Assembly: GCA_030680835.1 (NCBI GenBank)
Contig: JAUXUD010000083.1
Coordinates: 1 to 38,651 of the forward strand
Source: Bacteroidota bacterium
Lineage (GTDB): Bacteria; Bacteroidota; Bacteroidia; UKL13-3
DNA length: 38,651 nt
Direction: 5' to 3'
Below the pieces are notes generated by a model that was given only the letters and a program-made list of their open reading frames with translations, was not told the origin of the DNA and did not search any database. The position numbers and the translations under genes are program-made. Each line of letters begins with the position of its first letter. The first letter of the stretch is position 1. Of the stretch, positions 1 to 38,651 are shown one piece after another.

Positions 1-525
1 AAGTTTAAAGCGCCTCAAAGCAAGCACGAAGCCTTTAAATTAATACTGCAAAAATACCAGCGAAAGGTATATTGGCAGGCTCGGCGCATTGTAATCAACC
101 ATGATGATGCCGATGATGTGGTTCAAAATACTTTCATTAAAGTTTGGGAAAAACTTGATGATTTTAGAGAAGACAGTCAGCTTTTTACCTGGTTATACCG
201 GATTGCTACCAATGAAGCGCTGGCTTTTTTGCAAAAGAAAAAGGCCGACCGGAATGTGAGCATGGAAGAAATGCAGGAACAACTGGGGGAGCAACTGGCC
301 TCCAGTGCTTATTTTAATGGAAACAAGCTTGAATTAACCCTTCAACAAGCCATATTAAACCTGCCCGACAAACAACGTCTGGTGTTCAATATGAAATATT
401 ATGAAAACCTGAAATACGACGAAATGGAAGTAATTCTGGGCACCAGTGTGGGAGCACTGAAAGCATCGTATCATCATGCTACAAAAAAAATTGAAGAATA
501 TGTTAAACGCACATTAAACTCTTAA
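1..525 (+). CDS. ECF-type RNA polymerase sigma factor, 5' end cut by window
   Basis: The frame is open from base 1, so the gene starts before the window; 174 residues are visible, nearly a full ECF factor (usually 170-200). Region 2 covers about residues 5-75, with the conserved acidic DDADDVVQ stretch and the TWLYRIATNEAL segment that contacts the -10 element. Region 4 covers about residues 115-170 and starts with LPDKQRLVF followed by the helix-turn-helix (YDEMEVILGTSVGALKASYHHA). An ATG at position 118 exists but would remove most of region 2, so the upstream reading is preferred. It heads a three-gene operon with a membrane protein that is probably its anti-sigma factor and a Spy-like periplasmic protein, which suggests an envelope-stress response. 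The target genes cannot be told from the sequence. Confidence 0.9.
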   Translation, partial: KFKAPQSKHEAFKLILQKYQRKVYWQARRIVINHDDADDVVQNTFIKVWEKLDDFREDSQLFTWLYRIATNEALAFLQKKKADRNVSMEEMQEQLGEQLASSAYFNGNKLELTLQQAILNLPDKQRLVFNMKYYENLKYDEMEVILGTSVGALKASYHHATKKIEEYVKRTLNS

Positions 526-549
526 AGATGAATATTATCTAACTGTAAA

Positions 550-1080
550 ATGAAACCAGATATAGAACATAGCGAACAATTTATAAAAGACCTTAAAGTT
601 AACGGAGGTTTTATAGTACCTGATAATTATTTTGAAGAACTTGAACTTCGGTTGCAATCCGTTTCAGATGAACCCATGCTGGAATTGGAAACTTCAGAGG
701 GTGGTTTTGTGGTGCCTGAAGCGTACTTTGAAGATTTAGAAAGCAGGATTCTGAAAAAAGTGCCGGTGCAGGCAAAAGTAATTCCCATGTATCAGCGGGG
801 AATTTTTAGAATTTCAATTGCTGTTGCAGCCACTCTGTTATTGGTTTCATTATTGTACTTATTTGAAACCAAAAAGCAGCCAGGCCCTACTGCTAAAATT
901 GCTGAACCAACCGAAAACGAAATAATAGAATATCTGAATAAGGAAGGATATCGGATAGATTTATTATGTGATGCCGGATGGTGTAATGAATTAAATAATA
1001 CAAATAAAAAAGAAACTGAACCTATTGAAAAATATTTATTGGAACATGCCGATGAAGATTTGTTAATAGAAGAATTATAA
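550..1080 (+). CDS. Putative single-pass membrane anti-sigma factor
   Basis: This 176-residue protein lies 24 bases after the sigma gene. It has a cytoplasmic N-terminus of about 90 residues, one transmembrane helix at about residues 93-112 (ISIAVAATLLLVSLLYLF) and an acidic C-terminal part, the layout of anti-sigma factors coded beside ECF sigma genes. The N-terminal part holds a duplicated motif: GGFIVPDNYFEELELRL and, about 30 residues later, GGFVVPEAYFEDLESRI. The VP.YFE motif is common at the N-termini of such Bacteroidota proteins, usually once. No zinc-binding anti-sigma motif (HxxxCxxC) is present. The anti-sigma role is inferred from position and topology, not from homology I can prove. 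Confidence 0.65.
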   Translation: MKPDIEHSEQFIKDLKVNGGFIVPDNYFEELELRLQSVSDEPMLELETSEGGFVVPEAYFEDLESRILKKVPVQAKVIPMYQRGIFRISIAVAATLLLVSLLYLFETKKQPGPTAKIAEPTENEIIEYLNKEGYRIDLLCDAGWCNELNNTNKKETEPIEKYLLEHADEDLLIEEL

Positions 1081-1091
1081 AACATAAAGAT

Positions 1092-1544
1092 ATGAAGAAG
1101 ATTATTACAAGTTGGGTATTTACATTAACCCTGATGCTGTGTACAGCCGTTGCCCAACCGGGTGCAAGAATGATGGAAAATATTGAAGCCATGAAAGTTG
1201 GATTCATTACCCAAAAACTGGATTTAAGTCCGGAAGAGGCCCAGAAATTTTGGCCCATTTACAATAAATATGCCGACGAACTGGAAAAATTACGCATAGG
1301 TTTTAAAGGTAAAATGCGGGCCGATTTATCGGATATGGAATCGATGACAGATGCCCAGGCGGATAAAGCCTTAAACGAAATGTTGAATTTTAAAATGGCC
1401 GAAGTGGATATAACCCGAAAATATGTAAGCGAATTTAAAAAGGTATTGCCCATTAAAAAAGTGGTACTATTATTTAAAGCCGAACAGGAATTTAAAGTAA
1501 AACTTTTATCCGATATTAAAGAGCGGCGTAAAAGGGACAGGTAA
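1092..1544 (+). CDS. Spy/CpxP-like periplasmic protein
   Basis: A 150-residue exported protein with a signal peptide ending near AVAQPG (about residue 22). The rest is predicted to be almost wholly helical and charged, with the segment LDLSPEEAQKFWPIYNKYADEL typical of Spy/CpxP-like or heavy-metal-sensor-like proteins of Bacteroidota. It is the third gene of the sigma operon, 11 bases after the putative anti-sigma gene, so it may act as a periplasmic chaperone or stress sensor feeding that system. It ends 7 bases before the convergent amidohydrolase gene. Family assignment rests on the LTPEEAxxFWPIYxxY-like pattern. Confidence 0.6.
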   Translation: MKKIITSWVFTLTLMLCTAVAQPGARMMENIEAMKVGFITQKLDLSPEEAQKFWPIYNKYADELEKLRIGFKGKMRADLSDMESMTDAQADKALNEMLNFKMAEVDITRKYVSEFKKVLPIKKVVLLFKAEQEFKVKLLSDIKERRKRDR

Positions 1545-1551
1545 GGCTGCT

Positions 1552-2817
1552 TCAGTTCAGCCCATATTTCTTCATGTATTTGTCATAGAGGCGCTGCTGA
1601 TCATTATACAATTCAACGATTTCCCCGAAAAGAAATGCCGCTGAAATTTTGCTGCTTTTCATGTCGAGAATATCCCCATCACAAATAACAAAAGAAGCTT
1701 CTTTCCCCAATTCAAGACTTCCAATTTGTTGCTCAACACCCATAATACTGGCAGGATTTAATGTAATACACTGTAGCGCCTCTTCTTTACTTAACCCGTA
1801 GGCAGCAGCAGTACCTGCGTTAAACATCACATTGCGGGCTTCCCAACTACCCGAGTTTGCGATAGCAACTTTTATTCCCGCACGTACAAGCATACCAGGG
1901 GTTTTAAAGGGTTGATCCACATCTTCAAAACTATGTGAAGGCAACCTGTGAATGTTGTTCATTACCACTGGAATATTATATTGTTTGATTAAATCGGTTA
2001 ACTGGTAAGCATCGGTTGCACCCACCAAAACAAGTTTCATCAAAGGGAATTGCAGCTTAAAATAATTGATACTGCTTACGATGCCTTTGGCAGATTCGGT
2101 GTGAATATACAGGTTTTTTGAGCCGTTAAACAAACCCCGCATGGCTTCAAGCCTGCTGTTTGTAATCTCTGGTTTTGTTGTTTTGGAATATTGCGCCGCT
2201 TCAGCAAAAAAAGATTTGATTTCTTGTAGTTGCTTTTCAATCTGCTTCATCCGGTTCTCATCAGGCACACTCCCAACATGCATTCCCGGCCAGTTTAAAT
2301 GAATTCCTTCATCTGCTTTCACAACTGCATCTTCCCAGTTCCATCCTGTAGTTTTCATCAAACTGCTGGTACCACTTACCGTTCCCCCAAGAGGAACCGC
2401 CTGGGTAAACAAGATTCCATTAAATGTTGCGGTAGGCAATATTTTTGAGTCGGTACTATAAGCAATTAAAGTACGTGCATTGGGATTCATCAAGCCGTTT
2501 TCACTAAAGTCGCGTGTGGCCCGAACTGCATCAATTTCATTTAAACCCATAATATTATTCATACAGATGATTCCGGGATAAATATGTTTGCCTGCAGCAT
2601 CAATTACCCGTGCATTTTTATACATACTGCTCATGGTTTTGCCTATGTCCACTATCCTGCCGTTATTAAACACCATGATCCCATTTTCAATCACCGTACC
2701 ATTACCCACATGAATGGTAGCACCTGTGATAATAGTAACCTGCTGTTGGGCAAATATTGGATTTAAGACCATAATTGCCCATAGTAACAAAGTGATTTTT
2801 ATATTGTGTAATTTCAT
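1552..2817 (-). CDS. Secreted amidohydrolase-like protein, metal ligands apparently lost
   Basis: The first ATG of the frame is at 2847, but the internal ATG at 2817 gives a clean signal peptide (MKLHNIKITLLLWAIM...IFAQ) and avoids running 29 bases into the upstream gene, so 2817 is chosen (421 residues). The fold is recognisable: N-terminal beta-sandwich strands (IITGATIHVGNGTVIENG), the PGII turn, and the C-terminal LTLNPA-like helix with IGSLELGKEASFVI. The canonical HxH metal motif after PGxxD is replaced by CMNNIMG, and the usual catalytic Asp segment (T/NSD) reads IANSGS. It therefore looks like a pseudo-enzyme. It is coded directly after the tandem amidohydrolase, so it may be its non-catalytic partner. 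Confidence 0.7.
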   Translation of the reverse strand: MKLHNIKITLLLWAIMVLNPIFAQQQVTIITGATIHVGNGTVIENGIMVFNNGRIVDIGKTMSSMYKNARVIDAAGKHIYPGIICMNNIMGLNEIDAVRATRDFSENGLMNPNARTLIAYSTDSKILPTATFNGILFTQAVPLGGTVSGTSSLMKTTGWNWEDAVVKADEGIHLNWPGMHVGSVPDENRMKQIEKQLQEIKSFFAEAAQYSKTTKPEITNSRLEAMRGLFNGSKNLYIHTESAKGIVSSINYFKLQFPLMKLVLVGATDAYQLTDLIKQYNIPVVMNNIHRLPSHSFEDVDQPFKTPGMLVRAGIKVAIANSGSWEARNVMFNAGTAAAYGLSKEEALQCITLNPASIMGVEQQIGSLELGKEASFVICDGDILDMKSSKISAAFLFGEIVELYNDQQRLYDKYMKKYGLN

Positions 2818-2818
2818 A

Positions 2819-5794
2819 TTAATCATTGCAATGGTAATTTTCATCAACGGACGATACTTTGCGTTCCGCTTTTTCGCCGTTTTGTTTTGCCTGAATCATT
2901 TTTGTGATAATGCGTTGGCGTTCGCTTTGAATGTATTTTCTTAATTCGGCATCGAGTGCAATGCTATAATAGCAAATTCCGTCAACCAGGGTCATTTCGG
3001 CTTTTGCATATATACTTAATGGATTTGCACTCCACATCACCAGATCAGCATCCTTGCCAATTTTAATACTCCCGGTTTGTGCATCCAGATGAAGCATTTT
3101 TGCAGGATTCAGCGTTACCATTTTCCAGGCTTCCTCTTCACTGATATTTCCATATTTAATTATTTTAGCTGCTTCCTGATTCAGTCGCCTGCCCATCTCA
3201 GCATCATCGCTGTTAATGGCTGTTGTAATTCCCATCTTATTAAGAATTGCTGCATTGTATGGAATGGCATCTACCACCTCATATTTATATGCCCACCAAT
3301 CGGCAAATGAACTTGCATTTACCTTATGTGCTTTCATTTTATCAGCCACTTTATACCCTTCCAGAATATGTGTAAATGTATTCACTTTAAAGCCCAAACT
3401 ATCGGCAACATGCATCAGCATGTTTATTTCGCTTTGTACATAACTATGACAAGTTATAAACCGCTTACCTTTCAATATTTCCAAAAGGGTTTCCAGCTCA
3501 AGGTCCTTTCGGGTAAGCTTCGGATTTGCCTTCATTTTTTGTTCATATTCCCGGGCACGAATAAATGCATCATAATACACCTGTTCAACACCCATTCGGG
3601 ATTGCGGATAACGGGAGGTTTCAATGCCCCAATTACTTTGTTTTACATTTTCTCCCAACGCAAATTTTATAAAGCCATCGGCCCCGGCAATTTTCATGGC
3701 TTCGGGAGGCAACCCCCAGCGCAATTTTATGATACTGCTCTGGCCGCCAACCGGATTGCAGCTGCCGTGCAATTGCTGGCAACCTGTTACCCCACCCGAT
3801 AATTGCCGGTATATGTTTATATCATCACTGTTTATCACATCCCCAATGTTCACCTCTGCAGTTACGGCCTGCGAACACTCATTTACACCACGGTAAATTC
3901 CAATATGCGAATGCTCATCAATAATCCCACTGGTAATATATTTTCCACTTGCATCAATAATGATGGCATCTTTTATACTCAGGCCTGTTCCTATGTTTAT
4001 TATTTTACCTTTACTCACCACCACATCTGTTTGTGTAAGCACTGCAGGTGTTTCATTGGTCCATACAGTTGCATTTTTAAACAGGTAAGTTTCCTGTTTG
4101 GGTAAAACCTTATTTCCGTAATCGGTAAATGGATAAATGACCGCACCATAGCTAACTTTTGTTATCGTATCTTTTTTATTTTTGGGTGGTACGGCTTCAA
4201 CATAACTGGCTAAAAACGACTGGTAACTCCCATCTTCCATCTGTGCCTTTCCCATCAGTGACTGAACCTGCAAAGAATTCGGATTCTTTTCAAAAACCCA
4301 GGCATCAATACGTATCATCTCCTCTGCTTTTTTATTTACTTTAAACGCCAGAGTTATTAAACCCAGATTTTCCTGTATTGAAACTTTTACAGTGTCTCTG
4401 GTAAACAATATGGCTTCAAATTTTGGTGCAGTTCCCGAAATGCTTAACATGGCATCTTCATAACCTTTTAAAGTTAATTTGTATTTTCCGGACAGCAGTT
4501 TATCATCATCCGATTTTACAAACTGTTGTATGCCCAGGGTCCAATGTTCCTGTATAATAGCCTCTTTTTCAAAAATATTTTTATTGCTGATAAAAAAGTT
4601 AGCCATCATACCTGCACGCAAAGCACCAATTTGTTTCTCTGCATGAATGAGCTGCGCGGGTATTGTTGTGAGTGCCTGCAATGCCTGGGTTTCTGTAAGC
4701 CCGTATTTAATTGAAGTTCTCAGGTTTTTTAAAAATTCAGCCGCATCACTGCAGCCTGACGCGGTAAACGCAAATGATATCCCGGCTTTTGCAAGCAAAT
4801 ACGGATTGGCCGGAGCCAGTTCCCAGTGTTTTAAGTCGCTTAAACTTACAAATTGGGCTTCAAACGGATCTTCAACTTCAAAGGGTTTTGGAAAATTCAG
4901 GGGAATAATTACAGGTGAATTTGTGGTCTTAATTTCATCGAGACGCTGGTATTCATCTCCTGCACTTTTGATGATATAAGTAGTGTTAAATTCCATTCCT
5001 ATTTTGGCTGCACGCAAAACAGAAAGTTTATTGGTAACTTCAAAAACAGCAGGCAAAACTTTTAATTTATTAAAGGCTTCAAGGCTTATGTTTTGCTCTC
5101 TGTTTTGCTTGCTGTACCAATCGGCATCATAATAGGTTTGTCGCAACAGGGCAATGGATCCCATTGCAGAGCCTGGATACTCCTGTATACTTGATCCTTT
5201 ATTCAGGCTAAAACCCGCAGCAGCATTTCTGTTCAAAATTAATTTCTGTTCATGTGCTTTACCCGTGCAAACCAATACTGACGTACCCCGGCAAATCCCA
5301 TCCTGTATGCCACTCAGGGTTGAACCAAATCCACTTTCCAAATAAAAATTGCTTCTTTTTTCATCATATTGAAAAAAATTGGATGCATTCACATCTGCCC
5401 TGATGGCGTCATTCCATGCATAAGCTCCCGGTTTATTATTGGTATATTGTTCGTTTTTACCTTTATTATTACTGTTCCACTGAATGCCATAATTACTGTA
5501 TAAGTCAATAAAACCCGGATATATAAATCGCCCTTTCAGATCCTTAACTTTTGCTTCACCTGGAATAGCTATCCCTGTCCCTACATTTACAATTTTCCCG
5601 TCTTTGATAATTAGAATGCAATTGGTAATTAATGTTTGGGCATCTACCTGAATATTTGCATTTATAAAAGCAAAACAGGTTTGTCGCACATCATGCGGAC
5701 CATTTACAGGAAAAGTAGTTTGGGCTAAACAGGTATATGATAAAAAACACAACAGCGTGTAAAAAATCAGGCGTTTTATGAATTGTTGAATCAT
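2819..5794 (-). CDS. Tandem two-domain secreted amidohydrolase
   Basis: A protein of about 991 residues made of two fused amidohydrolase modules. The start at 5794 is chosen over 5860 because it begins a proper signal peptide (MIQQFIKRLIFYTLLCFLS...LAQ), and a -7-like box (TTCATTTG, read on the minus strand, 5797-5804) sits right upstream. The N-terminal module (about 20-420) has PGFIDLYSNYG where HxH is expected, so it looks inactive. The C-terminal module (about 580-980) keeps the ligands: IDEHSHIGI near residue 625, ITCHSY, THILEGYK and INSDDAEMG. It belongs to the imidazolonepropionase-related amidohydrolases found in the Bacteroidota periplasm; the substrate is unknown. It forms a two-gene operon with the next gene, with no gap. 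Confidence 0.8.
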   Translation of the reverse strand: MIQQFIKRLIFYTLLCFLSYTCLAQTTFPVNGPHDVRQTCFAFINANIQVDAQTLITNCILIIKDGKIVNVGTGIAIPGEAKVKDLKGRFIYPGFIDLYSNYGIQWNSNNKGKNEQYTNNKPGAYAWNDAIRADVNASNFFQYDEKRSNFYLESGFGSTLSGIQDGICRGTSVLVCTGKAHEQKLILNRNAAAGFSLNKGSSIQEYPGSAMGSIALLRQTYYDADWYSKQNREQNISLEAFNKLKVLPAVFEVTNKLSVLRAAKIGMEFNTTYIIKSAGDEYQRLDEIKTTNSPVIIPLNFPKPFEVEDPFEAQFVSLSDLKHWELAPANPYLLAKAGISFAFTASGCSDAAEFLKNLRTSIKYGLTETQALQALTTIPAQLIHAEKQIGALRAGMMANFFISNKNIFEKEAIIQEHWTLGIQQFVKSDDDKLLSGKYKLTLKGYEDAMLSISGTAPKFEAILFTRDTVKVSIQENLGLITLAFKVNKKAEEMIRIDAWVFEKNPNSLQVQSLMGKAQMEDGSYQSFLASYVEAVPPKNKKDTITKVSYGAVIYPFTDYGNKVLPKQETYLFKNATVWTNETPAVLTQTDVVVSKGKIINIGTGLSIKDAIIIDASGKYITSGIIDEHSHIGIYRGVNECSQAVTAEVNIGDVINSDDINIYRQLSGGVTGCQQLHGSCNPVGGQSSIIKLRWGLPPEAMKIAGADGFIKFALGENVKQSNWGIETSRYPQSRMGVEQVYYDAFIRAREYEQKMKANPKLTRKDLELETLLEILKGKRFITCHSYVQSEINMLMHVADSLGFKVNTFTHILEGYKVADKMKAHKVNASSFADWWAYKYEVVDAIPYNAAILNKMGITTAINSDDAEMGRRLNQEAAKIIKYGNISEEEAWKMVTLNPAKMLHLDAQTGSIKIGKDADLVMWSANPLSIYAKAEMTLVDGICYYSIALDAELRKYIQSERQRIITKMIQAKQNGEKAERKVSSVDENYHCND

Positions 5795-5914
5795 TGCAAA
5801 TGAATAAAATAAAAAAAAGCAATATATACGTTTATGATTGACCAAAAAATATTCAGGCAAAATATTACATAAATGGATATTTATTAAGTATTTTTACTCA
5901 TTAAAACTGTACAC

Positions 5915-7141
5915 ATGCGTATTCTTAAATTTGTATTTCCCATTATAGCCATTCTTTTAGTAGCAGGATTTACCATCATCCACAAAAAGGAATCCATTTC
6001 AATAAAAGTAAAAATTATTGTTGAAGGTTTACTGGGTCCGGTTGCAATGGATTGCCCTAAAGATGGAAGCGGCCGCTTGTTTGTTTGCGAGCAGAATGGG
6101 AAAATTAAAATAATCAAAAATAAAAAAGTAAATACTGTTCCCTTTCTTGAACTCGGTTCAAAAGTTGATAAAGGGAATATGTTTTATTCTGAAAAAGGAT
6201 TGTTGGGGATTGCCTTTCATCCTGATTATAAAGTAAACGGAAGGTTTTTTATTTATTACAGTGCCCCATCAAAAGTTAAGGGGAGTGAACACAAAAGCAT
6301 ACTGGCCGAATATAAGGTTTCATCAAATCCGGATATTGCCAATGCCGGTTCAGAAAAAATACTCATGGAGATTGAACAACCTCAGATGAACCATAATGGC
6401 GGGCAGCTTGCATTTGGGCCCGATGGTTACCTGTATATTGGCCTGGGAGATGGTGGGGGTGCCGGTGATGAGCATGGAACCATCGGTAATGGCCAGGACC
6501 TGAATACCTTGTTGGGTAAAATACTGCGTATCAATATCGATAATTATTCTGTTCAGGCAAATTCTCAAAAAAAATACAGCATTCCTGCAGATAATCCTTT
6601 TATCAAAAATAAAAATGTCAGACCCGAAATATGGGCTTATGGCTTGCGCAATCCCTGGCGTTTTTCATTTGACAGAAAAACAGGAGCCCTTTTTTGTGCA
6701 GATGTGGGTCAGGATAAATGGGAAGAGATTGACCTGATTGAAAAAGGTAAAAACTATGGATGGCGATTGATGGAAGGCAGGCATTGCTATGAGCCTGAGA
6801 TTAATTGCAATCAAAGGGGCTTAACATTACCCATTGCCGAATATGGGCATCAAACCGGCATATGTGTTACAGGAGGATATGTTTACAGAGGAAATAGTAT
6901 TAAGCACCTTCAGGGGAAATATATTTTTGGCGACTGGAAAGGCAAGCTTTTTTACCTGGAAGAAAAAACAAAAGCCTGGGAAATGAAAGACCTGATTTTG
7001 ACTGAGCGAAATGACAATGACCTGGGCTTTAATATTAACAGTTTTGGTGAAGATGAAAAAGGTGAAGTTTATATTTTGGCACAAAAATTTACCGGAACGG
7101 TTCAAGCCAACGGCATGCTCATGATTATACTTGATAAATAA
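5915..7141 (+). CDS. PQQ-dependent soluble sugar (glucose/sorbosone-type) dehydrogenase
   Basis: A 408-residue protein with an N-terminal signal anchor (about residues 5-22), then a six-bladed beta-propeller of the soluble glucose/sorbosone dehydrogenase family. Recognisable stretches are GRLFVCEQNGKIKII, GLLGIAFHPDY, MNHNGGQLAFGPDGYLYIGLGDGG (the His and calcium/PQQ region), AYGLRNPWRFSFD and VGQDKWEEIDLIEKGKNYGW. Enzymes of this family oxidise aldoses with PQQ as cofactor in the periplasm; many Bacteroidota members have unproven substrates, and no PQQ biosynthesis genes are seen here. It is divergent from the amidohydrolase operon and convergent with the small membrane gene downstream, so it is probably transcribed alone. 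Confidence 0.85.
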   Translation: MRILKFVFPIIAILLVAGFTIIHKKESISIKVKIIVEGLLGPVAMDCPKDGSGRLFVCEQNGKIKIIKNKKVNTVPFLELGSKVDKGNMFYSEKGLLGIAFHPDYKVNGRFFIYYSAPSKVKGSEHKSILAEYKVSSNPDIANAGSEKILMEIEQPQMNHNGGQLAFGPDGYLYIGLGDGGGAGDEHGTIGNGQDLNTLLGKILRINIDNYSVQANSQKKYSIPADNPFIKNKNVRPEIWAYGLRNPWRFSFDRKTGALFCADVGQDKWEEIDLIEKGKNYGWRLMEGRHCYEPEINCNQRGLTLPIAEYGHQTGICVTGGYVYRGNSIKHLQGKYIFGDWKGKLFYLEEKTKAWEMKDLILTERNDNDLGFNINSFGEDEKGEVYILAQKFTGTVQANGMLMIILDK

Positions 7142-7166
7142 GCTTCTGTGGTTTTTTAAAGTTTTT

Positions 7167-7553
7167 TTATTGTTTTATTTTATTACTCAGAAGATACCCA
7201 ACGGTAATGCTGAACGCAGGGATAATTAAATACCGAAGCCCGATTGACATGAAATATTCCGGAAAGCTCACTTTCATTATAGGTATAAGTATAACTGTAT
7301 CGAGAACGATATTAATGAAGAACCAGGATACCCCTACAGTAATTCCCTGTTTAACAAAATCGCTTTCAAGTGACCGGAAGTGCCGGAACAGAAAATAACA
7401 CCCTGTTATGGATCCTATAACAATCATAATTGACTTAAAAAGGTCGTAAGGAATCCCAAGTTCGCCGCCGGGTTTGAAAAACAGAAAGGATACTGCAAAA
7501 GGAATTAACCAGGTATAAATTCCCGGTAAAATAATTTTGGTAATTGTTTTCAT
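7167..7553 (-). CDS. Small four-helix membrane protein, unknown function
   Basis: Translation from 7553 gives 128 residues starting MKTITKIILPGIYTW. This start is preferred over 7577 because an AAAGGAG Shine-Dalgarno-like stretch (7558-7564, minus strand) stands seven bases upstream. Four hydrophobic segments are visible (about residues 6-24, 34-52, 66-90 and 100-122). The protein resembles small uncharacterised inner-membrane proteins of Bacteroidota; I do not recognise a named family. It is convergent with the sugar dehydrogenase gene and divergent from the kinase gene. Confidence 0.6.
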   Translation of the reverse strand: MKTITKIILPGIYTWLIPFAVSFLFFKPGGELGIPYDLFKSIMIVIGSITGCYFLFRHFRSLESDFVKQGITVGVSWFFINIVLDTVILIPIMKVSFPEYFMSIGLRYLIIPAFSITVGYLLSNKIKQ

Positions 7554-7878
7554 GTGTACTCCTTTATAATCAATCAAAAGTCACGGTTAATTCAATTATT
7601 GTTTATGAGTTCTGTCAGAAAAAAAGCCAATATTAATCAGTAGTTTCAACTTAACAAACTTATTACAATATGTTTTCATGGTTTCGGTTGATTGTTTTTG
7701 AGCAATGCAACCAAATCTGCATAAATTGAAACATTTTGATTATCGGGTTTAAAGCTGGATTGGTGGAATTGCATGTCAATTATTAAACAATATCTAAATA
7801 TTATTAATCTTTTACTAAATAATTGAAAGTTAAAAGGAAGTGTTTTGAAATCGAAAATATTTTTCTTTATTTGAACTT
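7554..7878 (+). promoter_or_regulatory. AT-rich intergenic region with a promoter for the two-component operon
   Basis: The only strong signal is TTTG (7845-7848), 17 bases, then TTTATTTG (7866-7873), close to the TTTG/TANNTTTG consensus and five bases before the kinase ATG, so the mRNA would have almost no leader. A hairpin-capable repeat (GGTTG-ATTG / CAAT-CAACC, 7686-7712) lies further upstream; its role is unknown. No gene is apparent in the rest. Confidence 0.5.
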
Positions 7879-9231
7879 ATGACTCAATGGTTAAAATTAA
7901 CATTCATTGCAGTATACATATTACTCACGGCGATACAATTAAAGCTCTTTTATAGCATCTATAAATTTGAGGAGAAAAAGCTATACAACGAAATTGAACT
8001 AACCATTAAGGAGCTTAAAAACAAGATTGAAACCTATGAAATAAACCGGCATAAAAATATATTTGACCACTACAAAAAAGAAAATTTATGTGGCGATACG
8101 TATCAAAACAAACCCCTTGAATTAACTTTTGTTATTGCCCCAACCGACAGTTTTTCGAACCTGAAAGAATTGAATGATATTATTTATAATAAGCTAAGCC
8201 GTCAGGCAATAAACAGCGCCAAATACCTGATTGAAAAGCTGCCACTGGACTCTGCCTATCTTGATTCCCTGGTTAAAAATACTTTTAATTCCCTGAACCC
8301 TAAAATATCGGGCAATTACAATTTATATGCGACTGAAAGTCCCGAATATAATTCGGCTTTGTTTAAAGTTAAATTGTTTGATGATTACCGATTGTATTAC
8401 CCGCTGTTTTTGGTTTTTGATATCCGGGGAATTTCTGATGTGCTGTTCCGCAATATCCTTTTAATTACCCTCGGGAGTTTGCTGGCAATGATTCTGTTAT
8501 TTATTGCAACCCGCTATTCATATTTAAGTATTGCCCGTTATAAAAGTATATCAGAAAATAAAGCAGAGTTTATCAACCATTTAACGCATGAAATAAAAAC
8601 TCCATTAACCTCCATATATCTGGCTAGCCAGGCTTTAACCGACAAACGCATCAGCAAAAGTCCAGCTTCGGTAAAACTGTATTCCCAACTTATTTTTAAT
8701 GAAGCCGAACGCCTTAATAAACAACTTGAAAGCGTTCTTTCTGTCTCAGCGGCTGAAAAAAACTTTTTACAATTGAATATCGAAAAATCGAATGTTCACG
8801 AACTCATTGAGAAGGTTGCCGAATTGTTCCGGCAAAAAATCAGGGATTATAATGGGATAATTGAGCTGAATTTAAAAGCTTCTGAATTTGAAGGTCTCAT
8901 TGATCAGATACATATTGGGAATGTGCTGTATAATTTGTTCGACAATGCCGTAAAATATTCTGAGCAGGATAAAATATACATTCATGTTGAAACCTCTAAT
9001 GAAGGCAATGAGCTGGTGCTAAAAATAAAAGACCAGGGAAAAGGAATCAATAGTGCTGAACTTGAAAAAATATTTAACCTGTTTTATAAAAACGAAAAAA
9101 ACGTAAGTGGATTTGGTGTGGGTTTACATTATGCAAAAAAGATTATTGAGTTCCACCATGGCACTATTACAGTAGAAAGTAAAATACATATCGGAACCAC
9201 ATTTACCATAAAAATACCATTATTTAAATAA
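7879..9231 (+). CDS. Membrane sensor histidine kinase
   Basis: A 450-residue kinase. Transmembrane helix 1 is at about residues 7-27 and helix 2 at about 190-210; between them is an extracytoplasmic sensor domain of about 160 residues of no family I recognise. The dimerisation/phosphoacceptor domain follows with HLTHEIKTPL, where His237 is the predicted phosphorylation site. The ATP-binding domain has the N box (LFDNAVKYS), the G1 box (IKDQGKGI) and the G2 box (GFGVGLHYAKKI). The response regulator gene follows after six bases, so the two form a cognate pair. The signal is unknown; the lipoprotein and secreted GEVED genes just downstream are possible targets. Confidence 0.92.
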   Translation: MTQWLKLTFIAVYILLTAIQLKLFYSIYKFEEKKLYNEIELTIKELKNKIETYEINRHKNIFDHYKKENLCGDTYQNKPLELTFVIAPTDSFSNLKELNDIIYNKLSRQAINSAKYLIEKLPLDSAYLDSLVKNTFNSLNPKISGNYNLYATESPEYNSALFKVKLFDDYRLYYPLFLVFDIRGISDVLFRNILLITLGSLLAMILLFIATRYSYLSIARYKSISENKAEFINHLTHEIKTPLTSIYLASQALTDKRISKSPASVKLYSQLIFNEAERLNKQLESVLSVSAAEKNFLQLNIEKSNVHELIEKVAELFRQKIRDYNGIIELNLKASEFEGLIDQIHIGNVLYNLFDNAVKYSEQDKIYIHVETSNEGNELVLKIKDQGKGINSAELEKIFNLFYKNEKNVSGFGVGLHYAKKIIEFHHGTITVESKIHIGTTFTIKIPLFK

Positions 9232-9237
9232 CAGGAT

Positions 9238-9936
9238 ATGAATAAAATATTAATCATTGAAGATGATTTAAATCTGGGTAAACTGATAAGTACCTATCTG
9301 AAAGAGATTGGGTATCTGATAGTATGGGCTACAAATGGAAAAGAGGCTTTTCGGCTTTTTAATGCAGAAAATATAGATTTATGCATTGTAGATATTGGCT
9401 TGCCCGATAAAGATGGTTTTGAAATTGTGCGGGATATTAAACAAATAGACCGGGAAGTTCCCATTATTTTTCTTACGGCACGAAACCAGATAAATGATAA
9501 AATAACCGCCTTTCAAACGGGTGCCGACGATTATATATGCAAGCCTTTTCTGATGAAAGAACTCGAGTTGCGCATTCAGGCAATCAGTAAGCGGTTTAAA
9601 TCCTTTTCAATTACCAATTCGGTTTCAAACCATGAAATTATTTTAGGGAAATATACCTTTAATTTTGCTGTACGAACTTTGACGATTGATGGAAAGAAAA
9701 TAAAACTTTCGCATATAGATTGCGAATTATTAAAACTGCTTTGCATTAACTGCAACTCCATTGTTAAAAAAGATATCATATTAAAAGCAATTTGGGATGA
9801 TGCTGATTTTATATCTTCAAGAAGGCTCTCTGTTTATTTAAACCGCATCCGAAAATATTTAAATCAGGATGCTACTATTGAAATACAAAACGTATATGGC
9901 TCGGGGTATAAACTTCAACTCAATACGAACCATTAA
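9238..9936 (+). CDS. OmpR/PhoB-family response regulator
   Basis: A 232-residue regulator. The receiver domain (1-120) carries the acidic pocket E8/D9/D10, phosphoacceptor Asp52 (CIVDIGLPDKDG), Thr80 and Lys102 (DDYICKPF). The C-terminal winged-helix DNA-binding domain (about 130-228) includes the ending VYGSGYKL typical of OmpR-type outputs. It is coded six bases after the histidine kinase and presumably receives its phosphoryl group. Confidence 0.93.
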   Translation: MNKILIIEDDLNLGKLISTYLKEIGYLIVWATNGKEAFRLFNAENIDLCIVDIGLPDKDGFEIVRDIKQIDREVPIIFLTARNQINDKITAFQTGADDYICKPFLMKELELRIQAISKRFKSFSITNSVSNHEIILGKYTFNFAVRTLTIDGKKIKLSHIDCELLKLLCINCNSIVKKDIILKAIWDDADFISSRRLSVYLNRIRKYLNQDATIEIQNVYGSGYKLQLNTNH

Positions 9937-10007
9937 TTAATTACTAAATAAAATATAAAAGAAATAATAATATTCATAATATATTCATTTTCAGCGGTTT
10001 TAAGATA

Positions 10008-10035
10008 TTGTTAAGGTTTTTATCTATCAACTTTG
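10008..10035 (+). promoter_or_regulatory. Promoter for the lipoprotein gene
   Basis: TTG (10008-10010), 17 bases, then CAACTTTG (10028-10035), matching the Bacteroidota -33/-7 pattern apart from the first bases of the -7 element. It lies 26 bases before the ATG at 10062. Confidence 0.5.
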
Positions 10036-10061
10036 CATGATAAATATTTAATCAAAACATT

Positions 10062-10601
10062 ATGAAAAAATCAAACATTATGACCATTTTATTCCTCACC
10101 GGGCTCATGGTATTATCTTCATGTAAAAAAAATGAAGATCCCACAACTTCAACAACCCCACCCGATCCAAAACCCAATCCAACCCTTATGGGTTCATTAA
10201 AAGGCACGTGGAAAGCAACTGCATCTGACCTGGCATATGATGACCAGTCAAGTTATTCGGAAGCTTATTTAAACGTGAATGCTGACAGCACATGCACATG
10301 GACAAAAAAACACAAAACAAATCCGGCAGGTACTCTGGCCATGTCAGGCAAACTCTTGTTTGAATCTACCGGAGCAAAAGATACATCCGGAAGATTAATC
10401 GACAAGGTATGGTTTACATTTAACAAAATAAACGGACAAAACCTAAGTGGAAGTGTACATGGCATTTACCAGGTAAATGGCAGCAAACTCACATTAGACT
10501 GGGAGTTTATGAGAAGTGGCATTACCTATCCCGATCCCGCATTAGGCTTTGGAAGCGGAAGCAGTAAACTAAAATCAATTTCAAAATATACCAAACAATA
10601 A
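10062..10601 (+). CDS. Lipoprotein with possible lipocalin-like fold
   Basis: A 179-residue lipoprotein. The signal peptide ends in the lipobox LSSC with the lipidated Cys at residue 21, followed by a low-complexity linker of Thr/Pro/Asp (KNEDPTTSTTPPDPKPNP), as in surface or periplasmic lipoproteins. The mature domain opens with LKGTWKATASDL and ends with LDWEFMRSG and a short tail, a pattern seen in lipocalin-like Bacteroidota lipoproteins; that assignment is tentative. It follows the two-component operon but has its own promoter. Confidence 0.7.
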   Translation: MKKSNIMTILFLTGLMVLSSCKKNEDPTTSTTPPDPKPNPTLMGSLKGTWKATASDLAYDDQSSYSEAYLNVNADSTCTWTKKHKTNPAGTLAMSGKLLFESTGAKDTSGRLIDKVWFTFNKINGQNLSGSVHGIYQVNGSKLTLDWEFMRSGITYPDPALGFGSGSSKLKSISKYTKQ

Positions 10602-10712
10602 CAAAGTATTTAAAAGTAGCTTACCGCTTAAATAATCCTAAAATAATTATGCAACCTTTTATTTTTTTAAAGAGTCTTTCTAAAATTATTTAACAATCTA
10701 ATCATAAAAATC

Positions 10713-11564
10713 ATGAAACGAAATCAATTACCAATTACAATTATTGTAATCTTTTTTTCGGTATTCAGCAATATTGTAAATGCACAAACATATTGCATTC
10801 CACCCAAATTTTTAACGGGTCCGTATACCGGTATTACTAATGTTACTGTGGGATCCATTAACAACAATTCTAACAGTACAGATGGATACGTAAACTACAC
10901 TGCCACTGTTGGGGCCTGCACGCTGAAGAGAGGCAGCAACGTAAACTTTACGGTGAGCTGTTATTATGACCCCGGTATGGTAGGGGGTTTTACGGGCAAT
11001 CTTAACTTGAGAGTTTGGATAGATTGGAATGCTGATTTCGACTTTAATGACGCCGGAGAAGAAGCACTTTCCAAAGTGGTTAACTGTAGTGGTTCAACGG
11101 TAGCAAAGCCAAATACAGTTGCTACATACACATTTACCGTTCCGGCAGGAGCGGTATTGGGAAACACCCGGATGCGTGTATATGAAGACATGATGCCCGA
11201 CGATGGCCATGCAGTGCCAACACCTTGCGGATACAACAGCGGATTGGGCCAGCACGGTGAGGCTGAAGATTATAAAGTGATCATTTCAAATACTACAGGA
11301 ACCCCAGAAATTGAAGGCAACTCATATTTATATGTTTACCCGAATCCTGCTACCGATTATATACATATTGTTACCGATTATTCAGATAATATTGATCGGG
11401 TAACTATTTTTAATGCTTGCGGTAAACGCATTCAGCAGGTAAAAGCAGAAGAACTTTTACATCAAAATACGATTCCCATTTCTGATTTACCCATGGGTAT
11501 TTATTTAGTTATTATTGAAAACAAAGAAGGTAAAATTATCTCATCAGCAAAATTTGTGAAATAA
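10713..11564 (+). CDS. GEVED-domain secreted protein with T9SS sorting domain
   Basis: A 283-residue exported protein. A signal peptide (about 1-25, ending VNAQ) is followed by a GEVED domain: NLRVWIDWNADFDFNDAGEE, GNTRMRVYED and the namesake-like GQHGEAEDYKV at the end of the domain (about residues 30-192). The C-terminal 75 residues form a type IX secretion (Por) sorting domain: YVYPNPATDYIHI, a beta-sandwich and the terminal KIISSAKFVK. It should be exported to the surface or medium by T9SS, with the tail cleaved. GEVED domains are often linked to adhesins or secreted enzymes; no catalytic domain is visible here, so its role is open. Confidence 0.88.
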   Translation: MKRNQLPITIIVIFFSVFSNIVNAQTYCIPPKFLTGPYTGITNVTVGSINNNSNSTDGYVNYTATVGACTLKRGSNVNFTVSCYYDPGMVGGFTGNLNLRVWIDWNADFDFNDAGEEALSKVVNCSGSTVAKPNTVATYTFTVPAGAVLGNTRMRVYEDMMPDDGHAVPTPCGYNSGLGQHGEAEDYKVIISNTTGTPEIEGNSYLYVYPNPATDYIHIVTDYSDNIDRVTIFNACGKRIQQVKAEELLHQNTIPISDLPMGIYLVIIENKEGKIISSAKFVK

Positions 11565-11588
11565 AATTATACAATACTTTATAACATA

Positions 11589-11622
11589 AAAGCGGTGCTC
11601 AATAAAAATTGAACACCGCTTT
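11589..11622. terminator. Bidirectional hairpin terminator between convergent genes
   Basis: AAAGCGGTG (11589-11597) pairs with CACCGCTTT (11614-11622), and the inner bases TCAAT/ATTGA also pair, leaving an AAAA loop. A-rich and T-rich flanks on either side suit termination of both the GEVED gene and metK. Confidence 0.85.
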
Positions 11623-11645
11623 CTGTATTACTAAAACGATAAAGG

Positions 11646-12899
11646 TTATTTAATCTTAAACGCCTTTTTCACTTTATCTACCATGTCTAATTTTTCCCAG
11701 GTAAATAGCTCAACTTTTAGTTTTAAAGTTTTGCCATCCGGGCTTTTAAATTCTTTGGTTACGATTTCGTTTTTACGTCCCATATGTCCGTATGCTGCAG
11801 TTTCGCTATAAATTGGATTGCGTAATTTTAAACGGGTTTCAATTCCATATGGAGTCATGTCAAATAATTTTTCAACCACTTTTGAAATTTCTCCATCAGT
11901 CATTTTTACCGTAGCGGTACCATAGGTATCAATAAAAATACCCATGGGATCTTTAACCCCAATGGCATAAGAAACCTGAACCAAAACCTCGGTGCACAAT
12001 CCTGCAGCTACCAGATTCTTGGCAATATGCCGGGTTGCATAAGCAGCCGAACGGTCAACCTTTGATGGATCTTTACCCGAGAAAGCACCACCCCCGTGGG
12101 CACCTTTGCCTCCATAGGTATCCACAATAATTTTGCGTCCGGTTAAACCGGTATCGCCATGCGGACCACCAATTACAAACTTACCTGTTGGGTTTATATG
12201 ATAGGTAATTTGATCATTAAAGAAGTGTGCGTATTTTTTGTATTTGGTTTTTACCCGTGGAATCAAAATCTTAATGATGTCTTCTTTGATTTTAGCAAGC
12301 ATTTTAGGCTCTTTATCAAAATCGTCATGCTGTGTTGAAAGTACAATGGCTTCAATCCGCACGGGCTCGTTTTTATCATTATATTCTAAGGTAACCTGAC
12401 TTTTTGCATCGGGACGCAGGTATTTGATTGCTTTGTTTTCGCGGCGTAAAGCAGCCAGTTCAATTAAAATTTTATGGGCCAGATCCAGTGCCAATGGCAT
12501 ATAATCATCGGTTTCGTGCGAGGCATAACCAAACATCATACCCTGGTCGCCAGCGCCCTGATCCTGTTTTTTCTTACGGTCAACACCCTGGTTGATATCG
12601 GCCGATTGCTCATGAATGGCAGATAAAATACCACAGGAGTTGGCTTCAAACATATACTCGCTTTTGGTATAACCAATTTTGCGGATTACGCCGCGTGCAA
12701 TTTCCTGTACATCCAGGTATGCTTTCGATTTTACTTCTCCTGCCAAAATAACCTGACCGGTTGTTACCAGGGTTTCACAAGCAACTTTCGACTCCGGGTC
12801 GAAAGCTAAAAAATTATCAATTAATGCATCCGAAATTTGATCGGCAACTTTGTCGGGATGTCCTTCACTTACGGACTCAGACGTGAATAAATAAGCCAT
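11646..12899 (-). CDS. metK: S-adenosylmethionine synthetase
   Basis: A 417-residue MetK. It makes S-adenosylmethionine from methionine and ATP in the cytoplasm. Visible family motifs: [19 protein letters not shown] at the N-terminus (ATP/magnesium site), [14 protein letters not shown] (signature 1 region), [21 protein letters not shown], and the P-loop-like [19 protein letters not shown] (signature 2). Length is normal for Bacteroidota, slightly above the E. coli enzyme. The gene has a promoter about 170-195 bases upstream and a long structured leader (12900-13060), which suggests control at RNA level. Confidence 0.97.
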
Positions 12900-13060
12900 G
12901 TTTTATATATATTGTTTAATGGTTTTTAGGTTTTGCACCCGAAAAACATTACAGACCTTTTGCAGCAATTAACTGAACATTGTTTGACAAGAAAGCCCGC
13001 ATTGTTTTACCACCGTGGTGTTCAGCCCGGTTGGCATCCCGCTCATGCAGGATTCTTAAT
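12900..13060 (-). ncRNA. Structured metK leader, candidate cis-regulatory RNA
   Basis: From the promoter at 13067-13096 the transcript should begin near 13060, giving a leader of about 160 nt. On the plus-strand coordinates three pairings stand out: ATCCCGC/GCAGGAT (13036-13042 with 13047-13053, loop of 4, one G-U); ACCAC/GTGGT (13009-13019); and CTGAAC/GTTCAG (12973-12978 with 13020-13025), which encloses the second hairpin. CATTGTTT is directly repeated at 12978-12985 and 13000-13007. It does not show the SAM-I core I know (GAGGGA...GGCAACC). Because metK makes SAM, SAM or methionine control is plausible but unproven. Confidence 0.45.
12969..13046 (-). CDS. Possible 25-residue leader peptide in front of metK
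   Basis: Within the metK leader an ATG at 13046, about 14 nt from the predicted RNA 5' end, opens a 26-codon frame that ends in TAA at 12969. It begins MSGMPTGLNTTVV and ends CQTMFS; it holds three Met and two Cys. The frame covers exactly the structured part of the leader, and its stop codon lies just past the distal arm of the CTGAAC/GTTCAG helix, the arrangement of a translated attenuator. It may equally be a chance frame. Confidence 0.3.
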   Translation of the reverse strand: MSGMPTGLNTTVVKQCGLSCQTMFS

Positions 13061-13066
13061 GCACTG

Positions 13067-13096
13067 CAAAAGTATTGCAATTAAGGAAAAAACAAA
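13067..13096 (-). promoter_or_regulatory. metK promoter
   Basis: Read on the minus strand: TTTG (13096-13093), 18 bases, then TACTTTTG (13074-13067), a perfect TANNTTTG. Transcription should start near 13060. An imperfect inverted repeat (TTAATGCA / TGCAATTAA, 13056-13063 and 13076-13084) spans the -7 element and could be an operator. Confidence 0.65.
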
Positions 13097-13180
13097 GGCT
13101 AAATTTTATTCCTGAATATTATCGGGTTCAAAGAATTATTAAAAGGCTGATTCGTAGTGGCTTTCAGCCGTTTACATGCA

Positions 13181-13405
13181 TCAGCAATCTTCACAAATTC
13201 TTTCGGAAGATTTTTGCAGACCGGAATCTTTTAACATTCTCCGGGTAATCTCATTAATTCTTAAGTCAATGGGATTTTCTTCAGGTACAGATGGATTGAA
13301 TACATACTCGCATGACGGACATGCAATTAATGGCTGGGCCATATGGGTGGCAATATCCTGATTTATCGGAACAAGACTATCACATTTTGGGCATGCTATT
13401 ATCAT
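13181..13405 (-). CDS. Small zinc-ribbon-like protein
   Basis: The ATG at 13405 (MIIACPKCDSLV) gives a 74-residue protein; an ATG four codons earlier is possible. It has two CxxC knuckles, CPKC near the start and CPSC about 27 residues later, as in MJ0042-type or rubredoxin-like zinc ribbons, and a final C..C pair (ICEDC). The middle is a charged helix (DLRINEITRRML). It lies upstream of metK but is separated by the metK promoter, so it is probably its own unit. Function unknown. Confidence 0.5.
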   Translation of the reverse strand: MIIACPKCDSLVPINQDIATHMAQPLIACPSCEYVFNPSVPEENPIDLRINEITRRMLKDSGLQKSSERICEDC

Positions 13406-13660
13406 AAGTGGAAGCAAGTAAAGAAATAAAATGATAATTCTCTAAACAAAATTATAACCAGCCTGTTTCGGGCTTTGATTGCTGGTTTTTATTATTTAAA
13501 TGTTAATAAGTAATTATTCAGTGTCCTTAATTCAACTGCATTTTTAGTTATTAATATTTGCATAATGGTCGCTGTTTACACTACAAAAACAAAAATACAC
13601 GTAATCAAATTGAATTAGTATTCAAAAAATGCCTTGATTAAATCGTTACCTCATTTCTGA

Positions 13661-14338
13661 TTAGGTTTCCTTGTTAAATGCTCTTTTAAACTTTTTTGTA
13701 TTTCTTACATTATATGCAAGTGAAAAATAAAAAATACGCGATTCGGTTGTCTGATACACTTTTACATTGTTAAGGGTATAATCATAACCCTTCTCCAAAA
13801 AGTTATAGAAATAATATTTAAACTTTAAATTAAATCCGCTTTTCAGATTTAAACCTACAAATGCACTTGGCATAAAAAGGGGTGTACGGTCGCTGAACCA
13901 AGCATTAAATTTGTTTATTTTAGCTTCATTAATAAACATCTTTTCTTTATAGTTCAATCCCAATTCACCTTCAAGTCCGGCATATAAATAACTGTCCCTG
14001 CCAAGGTTTCCAAGTTTAATGGCCAGGGGAATTCCAACATAATAGTTTCTTCTTTTTATGAGGGTGTCAACATTTTCGGATATAAACCCAACATTTCTAA
14101 TTCCCAATCCGGTGTATATGCCCACATGATTATTAAAATCAATATGCAATAATGTGCTCGCATGAAAAAAACAGGTAAACCGCAAGGGTGTATTTACCTG
14201 TGCATTCTTCACTTTATAGTTTGCAAATGAAAAGATAAACTCACCGCTCTTGGTGGTATAAGGTCTGTTCTGGGCAACTGCAAAAAAATTGCTGCATATA
14301 AGCATCCCGCTAAAAAGAATGATAATCGCTTTTTTCAT
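13661..14338 (-). CDS. Outer-membrane beta-barrel protein
   Basis: A 225-residue protein with a signal peptide (about 1-22, ending FAVAQN). The mature part has alternating strands with aromatic girdles and paired Gly turns (FNNHVGIYTGLGIRNVGF, GIPLAIKLGNLG, YLYAGLEGELGLNYK, SAFVGLNLKSGFNLKFKYYFY) and ends with a strand IFYFSLAYNV, the pattern of an 8-stranded OmpA/OmpW-like barrel. It starts six bases after the M1 aminopeptidase gene and so is probably co-transcribed with it. Nothing shows a specific ligand. Confidence 0.65.
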   Translation of the reverse strand: MKKAIIILFSGMLICSNFFAVAQNRPYTTKSGEFIFSFANYKVKNAQVNTPLRFTCFFHASTLLHIDFNNHVGIYTGLGIRNVGFISENVDTLIKRRNYYVGIPLAIKLGNLGRDSYLYAGLEGELGLNYKEKMFINEAKINKFNAWFSDRTPLFMPSAFVGLNLKSGFNLKFKYYFYNFLEKGYDYTLNNVKVYQTTESRIFYFSLAYNVRNTKKFKRAFNKET

Positions 14339-14344
14339 AGATAT

Positions 14345-16786
14345 TTAATTTTTAAGCCAAGGTAATTGTTTAATTAATATTTCTTTTTCTGAAGCCGAAT
14401 AATTTTGTTTTTGGTAATAGAATTTGATTCCTTCTTTTACATCTGTTTGCGTTGCAAAATGAGTTACCAGCTCTGTTGCCGGTCCCGACATGCGGCTATT
14501 GGTAGATAAAATAGCCTGAAATAAATGCCCGGCGAGATCGTCGTTTATATGGTTTGCTGATTTTAATACCCCGAAAGCAAGAAGCCGGGTTCTGAACTCA
14601 TAGCCCGGACCTGCATACTGTACCAGGTTTTGTAATCCATTATTACGGTTTCCTCCTTTAAAAATCGATATCTCAAGCCACTTTATTTTTACACTGTTAT
14701 TCATTCCATATACATTGGATGTAAGTGCAAGATATCTGGTAATCCCAATTGGATATTGGTTGCATAATTTCTCAAGTACGGTTTTTACCACCTCGTAACT
14801 GCTATCGGTTAAAGCTGCTTCAAAAAAAGGTTTCCACGAATCATTCAGGGTAATACTCTTAAATATATGGTCGCGGATAATTGCTTTGTCCGATTTGCTT
14901 AATTTTTGAAGCATTGCAATTGTAACACTGTTTGAATCTGCAACCAGTTGTGAAACCAGTTCATTGATTATTCCATAATGCTTTTCGCGTTTCAGTGCTT
15001 CATGCAACAGGTTCCGCTTTTTCTCAATATCCGTTTCACGCAAAGCCACAACTGCATCATACCTGTCCAGATAATTTACGGCCTTTTCAACCTGAAATTT
15101 CAACTCATCATATGATTTATTAAATGTAAGTTGCTTAATAATATTTGAACCCGGATCAAAAAGTACAAAGGCTATTTTTTTCTTTGCGGCATTATTAATT
15201 TTTATTACACGAAAGGCATCTTCTATCATTTCCTTTTTTATATCCATACTGCCATCCAGGTAATGCACTTCTATGCTTACCGGCATTTTAAAGGTGTGTA
15301 CCGTTTCATTTGTTTTATGAATTTGTTCAATGGTAATTTCAGTAGCCCAGTTTTCATTATTTGTATTTATGGTTTCATATTGTACCCGGTAATGCGGTTC
15401 TCCGCCGCGTAATATCCATTCATCAAAAAACCAATCCAGGTTTAAACCCAGTTTATCTTTAATGGCTTGCTGTAAATCGTTGGTTTCAACATTGGCATAG
15501 GCATGGTTTTTTAAATAATGGGTTAAGGCTCTTTTCCATTGTTCTGAACCCAATATATATTCGAGCATACTGATTACAGCAGCTCCTTTGGGATATACCC
15601 GAGCCGTTCCGCCGCTTGTATGCCTAACTGCATAATTGTCTTTTTTCCCGGCTTCTACTGCTGCATTCTGATGTTGTCTGCGCTGCCAGTCCCATTCTTC
15701 TTCACCATCGGTAACTCTTGAAAATTGCTTGGGGAAAAAAGTGGCAAAACTTTCCTGCATCCACGCATCGCGCCCGTCTCTTGCAGTAATAAAATCTCCA
15801 AACCACTGATGGGTCATTTCATGACAATTCACCCCAATATAATTCCTATCGAGAAAAGCGCGTTCATCCACATTAAAAAAATCACCGAATATGGTTGCCG
15901 TGGTGTTTTCCATGGCACCATAAATAAAGTCCTGCACCATAATCTGACTATAGCTCTCCCAAGGATAGGGAATACCCGTTTGCGCTTCCAGGAAGTCAAT
16001 CATTTGAGGGGTATAGCGATACGTGGGTTCCATTCTATCTGCAAATTCGGGATAGTAATAGTAATTTAAAGGTACCCCGCTCTTGCTTTTGGCAGTAGCA
16101 ATGGCATATTTTCCTATTCCCAGCATCAGTAAATATCCCGAATGGGGCTTGCTCATTGCATAATGCCAGGTTATGGTTCCATCTTTATTATACTTCTTGC
16201 TCAATAATTTACCATTGGATAATACCTGATAATTTTTATCAAAGGTGGTGACGGTTTCTGTAATAAATTTATCATTCATATCGTCATACATCGGAATCCA
16301 GTAACGGTTATCAACTCCCTGCCCCTGTGTCCATATTTGTTTTCTCACTGCAAATGGATCTTTCTCTCTGGGTTCAGCTATATTCCATCCAATAAAATAA
16401 ATACCTCTGCGGGGCGAAGCTTCATAGTCGAAAGCAATTTCTCCGGTTTCATCCCAGTTCCAGGCTTTTGCCGGAATCACCCAAACTCCGGTTTTTACTA
16501 TGCTGAAATTTACCTGGGCCTTATTTAAGAATGCCGATTTTATATCAATTCCGGGAGCATCAAAAAAAACCGAATCCACCTTTTGCTGCAGTACCTTAAA
16601 CTGGTGCGTTACTTTTCCTTTAACCAAACCCTTCAAGGGTTCAAACCGAAGCTCCACTTTCATTTTAGTTATGTCCAGTGAATGTTCACGGGATGTTGCG
16701 GCATCTTTTAAATAACTGTTATACGATAGTTGCGCCCTGGTAATGATAACACTTAATAAAAAGCAGGCTAGGAATAATTTCTTCAT
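14345..16786 (-). CDS. M1-family zinc aminopeptidase, secreted
   Basis: An 813-residue M1 (gluzincin) metallopeptidase with a signal peptide (about 1-18). The N-terminal beta-saddle domain is followed by the substrate motif YGAMENTTATIF (the GAMEN equivalent) and the catalytic motif HEMTHQW: His322, Glu323, His326 and third zinc ligand Glu345 (WMQESFATFF). A Tyr for transition-state stabilisation is expected in the ARVYPKGAAV region. The C-terminal third (about 570-813) is the HEAT-like helical domain. It removes N-terminal residues from peptides in the periplasm or at the surface. Its promoter overlaps that of the divergent M28 peptidase, so the two exopeptidases may be controlled together. 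Confidence 0.93.
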   Translation of the reverse strand: MKKLFLACFLLSVIITRAQLSYNSYLKDAATSREHSLDITKMKVELRFEPLKGLVKGKVTHQFKVLQQKVDSVFFDAPGIDIKSAFLNKAQVNFSIVKTGVWVIPAKAWNWDETGEIAFDYEASPRRGIYFIGWNIAEPREKDPFAVRKQIWTQGQGVDNRYWIPMYDDMNDKFITETVTTFDKNYQVLSNGKLLSKKYNKDGTITWHYAMSKPHSGYLLMLGIGKYAIATAKSKSGVPLNYYYYPEFADRMEPTYRYTPQMIDFLEAQTGIPYPWESYSQIMVQDFIYGAMENTTATIFGDFFNVDERAFLDRNYIGVNCHEMTHQWFGDFITARDGRDAWMQESFATFFPKQFSRVTDGEEEWDWQRRQHQNAAVEAGKKDNYAVRHTSGGTARVYPKGAAVISMLEYILGSEQWKRALTHYLKNHAYANVETNDLQQAIKDKLGLNLDWFFDEWILRGGEPHYRVQYETINTNNENWATEITIEQIHKTNETVHTFKMPVSIEVHYLDGSMDIKKEMIEDAFRVIKINNAAKKKIAFVLFDPGSNIIKQLTFNKSYDELKFQVEKAVNYLDRYDAVVALRETDIEKKRNLLHEALKREKHYGIINELVSQLVADSNSVTIAMLQKLSKSDKAIIRDHIFKSITLNDSWKPFFEAALTDSSYEVVKTVLEKLCNQYPIGITRYLALTSNVYGMNNSVKIKWLEISIFKGGNRNNGLQNLVQYAGPGYEFRTRLLAFGVLKSANHINDDLAGHLFQAILSTNSRMSGPATELVTHFATQTDVKEGIKFYYQKQNYSASEKEILIKQLPWLKN

Positions 16787-16803
16787 CTCAGATTTATTTG
16801 TTG

Positions 16804-16867
16804 CGAAGATAGGATTAGCGTGAAATTGGACAAATTTTGTTTAACATATAGTAAAAAACTACTTTTA
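16804..16867. promoter_or_regulatory. Divergent overlapping promoters for the M1 and M28 peptidases
   Basis: Minus strand: TTTG (16834-16831), 19 bases, TATCTTCG (16811-16804), 18 bases before the M1 start. Plus strand: TTTG (16836-16839), 20 bases, TACTTTTA (16860-16867), before the M28 gene. The two -33 elements share the nine-base stretch CAAATTTTG, so the promoters cannot be occupied independently. Confidence 0.55.
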
Positions 16868-16884
16868 CCGTTTTACTACAAAAA

Positions 16885-17883
16885 ATGAAACCATTTAATA
16901 TATTTAAAACTGCTGTAGTTTTCGTTTTTTTTCTCAGCATTTCTGCCTGTGATGAACCTTCCAAAAAACCCGCAGATAAACCTGTTGATACCAATATTTC
17001 ATACAAACAGATAAGTCCGGTGTTTAACGCCGATAGCGCCTATAACTGGGTTCAAAAACAAGTTGATTTTGGTCCGCGTTTTTGCAACAGCAGTGGCCAT
17101 ACTGCCTGTGGCAATTATTTGGTTGATGAATTTAAAAGATTTGCGGATGAAGTAATTGAGCAAAAAGCGGTAGTAAAAAACTTTGATGGCAAAAACCTAA
17201 ACATCAAAAATATCATTGCATCCTTTAATCCCACTGCTGCAAAAAGAGTATTAATCAGTGCCCATTGGGACAGCCGTCCGTATGCCGATCAGGATCCAAA
17301 TCCGGAAAACCACAACAAACCCATTTTGGCTGCAGATGACGCCGCAAGCGGAGTTGCCGTAATGCTTGAAATGGCCCGGCAAATGAAGGCGGTACGACCA
17401 GAAATTGGAATTGATTTCATTTGTTTTGATGCCGAAGATCTGGGTAAATCCAATGCAGGAAATGACACCTATTGTTTGGGTTCGCAATATTGGTCGAAGA
17501 ACAAACACAAACCTGGGTACAAAGCCGACTATGGTATTTTGCTGGATATGGTGGGAGCATTTAATGCCCATTTTATATGGGAAGGTTATAGTGTAGAATA
17601 TGCTGAACCCATATTGCGCAAAGTATGGGATCAGGCGATACAACTGGGATTCAGCAATAATTTTTATTATTACAAAGGTGGTTCTATCACCGATGATCAT
17701 TATTATGTAAATACACTGGCCGGCATTCCCACCATAGATATCATCCATTATTCTGAAAATACAGAAACCCGTTTCGCTCCGCATTGGCACACCCTCGGCG
17801 ACAATATGAGTGTGATTGACCGAAACACTTTAAAAGCAGTGGGTCAAACTTTAATGGAAGTGGTTTATAAGGAAGGGAAGTAA
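16885..17883 (+). CDS. M28-family peptidase / glutaminyl cyclase-like lipoprotein
   Basis: A 332-residue lipoprotein with lipobox SISAC (Cys22). The rest is an M28 zinc-peptidase fold with LISAHWDSRPYADQ, LAADDAASGVAV, FICFDAEDLG, SITDDHYYV and APHWHTLGDN, which supply the metal ligands and catalytic acid. This set (VDFGPR...HWDSRP...DDAASG...WHTLGDN) is typical of Bacteroidota proteins related to glutaminyl-peptide cyclotransferases as well as aminopeptidases, so either activity is possible. It is divergent from the M1 peptidase. The stop is about 90 bases before the Crp-type regulator. Confidence 0.88.
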   Translation: MKPFNIFKTAVVFVFFLSISACDEPSKKPADKPVDTNISYKQISPVFNADSAYNWVQKQVDFGPRFCNSSGHTACGNYLVDEFKRFADEVIEQKAVVKNFDGKNLNIKNIIASFNPTAAKRVLISAHWDSRPYADQDPNPENHNKPILAADDAASGVAVMLEMARQMKAVRPEIGIDFICFDAEDLGKSNAGNDTYCLGSQYWSKNKHKPGYKADYGILLDMVGAFNAHFIWEGYSVEYAEPILRKVWDQAIQLGFSNNFYYYKGGSITDDHYYVNTLAGIPTIDIIHYSENTETRFAPHWHTLGDNMSVIDRNTLKAVGQTLMEVVYKEGK

Positions 17884-17963
17884 CGCGAAATGTTAAGGAA
17901 TGGGTCGACTGATTAATCCAATAAACTCCATTATTTAATAATTTATAAACCCCCTGCAAAACC

Positions 17964-17971
17964 TATCTTTG
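17964..17971 (+). promoter_or_regulatory. -7 element TATCTTTG of the Crp/Fnr gene
   Basis: A perfect TANNTTTG box ends four bases before the ATG at 17976, so the transcript would be leaderless or nearly so. No clear -33 TTTG is seen at the proper distance. Confidence 0.5.
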
Positions 17972-17975
17972 CAAC

Positions 17976-18596
17976 ATGGCTTTAGATAATATTATTGAAT
18001 TCAAATCATCCCCGGAAATAAAAGAAAAACTATCCGCATATGGAATTGCCAAATCCTTTTTGGAAGGAGCCGTAATTTTAAATGAAAATGCGTTTATCAA
18101 TTCCATTCCCATTGTAATTAAAGGAAGCATTCGGGTGATGCGTATGGATGAAGATGGCCGAGAAATATTGCTGTATTATATACGAGCCGGTGAAAGCTGC
18201 ATCATGTCGTTTTTAGGCGGATTGCACCATGATACCAGCAAGGTAAAAGCCATTGCAGAGGAAGATACTGAAATCCTTTTTATCCCGATTGAAAAGGTAA
18301 GCCTGCTCATTAAGGAGTATCCCGAATGGCTTGACTATATTTTCAGGCTGTATCATAAGCGCTTTGAAGAATTACTGGAAGTGGTAAATGCCATCGCTTT
18401 TAAAAAAATGGATGAACGGCTGTTAAATTTCATCAAAAAGAAATGCGAACTAACCAATAGTAATACCCTTTATGTAACCCACGAGCAGCTCGCCAATGAA
18501 CTGGGAACAGCCCGTGTGGTTGTATCGCGCCTGCTGAAGCAAATGGAAGATGAAGGTTTGGTAAGCCTGGGCAGAAACAAAATTTCGCTTATGTAA
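17976..18596 (+). CDS. Crp/Fnr-family transcriptional regulator
   Basis: A 206-residue regulator. The N-terminal cyclic-nucleotide-binding-like beta-barrel (about 15-125) has the PIVIKGSIRVMRMDEDGRE and LYYIRAGESCIMSF strands, and the C-terminal winged helix (about 145-206) contains VTHEQLANELGTARVVVSRLLKQ. It lacks the Fnr-type four-Cys cluster; single Cys residues are at about 70 and 152. It sits about 80 bases upstream of the DUF2892/rhodanese/thioredoxin operon on the same strand and is the natural candidate regulator of that operon, a common arrangement in Bacteroidota sulfur or redox gene clusters. Confidence 0.85.
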   Translation: MALDNIIEFKSSPEIKEKLSAYGIAKSFLEGAVILNENAFINSIPIVIKGSIRVMRMDEDGREILLYYIRAGESCIMSFLGGLHHDTSKVKAIAEEDTEILFIPIEKVSLLIKEYPEWLDYIFRLYHKRFEELLEVVNAIAFKKMDERLLNFIKKKCELTNSNTLYVTHEQLANELGTARVVVSRLLKQMEDEGLVSLGRNKISLM

Positions 18597-18673
18597 CAAA
18601 TGTTGCTGTAGGATATTTTTATTTGAATCACCTTTGCAGGGTAATTCTTAAGTGAAACCTTAAATTTAAACAA

Positions 18674-18874
18674 ATGAAACCAAACATTGGAAGTACCGAT
18701 AAATTAATAAGAATATTTTTGGCCATTGCAATCGGAGTGCTCTATTTTACAGAGCAAATCAACGGAACCGCAGCAATCATTCTTCTGATATTGGCTGCTG
18801 TTTTGATTCTCACCAGTTTAATCAGTGTTTGCCCATTGTATTTACCATTCGGATTGTCAACACGAAAAAAATAA
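18674..18874 (+). CDS. DUF2892-type small membrane protein
   Basis: A 66-residue protein with two transmembrane segments (about 14-26 and 31-55) and the DUF2892 features: N-terminal MKPNIGSTDKLIRIFLA and C-terminal SVCPLYLPFGLSTRK with a conserved Cys-Pro. Such proteins are often fused to or coded beside rhodaneses (YgaP type). It is the first gene of a tight operon with two rhodaneses and a thioredoxin. A CACCTTTG box (18629-18636) is a possible promoter. Confidence 0.8.
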   Translation: MKPNIGSTDKLIRIFLAIAIGVLYFTEQINGTAAIILLILAAVLILTSLISVCPLYLPFGLSTRKK

Positions 18875-18878
18875 AATA

Positions 18879-19082
18879 TTGAACTTTTTTTTAAAACATA
18901 AACTCACCTTTATTGGATTACTGATAGGAACCCTGGCCGGTTACCTTTATTACTACTATATCGGATGTGCCAGCGGCACCTGCGCCATTACCTCAAACCC
19001 CATTAACAGTTCCCTTTATGGGGCCACATTGGGTGGATTGCTGTTTAATATGTTTACAAGCGAAAAAACCAAATCAGAATAA
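18879..19082 (+). CDS. Small DUF6132-like membrane protein
   Basis: The conserved part starts at NFFLKHKLTFIGLLIGTLAGYLYYYYIGC; the frame runs back to an ATG at 18825 inside the preceding gene, but a TTG at 18879, four bases after that gene's stop, is the more likely start, giving about 67 residues. Two membrane segments frame a C-x4-C motif (GCASGTC). It resembles DUF6132-type proteins often found with rhodaneses. It is followed after one base by the first rhodanese gene. The TTG start is an inference. Confidence 0.65.
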   Translation: MNFFLKHKLTFIGLLIGTLAGYLYYYYIGCASGTCAITSNPINSSLYGATLGGLLFNMFTSEKTKSE

Positions 19083-19083
19083 A

Positions 19084-19368
19084 ATGAATATCGAAGAAAT
19101 CATCAAAGAAAAACAAGGCACCATTGTAGATGTGCGAACCCCCTCTGAATTTATGGGGGGAAATGTGGCAGGTTCTGTTAATATTCCCCTTCAGGAAATT
19201 CCGAACCGGCTTGAAGAATTAAAAAGCCTGAAATCACCACTGGTATTGTGTTGCGCATCGGGTGGCCGAAGTGCACAGGCAAACAACTACCTTGCACATC
19301 AGGGACTGGAATGCTGCAATGGAGGTTCCTGGTTAGATGTTAATTATTATCAATCGCAATCTGTTTAA
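19084..19368 (+). CDS. Single-domain rhodanese, first copy
   Basis: Starting at the ATG at 19084 (MNIEEIIKEKQGTIVDVRTP) the protein has 94 residues, a complete single rhodanese domain. An upstream ATG at 18967 in the same frame would overlap the preceding gene almost entirely and is rejected. The substrate signature DVRTPSEFMGGNVAGSVNIP is followed by the active-site loop CCASGGRSAQA, in which the second Cys carries the persulfide. It moves sulfane sulfur in the cytoplasm. It is followed five bases later by a second rhodanese, so the two may be a relay. Confidence 0.9.
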   Translation: MNIEEIIKEKQGTIVDVRTPSEFMGGNVAGSVNIPLQEIPNRLEELKSLKSPLVLCCASGGRSAQANNYLAHQGLECCNGGSWLDVNYYQSQSV

Positions 19369-19373
19369 ACAAC

Positions 19374-19691
19374 ATGATTAATACCATAAAACAATTATTG
19401 GGCATAGGACCTAAAGCGGATTTGGCAGAGTTGGTAAAACAAGGAGCCATTATCCTGGATGTACGAAGTAAAGGTGAATATGCAGGTGGGCATATAAAGG
19501 GTTCCATTAATATTTCGGTTGATGCGCTCGCAAACAATCTGGGAAAACTTAAAGACAAGAACAAACCCATCATTACATGCTGTGCATCCGGAATGCGCAG
19601 TGCATCGGCAAAAGGAATACTTAAATCAAACGGATATACCGAAGTGCACAATGGTGGCGGCTGGAGCAGTTTGCAAAACAAAATAAGATGA
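19374..19691 (+). CDS. Single-domain rhodanese, second copy
   Basis: A 105-residue rhodanese with DVRSKGEYAGGHIKGSINI and the active loop CCASGMRSASAK. It differs clearly from the copy just upstream, so this is an old duplication rather than a recent one. An N-terminal extension of about 15 residues (MINTIKQLLGIGPKAD) is typical of the Bacteroidota PspE-like subgroup. Its stop overlaps the next start by four bases (ATGA), implying coupled translation. Confidence 0.9.
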   Translation: MINTIKQLLGIGPKADLAELVKQGAIILDVRSKGEYAGGHIKGSINISVDALANNLGKLKDKNKPIITCCASGMRSASAKGILKSNGYTEVHNGGGWSSLQNKIR

Positions 19692-19936
19692 TTTATCAAA
19701 CCCTTTTTACAGGCTGGAGTTTTACGCGATGGCTCCGTTTGGGTCTGGGCATTCTCATTGCTTTTCAGGCAGTGCAAATGCATGATACGGCCTCAGGTTT
19801 TATAGCAGCCTTTCTTTTGGTTCAGGCAGTAACCAATACCGGTTGCTGCGGGTCGGGCGGATGCGCGGTTCCTGTGTCTAAAAGCAATAACGCTAAGATT
19901 GAAGATATTGAATTTGAAGAAGTAAAAACTAAATAA
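19688..19936 (+). CDS. Small Cys-rich membrane protein of the rhodanese operon
   Basis: An 82-residue protein overlapping the second rhodanese by four bases. It has two hydrophobic segments (about 14-28 and 34-48) and then a Cys/Gly-rich turn, [13 protein letters not shown], at about residues 49-61, followed by an acidic tail. The Cys cluster at a membrane edge suggests a sulfur or metal contact, in line with its thioredoxin and rhodanese neighbours. Similar short proteins accompany rhodaneses in other Bacteroidota; the function is not established. Confidence 0.7.
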
Positions 19937-19937
19937 T

Positions 19938-20240
19938 ATGGCAGCAAAATTTTCAGATCTCATAAAAAGTGAACAGCCCACTTTGGTAGATTTCTCTGCC
20001 GAATGGTGTGGACCCTGCAAAATGATGAAACCCATTTTAGAAGAATTAAAAACCAGTATTGGCAACAAGGCCACTATTTTAAAAATTGATGTAGACAAAA
20101 ACCCTCAGGTAGCGCAGGCATACCAGGTTCAGGGCGTTCCTACATTAATCCTGTTTAAAAATGGTTTGATAAAATGGCGCCAATCGGGTGTGGTATCGGC
20201 AAAAAATTTGGAGCAGATTATTCTGCAAAATTTAAATTAA
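19938..20240 (+). CDS. Thioredoxin
   Basis: A 100-residue cytoplasmic thioredoxin with the active site WCGPC (Cys24, Cys27) in [16 protein letters not shown] and the cis-Pro loop [13 protein letters not shown]. No signal peptide. It is the last gene of the operon 18674-20240, one base after the preceding gene. Together with the rhodaneses it could reduce persulfides or regenerate the sulfur carriers. Confidence 0.93.
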
Positions 20241-20314
20241 TGGGTAAATAATTTCCGATTGGAATTTGAATTTGCATTTGATTGTTATGCTGCATTATTA
20301 AATCCCTAACAGGA

Positions 20315-21553
20315 TTATGCATTTGCAGATGCATCAACAGCCTTTGCGGCTTTATACGCCGGGTAAAACGAGGTTATCAATCCTAAAAACACCAGGGTTG
20401 CCAAAACCATCAGGGTATCGCTCCATTTTAATAAAACAGGGTATGCATTTACCATAATGCTACCATTGCTTTGCAGGGCAACCAGGCCATATTTTTGCTG
20501 AGCCTCTATTACAATAATTCCCAGAATTATGCCCACTAAACCACCGCTAAGTGCTATTAATAAACTCTGATAAATAAATACCCTTGCTGCCATCGTTGCG
20601 GTCATTCCAATGCTGCTAAACAATTGCAAATCGTTTCTCTTTTCAATAACCAGCATGTATAATGAACCAATGGTATTAAACCCTGCAATTATTAAAATAA
20701 AAACCAGTATAAAATAACTGATGGTTTTTTCTGATTGCATTACTTTAAAAAATGTTTCGCGCTGCTCATACCGGTTTTTTAGAATATAATAATCACCTAC
20801 CAAAGCCTGCAATGCGGACTTAACTTCATCCATCCGGGAGGGGTCATGCAATCGCAGTTCCATACTGCTAACCTTGTTCGAATCTTCAAGCAAGGTTTGA
20901 ATATAGCCGAGCGGAAGCAATACATATTTGTTATCCACCTCATCCTGAATTCCAAAAATACCAATTGGAAAAACAACTCCATGTGCCAATGCACTTTCGG
21001 GATTTAACATGTCCACCTTTCCTTTTCGGGGCAGGTAAACACCCATATAATGAAACTGATCATCGGGGTCAATGCCCAGCTGGTAGCCAATTCCCTGACC
21101 TACCACGGCAAAATTGGTATCCCCGTTTTTTAAAACCAGCTGCCCTTTCAACAGGTTGCTGTCAAGCGGATTTAATGCCAGGTAGTGTTCGTCAACGGCT
21201 TTAATGGTTGCAAGCGTTTGCTTGTTGTTATATCGTAAAATGGCCGATTCCTCCCAAACAAATGCACAGCCTTTTACTTCGGGAATGGCTTTGATTTTTT
21301 CAATGGGTAATTGTTGGATAAAAAATGTCTTTCCGGTTTTGGGTATTAATTGAATATCCGCATCAAAATTGCTGTACATTTTGGTAAACAATCCTTCAAA
21401 ACCGTTAAATACCGAAAGTACAATTAATAATGCGGCTGCCCCTGCGGCATAGCCCAAAAGCGATATATACGAAATAAATGTGATTGCATTAAACCCACCA
21501 CTCTTTTTGCGGGAAAAAAAATACCGACCTGCTATTTTTAGTGGAAGATTCAT
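20315..21553 (-). CDS. LolC/LolE-type ABC transporter permease (FtsX family)
   Basis: A 412-residue membrane protein: one helix near the N-terminus (about 25-50, FISYISLLGYAAGAAALLIVLS), a large periplasmic domain (about 50-275) and three C-terminal helices (about 280-305, 330-350, 375-400) in the FtsX/MacB_PCD + FtsX layout. It begins MNLPLKIAGRYFFSRKKSGG, as in LolC/E permeases that extract lipoproteins from the inner membrane. No ATPase (LolD) gene is nearby. It lies eight bases after the methyltransferase gene and is probably the last gene of the rbfA-methyltransferase-permease transcript. Confidence 0.85.
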   Translation of the reverse strand: MNLPLKIAGRYFFSRKKSGGFNAITFISYISLLGYAAGAAALLIVLSVFNGFEGLFTKMYSNFDADIQLIPKTGKTFFIQQLPIEKIKAIPEVKGCAFVWEESAILRYNNKQTLATIKAVDEHYLALNPLDSNLLKGQLVLKNGDTNFAVVGQGIGYQLGIDPDDQFHYMGVYLPRKGKVDMLNPESALAHGVVFPIGIFGIQDEVDNKYVLLPLGYIQTLLEDSNKVSSMELRLHDPSRMDEVKSALQALVGDYYILKNRYEQRETFFKVMQSEKTISYFILVFILIIAGFNTIGSLYMLVIEKRNDLQLFSSIGMTATMAARVFIYQSLLIALSGGLVGIILGIIVIEAQQKYGLVALQSNGSIMVNAYPVLLKWSDTLMVLATLVFLGLITSFYPAYKAAKAVDASANA

Positions 21554-21560
21554 TAATCTC

Positions 21561-22364
21561 CTATTTCCATGCTTTCACAATCAAACCGGTTCCGGTACTG
21601 TGCCGGGTGCAAGTGTCCATCCAGTTCAGTATATAACTAAACGGATAGGTAATGAGATAATAGAATGGGATCAGTACAAAAAACAGCTTGCTTTTGTTTA
21701 ACATCAACATCGGATATTTCATGCTGAGTTTCCAGGCAATTTTACCCGGAGTTCCATAGCTGTACAAGATTTCCATTTTGTTAAATCCTGCCTCTTTCAG
21801 CTTATCCGCCATTTCCTGGTATGGATAACCATCGCGCACATGCTCGCCGATAAAACTCTCACCGGTTTCTTCATGCACATCGCTGCCTCCCTGGTCGCTG
21901 GGCGTTGATATAAGCAACATGGCACCGGGTTTCATTGCCTGATGATAGTTTTTAAACACAGTAACATCTTCAAGTATATGCTCCATTACATCCACACATA
22001 AAACCAGGTCGTATTTGTTTTCGGCAATGGGTTTGGTTAAATCGCCAAATGAAAATGTTGCATTCGATAGTCCGCATTTTTTAAAAAACCGGTTACAATC
22101 TGCAATCTGCTCTTCTTTTACATCCAAAGCATCAATGCTGTATTGGGCACTGCGTTTTGCCAGGTAAAAACTATACTGACCAAAGCCCGAGCCTGCATCC
22201 AGAATTTTAGCCTCCTTTTTGCCTTTCATCCAGGTCCGGAGTTCGCGGTGCACATGCCAGGAGCGGAGCAATAATAAATCGAGTAATTGATAAAATATTT
22301 TACGCAGGAAGGTGCTTTGGTTAAATACAGCACCTAAATCTTTTTTTATGGGATCGTAATTCAT
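21561..22364 (-). CDS. Class I SAM-dependent methyltransferase
   Basis: A 267-residue protein. Motif I is AKILDAGSGFGQYSFYLA (about residues 53-70), the acidic residue of motif II is in IDALDVKEEQIADC, and motif IV is YDLVLCVDVMEHILED, typical of Methyltransf_11/23 proteins acting on small molecules or lipids. The C-terminal part has a hydrophobic segment (FVLIPFYYLITYPFSYIL), which suggests membrane association. It is located between rbfA and the LolC/E-type permease. The substrate cannot be told. Confidence 0.85.
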   Translation of the reverse strand: MNYDPIKKDLGAVFNQSTFLRKIFYQLLDLLLLRSWHVHRELRTWMKGKKEAKILDAGSGFGQYSFYLAKRSAQYSIDALDVKEEQIADCNRFFKKCGLSNATFSFGDLTKPIAENKYDLVLCVDVMEHILEDVTVFKNYHQAMKPGAMLLISTPSDQGGSDVHEETGESFIGEHVRDGYPYQEMADKLKEAGFNKMEILYSYGTPGKIAWKLSMKYPMLMLNKSKLFFVLIPFYYLITYPFSYILNWMDTCTRHSTGTGLIVKAWK

Positions 22365-22405
22365 GAAACGTTAACGCTAAGTTTATAAGATTGTATTTTA
22401 ACTAA

Positions 22406-22771
22406 TTACTGTTGTTTTTTTCTTTCGTCTTCTTCATGAACCCGTTTGAGGAGTTCATCTATTTTAAAAACATAATCGAGGCTGTCGTCTACAATAAATG
22501 TTAATTCGGGCACCACCCGGGCCTGATTTCTCACTTTAGCTGCGAGTTGTTTCCGGATATCGCGGTTGTGAAAATTAATCAGGTTCAATAATTCTTCTTT
22601 ATTCTGAACCTTAAAAAAGCTCAAAAACACTTTTGCATAACTCAAATCCGGCGACATCTCCACCTTGCTAATGGTTATAAATGCCTTTTTGAACCAATCG
22701 GGATTTCGCTGAAAAATAACCGCCAGATGTTCCTGAATCAAACCCGCAAACTTCTCTTGTCTAACACTCAT
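22406..22771 (-). CDS. rbfA: 30S ribosome-binding factor A
   Basis: The ATG at 22771 gives 121 residues (MSVRQEKFAGLIQEHL...), the normal RbfA length; the longer frame upstream to 23008 crosses the promoter and is not coding. The KH-like fold is shown by the N-terminal helix, TISKVEMSPDLSYAKVFLSFF, and the C-terminal ARVVPELTFIVDDSLDYVFKIDELLKRV. RbfA helps mature the 5' end of 16S rRNA in the 30S subunit, notably in the cold. Confidence 0.93.
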   Translation of the reverse strand: MSVRQEKFAGLIQEHLAVIFQRNPDWFKKAFITISKVEMSPDLSYAKVFLSFFKVQNKEELLNLINFHNRDIRKQLAAKVRNQARVVPELTFIVDDSLDYVFKIDELLKRVHEEDERKKQQ

Positions 22772-22778
22772 ATTGTTG

Positions 22779-22786
22779 CAAATATA
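22779..22786 (-). promoter_or_regulatory. -7 element of rbfA
   Basis: TATATTTG on the minus strand (22786-22779), a perfect TANNTTTG, ends eight bases before the rbfA ATG and supports that start codon. Confidence 0.6.
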
Positions 22787-22848
22787 GGGTAAACATTGTA
22801 AACACACAATGCAGGGTTTGATGCACGGTGAATATGTGATGAATCCCT

Positions 22849-22870
22849 GAGACGCGATGAATCGCGTCTC
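22849..22870. repeat. Perfect 22-bp palindrome, REP-like
   Basis: GAGACGCGAT-GA-ATCGCGTCTC, a perfect 10-bp inverted repeat with a 2-base centre, flanked by T/TAC. Palindromes with this GAGACGCGAT core are widespread intergenic repeats in Bacteroidota and cyanobacteria, as I recall. It stands between two divergent promoters (rbfA and the 22940 gene). Confidence 0.7.
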
Positions 22871-22939
22871 TACAGGTGGGTAATGAAAAATTTGTGGTTT
22901 TTGTTCATTTTTCCATTTACGCATATACATTTGCCGGAT

Positions 22940-24262
22940 ATGGGATTTAAAAAAATTTGTTTGTTTGTTGCCGTATCGGCCTTTACCCTGTTTGTGGCCA
23001 GTGCCCAATGTCCTGGGTGTAAACAGGCTTTGCTTAAAGATTATTTATTGGGTTCAGAAAATACTGATGAACAAATGCTTGTTATTCAAATAATTGACAA
23101 GAATATTTTTGCCGACTTAAAAAAGAATTACCCTTCAGACACTGTTGCCACACTTGTTTACGAAATGATTCAGTCGAGCAGGGATTTTGAATCGTTCAGT
23201 AAAAAAAGAGCTGATTTATTTGCTTTTGCCTCTTATAGCGTTCAGGACGAAAATACTGAAGCGCTGCTTTTTAACGTAAGCCGTTCAACTACTTACGAGA
23301 ATTATGAAAAATGTATGGATGCATGTAACGCTAAAATACCCGGTAAGGTGTATGCCGTTTTGAACCGTGCAGATGAAAACTTGTTTTATGTAAGCGTTAA
23401 ATTCAATAGTGGATCAGGAGCTTCGTTTGTAAACCTGGTGTTAAAGCCCGAAAATGCGATGATTCTCAGTCAGGATGCAAGCCGGTATGTTACGCAGGTT
23501 GCCATGAAATTACTGAAAGGAAAGGAATTGTTTTTTACCTTTAAACGAAGCGATAAATACAATACTTCCGGTTTTAAAATGATGGTTGATGGAAAAGAGC
23601 TGGGTAATGGGTATACCTCATTTAAAGAAGCAGCTCCTAAAGCAGAAATAAGTGCAACTTTGAACATTACCCTGAAAGATTCGGTAAAAAAGTTTGTAAA
23701 AACAGAAACGGGTTTAATCAACTCACCAAACCTGTATAAAGTATTATCAAACGATACGGCATGCAGGCGTTTAAGAGGCTTTGCGGTTAAAGAGTGGTGT
23801 GCGGTAAAAAACACTATTGAACTCCCCAAATTACACAACGACAAAAATGTGTATTATACAAATTTCTCAAAACTTAAATCCATCAGTGAGGGTAAAAAAG
23901 AACAGGCATATGGGAAGTATAATGAAATGTCGGGTTTGAGTAAAATACAAATAATCGGACCCGGCAATAAAACGGCCAAATACGAATTTGTAACCACTTC
24001 GGGAGGATGTTTGTGGCAATGGAAAGCAGATGTATATGAGTTCAGTGAAAAACTTTCGAAACAACAAAAACCTGTTACGATAAAAAACAGGCTCTTCGTA
24101 TTGGAACTTCCCGAAAATCTCGTAGAAGCAAGCATCACTTTAAAATTAAATGGTACTAAATACGAAATGAAAGCCGGAAGCAATAACCCGGATGCCATGA
24201 CTTATTTGATTTCGGAAAGCCGGAAAAAGGGTATTGTAAGATATGTTTATTTTGTTTTATAA
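22940..24262 (+). CDS. Exported protein of unknown function
   Basis: The start at 22940 (MGFKKICLFVAVSAFTLFVASAQ) gives a clear signal peptide and stands seven bases after a perfect TACATTTG box (22926-22933); the longer frame from 22883 would put the promoter inside the gene. The mature protein (about 420 residues) opens with CPGCKQALLKD, a CxxC pair that could bind metal or form a disulfide. The middle has Ig-like or lipocalin-like strand patterns and a further C..C region (NDTACRRLRGFAVKEWCAVK). I recognise no family. Four to six Cys residues suggest disulfides in the periplasm. Confidence 0.7.
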   Translation: MGFKKICLFVAVSAFTLFVASAQCPGCKQALLKDYLLGSENTDEQMLVIQIIDKNIFADLKKNYPSDTVATLVYEMIQSSRDFESFSKKRADLFAFASYSVQDENTEALLFNVSRSTTYENYEKCMDACNAKIPGKVYAVLNRADENLFYVSVKFNSGSGASFVNLVLKPENAMILSQDASRYVTQVAMKLLKGKELFFTFKRSDKYNTSGFKMMVDGKELGNGYTSFKEAAPKAEISATLNITLKDSVKKFVKTETGLINSPNLYKVLSNDTACRRLRGFAVKEWCAVKNTIELPKLHNDKNVYYTNFSKLKSISEGKKEQAYGKYNEMSGLSKIQIIGPGNKTAKYEFVTTSGGCLWQWKADVYEFSEKLSKQQKPVTIKNRLFVLELPENLVEASITLKLNGTKYEMKAGSNNPDAMTYLISESRKKGIVRYVYFVL

Positions 24263-24299
24263 TGTACATATATTCACCGCATCGCTTTAAACGCATTCA

Positions 24300-26018
24300 A
24301 TGAAAAAAAACAGGCTCATACAATCCATAGGTTTTGTTATTATATTATTTATCCTTTCAACAATTCCCATCTTAACAAGTTACTTTTTTAAGAAGTTTAA
24401 TCCGCATGAATACGGTTTTCTGAGGGGCAATAAATACGACCTGGAAATCACGTACCGCGAGGTACTTTTTTTCTCCAGCATTGTTTTTAGTTTTCTCATA
24501 ATTTCTATTATTTTAAAATATGTATCCGCACGAAAATGGAGGAATCTCCTCCTGTATATTCCGTTTATTTATATTGGTATCGCTTGCTTTTTTATCTTAT
24601 GCGACCTGGTATATTATGTGGTGTTCGGCTATTTTTTAACCTTTTCAATTATTCAAACCGTTATCAATACCAACATGGAAGAGTCGGCCGACTTTATACG
24701 TTTATACTCCGGCATGGGCACCTCTGTGGTAATTCTTTTATTTGTTTCGTTTATTGCTTTCTTTATACATAAATGGAAAGGGTTAAACGGTTTATTTACC
24801 TCAAAACCCTTTATGATTACCGCTCTCATTATTTCACTTTATGGCATGGGCAGTGCAACAAGTTTTTACCTCAAACACAACGAAGTACTCACACGCATCA
24901 GGTACTGGGATATTACCCTGGGACAATACAATCAGTACAGGGAGTTTATGGAAAAAATAAAACAGGAAATGTCGGGCCTGCAAAGAGACCAAAACTATAA
25001 AGAATTTTCAAATAATGATACCTTAAACAAAACCTTTGTGTTTATCATTTCCGAATCGCTGAGCAAAACCCATATGAGTTATTATGGTTTTGAAAGGGAA
25101 ACCACTCCGTATGCAGATCATAATCCGGATTTATATAAATTCAATAATTGCATGACCCCATTCACCCTCACAACCGAGGCGGTTCCAAGTCTGTTTTACG
25201 GTGATGTAACCGACAAAAAGTTAAATTTATTTTCGGTACTCAATAATTTAAACTACGAAACGTTCTGGATATCCAACCAGGCCGGATGGGGAGGCATTGA
25301 TAATCCCATTGTGTTGCTATCCAGACTTTGCGATCATTATTTTTTTAATGATGATCTATCACAGGATGAAGATGCGAATCTGCGATTTCATTATGATGAA
25401 GATTTGATAAAACCCTTCAACAATTTCTTAAACGGAAAGTATCCGAAAAAATCAAAATTTATTGTCCTGCATTTAATGGGCAGTCATTATGATTATGAAA
25501 AACGTTATCCCAAAGACCGTAATTTTTTTCAGAGCGGAGAAATAAAAAACCTGGCGGTGCGGAATGATAAAGTATCAAGCATCATCAATGCCTATGACAA
25601 CTCTGTAAAATATCAGGATTCGGTAGTAAATTGTATTTATGAAATATTAAATAAATATTCGCTTGAACACAATGAAAGTGCGGTTATGTTATTCTTAGCA
25701 GATCATGGTGAAGAATTGTTTGAGCATCGTTCTTTTAATGGTCACACCTACCCACCCACAAAAGAAATGGCCGATATTCCTTATTTCGTATACCTGTCGA
25801 ACCGATACAAACAAAATTATCCCCTTAAGGAAAAATGGGTAAGACAACGCATCAATACCCCGCTAAGCTCCAAAGATAATTTTTTTACCCTTATTGATTT
25901 GTTGAATATTGGTTCAAAGAAATTTGGTGACAACATAAAACATAAGGCCTTTTTTAACCCGGCATACGACAGCACCGAAAAGCGTTCGATTTATGAATTT
26001 GATTATAATGATTTATAG
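24300..26018 (+). CDS. Phosphoethanolamine-transferase-like membrane enzyme
   Basis: A 572-residue protein with five N-terminal transmembrane helices (about 8-28, 50-72, 80-110, 135-155, 168-188) and a C-terminal alkaline-phosphatase-fold domain (about 235-560). The metal site and nucleophile are visible: FIISESLSKTHMSYYG (Glu), TLTTEAVPSLFYGD with the nucleophilic Thr at 291 or 292, HLMGSHYDYEKRYP, and LADHGEELFEHRSFNGHTYP. This is the layout of EptA/CptA-type enzymes that add phosphoethanolamine to lipid A or core sugar and can lower polymyxin sensitivity. The acceptor here is unknown. Confidence 0.85.
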   Translation: MKKNRLIQSIGFVIILFILSTIPILTSYFFKKFNPHEYGFLRGNKYDLEITYREVLFFSSIVFSFLIISIILKYVSARKWRNLLLYIPFIYIGIACFFILCDLVYYVVFGYFLTFSIIQTVINTNMEESADFIRLYSGMGTSVVILLFVSFIAFFIHKWKGLNGLFTSKPFMITALIISLYGMGSATSFYLKHNEVLTRIRYWDITLGQYNQYREFMEKIKQEMSGLQRDQNYKEFSNNDTLNKTFVFIISESLSKTHMSYYGFERETTPYADHNPDLYKFNNCMTPFTLTTEAVPSLFYGDVTDKKLNLFSVLNNLNYETFWISNQAGWGGIDNPIVLLSRLCDHYFFNDDLSQDEDANLRFHYDEDLIKPFNNFLNGKYPKKSKFIVLHLMGSHYDYEKRYPKDRNFFQSGEIKNLAVRNDKVSSIINAYDNSVKYQDSVVNCIYEILNKYSLEHNESAVMLFLADHGEELFEHRSFNGHTYPPTKEMADIPYFVYLSNRYKQNYPLKEKWVRQRINTPLSSKDNFFTLIDLLNIGSKKFGDNIKHKAFFNPAYDSTEKRSIYEFDYNDL

Positions 26019-26346
26019 TGTGTAGATTTTGAGTCCATGGCATAGATGTGCGAATAAACACATGATAATTTAAAAGCAATTCCCTGCATTTTGGGGATTA
26101 AATCAATTTAAAGAAATTAGCTTTCTTAGAATCAGACATACCAGCAGGGAACCTTTTGGTTATTAAGTTATTAAACACTTAAAAAATATTATACCATTAA
26201 ACAGGCCCGTTATAGCAGAAAAGTCCTCACGTCAATGATGTATCTGATTCGTTCACAAAACCCCGACACCTACCAAAGCGAATGGCTCATCTGGGGATTC
26301 AGGAAAGACCGGCTTTAAATAGATTCTTCCAGGAGTATTCCTGATT
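26019..26346. other. Intergenic spacer with inverted repeats and a short coding remnant
   Basis: TTCCCTGC (26080-26087) and GCAGGGAA (26144-26151) form a perfect 8-bp inverted repeat around a smaller hairpin (AAGAAA/TTTCTT, 26111-26127). Then comes an orphan CCCGTTATAG (26206-26215) that resembles the cassette core ends further right. A frame open from 26175 to the stop at 26318, with ATG at 26235 (28 codons, MMYLIRSQNPDTY...), looks like the tail of a lost gene. No intact gene is seen. Confidence 0.35.
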
Positions 26347-26382
26347 AAAAAGCTGTATCGTATTTGCGGTACAGCTTTTTTT
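26347..26382 (+). terminator. Strong hairpin terminator ahead of the recombinase
   Basis: AAAAAGCTGTATCG (26347-26360) pairs with CGGTACAGCTTTTT (26367-26380), a 14-bp stem with one G-T pair and a TATTTG loop, followed by further T residues. It insulates the recombinase gene from upstream transcription. Confidence 0.85.
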
Positions 26383-26431
26383 GTGTGTAAACTTATATCC
26401 TATAATTGGGATTTAGTTTGCCTTGAACCCA

Positions 26432-26460
26432 TTGTATTTAGCTGATTGGAATTAACTTTG
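26432..26460 (+). promoter_or_regulatory. Promoter of the tyrosine recombinase
   Basis: TTG (26432-26434), 18 bases, then TAACTTTG (26453-26460), a perfect -7 box that ends five bases before the ATG at 26466. Confidence 0.65.
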
Positions 26461-26465
26461 AGAGT

Positions 26466-27560
26466 ATGGATTGGAAACTATCGGCTATGGAGCACCGGGG
26501 TGAAAAGAGGATTGCCATCAGGTTTGGGTTTGATGATGCATTAACAAAAGCCGTACGGCAATTTAAGGATGCCCGGTGGAGCCAGACACAGAAATGCTGG
26601 CATGTGGCAGATAATGACCATAACAGGGATGCACTTGGTTTTAACCATAGTCTGTTAACAATTTCTTCCATTAAAACAATTGAAAAACCGGTAATAATTA
26701 ATCCTGAATTAGCAGAAGATATAGAAATAAATATAGAAAAATTTAAACGGTGGATGCATTCGAAACGGTACAGCACAAATACGGTTAACACATATACCGA
26801 TGCAATAAAATCGTTTTTTAAATTTCACATCAACAAACCAATATCTGAAATTAGCAATTCAGACATCATTAATTACAACAATGATTATATTTTAAAGCAT
26901 AAGCTATCCGCCTCGTACCAAAATCAGGTTGTAAATGCAATCAAATTATTTTTTGCTGAAATAGAAAATAAAAAGATTGAAATAGAGTTAATTCACAGAC
27001 CAAAGCGACCGAAACTATTGCCAAACGTATTGAGTAAAGAAGAAATAAAAGAACTATTGGTGGCCTTAGGAAATATTAAACACCGAACCATGCTTTCTTT
27101 AATTTACAGTTGTGGTTTACGAAGAAGTGAGTTATTGAATTTGAAGCCAAATGATATTGATTCGATAAGAGGGGTAATTATTATACGGCAGTCGAAAGGG
27201 AAAAAGGACCGTATTGCACCTTTATCACAAAAAACGATTGAGATGATAAGAATCTATCAAGAAAGTTATAAACCGGGCACATGGTTATTTGAGGGGCAGA
27301 TAAAAAATGAACAATATGACGAAAGGAGCCTGGCAAGTGTTTTAAAGCAAGCCCTGGCAAAAACAGCGATAAATAAACCGGTAACATTACATTGGCTCAG
27401 GCACAGTTATGCCACACATTTATTGGAAGCCGGAACAGATTTACGTTACATACAGGAAATATTAGGCCATAGCAGCAGCAAAACAACCGAAATATATACC
27501 CACGTAAGCACGAAAAGCATCCAACAAATTAAAAGCCCCTTCGATGATTTGGATACCTGA
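26466..27560 (+). CDS. Tyrosine recombinase (Xer/IntI-like), probable cassette integrase
   Basis: A 364-residue tyrosine recombinase. Residues 1-75 form an extra N-terminal domain (about MDWKLSAMEHRGEKRIAIRF to HVADNDHN) common in Bacteroidota recombinases. The core-binding SAM-like domain is at about 85-170 and the catalytic domain at about 185-355, with Arg219 (CGLRRSE), Lys244 (QSKGKKDR), His309 and Arg312 (HWLRHSY), His335 (LGHSS) and Tyr344 (IYTHV) all present. The ending (KSIQQIKSPFDDL) recalls the IntI ending (GG..V.SPLD), but the 16-plus residue IntI insertion between patches II and III is missing. Unlike most integrons it reads in the same direction as the cassettes, so the attachment site lies after its 3' end. 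It is probably the enzyme for the array, by position. Confidence 0.88.
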   Translation: MDWKLSAMEHRGEKRIAIRFGFDDALTKAVRQFKDARWSQTQKCWHVADNDHNRDALGFNHSLLTISSIKTIEKPVIINPELAEDIEINIEKFKRWMHSKRYSTNTVNTYTDAIKSFFKFHINKPISEISNSDIINYNNDYILKHKLSASYQNQVVNAIKLFFAEIENKKIEIELIHRPKRPKLLPNVLSKEEIKELLVALGNIKHRTMLSLIYSCGLRRSELLNLKPNDIDSIRGVIIIRQSKGKKDRIAPLSQKTIEMIRIYQESYKPGTWLFEGQIKNEQYDERSLASVLKQALAKTAINKPVTLHWLRHSYATHLLEAGTDLRYIQEILGHSSSKTTEIYTHVSTKSIQQIKSPFDDLDT

Positions 27561-27663
27561 AATTAAAAATATACTTTTGGATAGGTTATGGAGAACCTAC
27601 ACATGTCTATTCGGGTTGGCAAGCTATGATTGGTGTAGTCATCCATATAAGAGAGTTATGCAC
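27561..27663 (+). promoter_or_regulatory. attI-like attachment region
   Basis: Between the recombinase stop and the first cassette. It ends with GTTATGCAC (27655-27663), the exact complement of the left core of site A. Upstream is a palindrome with a 6-base centre, TAGGTT-ATGGAG-AACCTA (27582-27599), the arm/6-bp/arm spacing of Xer core sites, and it contains GTTATG as at the junction. CTACAC (27597-27602) pairs with GTGTAG (27633-27638). These could be recombinase binding sites of an attI; function is inferred. Confidence 0.5.
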
Positions 27664-27683
27664 TATTTTAAAATGACACCAAT

Positions 27684-28808
27684 ATGAAACAAAGAATCTT
27701 GACACTCTTGGTTGCTGTCTTTGCCTTTGCTCAGGTATTCGGACAGACAAATCAGTATGACACCTACGTACCCAGTGAGTACATTTCGCCAAATTTTGAC
27801 ATGCTAATGCGCGCGGGGGCAACCATTCAAGCAAGGTATGACCAAAACAAAAAATATCGCGACAAACTCATCGACTGGGTTTTCGACCTCAAGACAAAGA
27901 CCAGTGAAAGAACATTTCTAAATGCGATGGACAATTACTACAGACAATTGCGCGCAATGGATGGGCAAGACTTCAATTTGCTTGGGGACAAACTGGACAT
28001 TATTAAGCAAAATGTTAAAGAGGAAATTGATGCGTGCAATACAAGGATGAAGGAAGCCCCAAAATTACTTTGGGAAAGCGGAAATAATAAGATGAAATCC
28101 CGTGACTATGCAGGGGCCATAAGAGATTTCAGTGAATTAATTGAGTTAAACCCCACCTTCCCTTACACTTATAGAAACCGAGGATTTTCCTACGAAGCAC
28201 TGGGAAAACATTCGCTTGCTCTGGCTGACTTAAATAAGTTTATAGATAAAGTACAGGACGATGCATTTGCGTACCGGACAAGAGGCTGGATAAAGTATTA
28301 CTCAAACGATTTGACTGGTGCCCTGGCAGACTTCAATATGCAAATTGAATTAGATCCGAAATCGGAGGCATATTATAACAGAGGTTCTGCTAAATCGCAG
28401 TTAGGTGATAATATTGGTGCTATTGCCGATTACACGAAGTCCATTGAGTTAGACCCTACATTTTCTATGGCATACAATAACAGGGGCTGGTCAAAATTCG
28501 AAATGAAAAGATACACTGACGCAATCAAAGACCTTAACAAGGCGATTGAACTTGACGAAAATAATTGGGTGGCGTATGACTCAAGGCAGGAAACAAAATT
28601 CGCAATGAATGATTTCAAAGGATGCATTGAAGATTGTAATCAGGCTATCGTACTGAATCCAAAATCTTCCAATTCTTACTTTGTAAGAGGTCGTGCTTAT
28701 TTTAAGACAGGAAATAAAACAAAAGCCTGTGAGGATTGGAGCAAATCCGGGGAACTCGGAAAAGCCGAAGCCTATGACTTTATTAATAAATACTGCAATG
28801 GACAATAA
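27684..28808 (+). CDS. Secreted TPR-repeat protein (cassette 1)
   Basis: A 374-residue protein with signal peptide MKQRILTLLVAVFAFAQVFG(Q). After about 110 helical residues there are six to seven tetratricopeptide repeats from about 130 to 370 (AGAIRDFSELIELNPTFPY, GALADFNMQIELDPKS, GAIADYTKSIELDPTF, DAIKDLNKAIELDENN, GCIEDCNQAIVLNPKS). TPRs bind partner proteins; with a signal peptide this acts in the periplasm. It starts 28 bases inside the first cassette, next to the recombinase. Its end overlaps the next gene by 11 bases, so both are expressed together. Confidence 0.85.
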   Translation: MKQRILTLLVAVFAFAQVFGQTNQYDTYVPSEYISPNFDMLMRAGATIQARYDQNKKYRDKLIDWVFDLKTKTSERTFLNAMDNYYRQLRAMDGQDFNLLGDKLDIIKQNVKEEIDACNTRMKEAPKLLWESGNNKMKSRDYAGAIRDFSELIELNPTFPYTYRNRGFSYEALGKHSLALADLNKFIDKVQDDAFAYRTRGWIKYYSNDLTGALADFNMQIELDPKSEAYYNRGSAKSQLGDNIGAIADYTKSIELDPTFSMAYNNRGWSKFEMKRYTDAIKDLNKAIELDENNWVAYDSRQETKFAMNDFKGCIEDCNQAIVLNPKSSNSYFVRGRAYFKTGNKTKACEDWSKSGELGKAEAYDFINKYCNGQ

Positions 28809-29298
28809 GACGGAATTAGATTATCAAAAGGAAATAACAGATTATAAAACCCGCTTTACAAGATGGCAGCAATTATCAATTAGCCAACTCTCCGCGACAA
28901 ATAATCTATTTCTGACATTCACGACAGGATTATTGGCTTTCTCGGTTACGCAGACAGGTTTAAAGGTAGCAACCAACTGCTTGTTAACCTTTGGTGTTGT
29001 TTTTAGTTATCTATTTTTAGTAATCGCTCTTGTAACTGGCGCAGCATTGACAATTAACCGCCTTACTGACTTTCGCAAGACAAAGGAATTAGTTAGACAA
29101 AGGCGCCAAAAGTTTGAAACAGAAAGGAACATTCAAGCACATGGCGACATTGATAAAATAAAAAAGAGCATTTCAGACTTGGAAGCTCAAACAATTAAAC
29201 ACGGCAAAGACACTTGGGACTTACTGAATTGGCAAGTAATAACTTTCACTATTGGTGCGGTGCTTATGCTGACAATAATAGTGCTGACGAAGAATTAA
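28798..29298 (+). CDS. Small multi-pass membrane protein (cassette 1)
   Basis: The start ATG at 28798 (MDNKTELDYQKEITDYKTRF) overlaps the stop of the TPR gene by 11 bases; the longer frame back to 28693 lies inside the TPR gene and is rejected. 166 residues: a soluble helix (RWQQLSISQLSATNNLFLTF), two close membrane helices at about 34-51 and 57-83, a charged coiled helix (FRKTKELVRQRRQKFETERN), and a final helix at about 145-165. Similar 2-3 TM proteins with the NNLFLTF pattern are often coded alone in gene cassettes. The stop codon is five bases before the core of site A. Confidence 0.7.
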   Translation: MDNKTELDYQKEITDYKTRFTRWQQLSISQLSATNNLFLTFTTGLLAFSVTQTGLKVATNCLLTFGVVFSYLFLVIALVTGAALTINRLTDFRKTKELVRQRRQKFETERNIQAHGDIDKIKKSISDLEAQTIKHGKDTWDLLNWQVITFTIGAVLMLTIIVLTKN

Positions 29299-29302
29299 AA
29301 CA

Positions 29303-29439
29303 GTGCATAACAGCGCACTTGCGAACAAGCCGGGCTGACGTGGTAATTTGAGCTAATGCATTTCTAATAAACATTATCTTAGCGTGACAATTAATCGTTC
29401 TAAATCCCGGCCTGCGCAAGTGCGCGAACCGTTACCACC
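29303..29439 (+). repeat. attC-like site A
   Basis: 137 bp. Left core GTGCATAAC (29303-29311), one A, arm GCGCACTTGCG (29313-29323), then GCCGGG; right side CCCGGC (29406-29411), TGCGCAAGTGCGC (29413-29425), five bases GAACC, core GTTACCACC (29431-29439). The stem is near-perfect over about 20 bp with a central region of about 70 nt. An internal GGGCTGACGTGG (29332-29343) is shared with site B. It lacks a T tract, so it is not a simple terminator. Confidence 0.85.
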
Positions 29440-29691
29440 AATGCAAAAAGACGACAATTAAATGTTCGACATTCTGACTTTTGACATCGCAACTTTAGTA
29501 TGACGATTAGAAAATAAAATATAGACGGATTTACGAAATCAGTTTCGTTTTTATAATAATAGGCATTCTATACGTAATCTTAACTCATAGACAATCGTTT
29601 ATGCAATCGAGCTGACTAAGTGTAAAAAAACAACTAAAGTGTAATAAATATTTTTTATCATTGTGTAATTTGTTCACTAAATAATTTCAGA
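29440..29691 (+). other. Untranslated 5' part of cassette 2
   Basis: AT-rich stretch between site A and the 29692 gene with no credible reading frame. TGTAATTTG at 29663-29671 is a weak candidate -7 element about 21 bases before the ATG. Nothing else is recognised. Confidence 0.3.
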
Positions 29692-30297
29692 ATGCTAAGA
29701 CTTCTTCCTCTTCTTTTAACTATATATAGCTTCAATTTAAATGCCCAAATACCAGATTGGCAAATAAAAGAAAACACTATTGACAGCATACATAGAGTTT
29801 TAGCAAAAAATTATATCAACAAAAAATTAGGAACTGAATTTGTAAAGAAACATTTAACCTATCAGAATACATATAGATGGGGGCAAAGAGCTGTAACTTA
29901 TTTAATTAAAAACAGTAGATGTAGACACAATATTGTTCCAATTGTTTTTAATGAAACTCCTATAAATAATAATTATATTATAGATACTAATTACATTAAA
30001 ATAGATCGAAAACATATTTTAAATTCACTTAATAAAAACTGTCAAAACTATTTCTGGATTGATTCAATTGAAGCACTGAAAATAGCAAAATCAGTAATCG
30101 ATTTTAAGAACTACAGTTACACAACGCAATTCATTTTTAAATTTTCTGGCGATTGGAAACACTTGAAAACATTACCCGGATGGAGTTTTACAATTACACA
30201 TTATTCAGATACAAATGGAAATGCTAGTGGAGAAAGTATCAGCATAGATCCAGCGACTGAAGAAAGTGATGTTGGGCAATGGCGATCTATTCCTTAA
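29692..30297 (+). CDS. Exported protein of unknown function (cassette 2)
   Basis: A 201-residue protein with a signal peptide (MLRLLPLLLTIYSFNLNAQ), so periplasmic or secreted. The mature part is rich in Asn, Lys and Ile and reads as mixed helix and strand; the C-terminal half (QFIFKFSGDWKHLKTLPGWS, ESISIDPATEESD) looks like a beta-structured domain. I recognise no family. Base composition is more AT-rich than the chromosomal genes on the left, fitting acquired DNA. It is the only intact gene of its cassette. Confidence 0.65.
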   Translation: MLRLLPLLLTIYSFNLNAQIPDWQIKENTIDSIHRVLAKNYINKKLGTEFVKKHLTYQNTYRWGQRAVTYLIKNSRCRHNIVPIVFNETPINNNYIIDTNYIKIDRKHILNSLNKNCQNYFWIDSIEALKIAKSVIDFKNYSYTTQFIFKFSGDWKHLKTLPGWSFTITHYSDTNGNASGESISIDPATEESDVGQWRSIP

Positions 30298-30322
30298 TTT
30301 ATCAATTACCTGTTTATTTAAT

Positions 30323-30506
30323 ATGGAAAATCAAACAAGTTTCACCAAAAAATTAAAAGGACATCACTCACAGCCAATCGTTTCACTTAGACGAATTATT
30401 GACAATAATATTTATTGCCGCAGCTGGACTATTTGCTTTAATCATATCTAACCAACTTGACAACTTAAGACGCATTGTCTTAGCATCACCTCACTTTTCA
30501 TACTGA
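30323..30506 (+). pseudogene. Possible frameshifted small membrane protein (cassette 2)
   Basis: An ATG at 30323 opens MENQTSFTKKLKGHHSQP..., which stops at 30451. The next frame (+1) continues from about 30355 to a stop at 30506 and codes DELLTIIFIAAAGLFALI, a good transmembrane helix, followed by SNQLDNLRRIVLASPHF. One base gained or lost in the A-rich stretch near 30343-30358 would join them into a protein of about 60 residues. It may be a broken gene or chance. Confidence 0.3.
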
Positions 30507-30557
30507 TATTTATTGCATTTAAAATAAACCTCATCGACACGTAGACAAAAATGCACT

Positions 30558-30693
30558 GGTGGTAACACACGGTAAAAATCAATTGGGGCTGACGTGGAAA
30601 TGCGGAACTTTTTCTTTTCCTTTACAATTCGTTACACGGAAGGTTTTGTGGCTTCGAATCCCCAACTGCTTTTACCGTGAAAACGTTATATGC
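30558..30693 (+). repeat. attC-like site B
   Basis: 136 bp. Left core GGTGGTAAC (30558-30566), one A, arm CACGGTAAAA (30568-30577), then TTGGGG (30583-30588); right side CCCC (30660-30663), arm TTTTACCGTG (30670-30679), five bases AAAAC, core GTTATATGC (30685-30693). Its left core is complementary to the start of cassette 2 over 14 of 15 positions (GTTACCACCAATGCA at 29431 against the complement of 30552-30566). It shares GGGCTGACGTGG with site A. Confidence 0.85.
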
Positions 30694-30739
30694 AAGGCTA
30701 TTATAGTTTATACAGACGCAAACAATAAAACAAAATGAA

Positions 30740-31429
30740 ATGACAATATTGCTAATTATTACTTCGGGAATTGTTTTAATTTATCTAGTTATCAAACTGG
30801 TATCAAAGAAATCGGAGTACCCTCCCACTATTAAAAATGAAGGGAAAAATACGCCAGAAGTTAATATTAAATCACTTTTGAAAAGGGCAAATGAAAAGGG
30901 AATTATTAAAGATTTCAAAAGTGCTGTCGCTATTACGGACAAAATTATCCTGCTGTATCCTTCGAATTATGATGCTTTAGTAATTAGAGCAAATTCATTG
31001 GGAGCATTAAATTTTAATTTAGAAGCAATTGACGATTATGAAAAAGCATTAAGCATAGACAATTCAGACCCAAATATTATTGGGCTACTTGGCTTAACTT
31101 ATCATATAGTTGGGGAGTTTGAAAAAGGACAAGAGAAGTTAAAATTATCCATTCAAATGGGCTATAAGCTTTATGAAATGAATTATAATATGAAATTAAA
31201 AATGCCAGACAGCGTCAAAAGTATGCTTGTGGAAAGATCAAAAAAACCAGAAAATCTAGTCCGTAGAAATCCTAGTGATTTTGTTGACAATCTTTCAGAA
31301 ACCGACCATATTGAATTTAAAAGGGCATTAAAGAATCATTTACCGACATTGCAACATTCATTATCCCTTGACCCAAATAATACTAAGTTAAAGGAACTTT
31401 ATGAATTTACTTTAACATATCTTGACTAG
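30740..31429 (+). CDS. Membrane-anchored TPR protein (cassette 3)
   Basis: A 229-residue protein with an N-terminal membrane helix (MTILLIITSGIVLIYLVIKLV) and a cytoplasmic TPR-like region at about 45-150 (AITDKIILLYPSNYDALVIRANSLGAL, EAIDDYEKALSIDNSDPNII, LGLTYHIVGEFEKGQEKLKLSIQMG). The rest is helical. It is the first gene after site B, 47 bases inside the cassette. TPR proteins with one anchor usually gather partners at the membrane; the partner is unknown. Confidence 0.7.
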   Translation: MTILLIITSGIVLIYLVIKLVSKKSEYPPTIKNEGKNTPEVNIKSLLKRANEKGIIKDFKSAVAITDKIILLYPSNYDALVIRANSLGALNFNLEAIDDYEKALSIDNSDPNIIGLLGLTYHIVGEFEKGQEKLKLSIQMGYKLYEMNYNMKLKMPDSVKSMLVERSKKPENLVRRNPSDFVDNLSETDHIEFKRALKNHLPTLQHSLSLDPNNTKLKELYEFTLTYLD

Positions 31430-31516
31430 AATATTTATAGTACGCTAAATAAATATGGCCGACAATAGTCAGATTAATAACATAACATTCATAATTTCAT
31501 TCTCAATAAAAGAAAA

Positions 31517-32509
31517 ATGAAAATAGAAGGACTAATCTCGATGACAAAATTACAAGATTTTTATAACTACACGTCCGAAAACCCCCAAGTTTCTATTTGG
31601 AATCAACTTCTTTTATATTCTGATTACAATGTTCTAAAAAAAACATGGCTCAATCATACGGAAGAAGAATATATTTATGTCGCCACGAGTATTAATCAAG
31701 CGCATGAATACTTTAAAGCTAGCAATGGCTGTAGCATAAAAACGAGGCCATTGCTTTTATACTATTGTTTTCTTAATCTGACAAAAGCATCACTATTTTT
31801 AATCGAGGACAAGCTACCTAATTCTGCTCATCATGGGTTAGGTAAACCCGGCATAAATCAAGATATTTTAAAAGTAACAGCTACTTCTGGAGGAGGATTA
31901 TTTAAAGACCTCTCAACTTATTTCAAGTTTAGTTATGCTGATAAAACCAAGTTTTCCTTTGAGCAATTAATAAAGAACATTCCAGAGTTAATATATCCGA
32001 TAAAAGCATTCTTTGGATTAGATTCTAATCTTGTCTATTTAGACGTAAAAAATTATTTATCAAAGGGATTTGAAATCAGTTTACCAGAAGTCTTATTTAA
32101 TAGCAGCCCAAGTTTCAAAAGGTTTTTGGAAGACTTCGAAAAGGAAATATCAAATGGAAACGTTTTTTTAACTTATCATTCCAAAAACCAATTAAATGAA
32201 ACCGAACGGGTATCAGAAGGAAGGGAAATTCTGAAAAAATATTGCCAGTATAGCGTCCTTGACTATGAATATTATTTCAACGTTGATGAAAATGCTATAC
32301 CTATTGAATCTTCATATTATGGTGCAATGTTTATTCTCAGCAGTATCGTAAGATATTATCCAACAGAAATCTCAGCTTTTACTATCGAAAAAGGTGAATC
32401 ATCTGCAGGTTGGTTTATAAGCCAATTTTGCGACATAGCAGCGCGAGTTTATCCCAATCTTATGATGAGCGCAATGGCTAATAAACAATTAAAATATCTG
32501 AATCATTAA
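31517..32509 (+). CDS. YaaC-like protein (cassette 3)
   Basis: A 330-residue soluble protein. The segment SINQAHEYFKASNGCSIKTRPLLLYYCFLNLTKASLFL followed by an HGLG motif matches what I know of the YaaC family (paired helices, RP.L.YY..LN..KA..L, then HGL), seen in many bacteria and common in defence or mobile regions. The C-terminal half is helical (YYGAMFILSSIVRYYPTEIS). Its biochemical role is unknown. Flanking gaps of about 90-100 bases hold no recognisable attC-like site. Confidence 0.5.
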   Translation: MKIEGLISMTKLQDFYNYTSENPQVSIWNQLLLYSDYNVLKKTWLNHTEEEYIYVATSINQAHEYFKASNGCSIKTRPLLLYYCFLNLTKASLFLIEDKLPNSAHHGLGKPGINQDILKVTATSGGGLFKDLSTYFKFSYADKTKFSFEQLIKNIPELIYPIKAFFGLDSNLVYLDVKNYLSKGFEISLPEVLFNSSPSFKRFLEDFEKEISNGNVFLTYHSKNQLNETERVSEGREILKKYCQYSVLDYEYYFNVDENAIPIESSYYGAMFILSSIVRYYPTEISAFTIEKGESSAGWFISQFCDIAARVYPNLMMSAMANKQLKYLNH

Positions 32510-32609
32510 ATTGACTAATCAAAGAAAAGATAAATAATAAATAACGCCAAACCATAAGCATCAAAAAACTCAAAACATTTTCAATAAATAAAAAAAAACA
32601 ATTAATCCC

Positions 32610-32867
32610 ATGACAGATAAAATCATTCTTCCATTCAATCCGGGTGATGTAGTAATTTTAAATTCCTCACCAGACATTCCAATGACAGTATTGGATTGCT
32701 TCGATAGTTCAGAGAAGGCGACAAACGGGAATCCGATATTAACCGTTAATGTTGTATATTTAGACAGAAATTGTAATCCAGTTCGCAAAGGATTTCCACA
32801 CAATATTCTTAGCCTATTTAAACCAGTAACCGATTTCATTCAGCCTATTGGTTTTAAAAATATTTAA
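32610..32867 (+). CDS. Small DUF2158-like protein (cassette 3)
   Basis: 85 residues, soluble. FNPGDVVILNSSPDIPMTVLDC followed by VNVVYLDRNCNPVRKGFPHNILSLF resembles the short DUF2158/YodC-type pattern (F..GDVV.L.S....MTV...). Such proteins fold as small beta barrels and have no known activity. An antisense frame of similar length covers the same stretch but shows no family pattern. Confidence 0.5.
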   Translation: MTDKIILPFNPGDVVILNSSPDIPMTVLDCFDSSEKATNGNPILTVNVVYLDRNCNPVRKGFPHNILSLFKPVTDFIQPIGFKNI

Positions 32868-32904
32868 TATTTAGCACTTTTCCTCATTAGAACAGTTAGC
32901 CTTA

Positions 32905-33375
32905 ATGAAAATTTTAAAAATATTCGCAATAACGATTGCTCTTTTAGGACTTTTTTATGCACTTAATTGGGGGGACCATAGATGGGAACAACAAATAATG
33001 GAAATGTCAAAAAAAGATAGCTTAATTCTGGTTCACAAAATGACGGAATATAAAGAAGTGTTTAAACCTTGGACTTGGTTTGGTGAAAGGGGCGCTACAC
33101 TTTTAAGGTTTACTAAGAAAGGATCTTATATGTGCCTAGACAGTCAATATTGTTTTATCAAAATAATTACCTTTATGCAGTCGCAAAATAATAAGCCAGA
33201 TAAATTCTTTGCGGACAATTATTTAATAGATATGTTTAATAATCAATATGCAGAATTAGAAGACTCTGAGGTGGCAATGTTGGGCCTTACATATATGGAG
33301 GGGTATAAGTTTAAGCCTGTGCGGGATGATGAAATTACTAAACTTCTAAAAGATTGGATGTTAGCTAATAAATAA
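32905..33375 (+). CDS. Exported or membrane-anchored protein of unknown function (cassette 3)
   Basis: 156 residues. The first 20 (MKILKIFAITIALLGLFYAL) form a signal peptide or anchor. The rest is a mostly helical acidic/aromatic domain (FKPWTWFGERGATLLRFTKKG, FADNYLIDMFNNQY, EITKLLKDWMLANK). I recognise no family. The 189 bases after it, up to the next gene, hold no feature I can support. Confidence 0.55.
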   Translation: MKILKIFAITIALLGLFYALNWGDHRWEQQIMEMSKKDSLILVHKMTEYKEVFKPWTWFGERGATLLRFTKKGSYMCLDSQYCFIKIITFMQSQNNKPDKFFADNYLIDMFNNQYAELEDSEVAMLGLTYMEGYKFKPVRDDEITKLLKDWMLANK

Positions 33376-33564
33376 TATTATTAGTACTATGATTATTTTT
33401 TAGTAATCCAATGAAGCCCAAGAAATTAAAGATGGTATAATTAAATGGAAGGACGAGATTTACCACTACCAAGCCTAATCGTTTATGATTTTTTTTACAT
33501 TTACTAAACTTGAAAATGACGAGTAAACAAGAGAATACAAAACTGGCAAAAACTAAACATCATA

Positions 33565-34233
33565 ATGAAAAATTGGTTGCATACATTTTTTAATGGCTAT
33601 CCTTGGGTCGAATTTCTAATTGCCTGGGTTGGTATAGGCCTAGCAGCTGTGGCTGTTAACTTTGCAGTAGACAAAATCCTTGAATTATTGGGCGACAAAA
33701 GGAGGATTCAATTTCGGTTTGTGAAAAGCATTTTCTGGGGGTTAGCAATTCCAACAATCGGAATTTGGATGTGGTTTTCTTCCTATGACAATCCATTCAA
33801 TGAATACAAGCTAATCACGAGCAGTGAATCTACGAAAGGACTAATTACGAAAGTTGAACCGGAATCTGACTTAGTTGAATATAATGACAGCAGAAGATCC
33901 GCAGTAGTTTACTTCTATTATTATGAGTTTAATTTTACTTTACCTAATGGAAAGTTTATTACCAGCGGAGGTAAGGAAGGTGGAGATATTCCTAATTACT
34001 TAACCAATGTTGACAATGTGCCATATCCTGTCGAAGTAGAGTATTTAACGGACAATCCCGAAATTAATAGAGTGAAAGGAATGTCGAGTGGAAATAAAAC
34101 AATTTACGAATGGTTTAGATATCCAATTCTCATGGGGGTTGTTGTTCTCTTAATATGTTCGTACTTCGGTTACTTAATTTTTAAGGGCGGACTAAAAGAT
34201 TACAAAGCAGAATTAAGCCAACTTTCAATTTAA
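33565..34233 (+). CDS. DUF3592-like membrane protein (cassette 3)
   Basis: 222 residues with membrane helices at about 13-35, 51-67 and 190-210. Between the last two lies a beta-rich extracytoplasmic domain with the DUF3592 pattern: GLITKVEPE..., a Tyr-rich strand VVYFYYYEFNFTLPNGKFITSGG, VPYPVEVEYLTDNPEINRV. This kind of protein is common and of unknown function. Its stop is about 20 bases before the promoter of the SymE gene. Confidence 0.5.
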   Translation: MKNWLHTFFNGYPWVEFLIAWVGIGLAAVAVNFAVDKILELLGDKRRIQFRFVKSIFWGLAIPTIGIWMWFSSYDNPFNEYKLITSSESTKGLITKVEPESDLVEYNDSRRSAVVYFYYYEFNFTLPNGKFITSGGKEGGDIPNYLTNVDNVPYPVEVEYLTDNPEINRVKGMSSGNKTIYEWFRYPILMGVVVLLICSYFGYLIFKGGLKDYKAELSQLSI

Positions 34234-34253
34234 AAAATCCCCAGCGTTATTAT

Positions 34254-34282
34254 TTTGTATTTCACAATTTTTTTTATCTTTG
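34254..34282 (+). promoter_or_regulatory. Promoter of the SymE leader
   Basis: TTTG (34254-34257), 17 bases, TATCTTTG (34275-34282): a perfect Bacteroidota promoter. The RNA should begin at about 34287, at or next to the ATGCGAACAACCCAA leader segment. GTTATT (34246-34251) just upstream may be a relic of a cassette start, matching AATAAC in the decayed site C. Confidence 0.7.
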
Positions 34283-34284
34283 TC

Positions 34285-34452
34285 ATGCGAACAACCCAAA
34301 TGAAATCCAATGACAAACAAATTAATGTTTAACGATATGCTCGGCAGAGAGCAGGTGGAAGTCCTGCGCATTCCAAGTCTTCTTGGGTGTTCGCAGCACT
34401 GCTGGGCTACTCATTTAAAAAACTTCAAAAGTTATGCGAACACCCAAGAAGA
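34285..34452 (+). promoter_or_regulatory. SymE mRNA leader with mutually exclusive hairpins
   Basis: Segment 2, TCTTCTTGGGTGTTCGCA (34378-34395), is a perfect 18-base complement of segment 3, TGCGAACACCCAAGAAGA (34435-34452), which holds the start codon of the SymE gene (ATG 34434-34436). Segment 1, ATGCGAACAACCCAA (34285-34299), at the 5' end of the RNA, can instead pair with segment 2 with a single bulge. Two short frames lie in the leader: 34285-34332 (15 residues, MRTTQMKSNDKQINV) and 34325-34474 (49 residues), the second running through segment 2 and over the SymE start. Pairing 2:3 would hide the start; pairing 1:2 or ribosome movement would free it. Confidence 0.6.
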
Positions 34453-34646
34453 AAAAACCAAGCGGACAACTTGAGGTTAGAAGCTTGAAAATTCAAGAGC
34501 TAATCAGGTTCAACCGGCGTAGCCGGACAACTGTGCCTGAAATTACATTATGTGGTAACTGGCTTGACAAATTAGGCTTTACGCCAAAAAGCAGAGTCAA
34601 CGTTACGACAATGAACAAATTACTCATCATCCGTTTGGACGAGTAA
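34434..34646 (+). CDS. SymE-family toxin (SpoVT/AbrB-like fold)
   Basis: 70 residues. A basic N-terminus (MRTPKKKKPSGQL) is followed by the SymE pattern PEITLCGNWLDKLGFTPKSRVNVTTMNKLLIIRL, in which the GxWL..xGF..g..V.V core matches the SymE family. In E. coli SymE is an SOS-induced toxin silenced by an antisense RNA (SymR); the family is related to AbrB-type DNA-binding proteins and some members bind nucleic acid. Here the start codon sits inside an 18-bp hairpin and a strong promoter is 150 bases upstream, so RNA-level control is likely. No LexA-like site was identified. Confidence 0.72.
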   Translation: MRTPKKKKPSGQLEVRSLKIQELIRFNRRSRTTVPEITLCGNWLDKLGFTPKSRVNVTTMNKLLIIRLDE

Positions 34647-34652
34647 AAATCG

Positions 34653-34682
34653 AAAGCCGGGAGTTTGCAAATTCCCGGCTTT
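34653..34682 (+). terminator. Terminator of the SymE gene
   Basis: AAAGCCGGGA (34653-34662) pairs with TCCCGGCTTT (34673-34682), loop of 10 (GTTTGCAAAT), followed by a T-rich stretch. It starts seven bases after the stop codon. Confidence 0.85.
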
Positions 34683-34771
34683 CCTTTGTTTATGCTGACA
34701 GTTGGCCTACGCCATTTCTTTGCATTTCATAGGACAACGGCTGCAAAACCGGAAACCGCCCACCAAATAAC
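34664..34771 (+). repeat. Direct repeat copy 1 (second copy 36851-36957)
   Basis: About 107 bases are repeated downstream of the AAA/membrane pair. Both copies start with TTTGCARATTCCCGGCTTTC and end with a long conserved block (CTTTGCATTTCATAGGAC, ACGGCTGCAAAACCGG, ACCGCCCA) that runs into ATAAC, the left core of sites C and D. Copy 2 keeps only the right arm of the terminator hairpin, so copy 1 is probably the ancestral form. Confidence 0.8.
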
Positions 34772-34893
34772 CCGGCATATAGATTATTTTGGTATTGGCT
34801 TTCACCATAAATTTTTCTACTTTCGTTTATTCAGTGTATGCGGACTGTTTTGTGGTGTCACATCCAAAATTTCCCATCTGCAAAACCTTGAAT
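34763..34893 (+). repeat. attC-like site C, decayed
   Basis: Left core CCAAATAAC (34763-34771), then GCATATAGATTATTTTGG (34775-34792); right side CCAAAATTTCCCATCTGC (34864-34881), then AAAACC and TTGAATAG where GTTA is expected. The inner 95 bases (34775-34869) are identical to site E (37768-37862) at 88 positions, so it is a true relative, but the arms no longer match well and the right core is broken. It probably no longer recombines. Confidence 0.65.
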
Positions 34894-34935
34894 AGTAAGG
34901 CAAGGGACGATGCACATGGACAAGACTAAAAGAAA

Positions 34936-36282
34936 ATGAAGATTAAAAAGGTAAAGTGGAAGAATCACCCTATTTTAGGTGACTTAGAATTGGACTTCAT
35001 AGACACGACTACGGGAGACCCTTTCGACACAATCATATTCGCTGGTGAAAATGGCACTGGAAAAACTACGATATTAGAATCAATAAGTACATTTCTCAAT
35101 CGAGGTTCGTTTGAATATTTTGACTCGATAGAATATATTATTAATGGAAGAATTTACAAAGCCGTTCCGTTAATTCACCCAAATATTAAAGACTTTTACA
35201 ATATGATAGATGATAGCGGAACAACAACGGCTATGAACTCAAATAAAAACAACAATCCTACTGCAATTGATACAAACACACTAGATATAAGGCACTATGG
35301 TTGTATTTTTTCAAAAGCACGAGCAGATTATAGGACAACTAAAATTACATCAACGACAACCAAGGCATTGGACTTAGAAAAATATGATATTGACGACGAG
35401 GATGATTTCACATCTTCAAAACAGCTAATTGTCGATGTGCAAAATCAAGACAATTCCAGCTATGCCGAAATTAACAAAAACTTAGGAGCAACCCCTAAAT
35501 CTTGGAATGAATTTTACCCTACCTCAAACATTTATCGTTTTAAAAATGCTTTCGATAATTTTTTTAATAAGCTAGAGTATGAGAAGGTCACTGATAACAA
35601 TTCGGAAAAAGAGATCCTATTTAAAAAGAACGATAAATTTATTTCTATAGACAAGCTTAGCACAGGCGAGAAACAAATTGTTTTCCGGGGTATTTATCTT
35701 TTAAAAAATAATAATAAACTTAACGGTTCTGCAATTATGGTCGACGAACCGGAATTGAGCATGCATCCGAAATGGCAAAAAAATATTTTAAAATATTACA
35801 AAGACTTATTCACTGAAACGGATATCCAAAAAACACAGCTTTTTATTGCTACACATTCCGAACATGTATTAAATGAAGCATTAAAAGACAAAGCCCAAAA
35901 TATTGTTATTGCGCTTAACGAAACCAGTGGCGTTATTAATGCCAAAAGAATTGATGCACCATCTGTTTTACCAAGTATTACAAACGCAGAGACAAATTAC
36001 CTAGCATTTGATATAGTTTCAAATGACTACCATATTGAGTTATATGGATGGCTACAACAGAAGGAAAGCAAAAGCACTGTAAAATCTTGTGATGACTTTA
36101 TAAAAGCCCATCATCTTTACTCCTCAACTACGCATGATAAACCATCGTCATTTGGTAACACGAATTATGAGACGTTAAGCACATTTGTTAGAAATGCGAT
36201 TGACCATCCAGACTTGACCAGAACCTACACGGAAATTGAATTAAGAACGTCGACTGAATTATTAATTGAGCTCTGTAGATGA
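34936..36282 (+). CDS. AAA/ABC-type ATPase with C-terminal Rx4H motif, putative defence protein
   Basis: 448 residues. It begins MKIKKVKWKNHPILGDLEL, as in OLD/RecF-like ABC ATPases, with Walker A GENGTGKTT (37-45), signature LSTGEKQ (241-247), Walker B AIMVDEPELS (Asp270, Glu271) and switch His307 (ATHSEH). The last 100 residues are a helical domain ending with FVRNAIDHPDLTRTYTEIEL; Arg419-Asn-x3-His424 fits the Rx4-6H motif of HEPN ribonucleases. There is no TOPRIM domain. Its stop overlaps the next start by four bases (ATGA), so it works with a membrane partner. ATPase + effector pairs of this shape are common in phage defence; the function is an inference. Confidence 0.8.
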   Translation: MKIKKVKWKNHPILGDLELDFIDTTTGDPFDTIIFAGENGTGKTTILESISTFLNRGSFEYFDSIEYIINGRIYKAVPLIHPNIKDFYNMIDDSGTTTAMNSNKNNNPTAIDTNTLDIRHYGCIFSKARADYRTTKITSTTTKALDLEKYDIDDEDDFTSSKQLIVDVQNQDNSSYAEINKNLGATPKSWNEFYPTSNIYRFKNAFDNFFNKLEYEKVTDNNSEKEILFKKNDKFISIDKLSTGEKQIVFRGIYLLKNNNKLNGSAIMVDEPELSMHPKWQKNILKYYKDLFTETDIQKTQLFIATHSEHVLNEALKDKAQNIVIALNETSGVINAKRIDAPSVLPSITNAETNYLAFDIVSNDYHIELYGWLQQKESKSTVKSCDDFIKAHHLYSSTTHDKPSSFGNTNYETLSTFVRNAIDHPDLTRTYTEIELRTSTELLIELCR

Positions 36283-36836
36283 ATAAGGAACGACAAATAG
36301 AGAAATTTATTAGACGATCAATTAAGAATGGTGGTGAATTTTCAAATGATGCGGAATTGCAATCACTGGTTGAACAAATGACGAATGACGAAATTGCTCT
36401 ATTTTGGTTGCGTTTTTCTGCCGGTAGAGCATTTAGCAGAATAAATTCAAACATTGAGTACTGGAAAATTAAGAAACAACAAGAACAGTTTAATTTAGAA
36501 GTAAATAGCTACATGTTTTATCCGGATAAAAAAGACGCTAAAGGTAAAAATATTATCGACAGAGATAGATATATAGATCATGTTGTTGGCCATCTTAAAA
36601 ATCACATTATCCAAAATATTCAATCAGATTTGCATTTTAGAAATGCATCCTTTTGGGAGAAAGTACCTTATTATACGATAGTCTCAACATTGGTTATGGT
36701 GCCAATCTTCATTATATGTTCCATTTTAGAACGCAACAACTATTACAGGGGAGGAATGCTCTTTTGTTACGGCATATACATACTTAATTTTTTGCTTTAT
36801 GGTGTTGCCAAGCTAATACTAAGAAAAAGAATTTGA
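36279..36836 (+). CDS. Membrane partner of the AAA ATPase
   Basis: 185 residues, translated from an ATG that overlaps the ATPase stop. The first 120 residues are charged and helical (MNKERQIEKFIRRSIKNGG, LWLRF-type segments); two membrane helices follow at about 127-148 (YTIVSTLVMVPIFIICSIL) and 155-175 (MLFCYGIYILNFLLYGVAKL), and the protein ends in RKRI. It could be a membrane-damaging effector or a sensor. I recognise no family. Confidence 0.65.
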   Translation: MNKERQIEKFIRRSIKNGGEFSNDAELQSLVEQMTNDEIALFWLRFSAGRAFSRINSNIEYWKIKKQQEQFNLEVNSYMFYPDKKDAKGKNIIDRDRYIDHVVGHLKNHIIQNIQSDLHFRNASFWEKVPYYTIVSTLVMVPIFIICSILERNNYYRGGMLFCYGIYILNFLLYGVAKLILRKRI

Positions 36837-36850
36837 AAACTAGTTTACTA

Positions 36851-36957
36851 TTTGCAGATTCCCGGCTTTCCTTTGTTAGCCCGACTAATGGACTACAACT
36901 TTGCTTTGCATTTCATAGGACGACGGCTGCAAAACCGGGGACCGCCCAGCATATAAC
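36851..36957 (+). repeat. Direct repeat copy 2 (first copy 34664-34771)
   Basis: See copy 1. It lies 14 bases after the stop of the membrane partner gene and runs directly into the left core of site D. The left arm of the terminator hairpin is missing here, so termination at this copy is doubtful. Confidence 0.8.
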
Positions 36958-37082
36958 AGCAGGCACCAAAAAGTGGCGGTTCATTGTTCGCTGAACAATT
37001 TTGTGTATGTTTGAAATGCAGTTTCCCGAACGGTATTCAGTGGTAACTCCGCCACCTTCTGGTGCCTGCAAACCGTTAGTGG
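36949..37082 (+). repeat. attC-like site D
   Basis: 134 bp. Left core GCATATAAC (36949-36957), one A, arm GCAGGCACCA (36959-36968), then GTGGCGG (36973-36979); right side CCGCCAC (37049-37055), arm TGGTGCCTGC (37060-37069), five bases AAACC, core GTTAGTGG (37075-37082). The left core is the complement of GTTATATGC at the end of site B, 6.3 kb upstream. The rest of the 317-base gap (37083-37153) is the start of cassette 4. Confidence 0.85.
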
Positions 37083-37153
37083 AAAGCCCGAGTGGTAAAG
37101 TATTTGGCTAAACCTGCAATTCTTGTTTATCTTTTTTTTCGTATATTCGTGAC

Positions 37154-37609
37154 ATGAAATTTTACGTGGACACATCGGTTTGGGGCGGTTATGAGGACAA
37201 AGAGTTTAGCGAATGGACTATTCCATTTATTGAACAGGCCCGACAAGGTAAATTCACTATAGTTTTATCCGACGTTACTATCGGAGAACTTCAAGATGCC
37301 CCAGTAAAAGTTCGAGAATTGCCGACTACTATTCCTCCAGAATTTATTGAACTGGTAACTATTACGAACGAGCAACTTGACCTGGCAAACAAATATGTTC
37401 AAGAAAGTGCCCTAACGCAAAAATTTCATACCGACGCTCAACACATCGCTATATCAAGTATCTTAAAAGTTGACAGTTTAGTAAGTTGGAATTTCAAGCA
37501 CATGGTAAACTTTTTTCGCATACGACAATATAATTCAATCAATTTAAAATTCGGTTACTCGACTATCGACATCCGGACACCAAAGGAGGTTACTTATGGA
37601 GACGAATAA
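37154..37609 (+). CDS. PIN-domain toxin-like ribonuclease (cassette 4)
   Basis: 151 residues forming a PIN domain: Asp6 (YVDTSVW), Glu45 (SDVTIGELQDA), Asp94 (FHTDAQHIAIS) and the fourth position at SWNF(K)H (112-115) give the acidic metal site of VapC-like ribonucleases. The spacing and the D..H.A.A....D.LVSWN pattern are those of the long PIN subgroup found in many Bacteroidota. It overlaps the next small gene by 14 bases. The order toxin first, partner second is the reverse of usual vapBC. A weak promoter (TTG 37123-37125; TATTCGTG 37143-37150) lies just before the ATG. Confidence 0.82.
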   Translation: MKFYVDTSVWGGYEDKEFSEWTIPFIEQARQGKFTIVLSDVTIGELQDAPVKVRELPTTIPPEFIELVTITNEQLDLANKYVQESALTQKFHTDAQHIAISSILKVDSLVSWNFKHMVNFFRIRQYNSINLKFGYSTIDIRTPKEVTYGDE

Positions 37610-37763
37610 ACATTCAGACCAAGATTTTCATGCAGTTGAATTCATGCGCAAGGTTCGCACCGAATTAACAGAGCAGTTTTTGCACGACAAGCAAAAGTAT
37701 CTGGACTATCTTAAGCGAGCCATGGACGACTTCAAGTTGCGGCAGAAGCGGGCCAACCACTAA
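37596..37763 (+). CDS. 55-residue putative antitoxin of the PIN protein
   Basis: The ATG at 37596 lies inside the last codons of the PIN gene and is preceded by a strong Shine-Dalgarno AAGGAGGT (37583-37590), rare in this window. The product is a charged helix (FMRKVRTELTEQFLHDKQKY, then LDYLKRAMDDFKLRQKR), the size and nature of a small antitoxin that wraps a PIN protein. Its TAA stop (37761-37763) is part of the TAAC core of site E, as usual for integron cassettes. Antitoxin function is inferred from pairing. Confidence 0.7.
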   Translation: METNKHSDQDFHAVEFMRKVRTELTEQFLHDKQKYLDYLKRAMDDFKLRQKRANH

Positions 37764-37890
37764 CACAGCATATAGGTTATTTTGGTATTGGCTTTCACTG
37801 TAAAATTTTCTACTTTCGTTTATTCAGTGTAAGAGGACTGTTTTGTGGTATCACATCCAAAACAACCCATATGCTGAAACCGTTATGGGC
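37757..37890 (+). repeat. attC-like site E
   Basis: 134 bp. Left core CCACTAAC (37757-37764), one A, arm CAGCATATAGGTTATTTTGG (37766-37785); right arm CCAAAACAACCCATATGCTG (37857-37876), five bases AAACC, core GTTATGGGC (37882-37890). The arms agree at 18 of 20 positions. The centre has its own small hairpin (CACTG/CAGTG). Sites C and F are relatives. Confidence 0.88.
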
Positions 37891-37898
37891 AACCCTAA

Positions 37899-38369
37899 GT
37901 GACGACAATCGTGACAGACAACAATAACATTATTGACAATATCAATGAAGTAACTGATAAAGTTTACGTACAACTAATTGACGGTTCAACTGCTTGGGTT
38001 CCGACCAATGCTCACAAACTTGACGAAAACAAATACTTGATTTTGCCAGACAATGAATTTAATGAAAATGATTTTATTAATTTAAGCGAATTTATCCCAG
38101 GTGACATTGTTGCACTAAGCTCCCAGACCTTCCACGATGGGACGCAAGGTTTCGTTTGTAAAAAACTTTTTAAACCCTCAACAAGACAAGACAAAAAATT
38201 CTTTGAGTTTTTGTTCAAGACGGCATTTGGAGAATTTGAAATAAATAAAAATAATCTTGAATATTATAAATCTGAAATTGAAAAAATAAAGGAGTTGAAA
38301 GCTTTAGGGAAAAACTTCTACGACTCCACACTAATGACCATTGAACAACTTGAACATTGCGAATCATGA
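37899..38369 (+). CDS. Unknown cassette protein with GTG start (cassette 5)
   Basis: The frame starts at GTG 37899, with another GTG at 37911; no ATG fits before the conserved-looking part, so GTG use is likely. 156 residues, soluble and acidic. VYVQLIDGSTAWVPTNAHKL and FINLSEFIPGDIVALSSQTF suggest two small beta-barrel units; the C-terminal half is helical (KNNLEYYKSEIEKIKELKAL). It is the only gene of the cassette and starts just nine bases after the core of site E. I recognise no family. Confidence 0.6.
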   Translation: MTTIVTDNNNIIDNINEVTDKVYVQLIDGSTAWVPTNAHKLDENKYLILPDNEFNENDFINLSEFIPGDIVALSSQTFHDGTQGFVCKKLFKPSTRQDKKFFEFLFKTAFGEFEINKNNLEYYKSEIEKIKELKALGKNFYDSTLMTIEQLEHCES

Positions 38370-38385
38370 CCAGCAAAAAAGGGCA

Positions 38386-38519
38386 GCCCATAACAGTGCA
38401 TATAATTAATTTTGGTCTTTGTGGTTTCCGGTAAATTTTCTACTTTAGTTCAATCAGTTTCGGTGGACAGAATTGCGGCATCATATCCAAAACTAATCAT
38501 ATGCACGGGCCGTTATAGG
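38386..38519 (+). repeat. attC-like site F
   Basis: 134 bp. Left core GCCCATAAC (38386-38394), one A, arm GTGCATATAATTAATTTTGG (38396-38415); right arm CCAAAACTAATCATATGCAC (38487-38506), five bases GGGCC, core GTTATAGG (38512-38519). The arms agree at 18 of 20 positions. About 70 percent like site E in the centre. Its left core is the complement of GTTATGGGC at the end of site E. Confidence 0.88.
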
Positions 38520-38651
38520 AAACCATGTGCTTCACTTCCTCCACTCACCCAACGCACAACCTCCACTCACCTCCACGCGGCCTGACACATAGATTGAATA
38601 ATTTGCTGACCCTGGAGCTTTCTCTTTTAAATTCGTTAAGACTCATGCTTG
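38520..38651 (+). other. Start of cassette 6, cut by the window
   Basis: No coding call is made. An ATG at 38525 is open to the window end but its product is low-complexity (Ser/Thr/His/Pro). CCTCCACTCACC occurs twice. The cassette should end, beyond the window, with a core complementary to GTTATAGG. Confidence 0.3.

Follow-up and report, generated by a model that had tools for sequence, protein, structure and literature searches.

A covarying three-segment leader before symE and other small Bacteroidota genes as a candidate translational switch

How might a small gene be controlled when its start codon lies in a perfect hairpin? The question is raised by a SymE-family gene in the 38,651-nucleotide stretch of Bacteroidota DNA analysed here (the window; contig JAUXUD010000083.1, forward strand). 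An earlier note, made from the sequence alone, described this hairpin and pointed out that its anti-start strand can pair instead with what would be the first bases of the transcript. It read the arrangement as a cis-acting version of the control that an antisense RNA exerts on SymE in E. coli, and took the near copy of the start region for a tandem duplication recruited as a decoy. By comparing the locus with other SymE loci and with larger sets of genomes, we confirmed the observation as a whole, the hairpin as well as the competing segment 1. The interpretation was right in outline and too narrow in scope: it had missed a folded core (P3, P4 and P5), a fixed spacing to a promoter-like box and the presence of the same RNA before other genes.

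Two segments of the leader pair with one anti-start segment

The gene, its three segments and the flanking elements all lie on the plus strand of the window:

34275..34282 (+), −7 promoter-like box TATCTTTG (TAnnTTTG type), 4 nt upstream of segment 1
about 34286..34299 (+), segment 1, which pairs with segment 2; predicted transcript 5′ end, with +1 at ~34287
34378..34395 (+), segment 2, the anti-start segment and common partner of segments 1 and 3
34434..34646 (+), SymE-family gene, 70 aa (PF08845, 36.6 bits, E 4.8e-9, cut-off 29)
34435..34452 (+), segment 3, the SymE start region, with an 18-bp pairing to segment 2
34645..34690 (+), inverted repeat 3′ of SymE with 83% complementary arms, likely an intrinsic terminator

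PF08845 (SymE_toxin) is the sole Pfam family in the protein, which places it outside the Hok family, and the E. coli-type equivalog model PRK13605 scores 25.2 on it against a cut-off of 132. The start hairpin is indeed perfect, with 34378-34395 paired to 34435-34452 at 18/18 positions; in a wider inverted-repeat scan it has 23-nt arms that are 91% complementary. The T and G of the SymE ATG (34434-34436) lie inside the helix and the A outside. Folding of 34254-34480 gave a more stable structure than all 200 shuffled versions (z −3.85). We also recovered the near copy of the start region, 34282-34305 being 79% identical to 34431-34454, and its pairing with the anti-start strand, 34286-34312 being 70% complementary to 34369-34395. 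Segment 1 pairs with segment 2 at −19.4 kcal/mol, a value matched by none of 500 shuffles of segment 1.

The gene sits within an integron-like cassette array (window 26466-27560 and ~29296-38520) whose integrase matches XerA/integron-integrase models and in which, by eye, repeats of the form GCATATAAC...CCGTTATG separate short plus-strand genes. Downstream, 34936-36836 encodes an ATPase similar to the defence proteins PtuA/AriA and, after it, a protein of 185 aa with no Pfam or PADLOC family. Elsewhere in the window, a SAM-I/IV riboswitch (RF01725, 53 bits, 12970-13067, minus strand) lies upstream of an apparent SAM synthetase gene (11646-12899, minus strand).

The three segments change together among SymE loci

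With the SymE protein as query, a scan of genome contigs yielded 11 loci, eight of which carry the leader (L034, L035, L036, L037, L038, L040, L042 and L043). RNA-model and pattern searches added L047, L056, L082 and L099; with the window included, the same leader stands at 13 distinct SymE loci, in which all three segments change together. L099 is outside the 12-locus statistics and enters only the counts of frames, promoters and antisense boxes. L084 and L040, identical at 450/450 bases, count as one locus; L073 and L087 both denote the L047 place; and no count includes L046, a core at a contig end without SymE.

Across the 12 loci the segments carry different codes that are matched at segment 2 (for example GCGAACA, GCGTACA, GCGAAAC and GTCCACA). 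Segment 1 pairs with its own segment 2 at a mean of −18.2 kcal/mol, compared with −10.9 (sd 1.1) for segments exchanged at random between loci, and segment 3 does so at −24.6 kcal/mol, compared with −14.7 (sd 1.5). For both helices the observed mean was reached by 0 of 100,000 reshufflings, a count that overstates independence because the loci are related by descent. L099 provides a further matched triple with the code GCAAACA (−15.8 for segment 1 and −26.8 for segment 3). Two loci are exceptions. Segment 1 of L037 is mismatched (−8.5 kcal/mol) and was equalled by 9/500 shuffles, against 1/500 in L034 and 0/500 in the remaining ten loci; in L042 the segment 3 pairing (−10.9 kcal/mol) is weaker than the segment 1 pairing (−12.9 kcal/mol).

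The cis three-segment arrangement is thus both conserved and covarying in 13 SymE loci. A tandem duplication recruited as a decoy is not supported by this pattern: segment 1 resembles the start region only at the bases that pair with segment 2, and the likeness is kept by covariation even where the sequence has been fully replaced, as in L056. At this same locus we observed an intact leader in front of a SymE start that reads ATA rather than ATG (1589-1591), with no upstream frame.

Conservation among SymE genes, which the earlier note had proposed as a check, gave a divided answer. Both pairings are kept in all eight leader-bearing homologues found by protein search. By contrast, three of the 11 (L039, L041 and L044) have no core match at E up to 10, nor has L033, the one SymE place besides the window that a search of the window's family returned. 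A Pfam search of 395 phylum genomes found 22 SymE places in 16 genomes, with the leader at one of them (L073). SymE does not need the leader, because 21 of these 22 places are without it, and leaderless SymE genes are common. At L041 (~1447-1475) a SymE gene has a promoter-like box and a segment-1-like start and no folded core, which suggests that the leader may be lost without loss of SymE.

A conserved folded core lies between the segments

Alignment of the 12 loci revealed a folded structure between segments 1 and 3, given here in window coordinates:

34339-34407 (+), whole folded core
34339..34347 (+), P3 5′ strand, partner 34399-34407; 98.1% of cells paired, changes on both sides in 4/9 pairs
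34348..34350 (+), AGA joint between P3 and P4, invariant in 12/12 loci
34351..34367 (+), P4 hairpin (34351-34355/34363-34367); 98.3% paired, changes on both sides in 3/5 pairs
34356-34362 (+), P4 cap TGGAAGT, T-loop-like; TGNRAGT (RNA UGNRAGU) in 12/12 loci
34373..34386 (+), P5 hairpin (34373-34377/34382-34386); 82.8% of cells paired, 3′ strand belonging to segment 2
34396..34398 (+), GCA joint between segment 2 and P3; NCA in 12/12 loci
34399..34407 (+), P3 3′ strand, covarying with 34339-34347

P3 encloses P4, P5 and segment 2. On the 12 loci, 94.2% of the 226 core cells are paired, a proportion that falls to 33-51% when the partner strands are slid by 1-3 columns. Both sides have changed in nine of the 19 core pairs (shuffled mean 3.7; 1/500 shuffles as high) and in 21 cells (shuffled mean 6.0; 0/500 as high). 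P5 is the weakest helix and, by eye, is one base out of register in L034 and L047. Among the 169 cells of P3 and P4 we counted 20 G-U against one A-C, an imbalance that identifies the mRNA as the strand that folds. When the window alone was folded in nested prefixes, with pseudoknots excluded, P3 reached a probability of at most 0.16 and P4 of at most 0.43, so that the core rests on covariation and not on energy. Its invariant unpaired bases suggest that something may bind the core.

The promoter-like box is a second fixed point. We take TAnnTTTG to be the Bacteroidota −7 promoter type, and from the position of the box the transcript is predicted to start at G34287. The 8-mer ending 4 nt before segment 1 matches TAnnTTTG exactly in 9/13 SymE loci and is off by one or two bases in the other four (L037, L042, L043 and L082). 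Box and segment 1 are always 4 nt apart, whereas 47-72 nt separate segment 1 from P3 (12 loci), a contrast that supports, but does not prove, the placing of segment 1 at the 5′ end.

We take the P4 cap to fit the T-loop consensus and, in this respect, presumably to resemble a feature of the cobalamin riboswitch. The cobalamin riboswitch itself was rejected because no model match was found, whether in the window at gathering score, in its leader and the 11 SymE loci at E up to 10, or in L056, L073, L082 and L099 at E up to 1. An HDV-like ribozyme and a group II fragment were likewise set aside, by reasoning on their topologies, since the helix order differs. No Rfam family was found at the leaders scanned (the window, the 11 SymE loci, L056, L073, L082, L099 and the class-B loci described below). 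With E allowed up to 10, the window leader drew 31 Rfam matches. Of these, 29 are hairpin-type models on or around the perfect hairpin, namely 28 miRNA models and one ribosomal-protein leader (16.5 bits against 47.4); the other two are group-II-D1D4-4 (9.7 bits against 49) and CrcZ (8.1 against 95). Matches below gathering score at other SymE and class-B loci fall outside the leaders.

Distribution of the leader

The RNA model detected the leader in 1/64 genomes of the window's family (the window's own), in 2/395 phylum genomes (12 candidates scored per genome), in 4/141 genomes of the family of the Olivibacter genome (two of class A and two of class B) and in 1/35 genomes of the family of G643 (G643 itself), and pattern matches occurred in 7/395 class genomes and 2/249 genomes of one genus; these frequencies are lower bounds because the large samples were passed through strict filters. 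The model found it in 10/12 genomes reached via SymE loci. Of eight pattern loci tested beyond the window's own, it confirmed three (L082, L084 and L087). The named relatives that bear the leader are all Bacteroidota: Olivibacter, Chitinophagaceae, two Sphingobacterium, two Dyadobacter and two metagenome-assembled genomes. Olivibacter sp. XZL3 and Sphingobacterium detergens are examples of strains with it.

Searches for the SymE protein in plasmids and phages, and for the window leader in plasmids, gave no match; nor did one class-B stretch sought in plasmids and another sought in phages, or pattern and protein scans of IMG/VR. Among 20 neighbour proteins from 10 SymE loci, no Pfam family was common to different loci.

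The same RNA precedes other small genes

When the 12-locus model was run on the 141 genomes, it returned L099 and two weaker matches of 31.3 and 31.5 bits (E 4.4e-4 and 7.6e-4), both of which precede small genes other than SymE. We collected eight such elements (class B, B1 to B8), seven in the 2.3-Mb genome G1096 (three at L103, three at L107 and one at L106) and one in G1040. Their model scores range from 16.5 to 31.5 bits; B3 (18.3 bits, E 0.014) and B5 (16.5 bits, E 0.042) are assigned on their matched segments and layout, because the score alone is insufficient. A strict class-B pattern matched 1/242 genomes in a phylum sample, G1096 itself.

In class-B elements, segment 3 again holds a start codon, segment 2 is present, and the core consists of P3, P4 with the same cap and, by eye, a hairpin at the P5 position. 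The box 4 nt before segment 1 reads CACGTTTG in five of the eight, and in all eight it starts with CA, not TA. Between segment 1 and P3 they carry GGAGCAATCC or a close variant, by eye an extra small hairpin. The segment 3 codes differ among the elements (GCTAACCGAG, GCAGAACGAG, GCACAATCAG, GACAACCGAG, GCGACAAATG, GCAAAACGAG, GCGAAACCAG and GCGAACACCG), and the segments again fit their own partners, with mean pairings of −13.6 for segment 1 and −15.2 for segment 3 against −4.4 and −4.7 with foreign partners. Out of the 40,320 possible assignments, only the true one reaches the observed pairing for segment 3, and only the true one and the B1/B4 swap do so for segment 1. B4 is the exception here: its segment 1 is mismatched and still carries the B1 code.

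For the 21 pairs among the seven G1096 copies, mean identity is 0.6 in segment 2 against 0.8 in the rest of the core. This difference suggests, without proving, that the codes of class-B copies have diversified. The proteins of B1, B3, B7 and B8, the four scanned, have no Pfam match above cut-off, and a BT4734-like primase gene lies downstream at L103. At L103 (5735-6403, minus strand) and L107 we also observed class-B units in tandem, in which the frame of the small gene continues in frame across the next RNA element. The leader is a general module and not a SymE-specific duplication.

A candidate switch and its competitors

Comparison among loci establishes the pairings, the core and the strand that folds, as well as the spacing to the promoter and the occurrence of the element ahead of other genes. 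From these sequence relations we consider it probable that the structured leader is a cis-acting translational switch in which segment 2 has two mutually exclusive partners. In the first state the 5′ part of segment 2 would close P5 while its 3′ part pairs with segment 1 beside P3 and P4, leaving the SymE start free; in the other, the whole of segment 2 would pair with segment 3 and mask the start codon. That the first of these is the ON state, and that translation is the step controlled, we infer. Transcription would favour the segment 1 pairing first, with displacement once enough of segment 3 has emerged. In nested prefix folds the segment 1-2 helix had a mean probability of 0.72-0.93 up to 34442, where 8 nt of segment 3 are out, and the segment 2-3 helix reached 0.61 at 34446 and 0.98 at 34452. 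Because segment 3 would displace segment 1, the leader would come to rest in OFF unless some trigger stabilises the first state. Candidates for that trigger are a ligand or protein on the core, or ribosomes on an overlapping frame. Two hallmarks of a riboswitch are present in the comparison: a conserved, structured cis domain upstream of the gene (13 SymE loci), and pairings that form a mutually exclusive, start-masking platform.

Two upstream frames bear on the role of ribosomes:

34310..34474 (+), ATG frame of 54 codons running across the SymE start in another frame, with a counterpart in 11/13 SymE loci
34387-34488 (+), GTG frame, less conserved than the ATG frame

The main rival to a core-sensing switch is coupling of the hok/mok kind, in which ribosomes on the overlapping frame open or cover the SymE start and the folds set the timing, with no ligand. 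We hold this possible, if doubtful, as a full account, and it could be part of the same device. The ATG frame crosses the SymE start in 10/12 loci and in L099, is 52-69 codons long and begins 24-28 nt after the presumed 5′ end (47 nt for L037). Its phase with respect to the core is not the same in all loci, so openness rather than peptide sequence seems to be kept. Translation of mok is required for hok according to a review (PMC4147584). The frame is missing, however, in L056 and in L042, which has a TTG frame that stops 13 nt before SymE; four of the eight class-B leaders (B1, B3, B4 and B8) are without any ATG; and coupling alone leaves the invariant unpaired bases of the core unexplained. 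The earlier proposal that two short frames would carry ribosomes through the hairpin is supported in part: the ATG frame could do so in most SymE loci, but not in those class-B leaders. Its second frame is less well kept: GTG, ATG or TTG stands at that position in 10/13 loci, and the frame crosses the SymE start in 7/13. With an open frame over the SymE start in 11/13 loci, ribosomes may still have a role.

A further reading, which we regard as unlikely, makes the leader a duplicating module with a private address, so that trans silencing by a leader, or by a fragment of it, would reach no gene but its own. Where several copies share a genome, their codes would then diverge at all three places together and so stay apart, as toxin-antitoxin pairs do, with the core serving as the shared sensor and the code as the address.

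Less probable again is a SymR-like antisense RNA as the main regulator, with the conservation of the leader reflecting that RNA. E. coli symE is repressed by the antisense RNA SymR, and Kawano and co-workers described conserved nucleotides ahead of some symE genes and raised the possibility of non-coding RNAs (PMC1891008). Seven of our 13 loci have, 7 nt upstream of SymE, a −7-like box on the minus strand that departs from the consensus at one base. Yet exact minus-strand boxes occur within the region searched in only 2/13 loci (L037 and L047), none of them within 60 nt of the start, and the excess of G-U over A-C in P3 and P4 points to the plus strand.

That the conserved element acts as DNA, as an attC-like recombination site or a transposon end folded in single-stranded form, is highly improbable. 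The array in the window does contain attC-like repeats (by eye) and an integrase, and L036 has an integrase gene upstream, but other loci carry the leader in unrelated contexts, the attC-like repeats lie elsewhere in the array, and the start hairpin lacks the attC box arrangement (by eye). The leader also has a promoter-like box at its head and a coding start at its end, and contains the G-U pairs typical of RNA. A chance hairpin with a partial tandem duplication in one genome, which the copy-like look of segments 1 and 3 might suggest, can be dismissed, being refuted by the 13 SymE loci and eight other elements that share the arrangement with different segment sequences.

Significance and relation to known systems

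If the translational switch proposed here is right, the leader belongs to an RNA class that has not been catalogued, one where the start codon and the 5′-terminal bases of the message compete for the anti-start segment. The class would have a conserved core and would serve SymE and other small Bacteroidota genes, some in mobile settings. Matched changes in its three covarying segments offer a direct test of the mechanism, and the copies within one genome could serve as naturally occurring orthogonal switches. For some Bacteroidota symE genes it would point to a mode of control as well, in keeping with a 2007 conjecture that non-coding RNA may regulate those symE genes that have no transcription factor next to them (PMC1891008).

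Among the matches listed from the open-licence PMC literature, no title or abstract opening describes this leader, and 'SymE' is absent from the main text of two motif papers. Mutually exclusive leader folds are already known; the leader RNA class itself is uncatalogued in Rfam. Riboswitches, for example the cobalamin class, have a conserved core, a T-loop-capped hairpin and a start-masking alternative. Here, unlike in riboswitches, there is no Rfam match, and the competitor strand is the 5′ terminus.

Several toxin mRNAs share parts of the design. E. coli symE/symR likewise holds a SymE-family protein under tight control, there by antisense RNA, LexA and Lon (PMC1891008) and here, as proposed, by a cis-folded leader. 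By description, tisB resembles our leader in a pseudoknot near the 5′ end and a masked start, and has a standby site and processing of its own (PMC7708055). In hok/mok/Sok and aapA, the start is masked and transient structures form during transcription, as proposed here, and hok has an overlapping upstream frame like that in most of our SymE loci; long-range 5′-3′ folding, processing and an antisense RNA are features of those systems (PMC4147584, PMC6733600). The nearest working analogue, by resemblance, appears to be timP/TimR, again a toxin mRNA with mutually exclusive folds, in which the active fold of timP contains a pseudoknot essential for translation (PMC11228461). TimP is a membrane toxin of enterobacteria whose antitoxin is an sRNA, whereas the leader described here has no known antitoxin RNA, precedes a SymE protein, carries a T-loop-like core and uses its own 5′ bases as the competitor.
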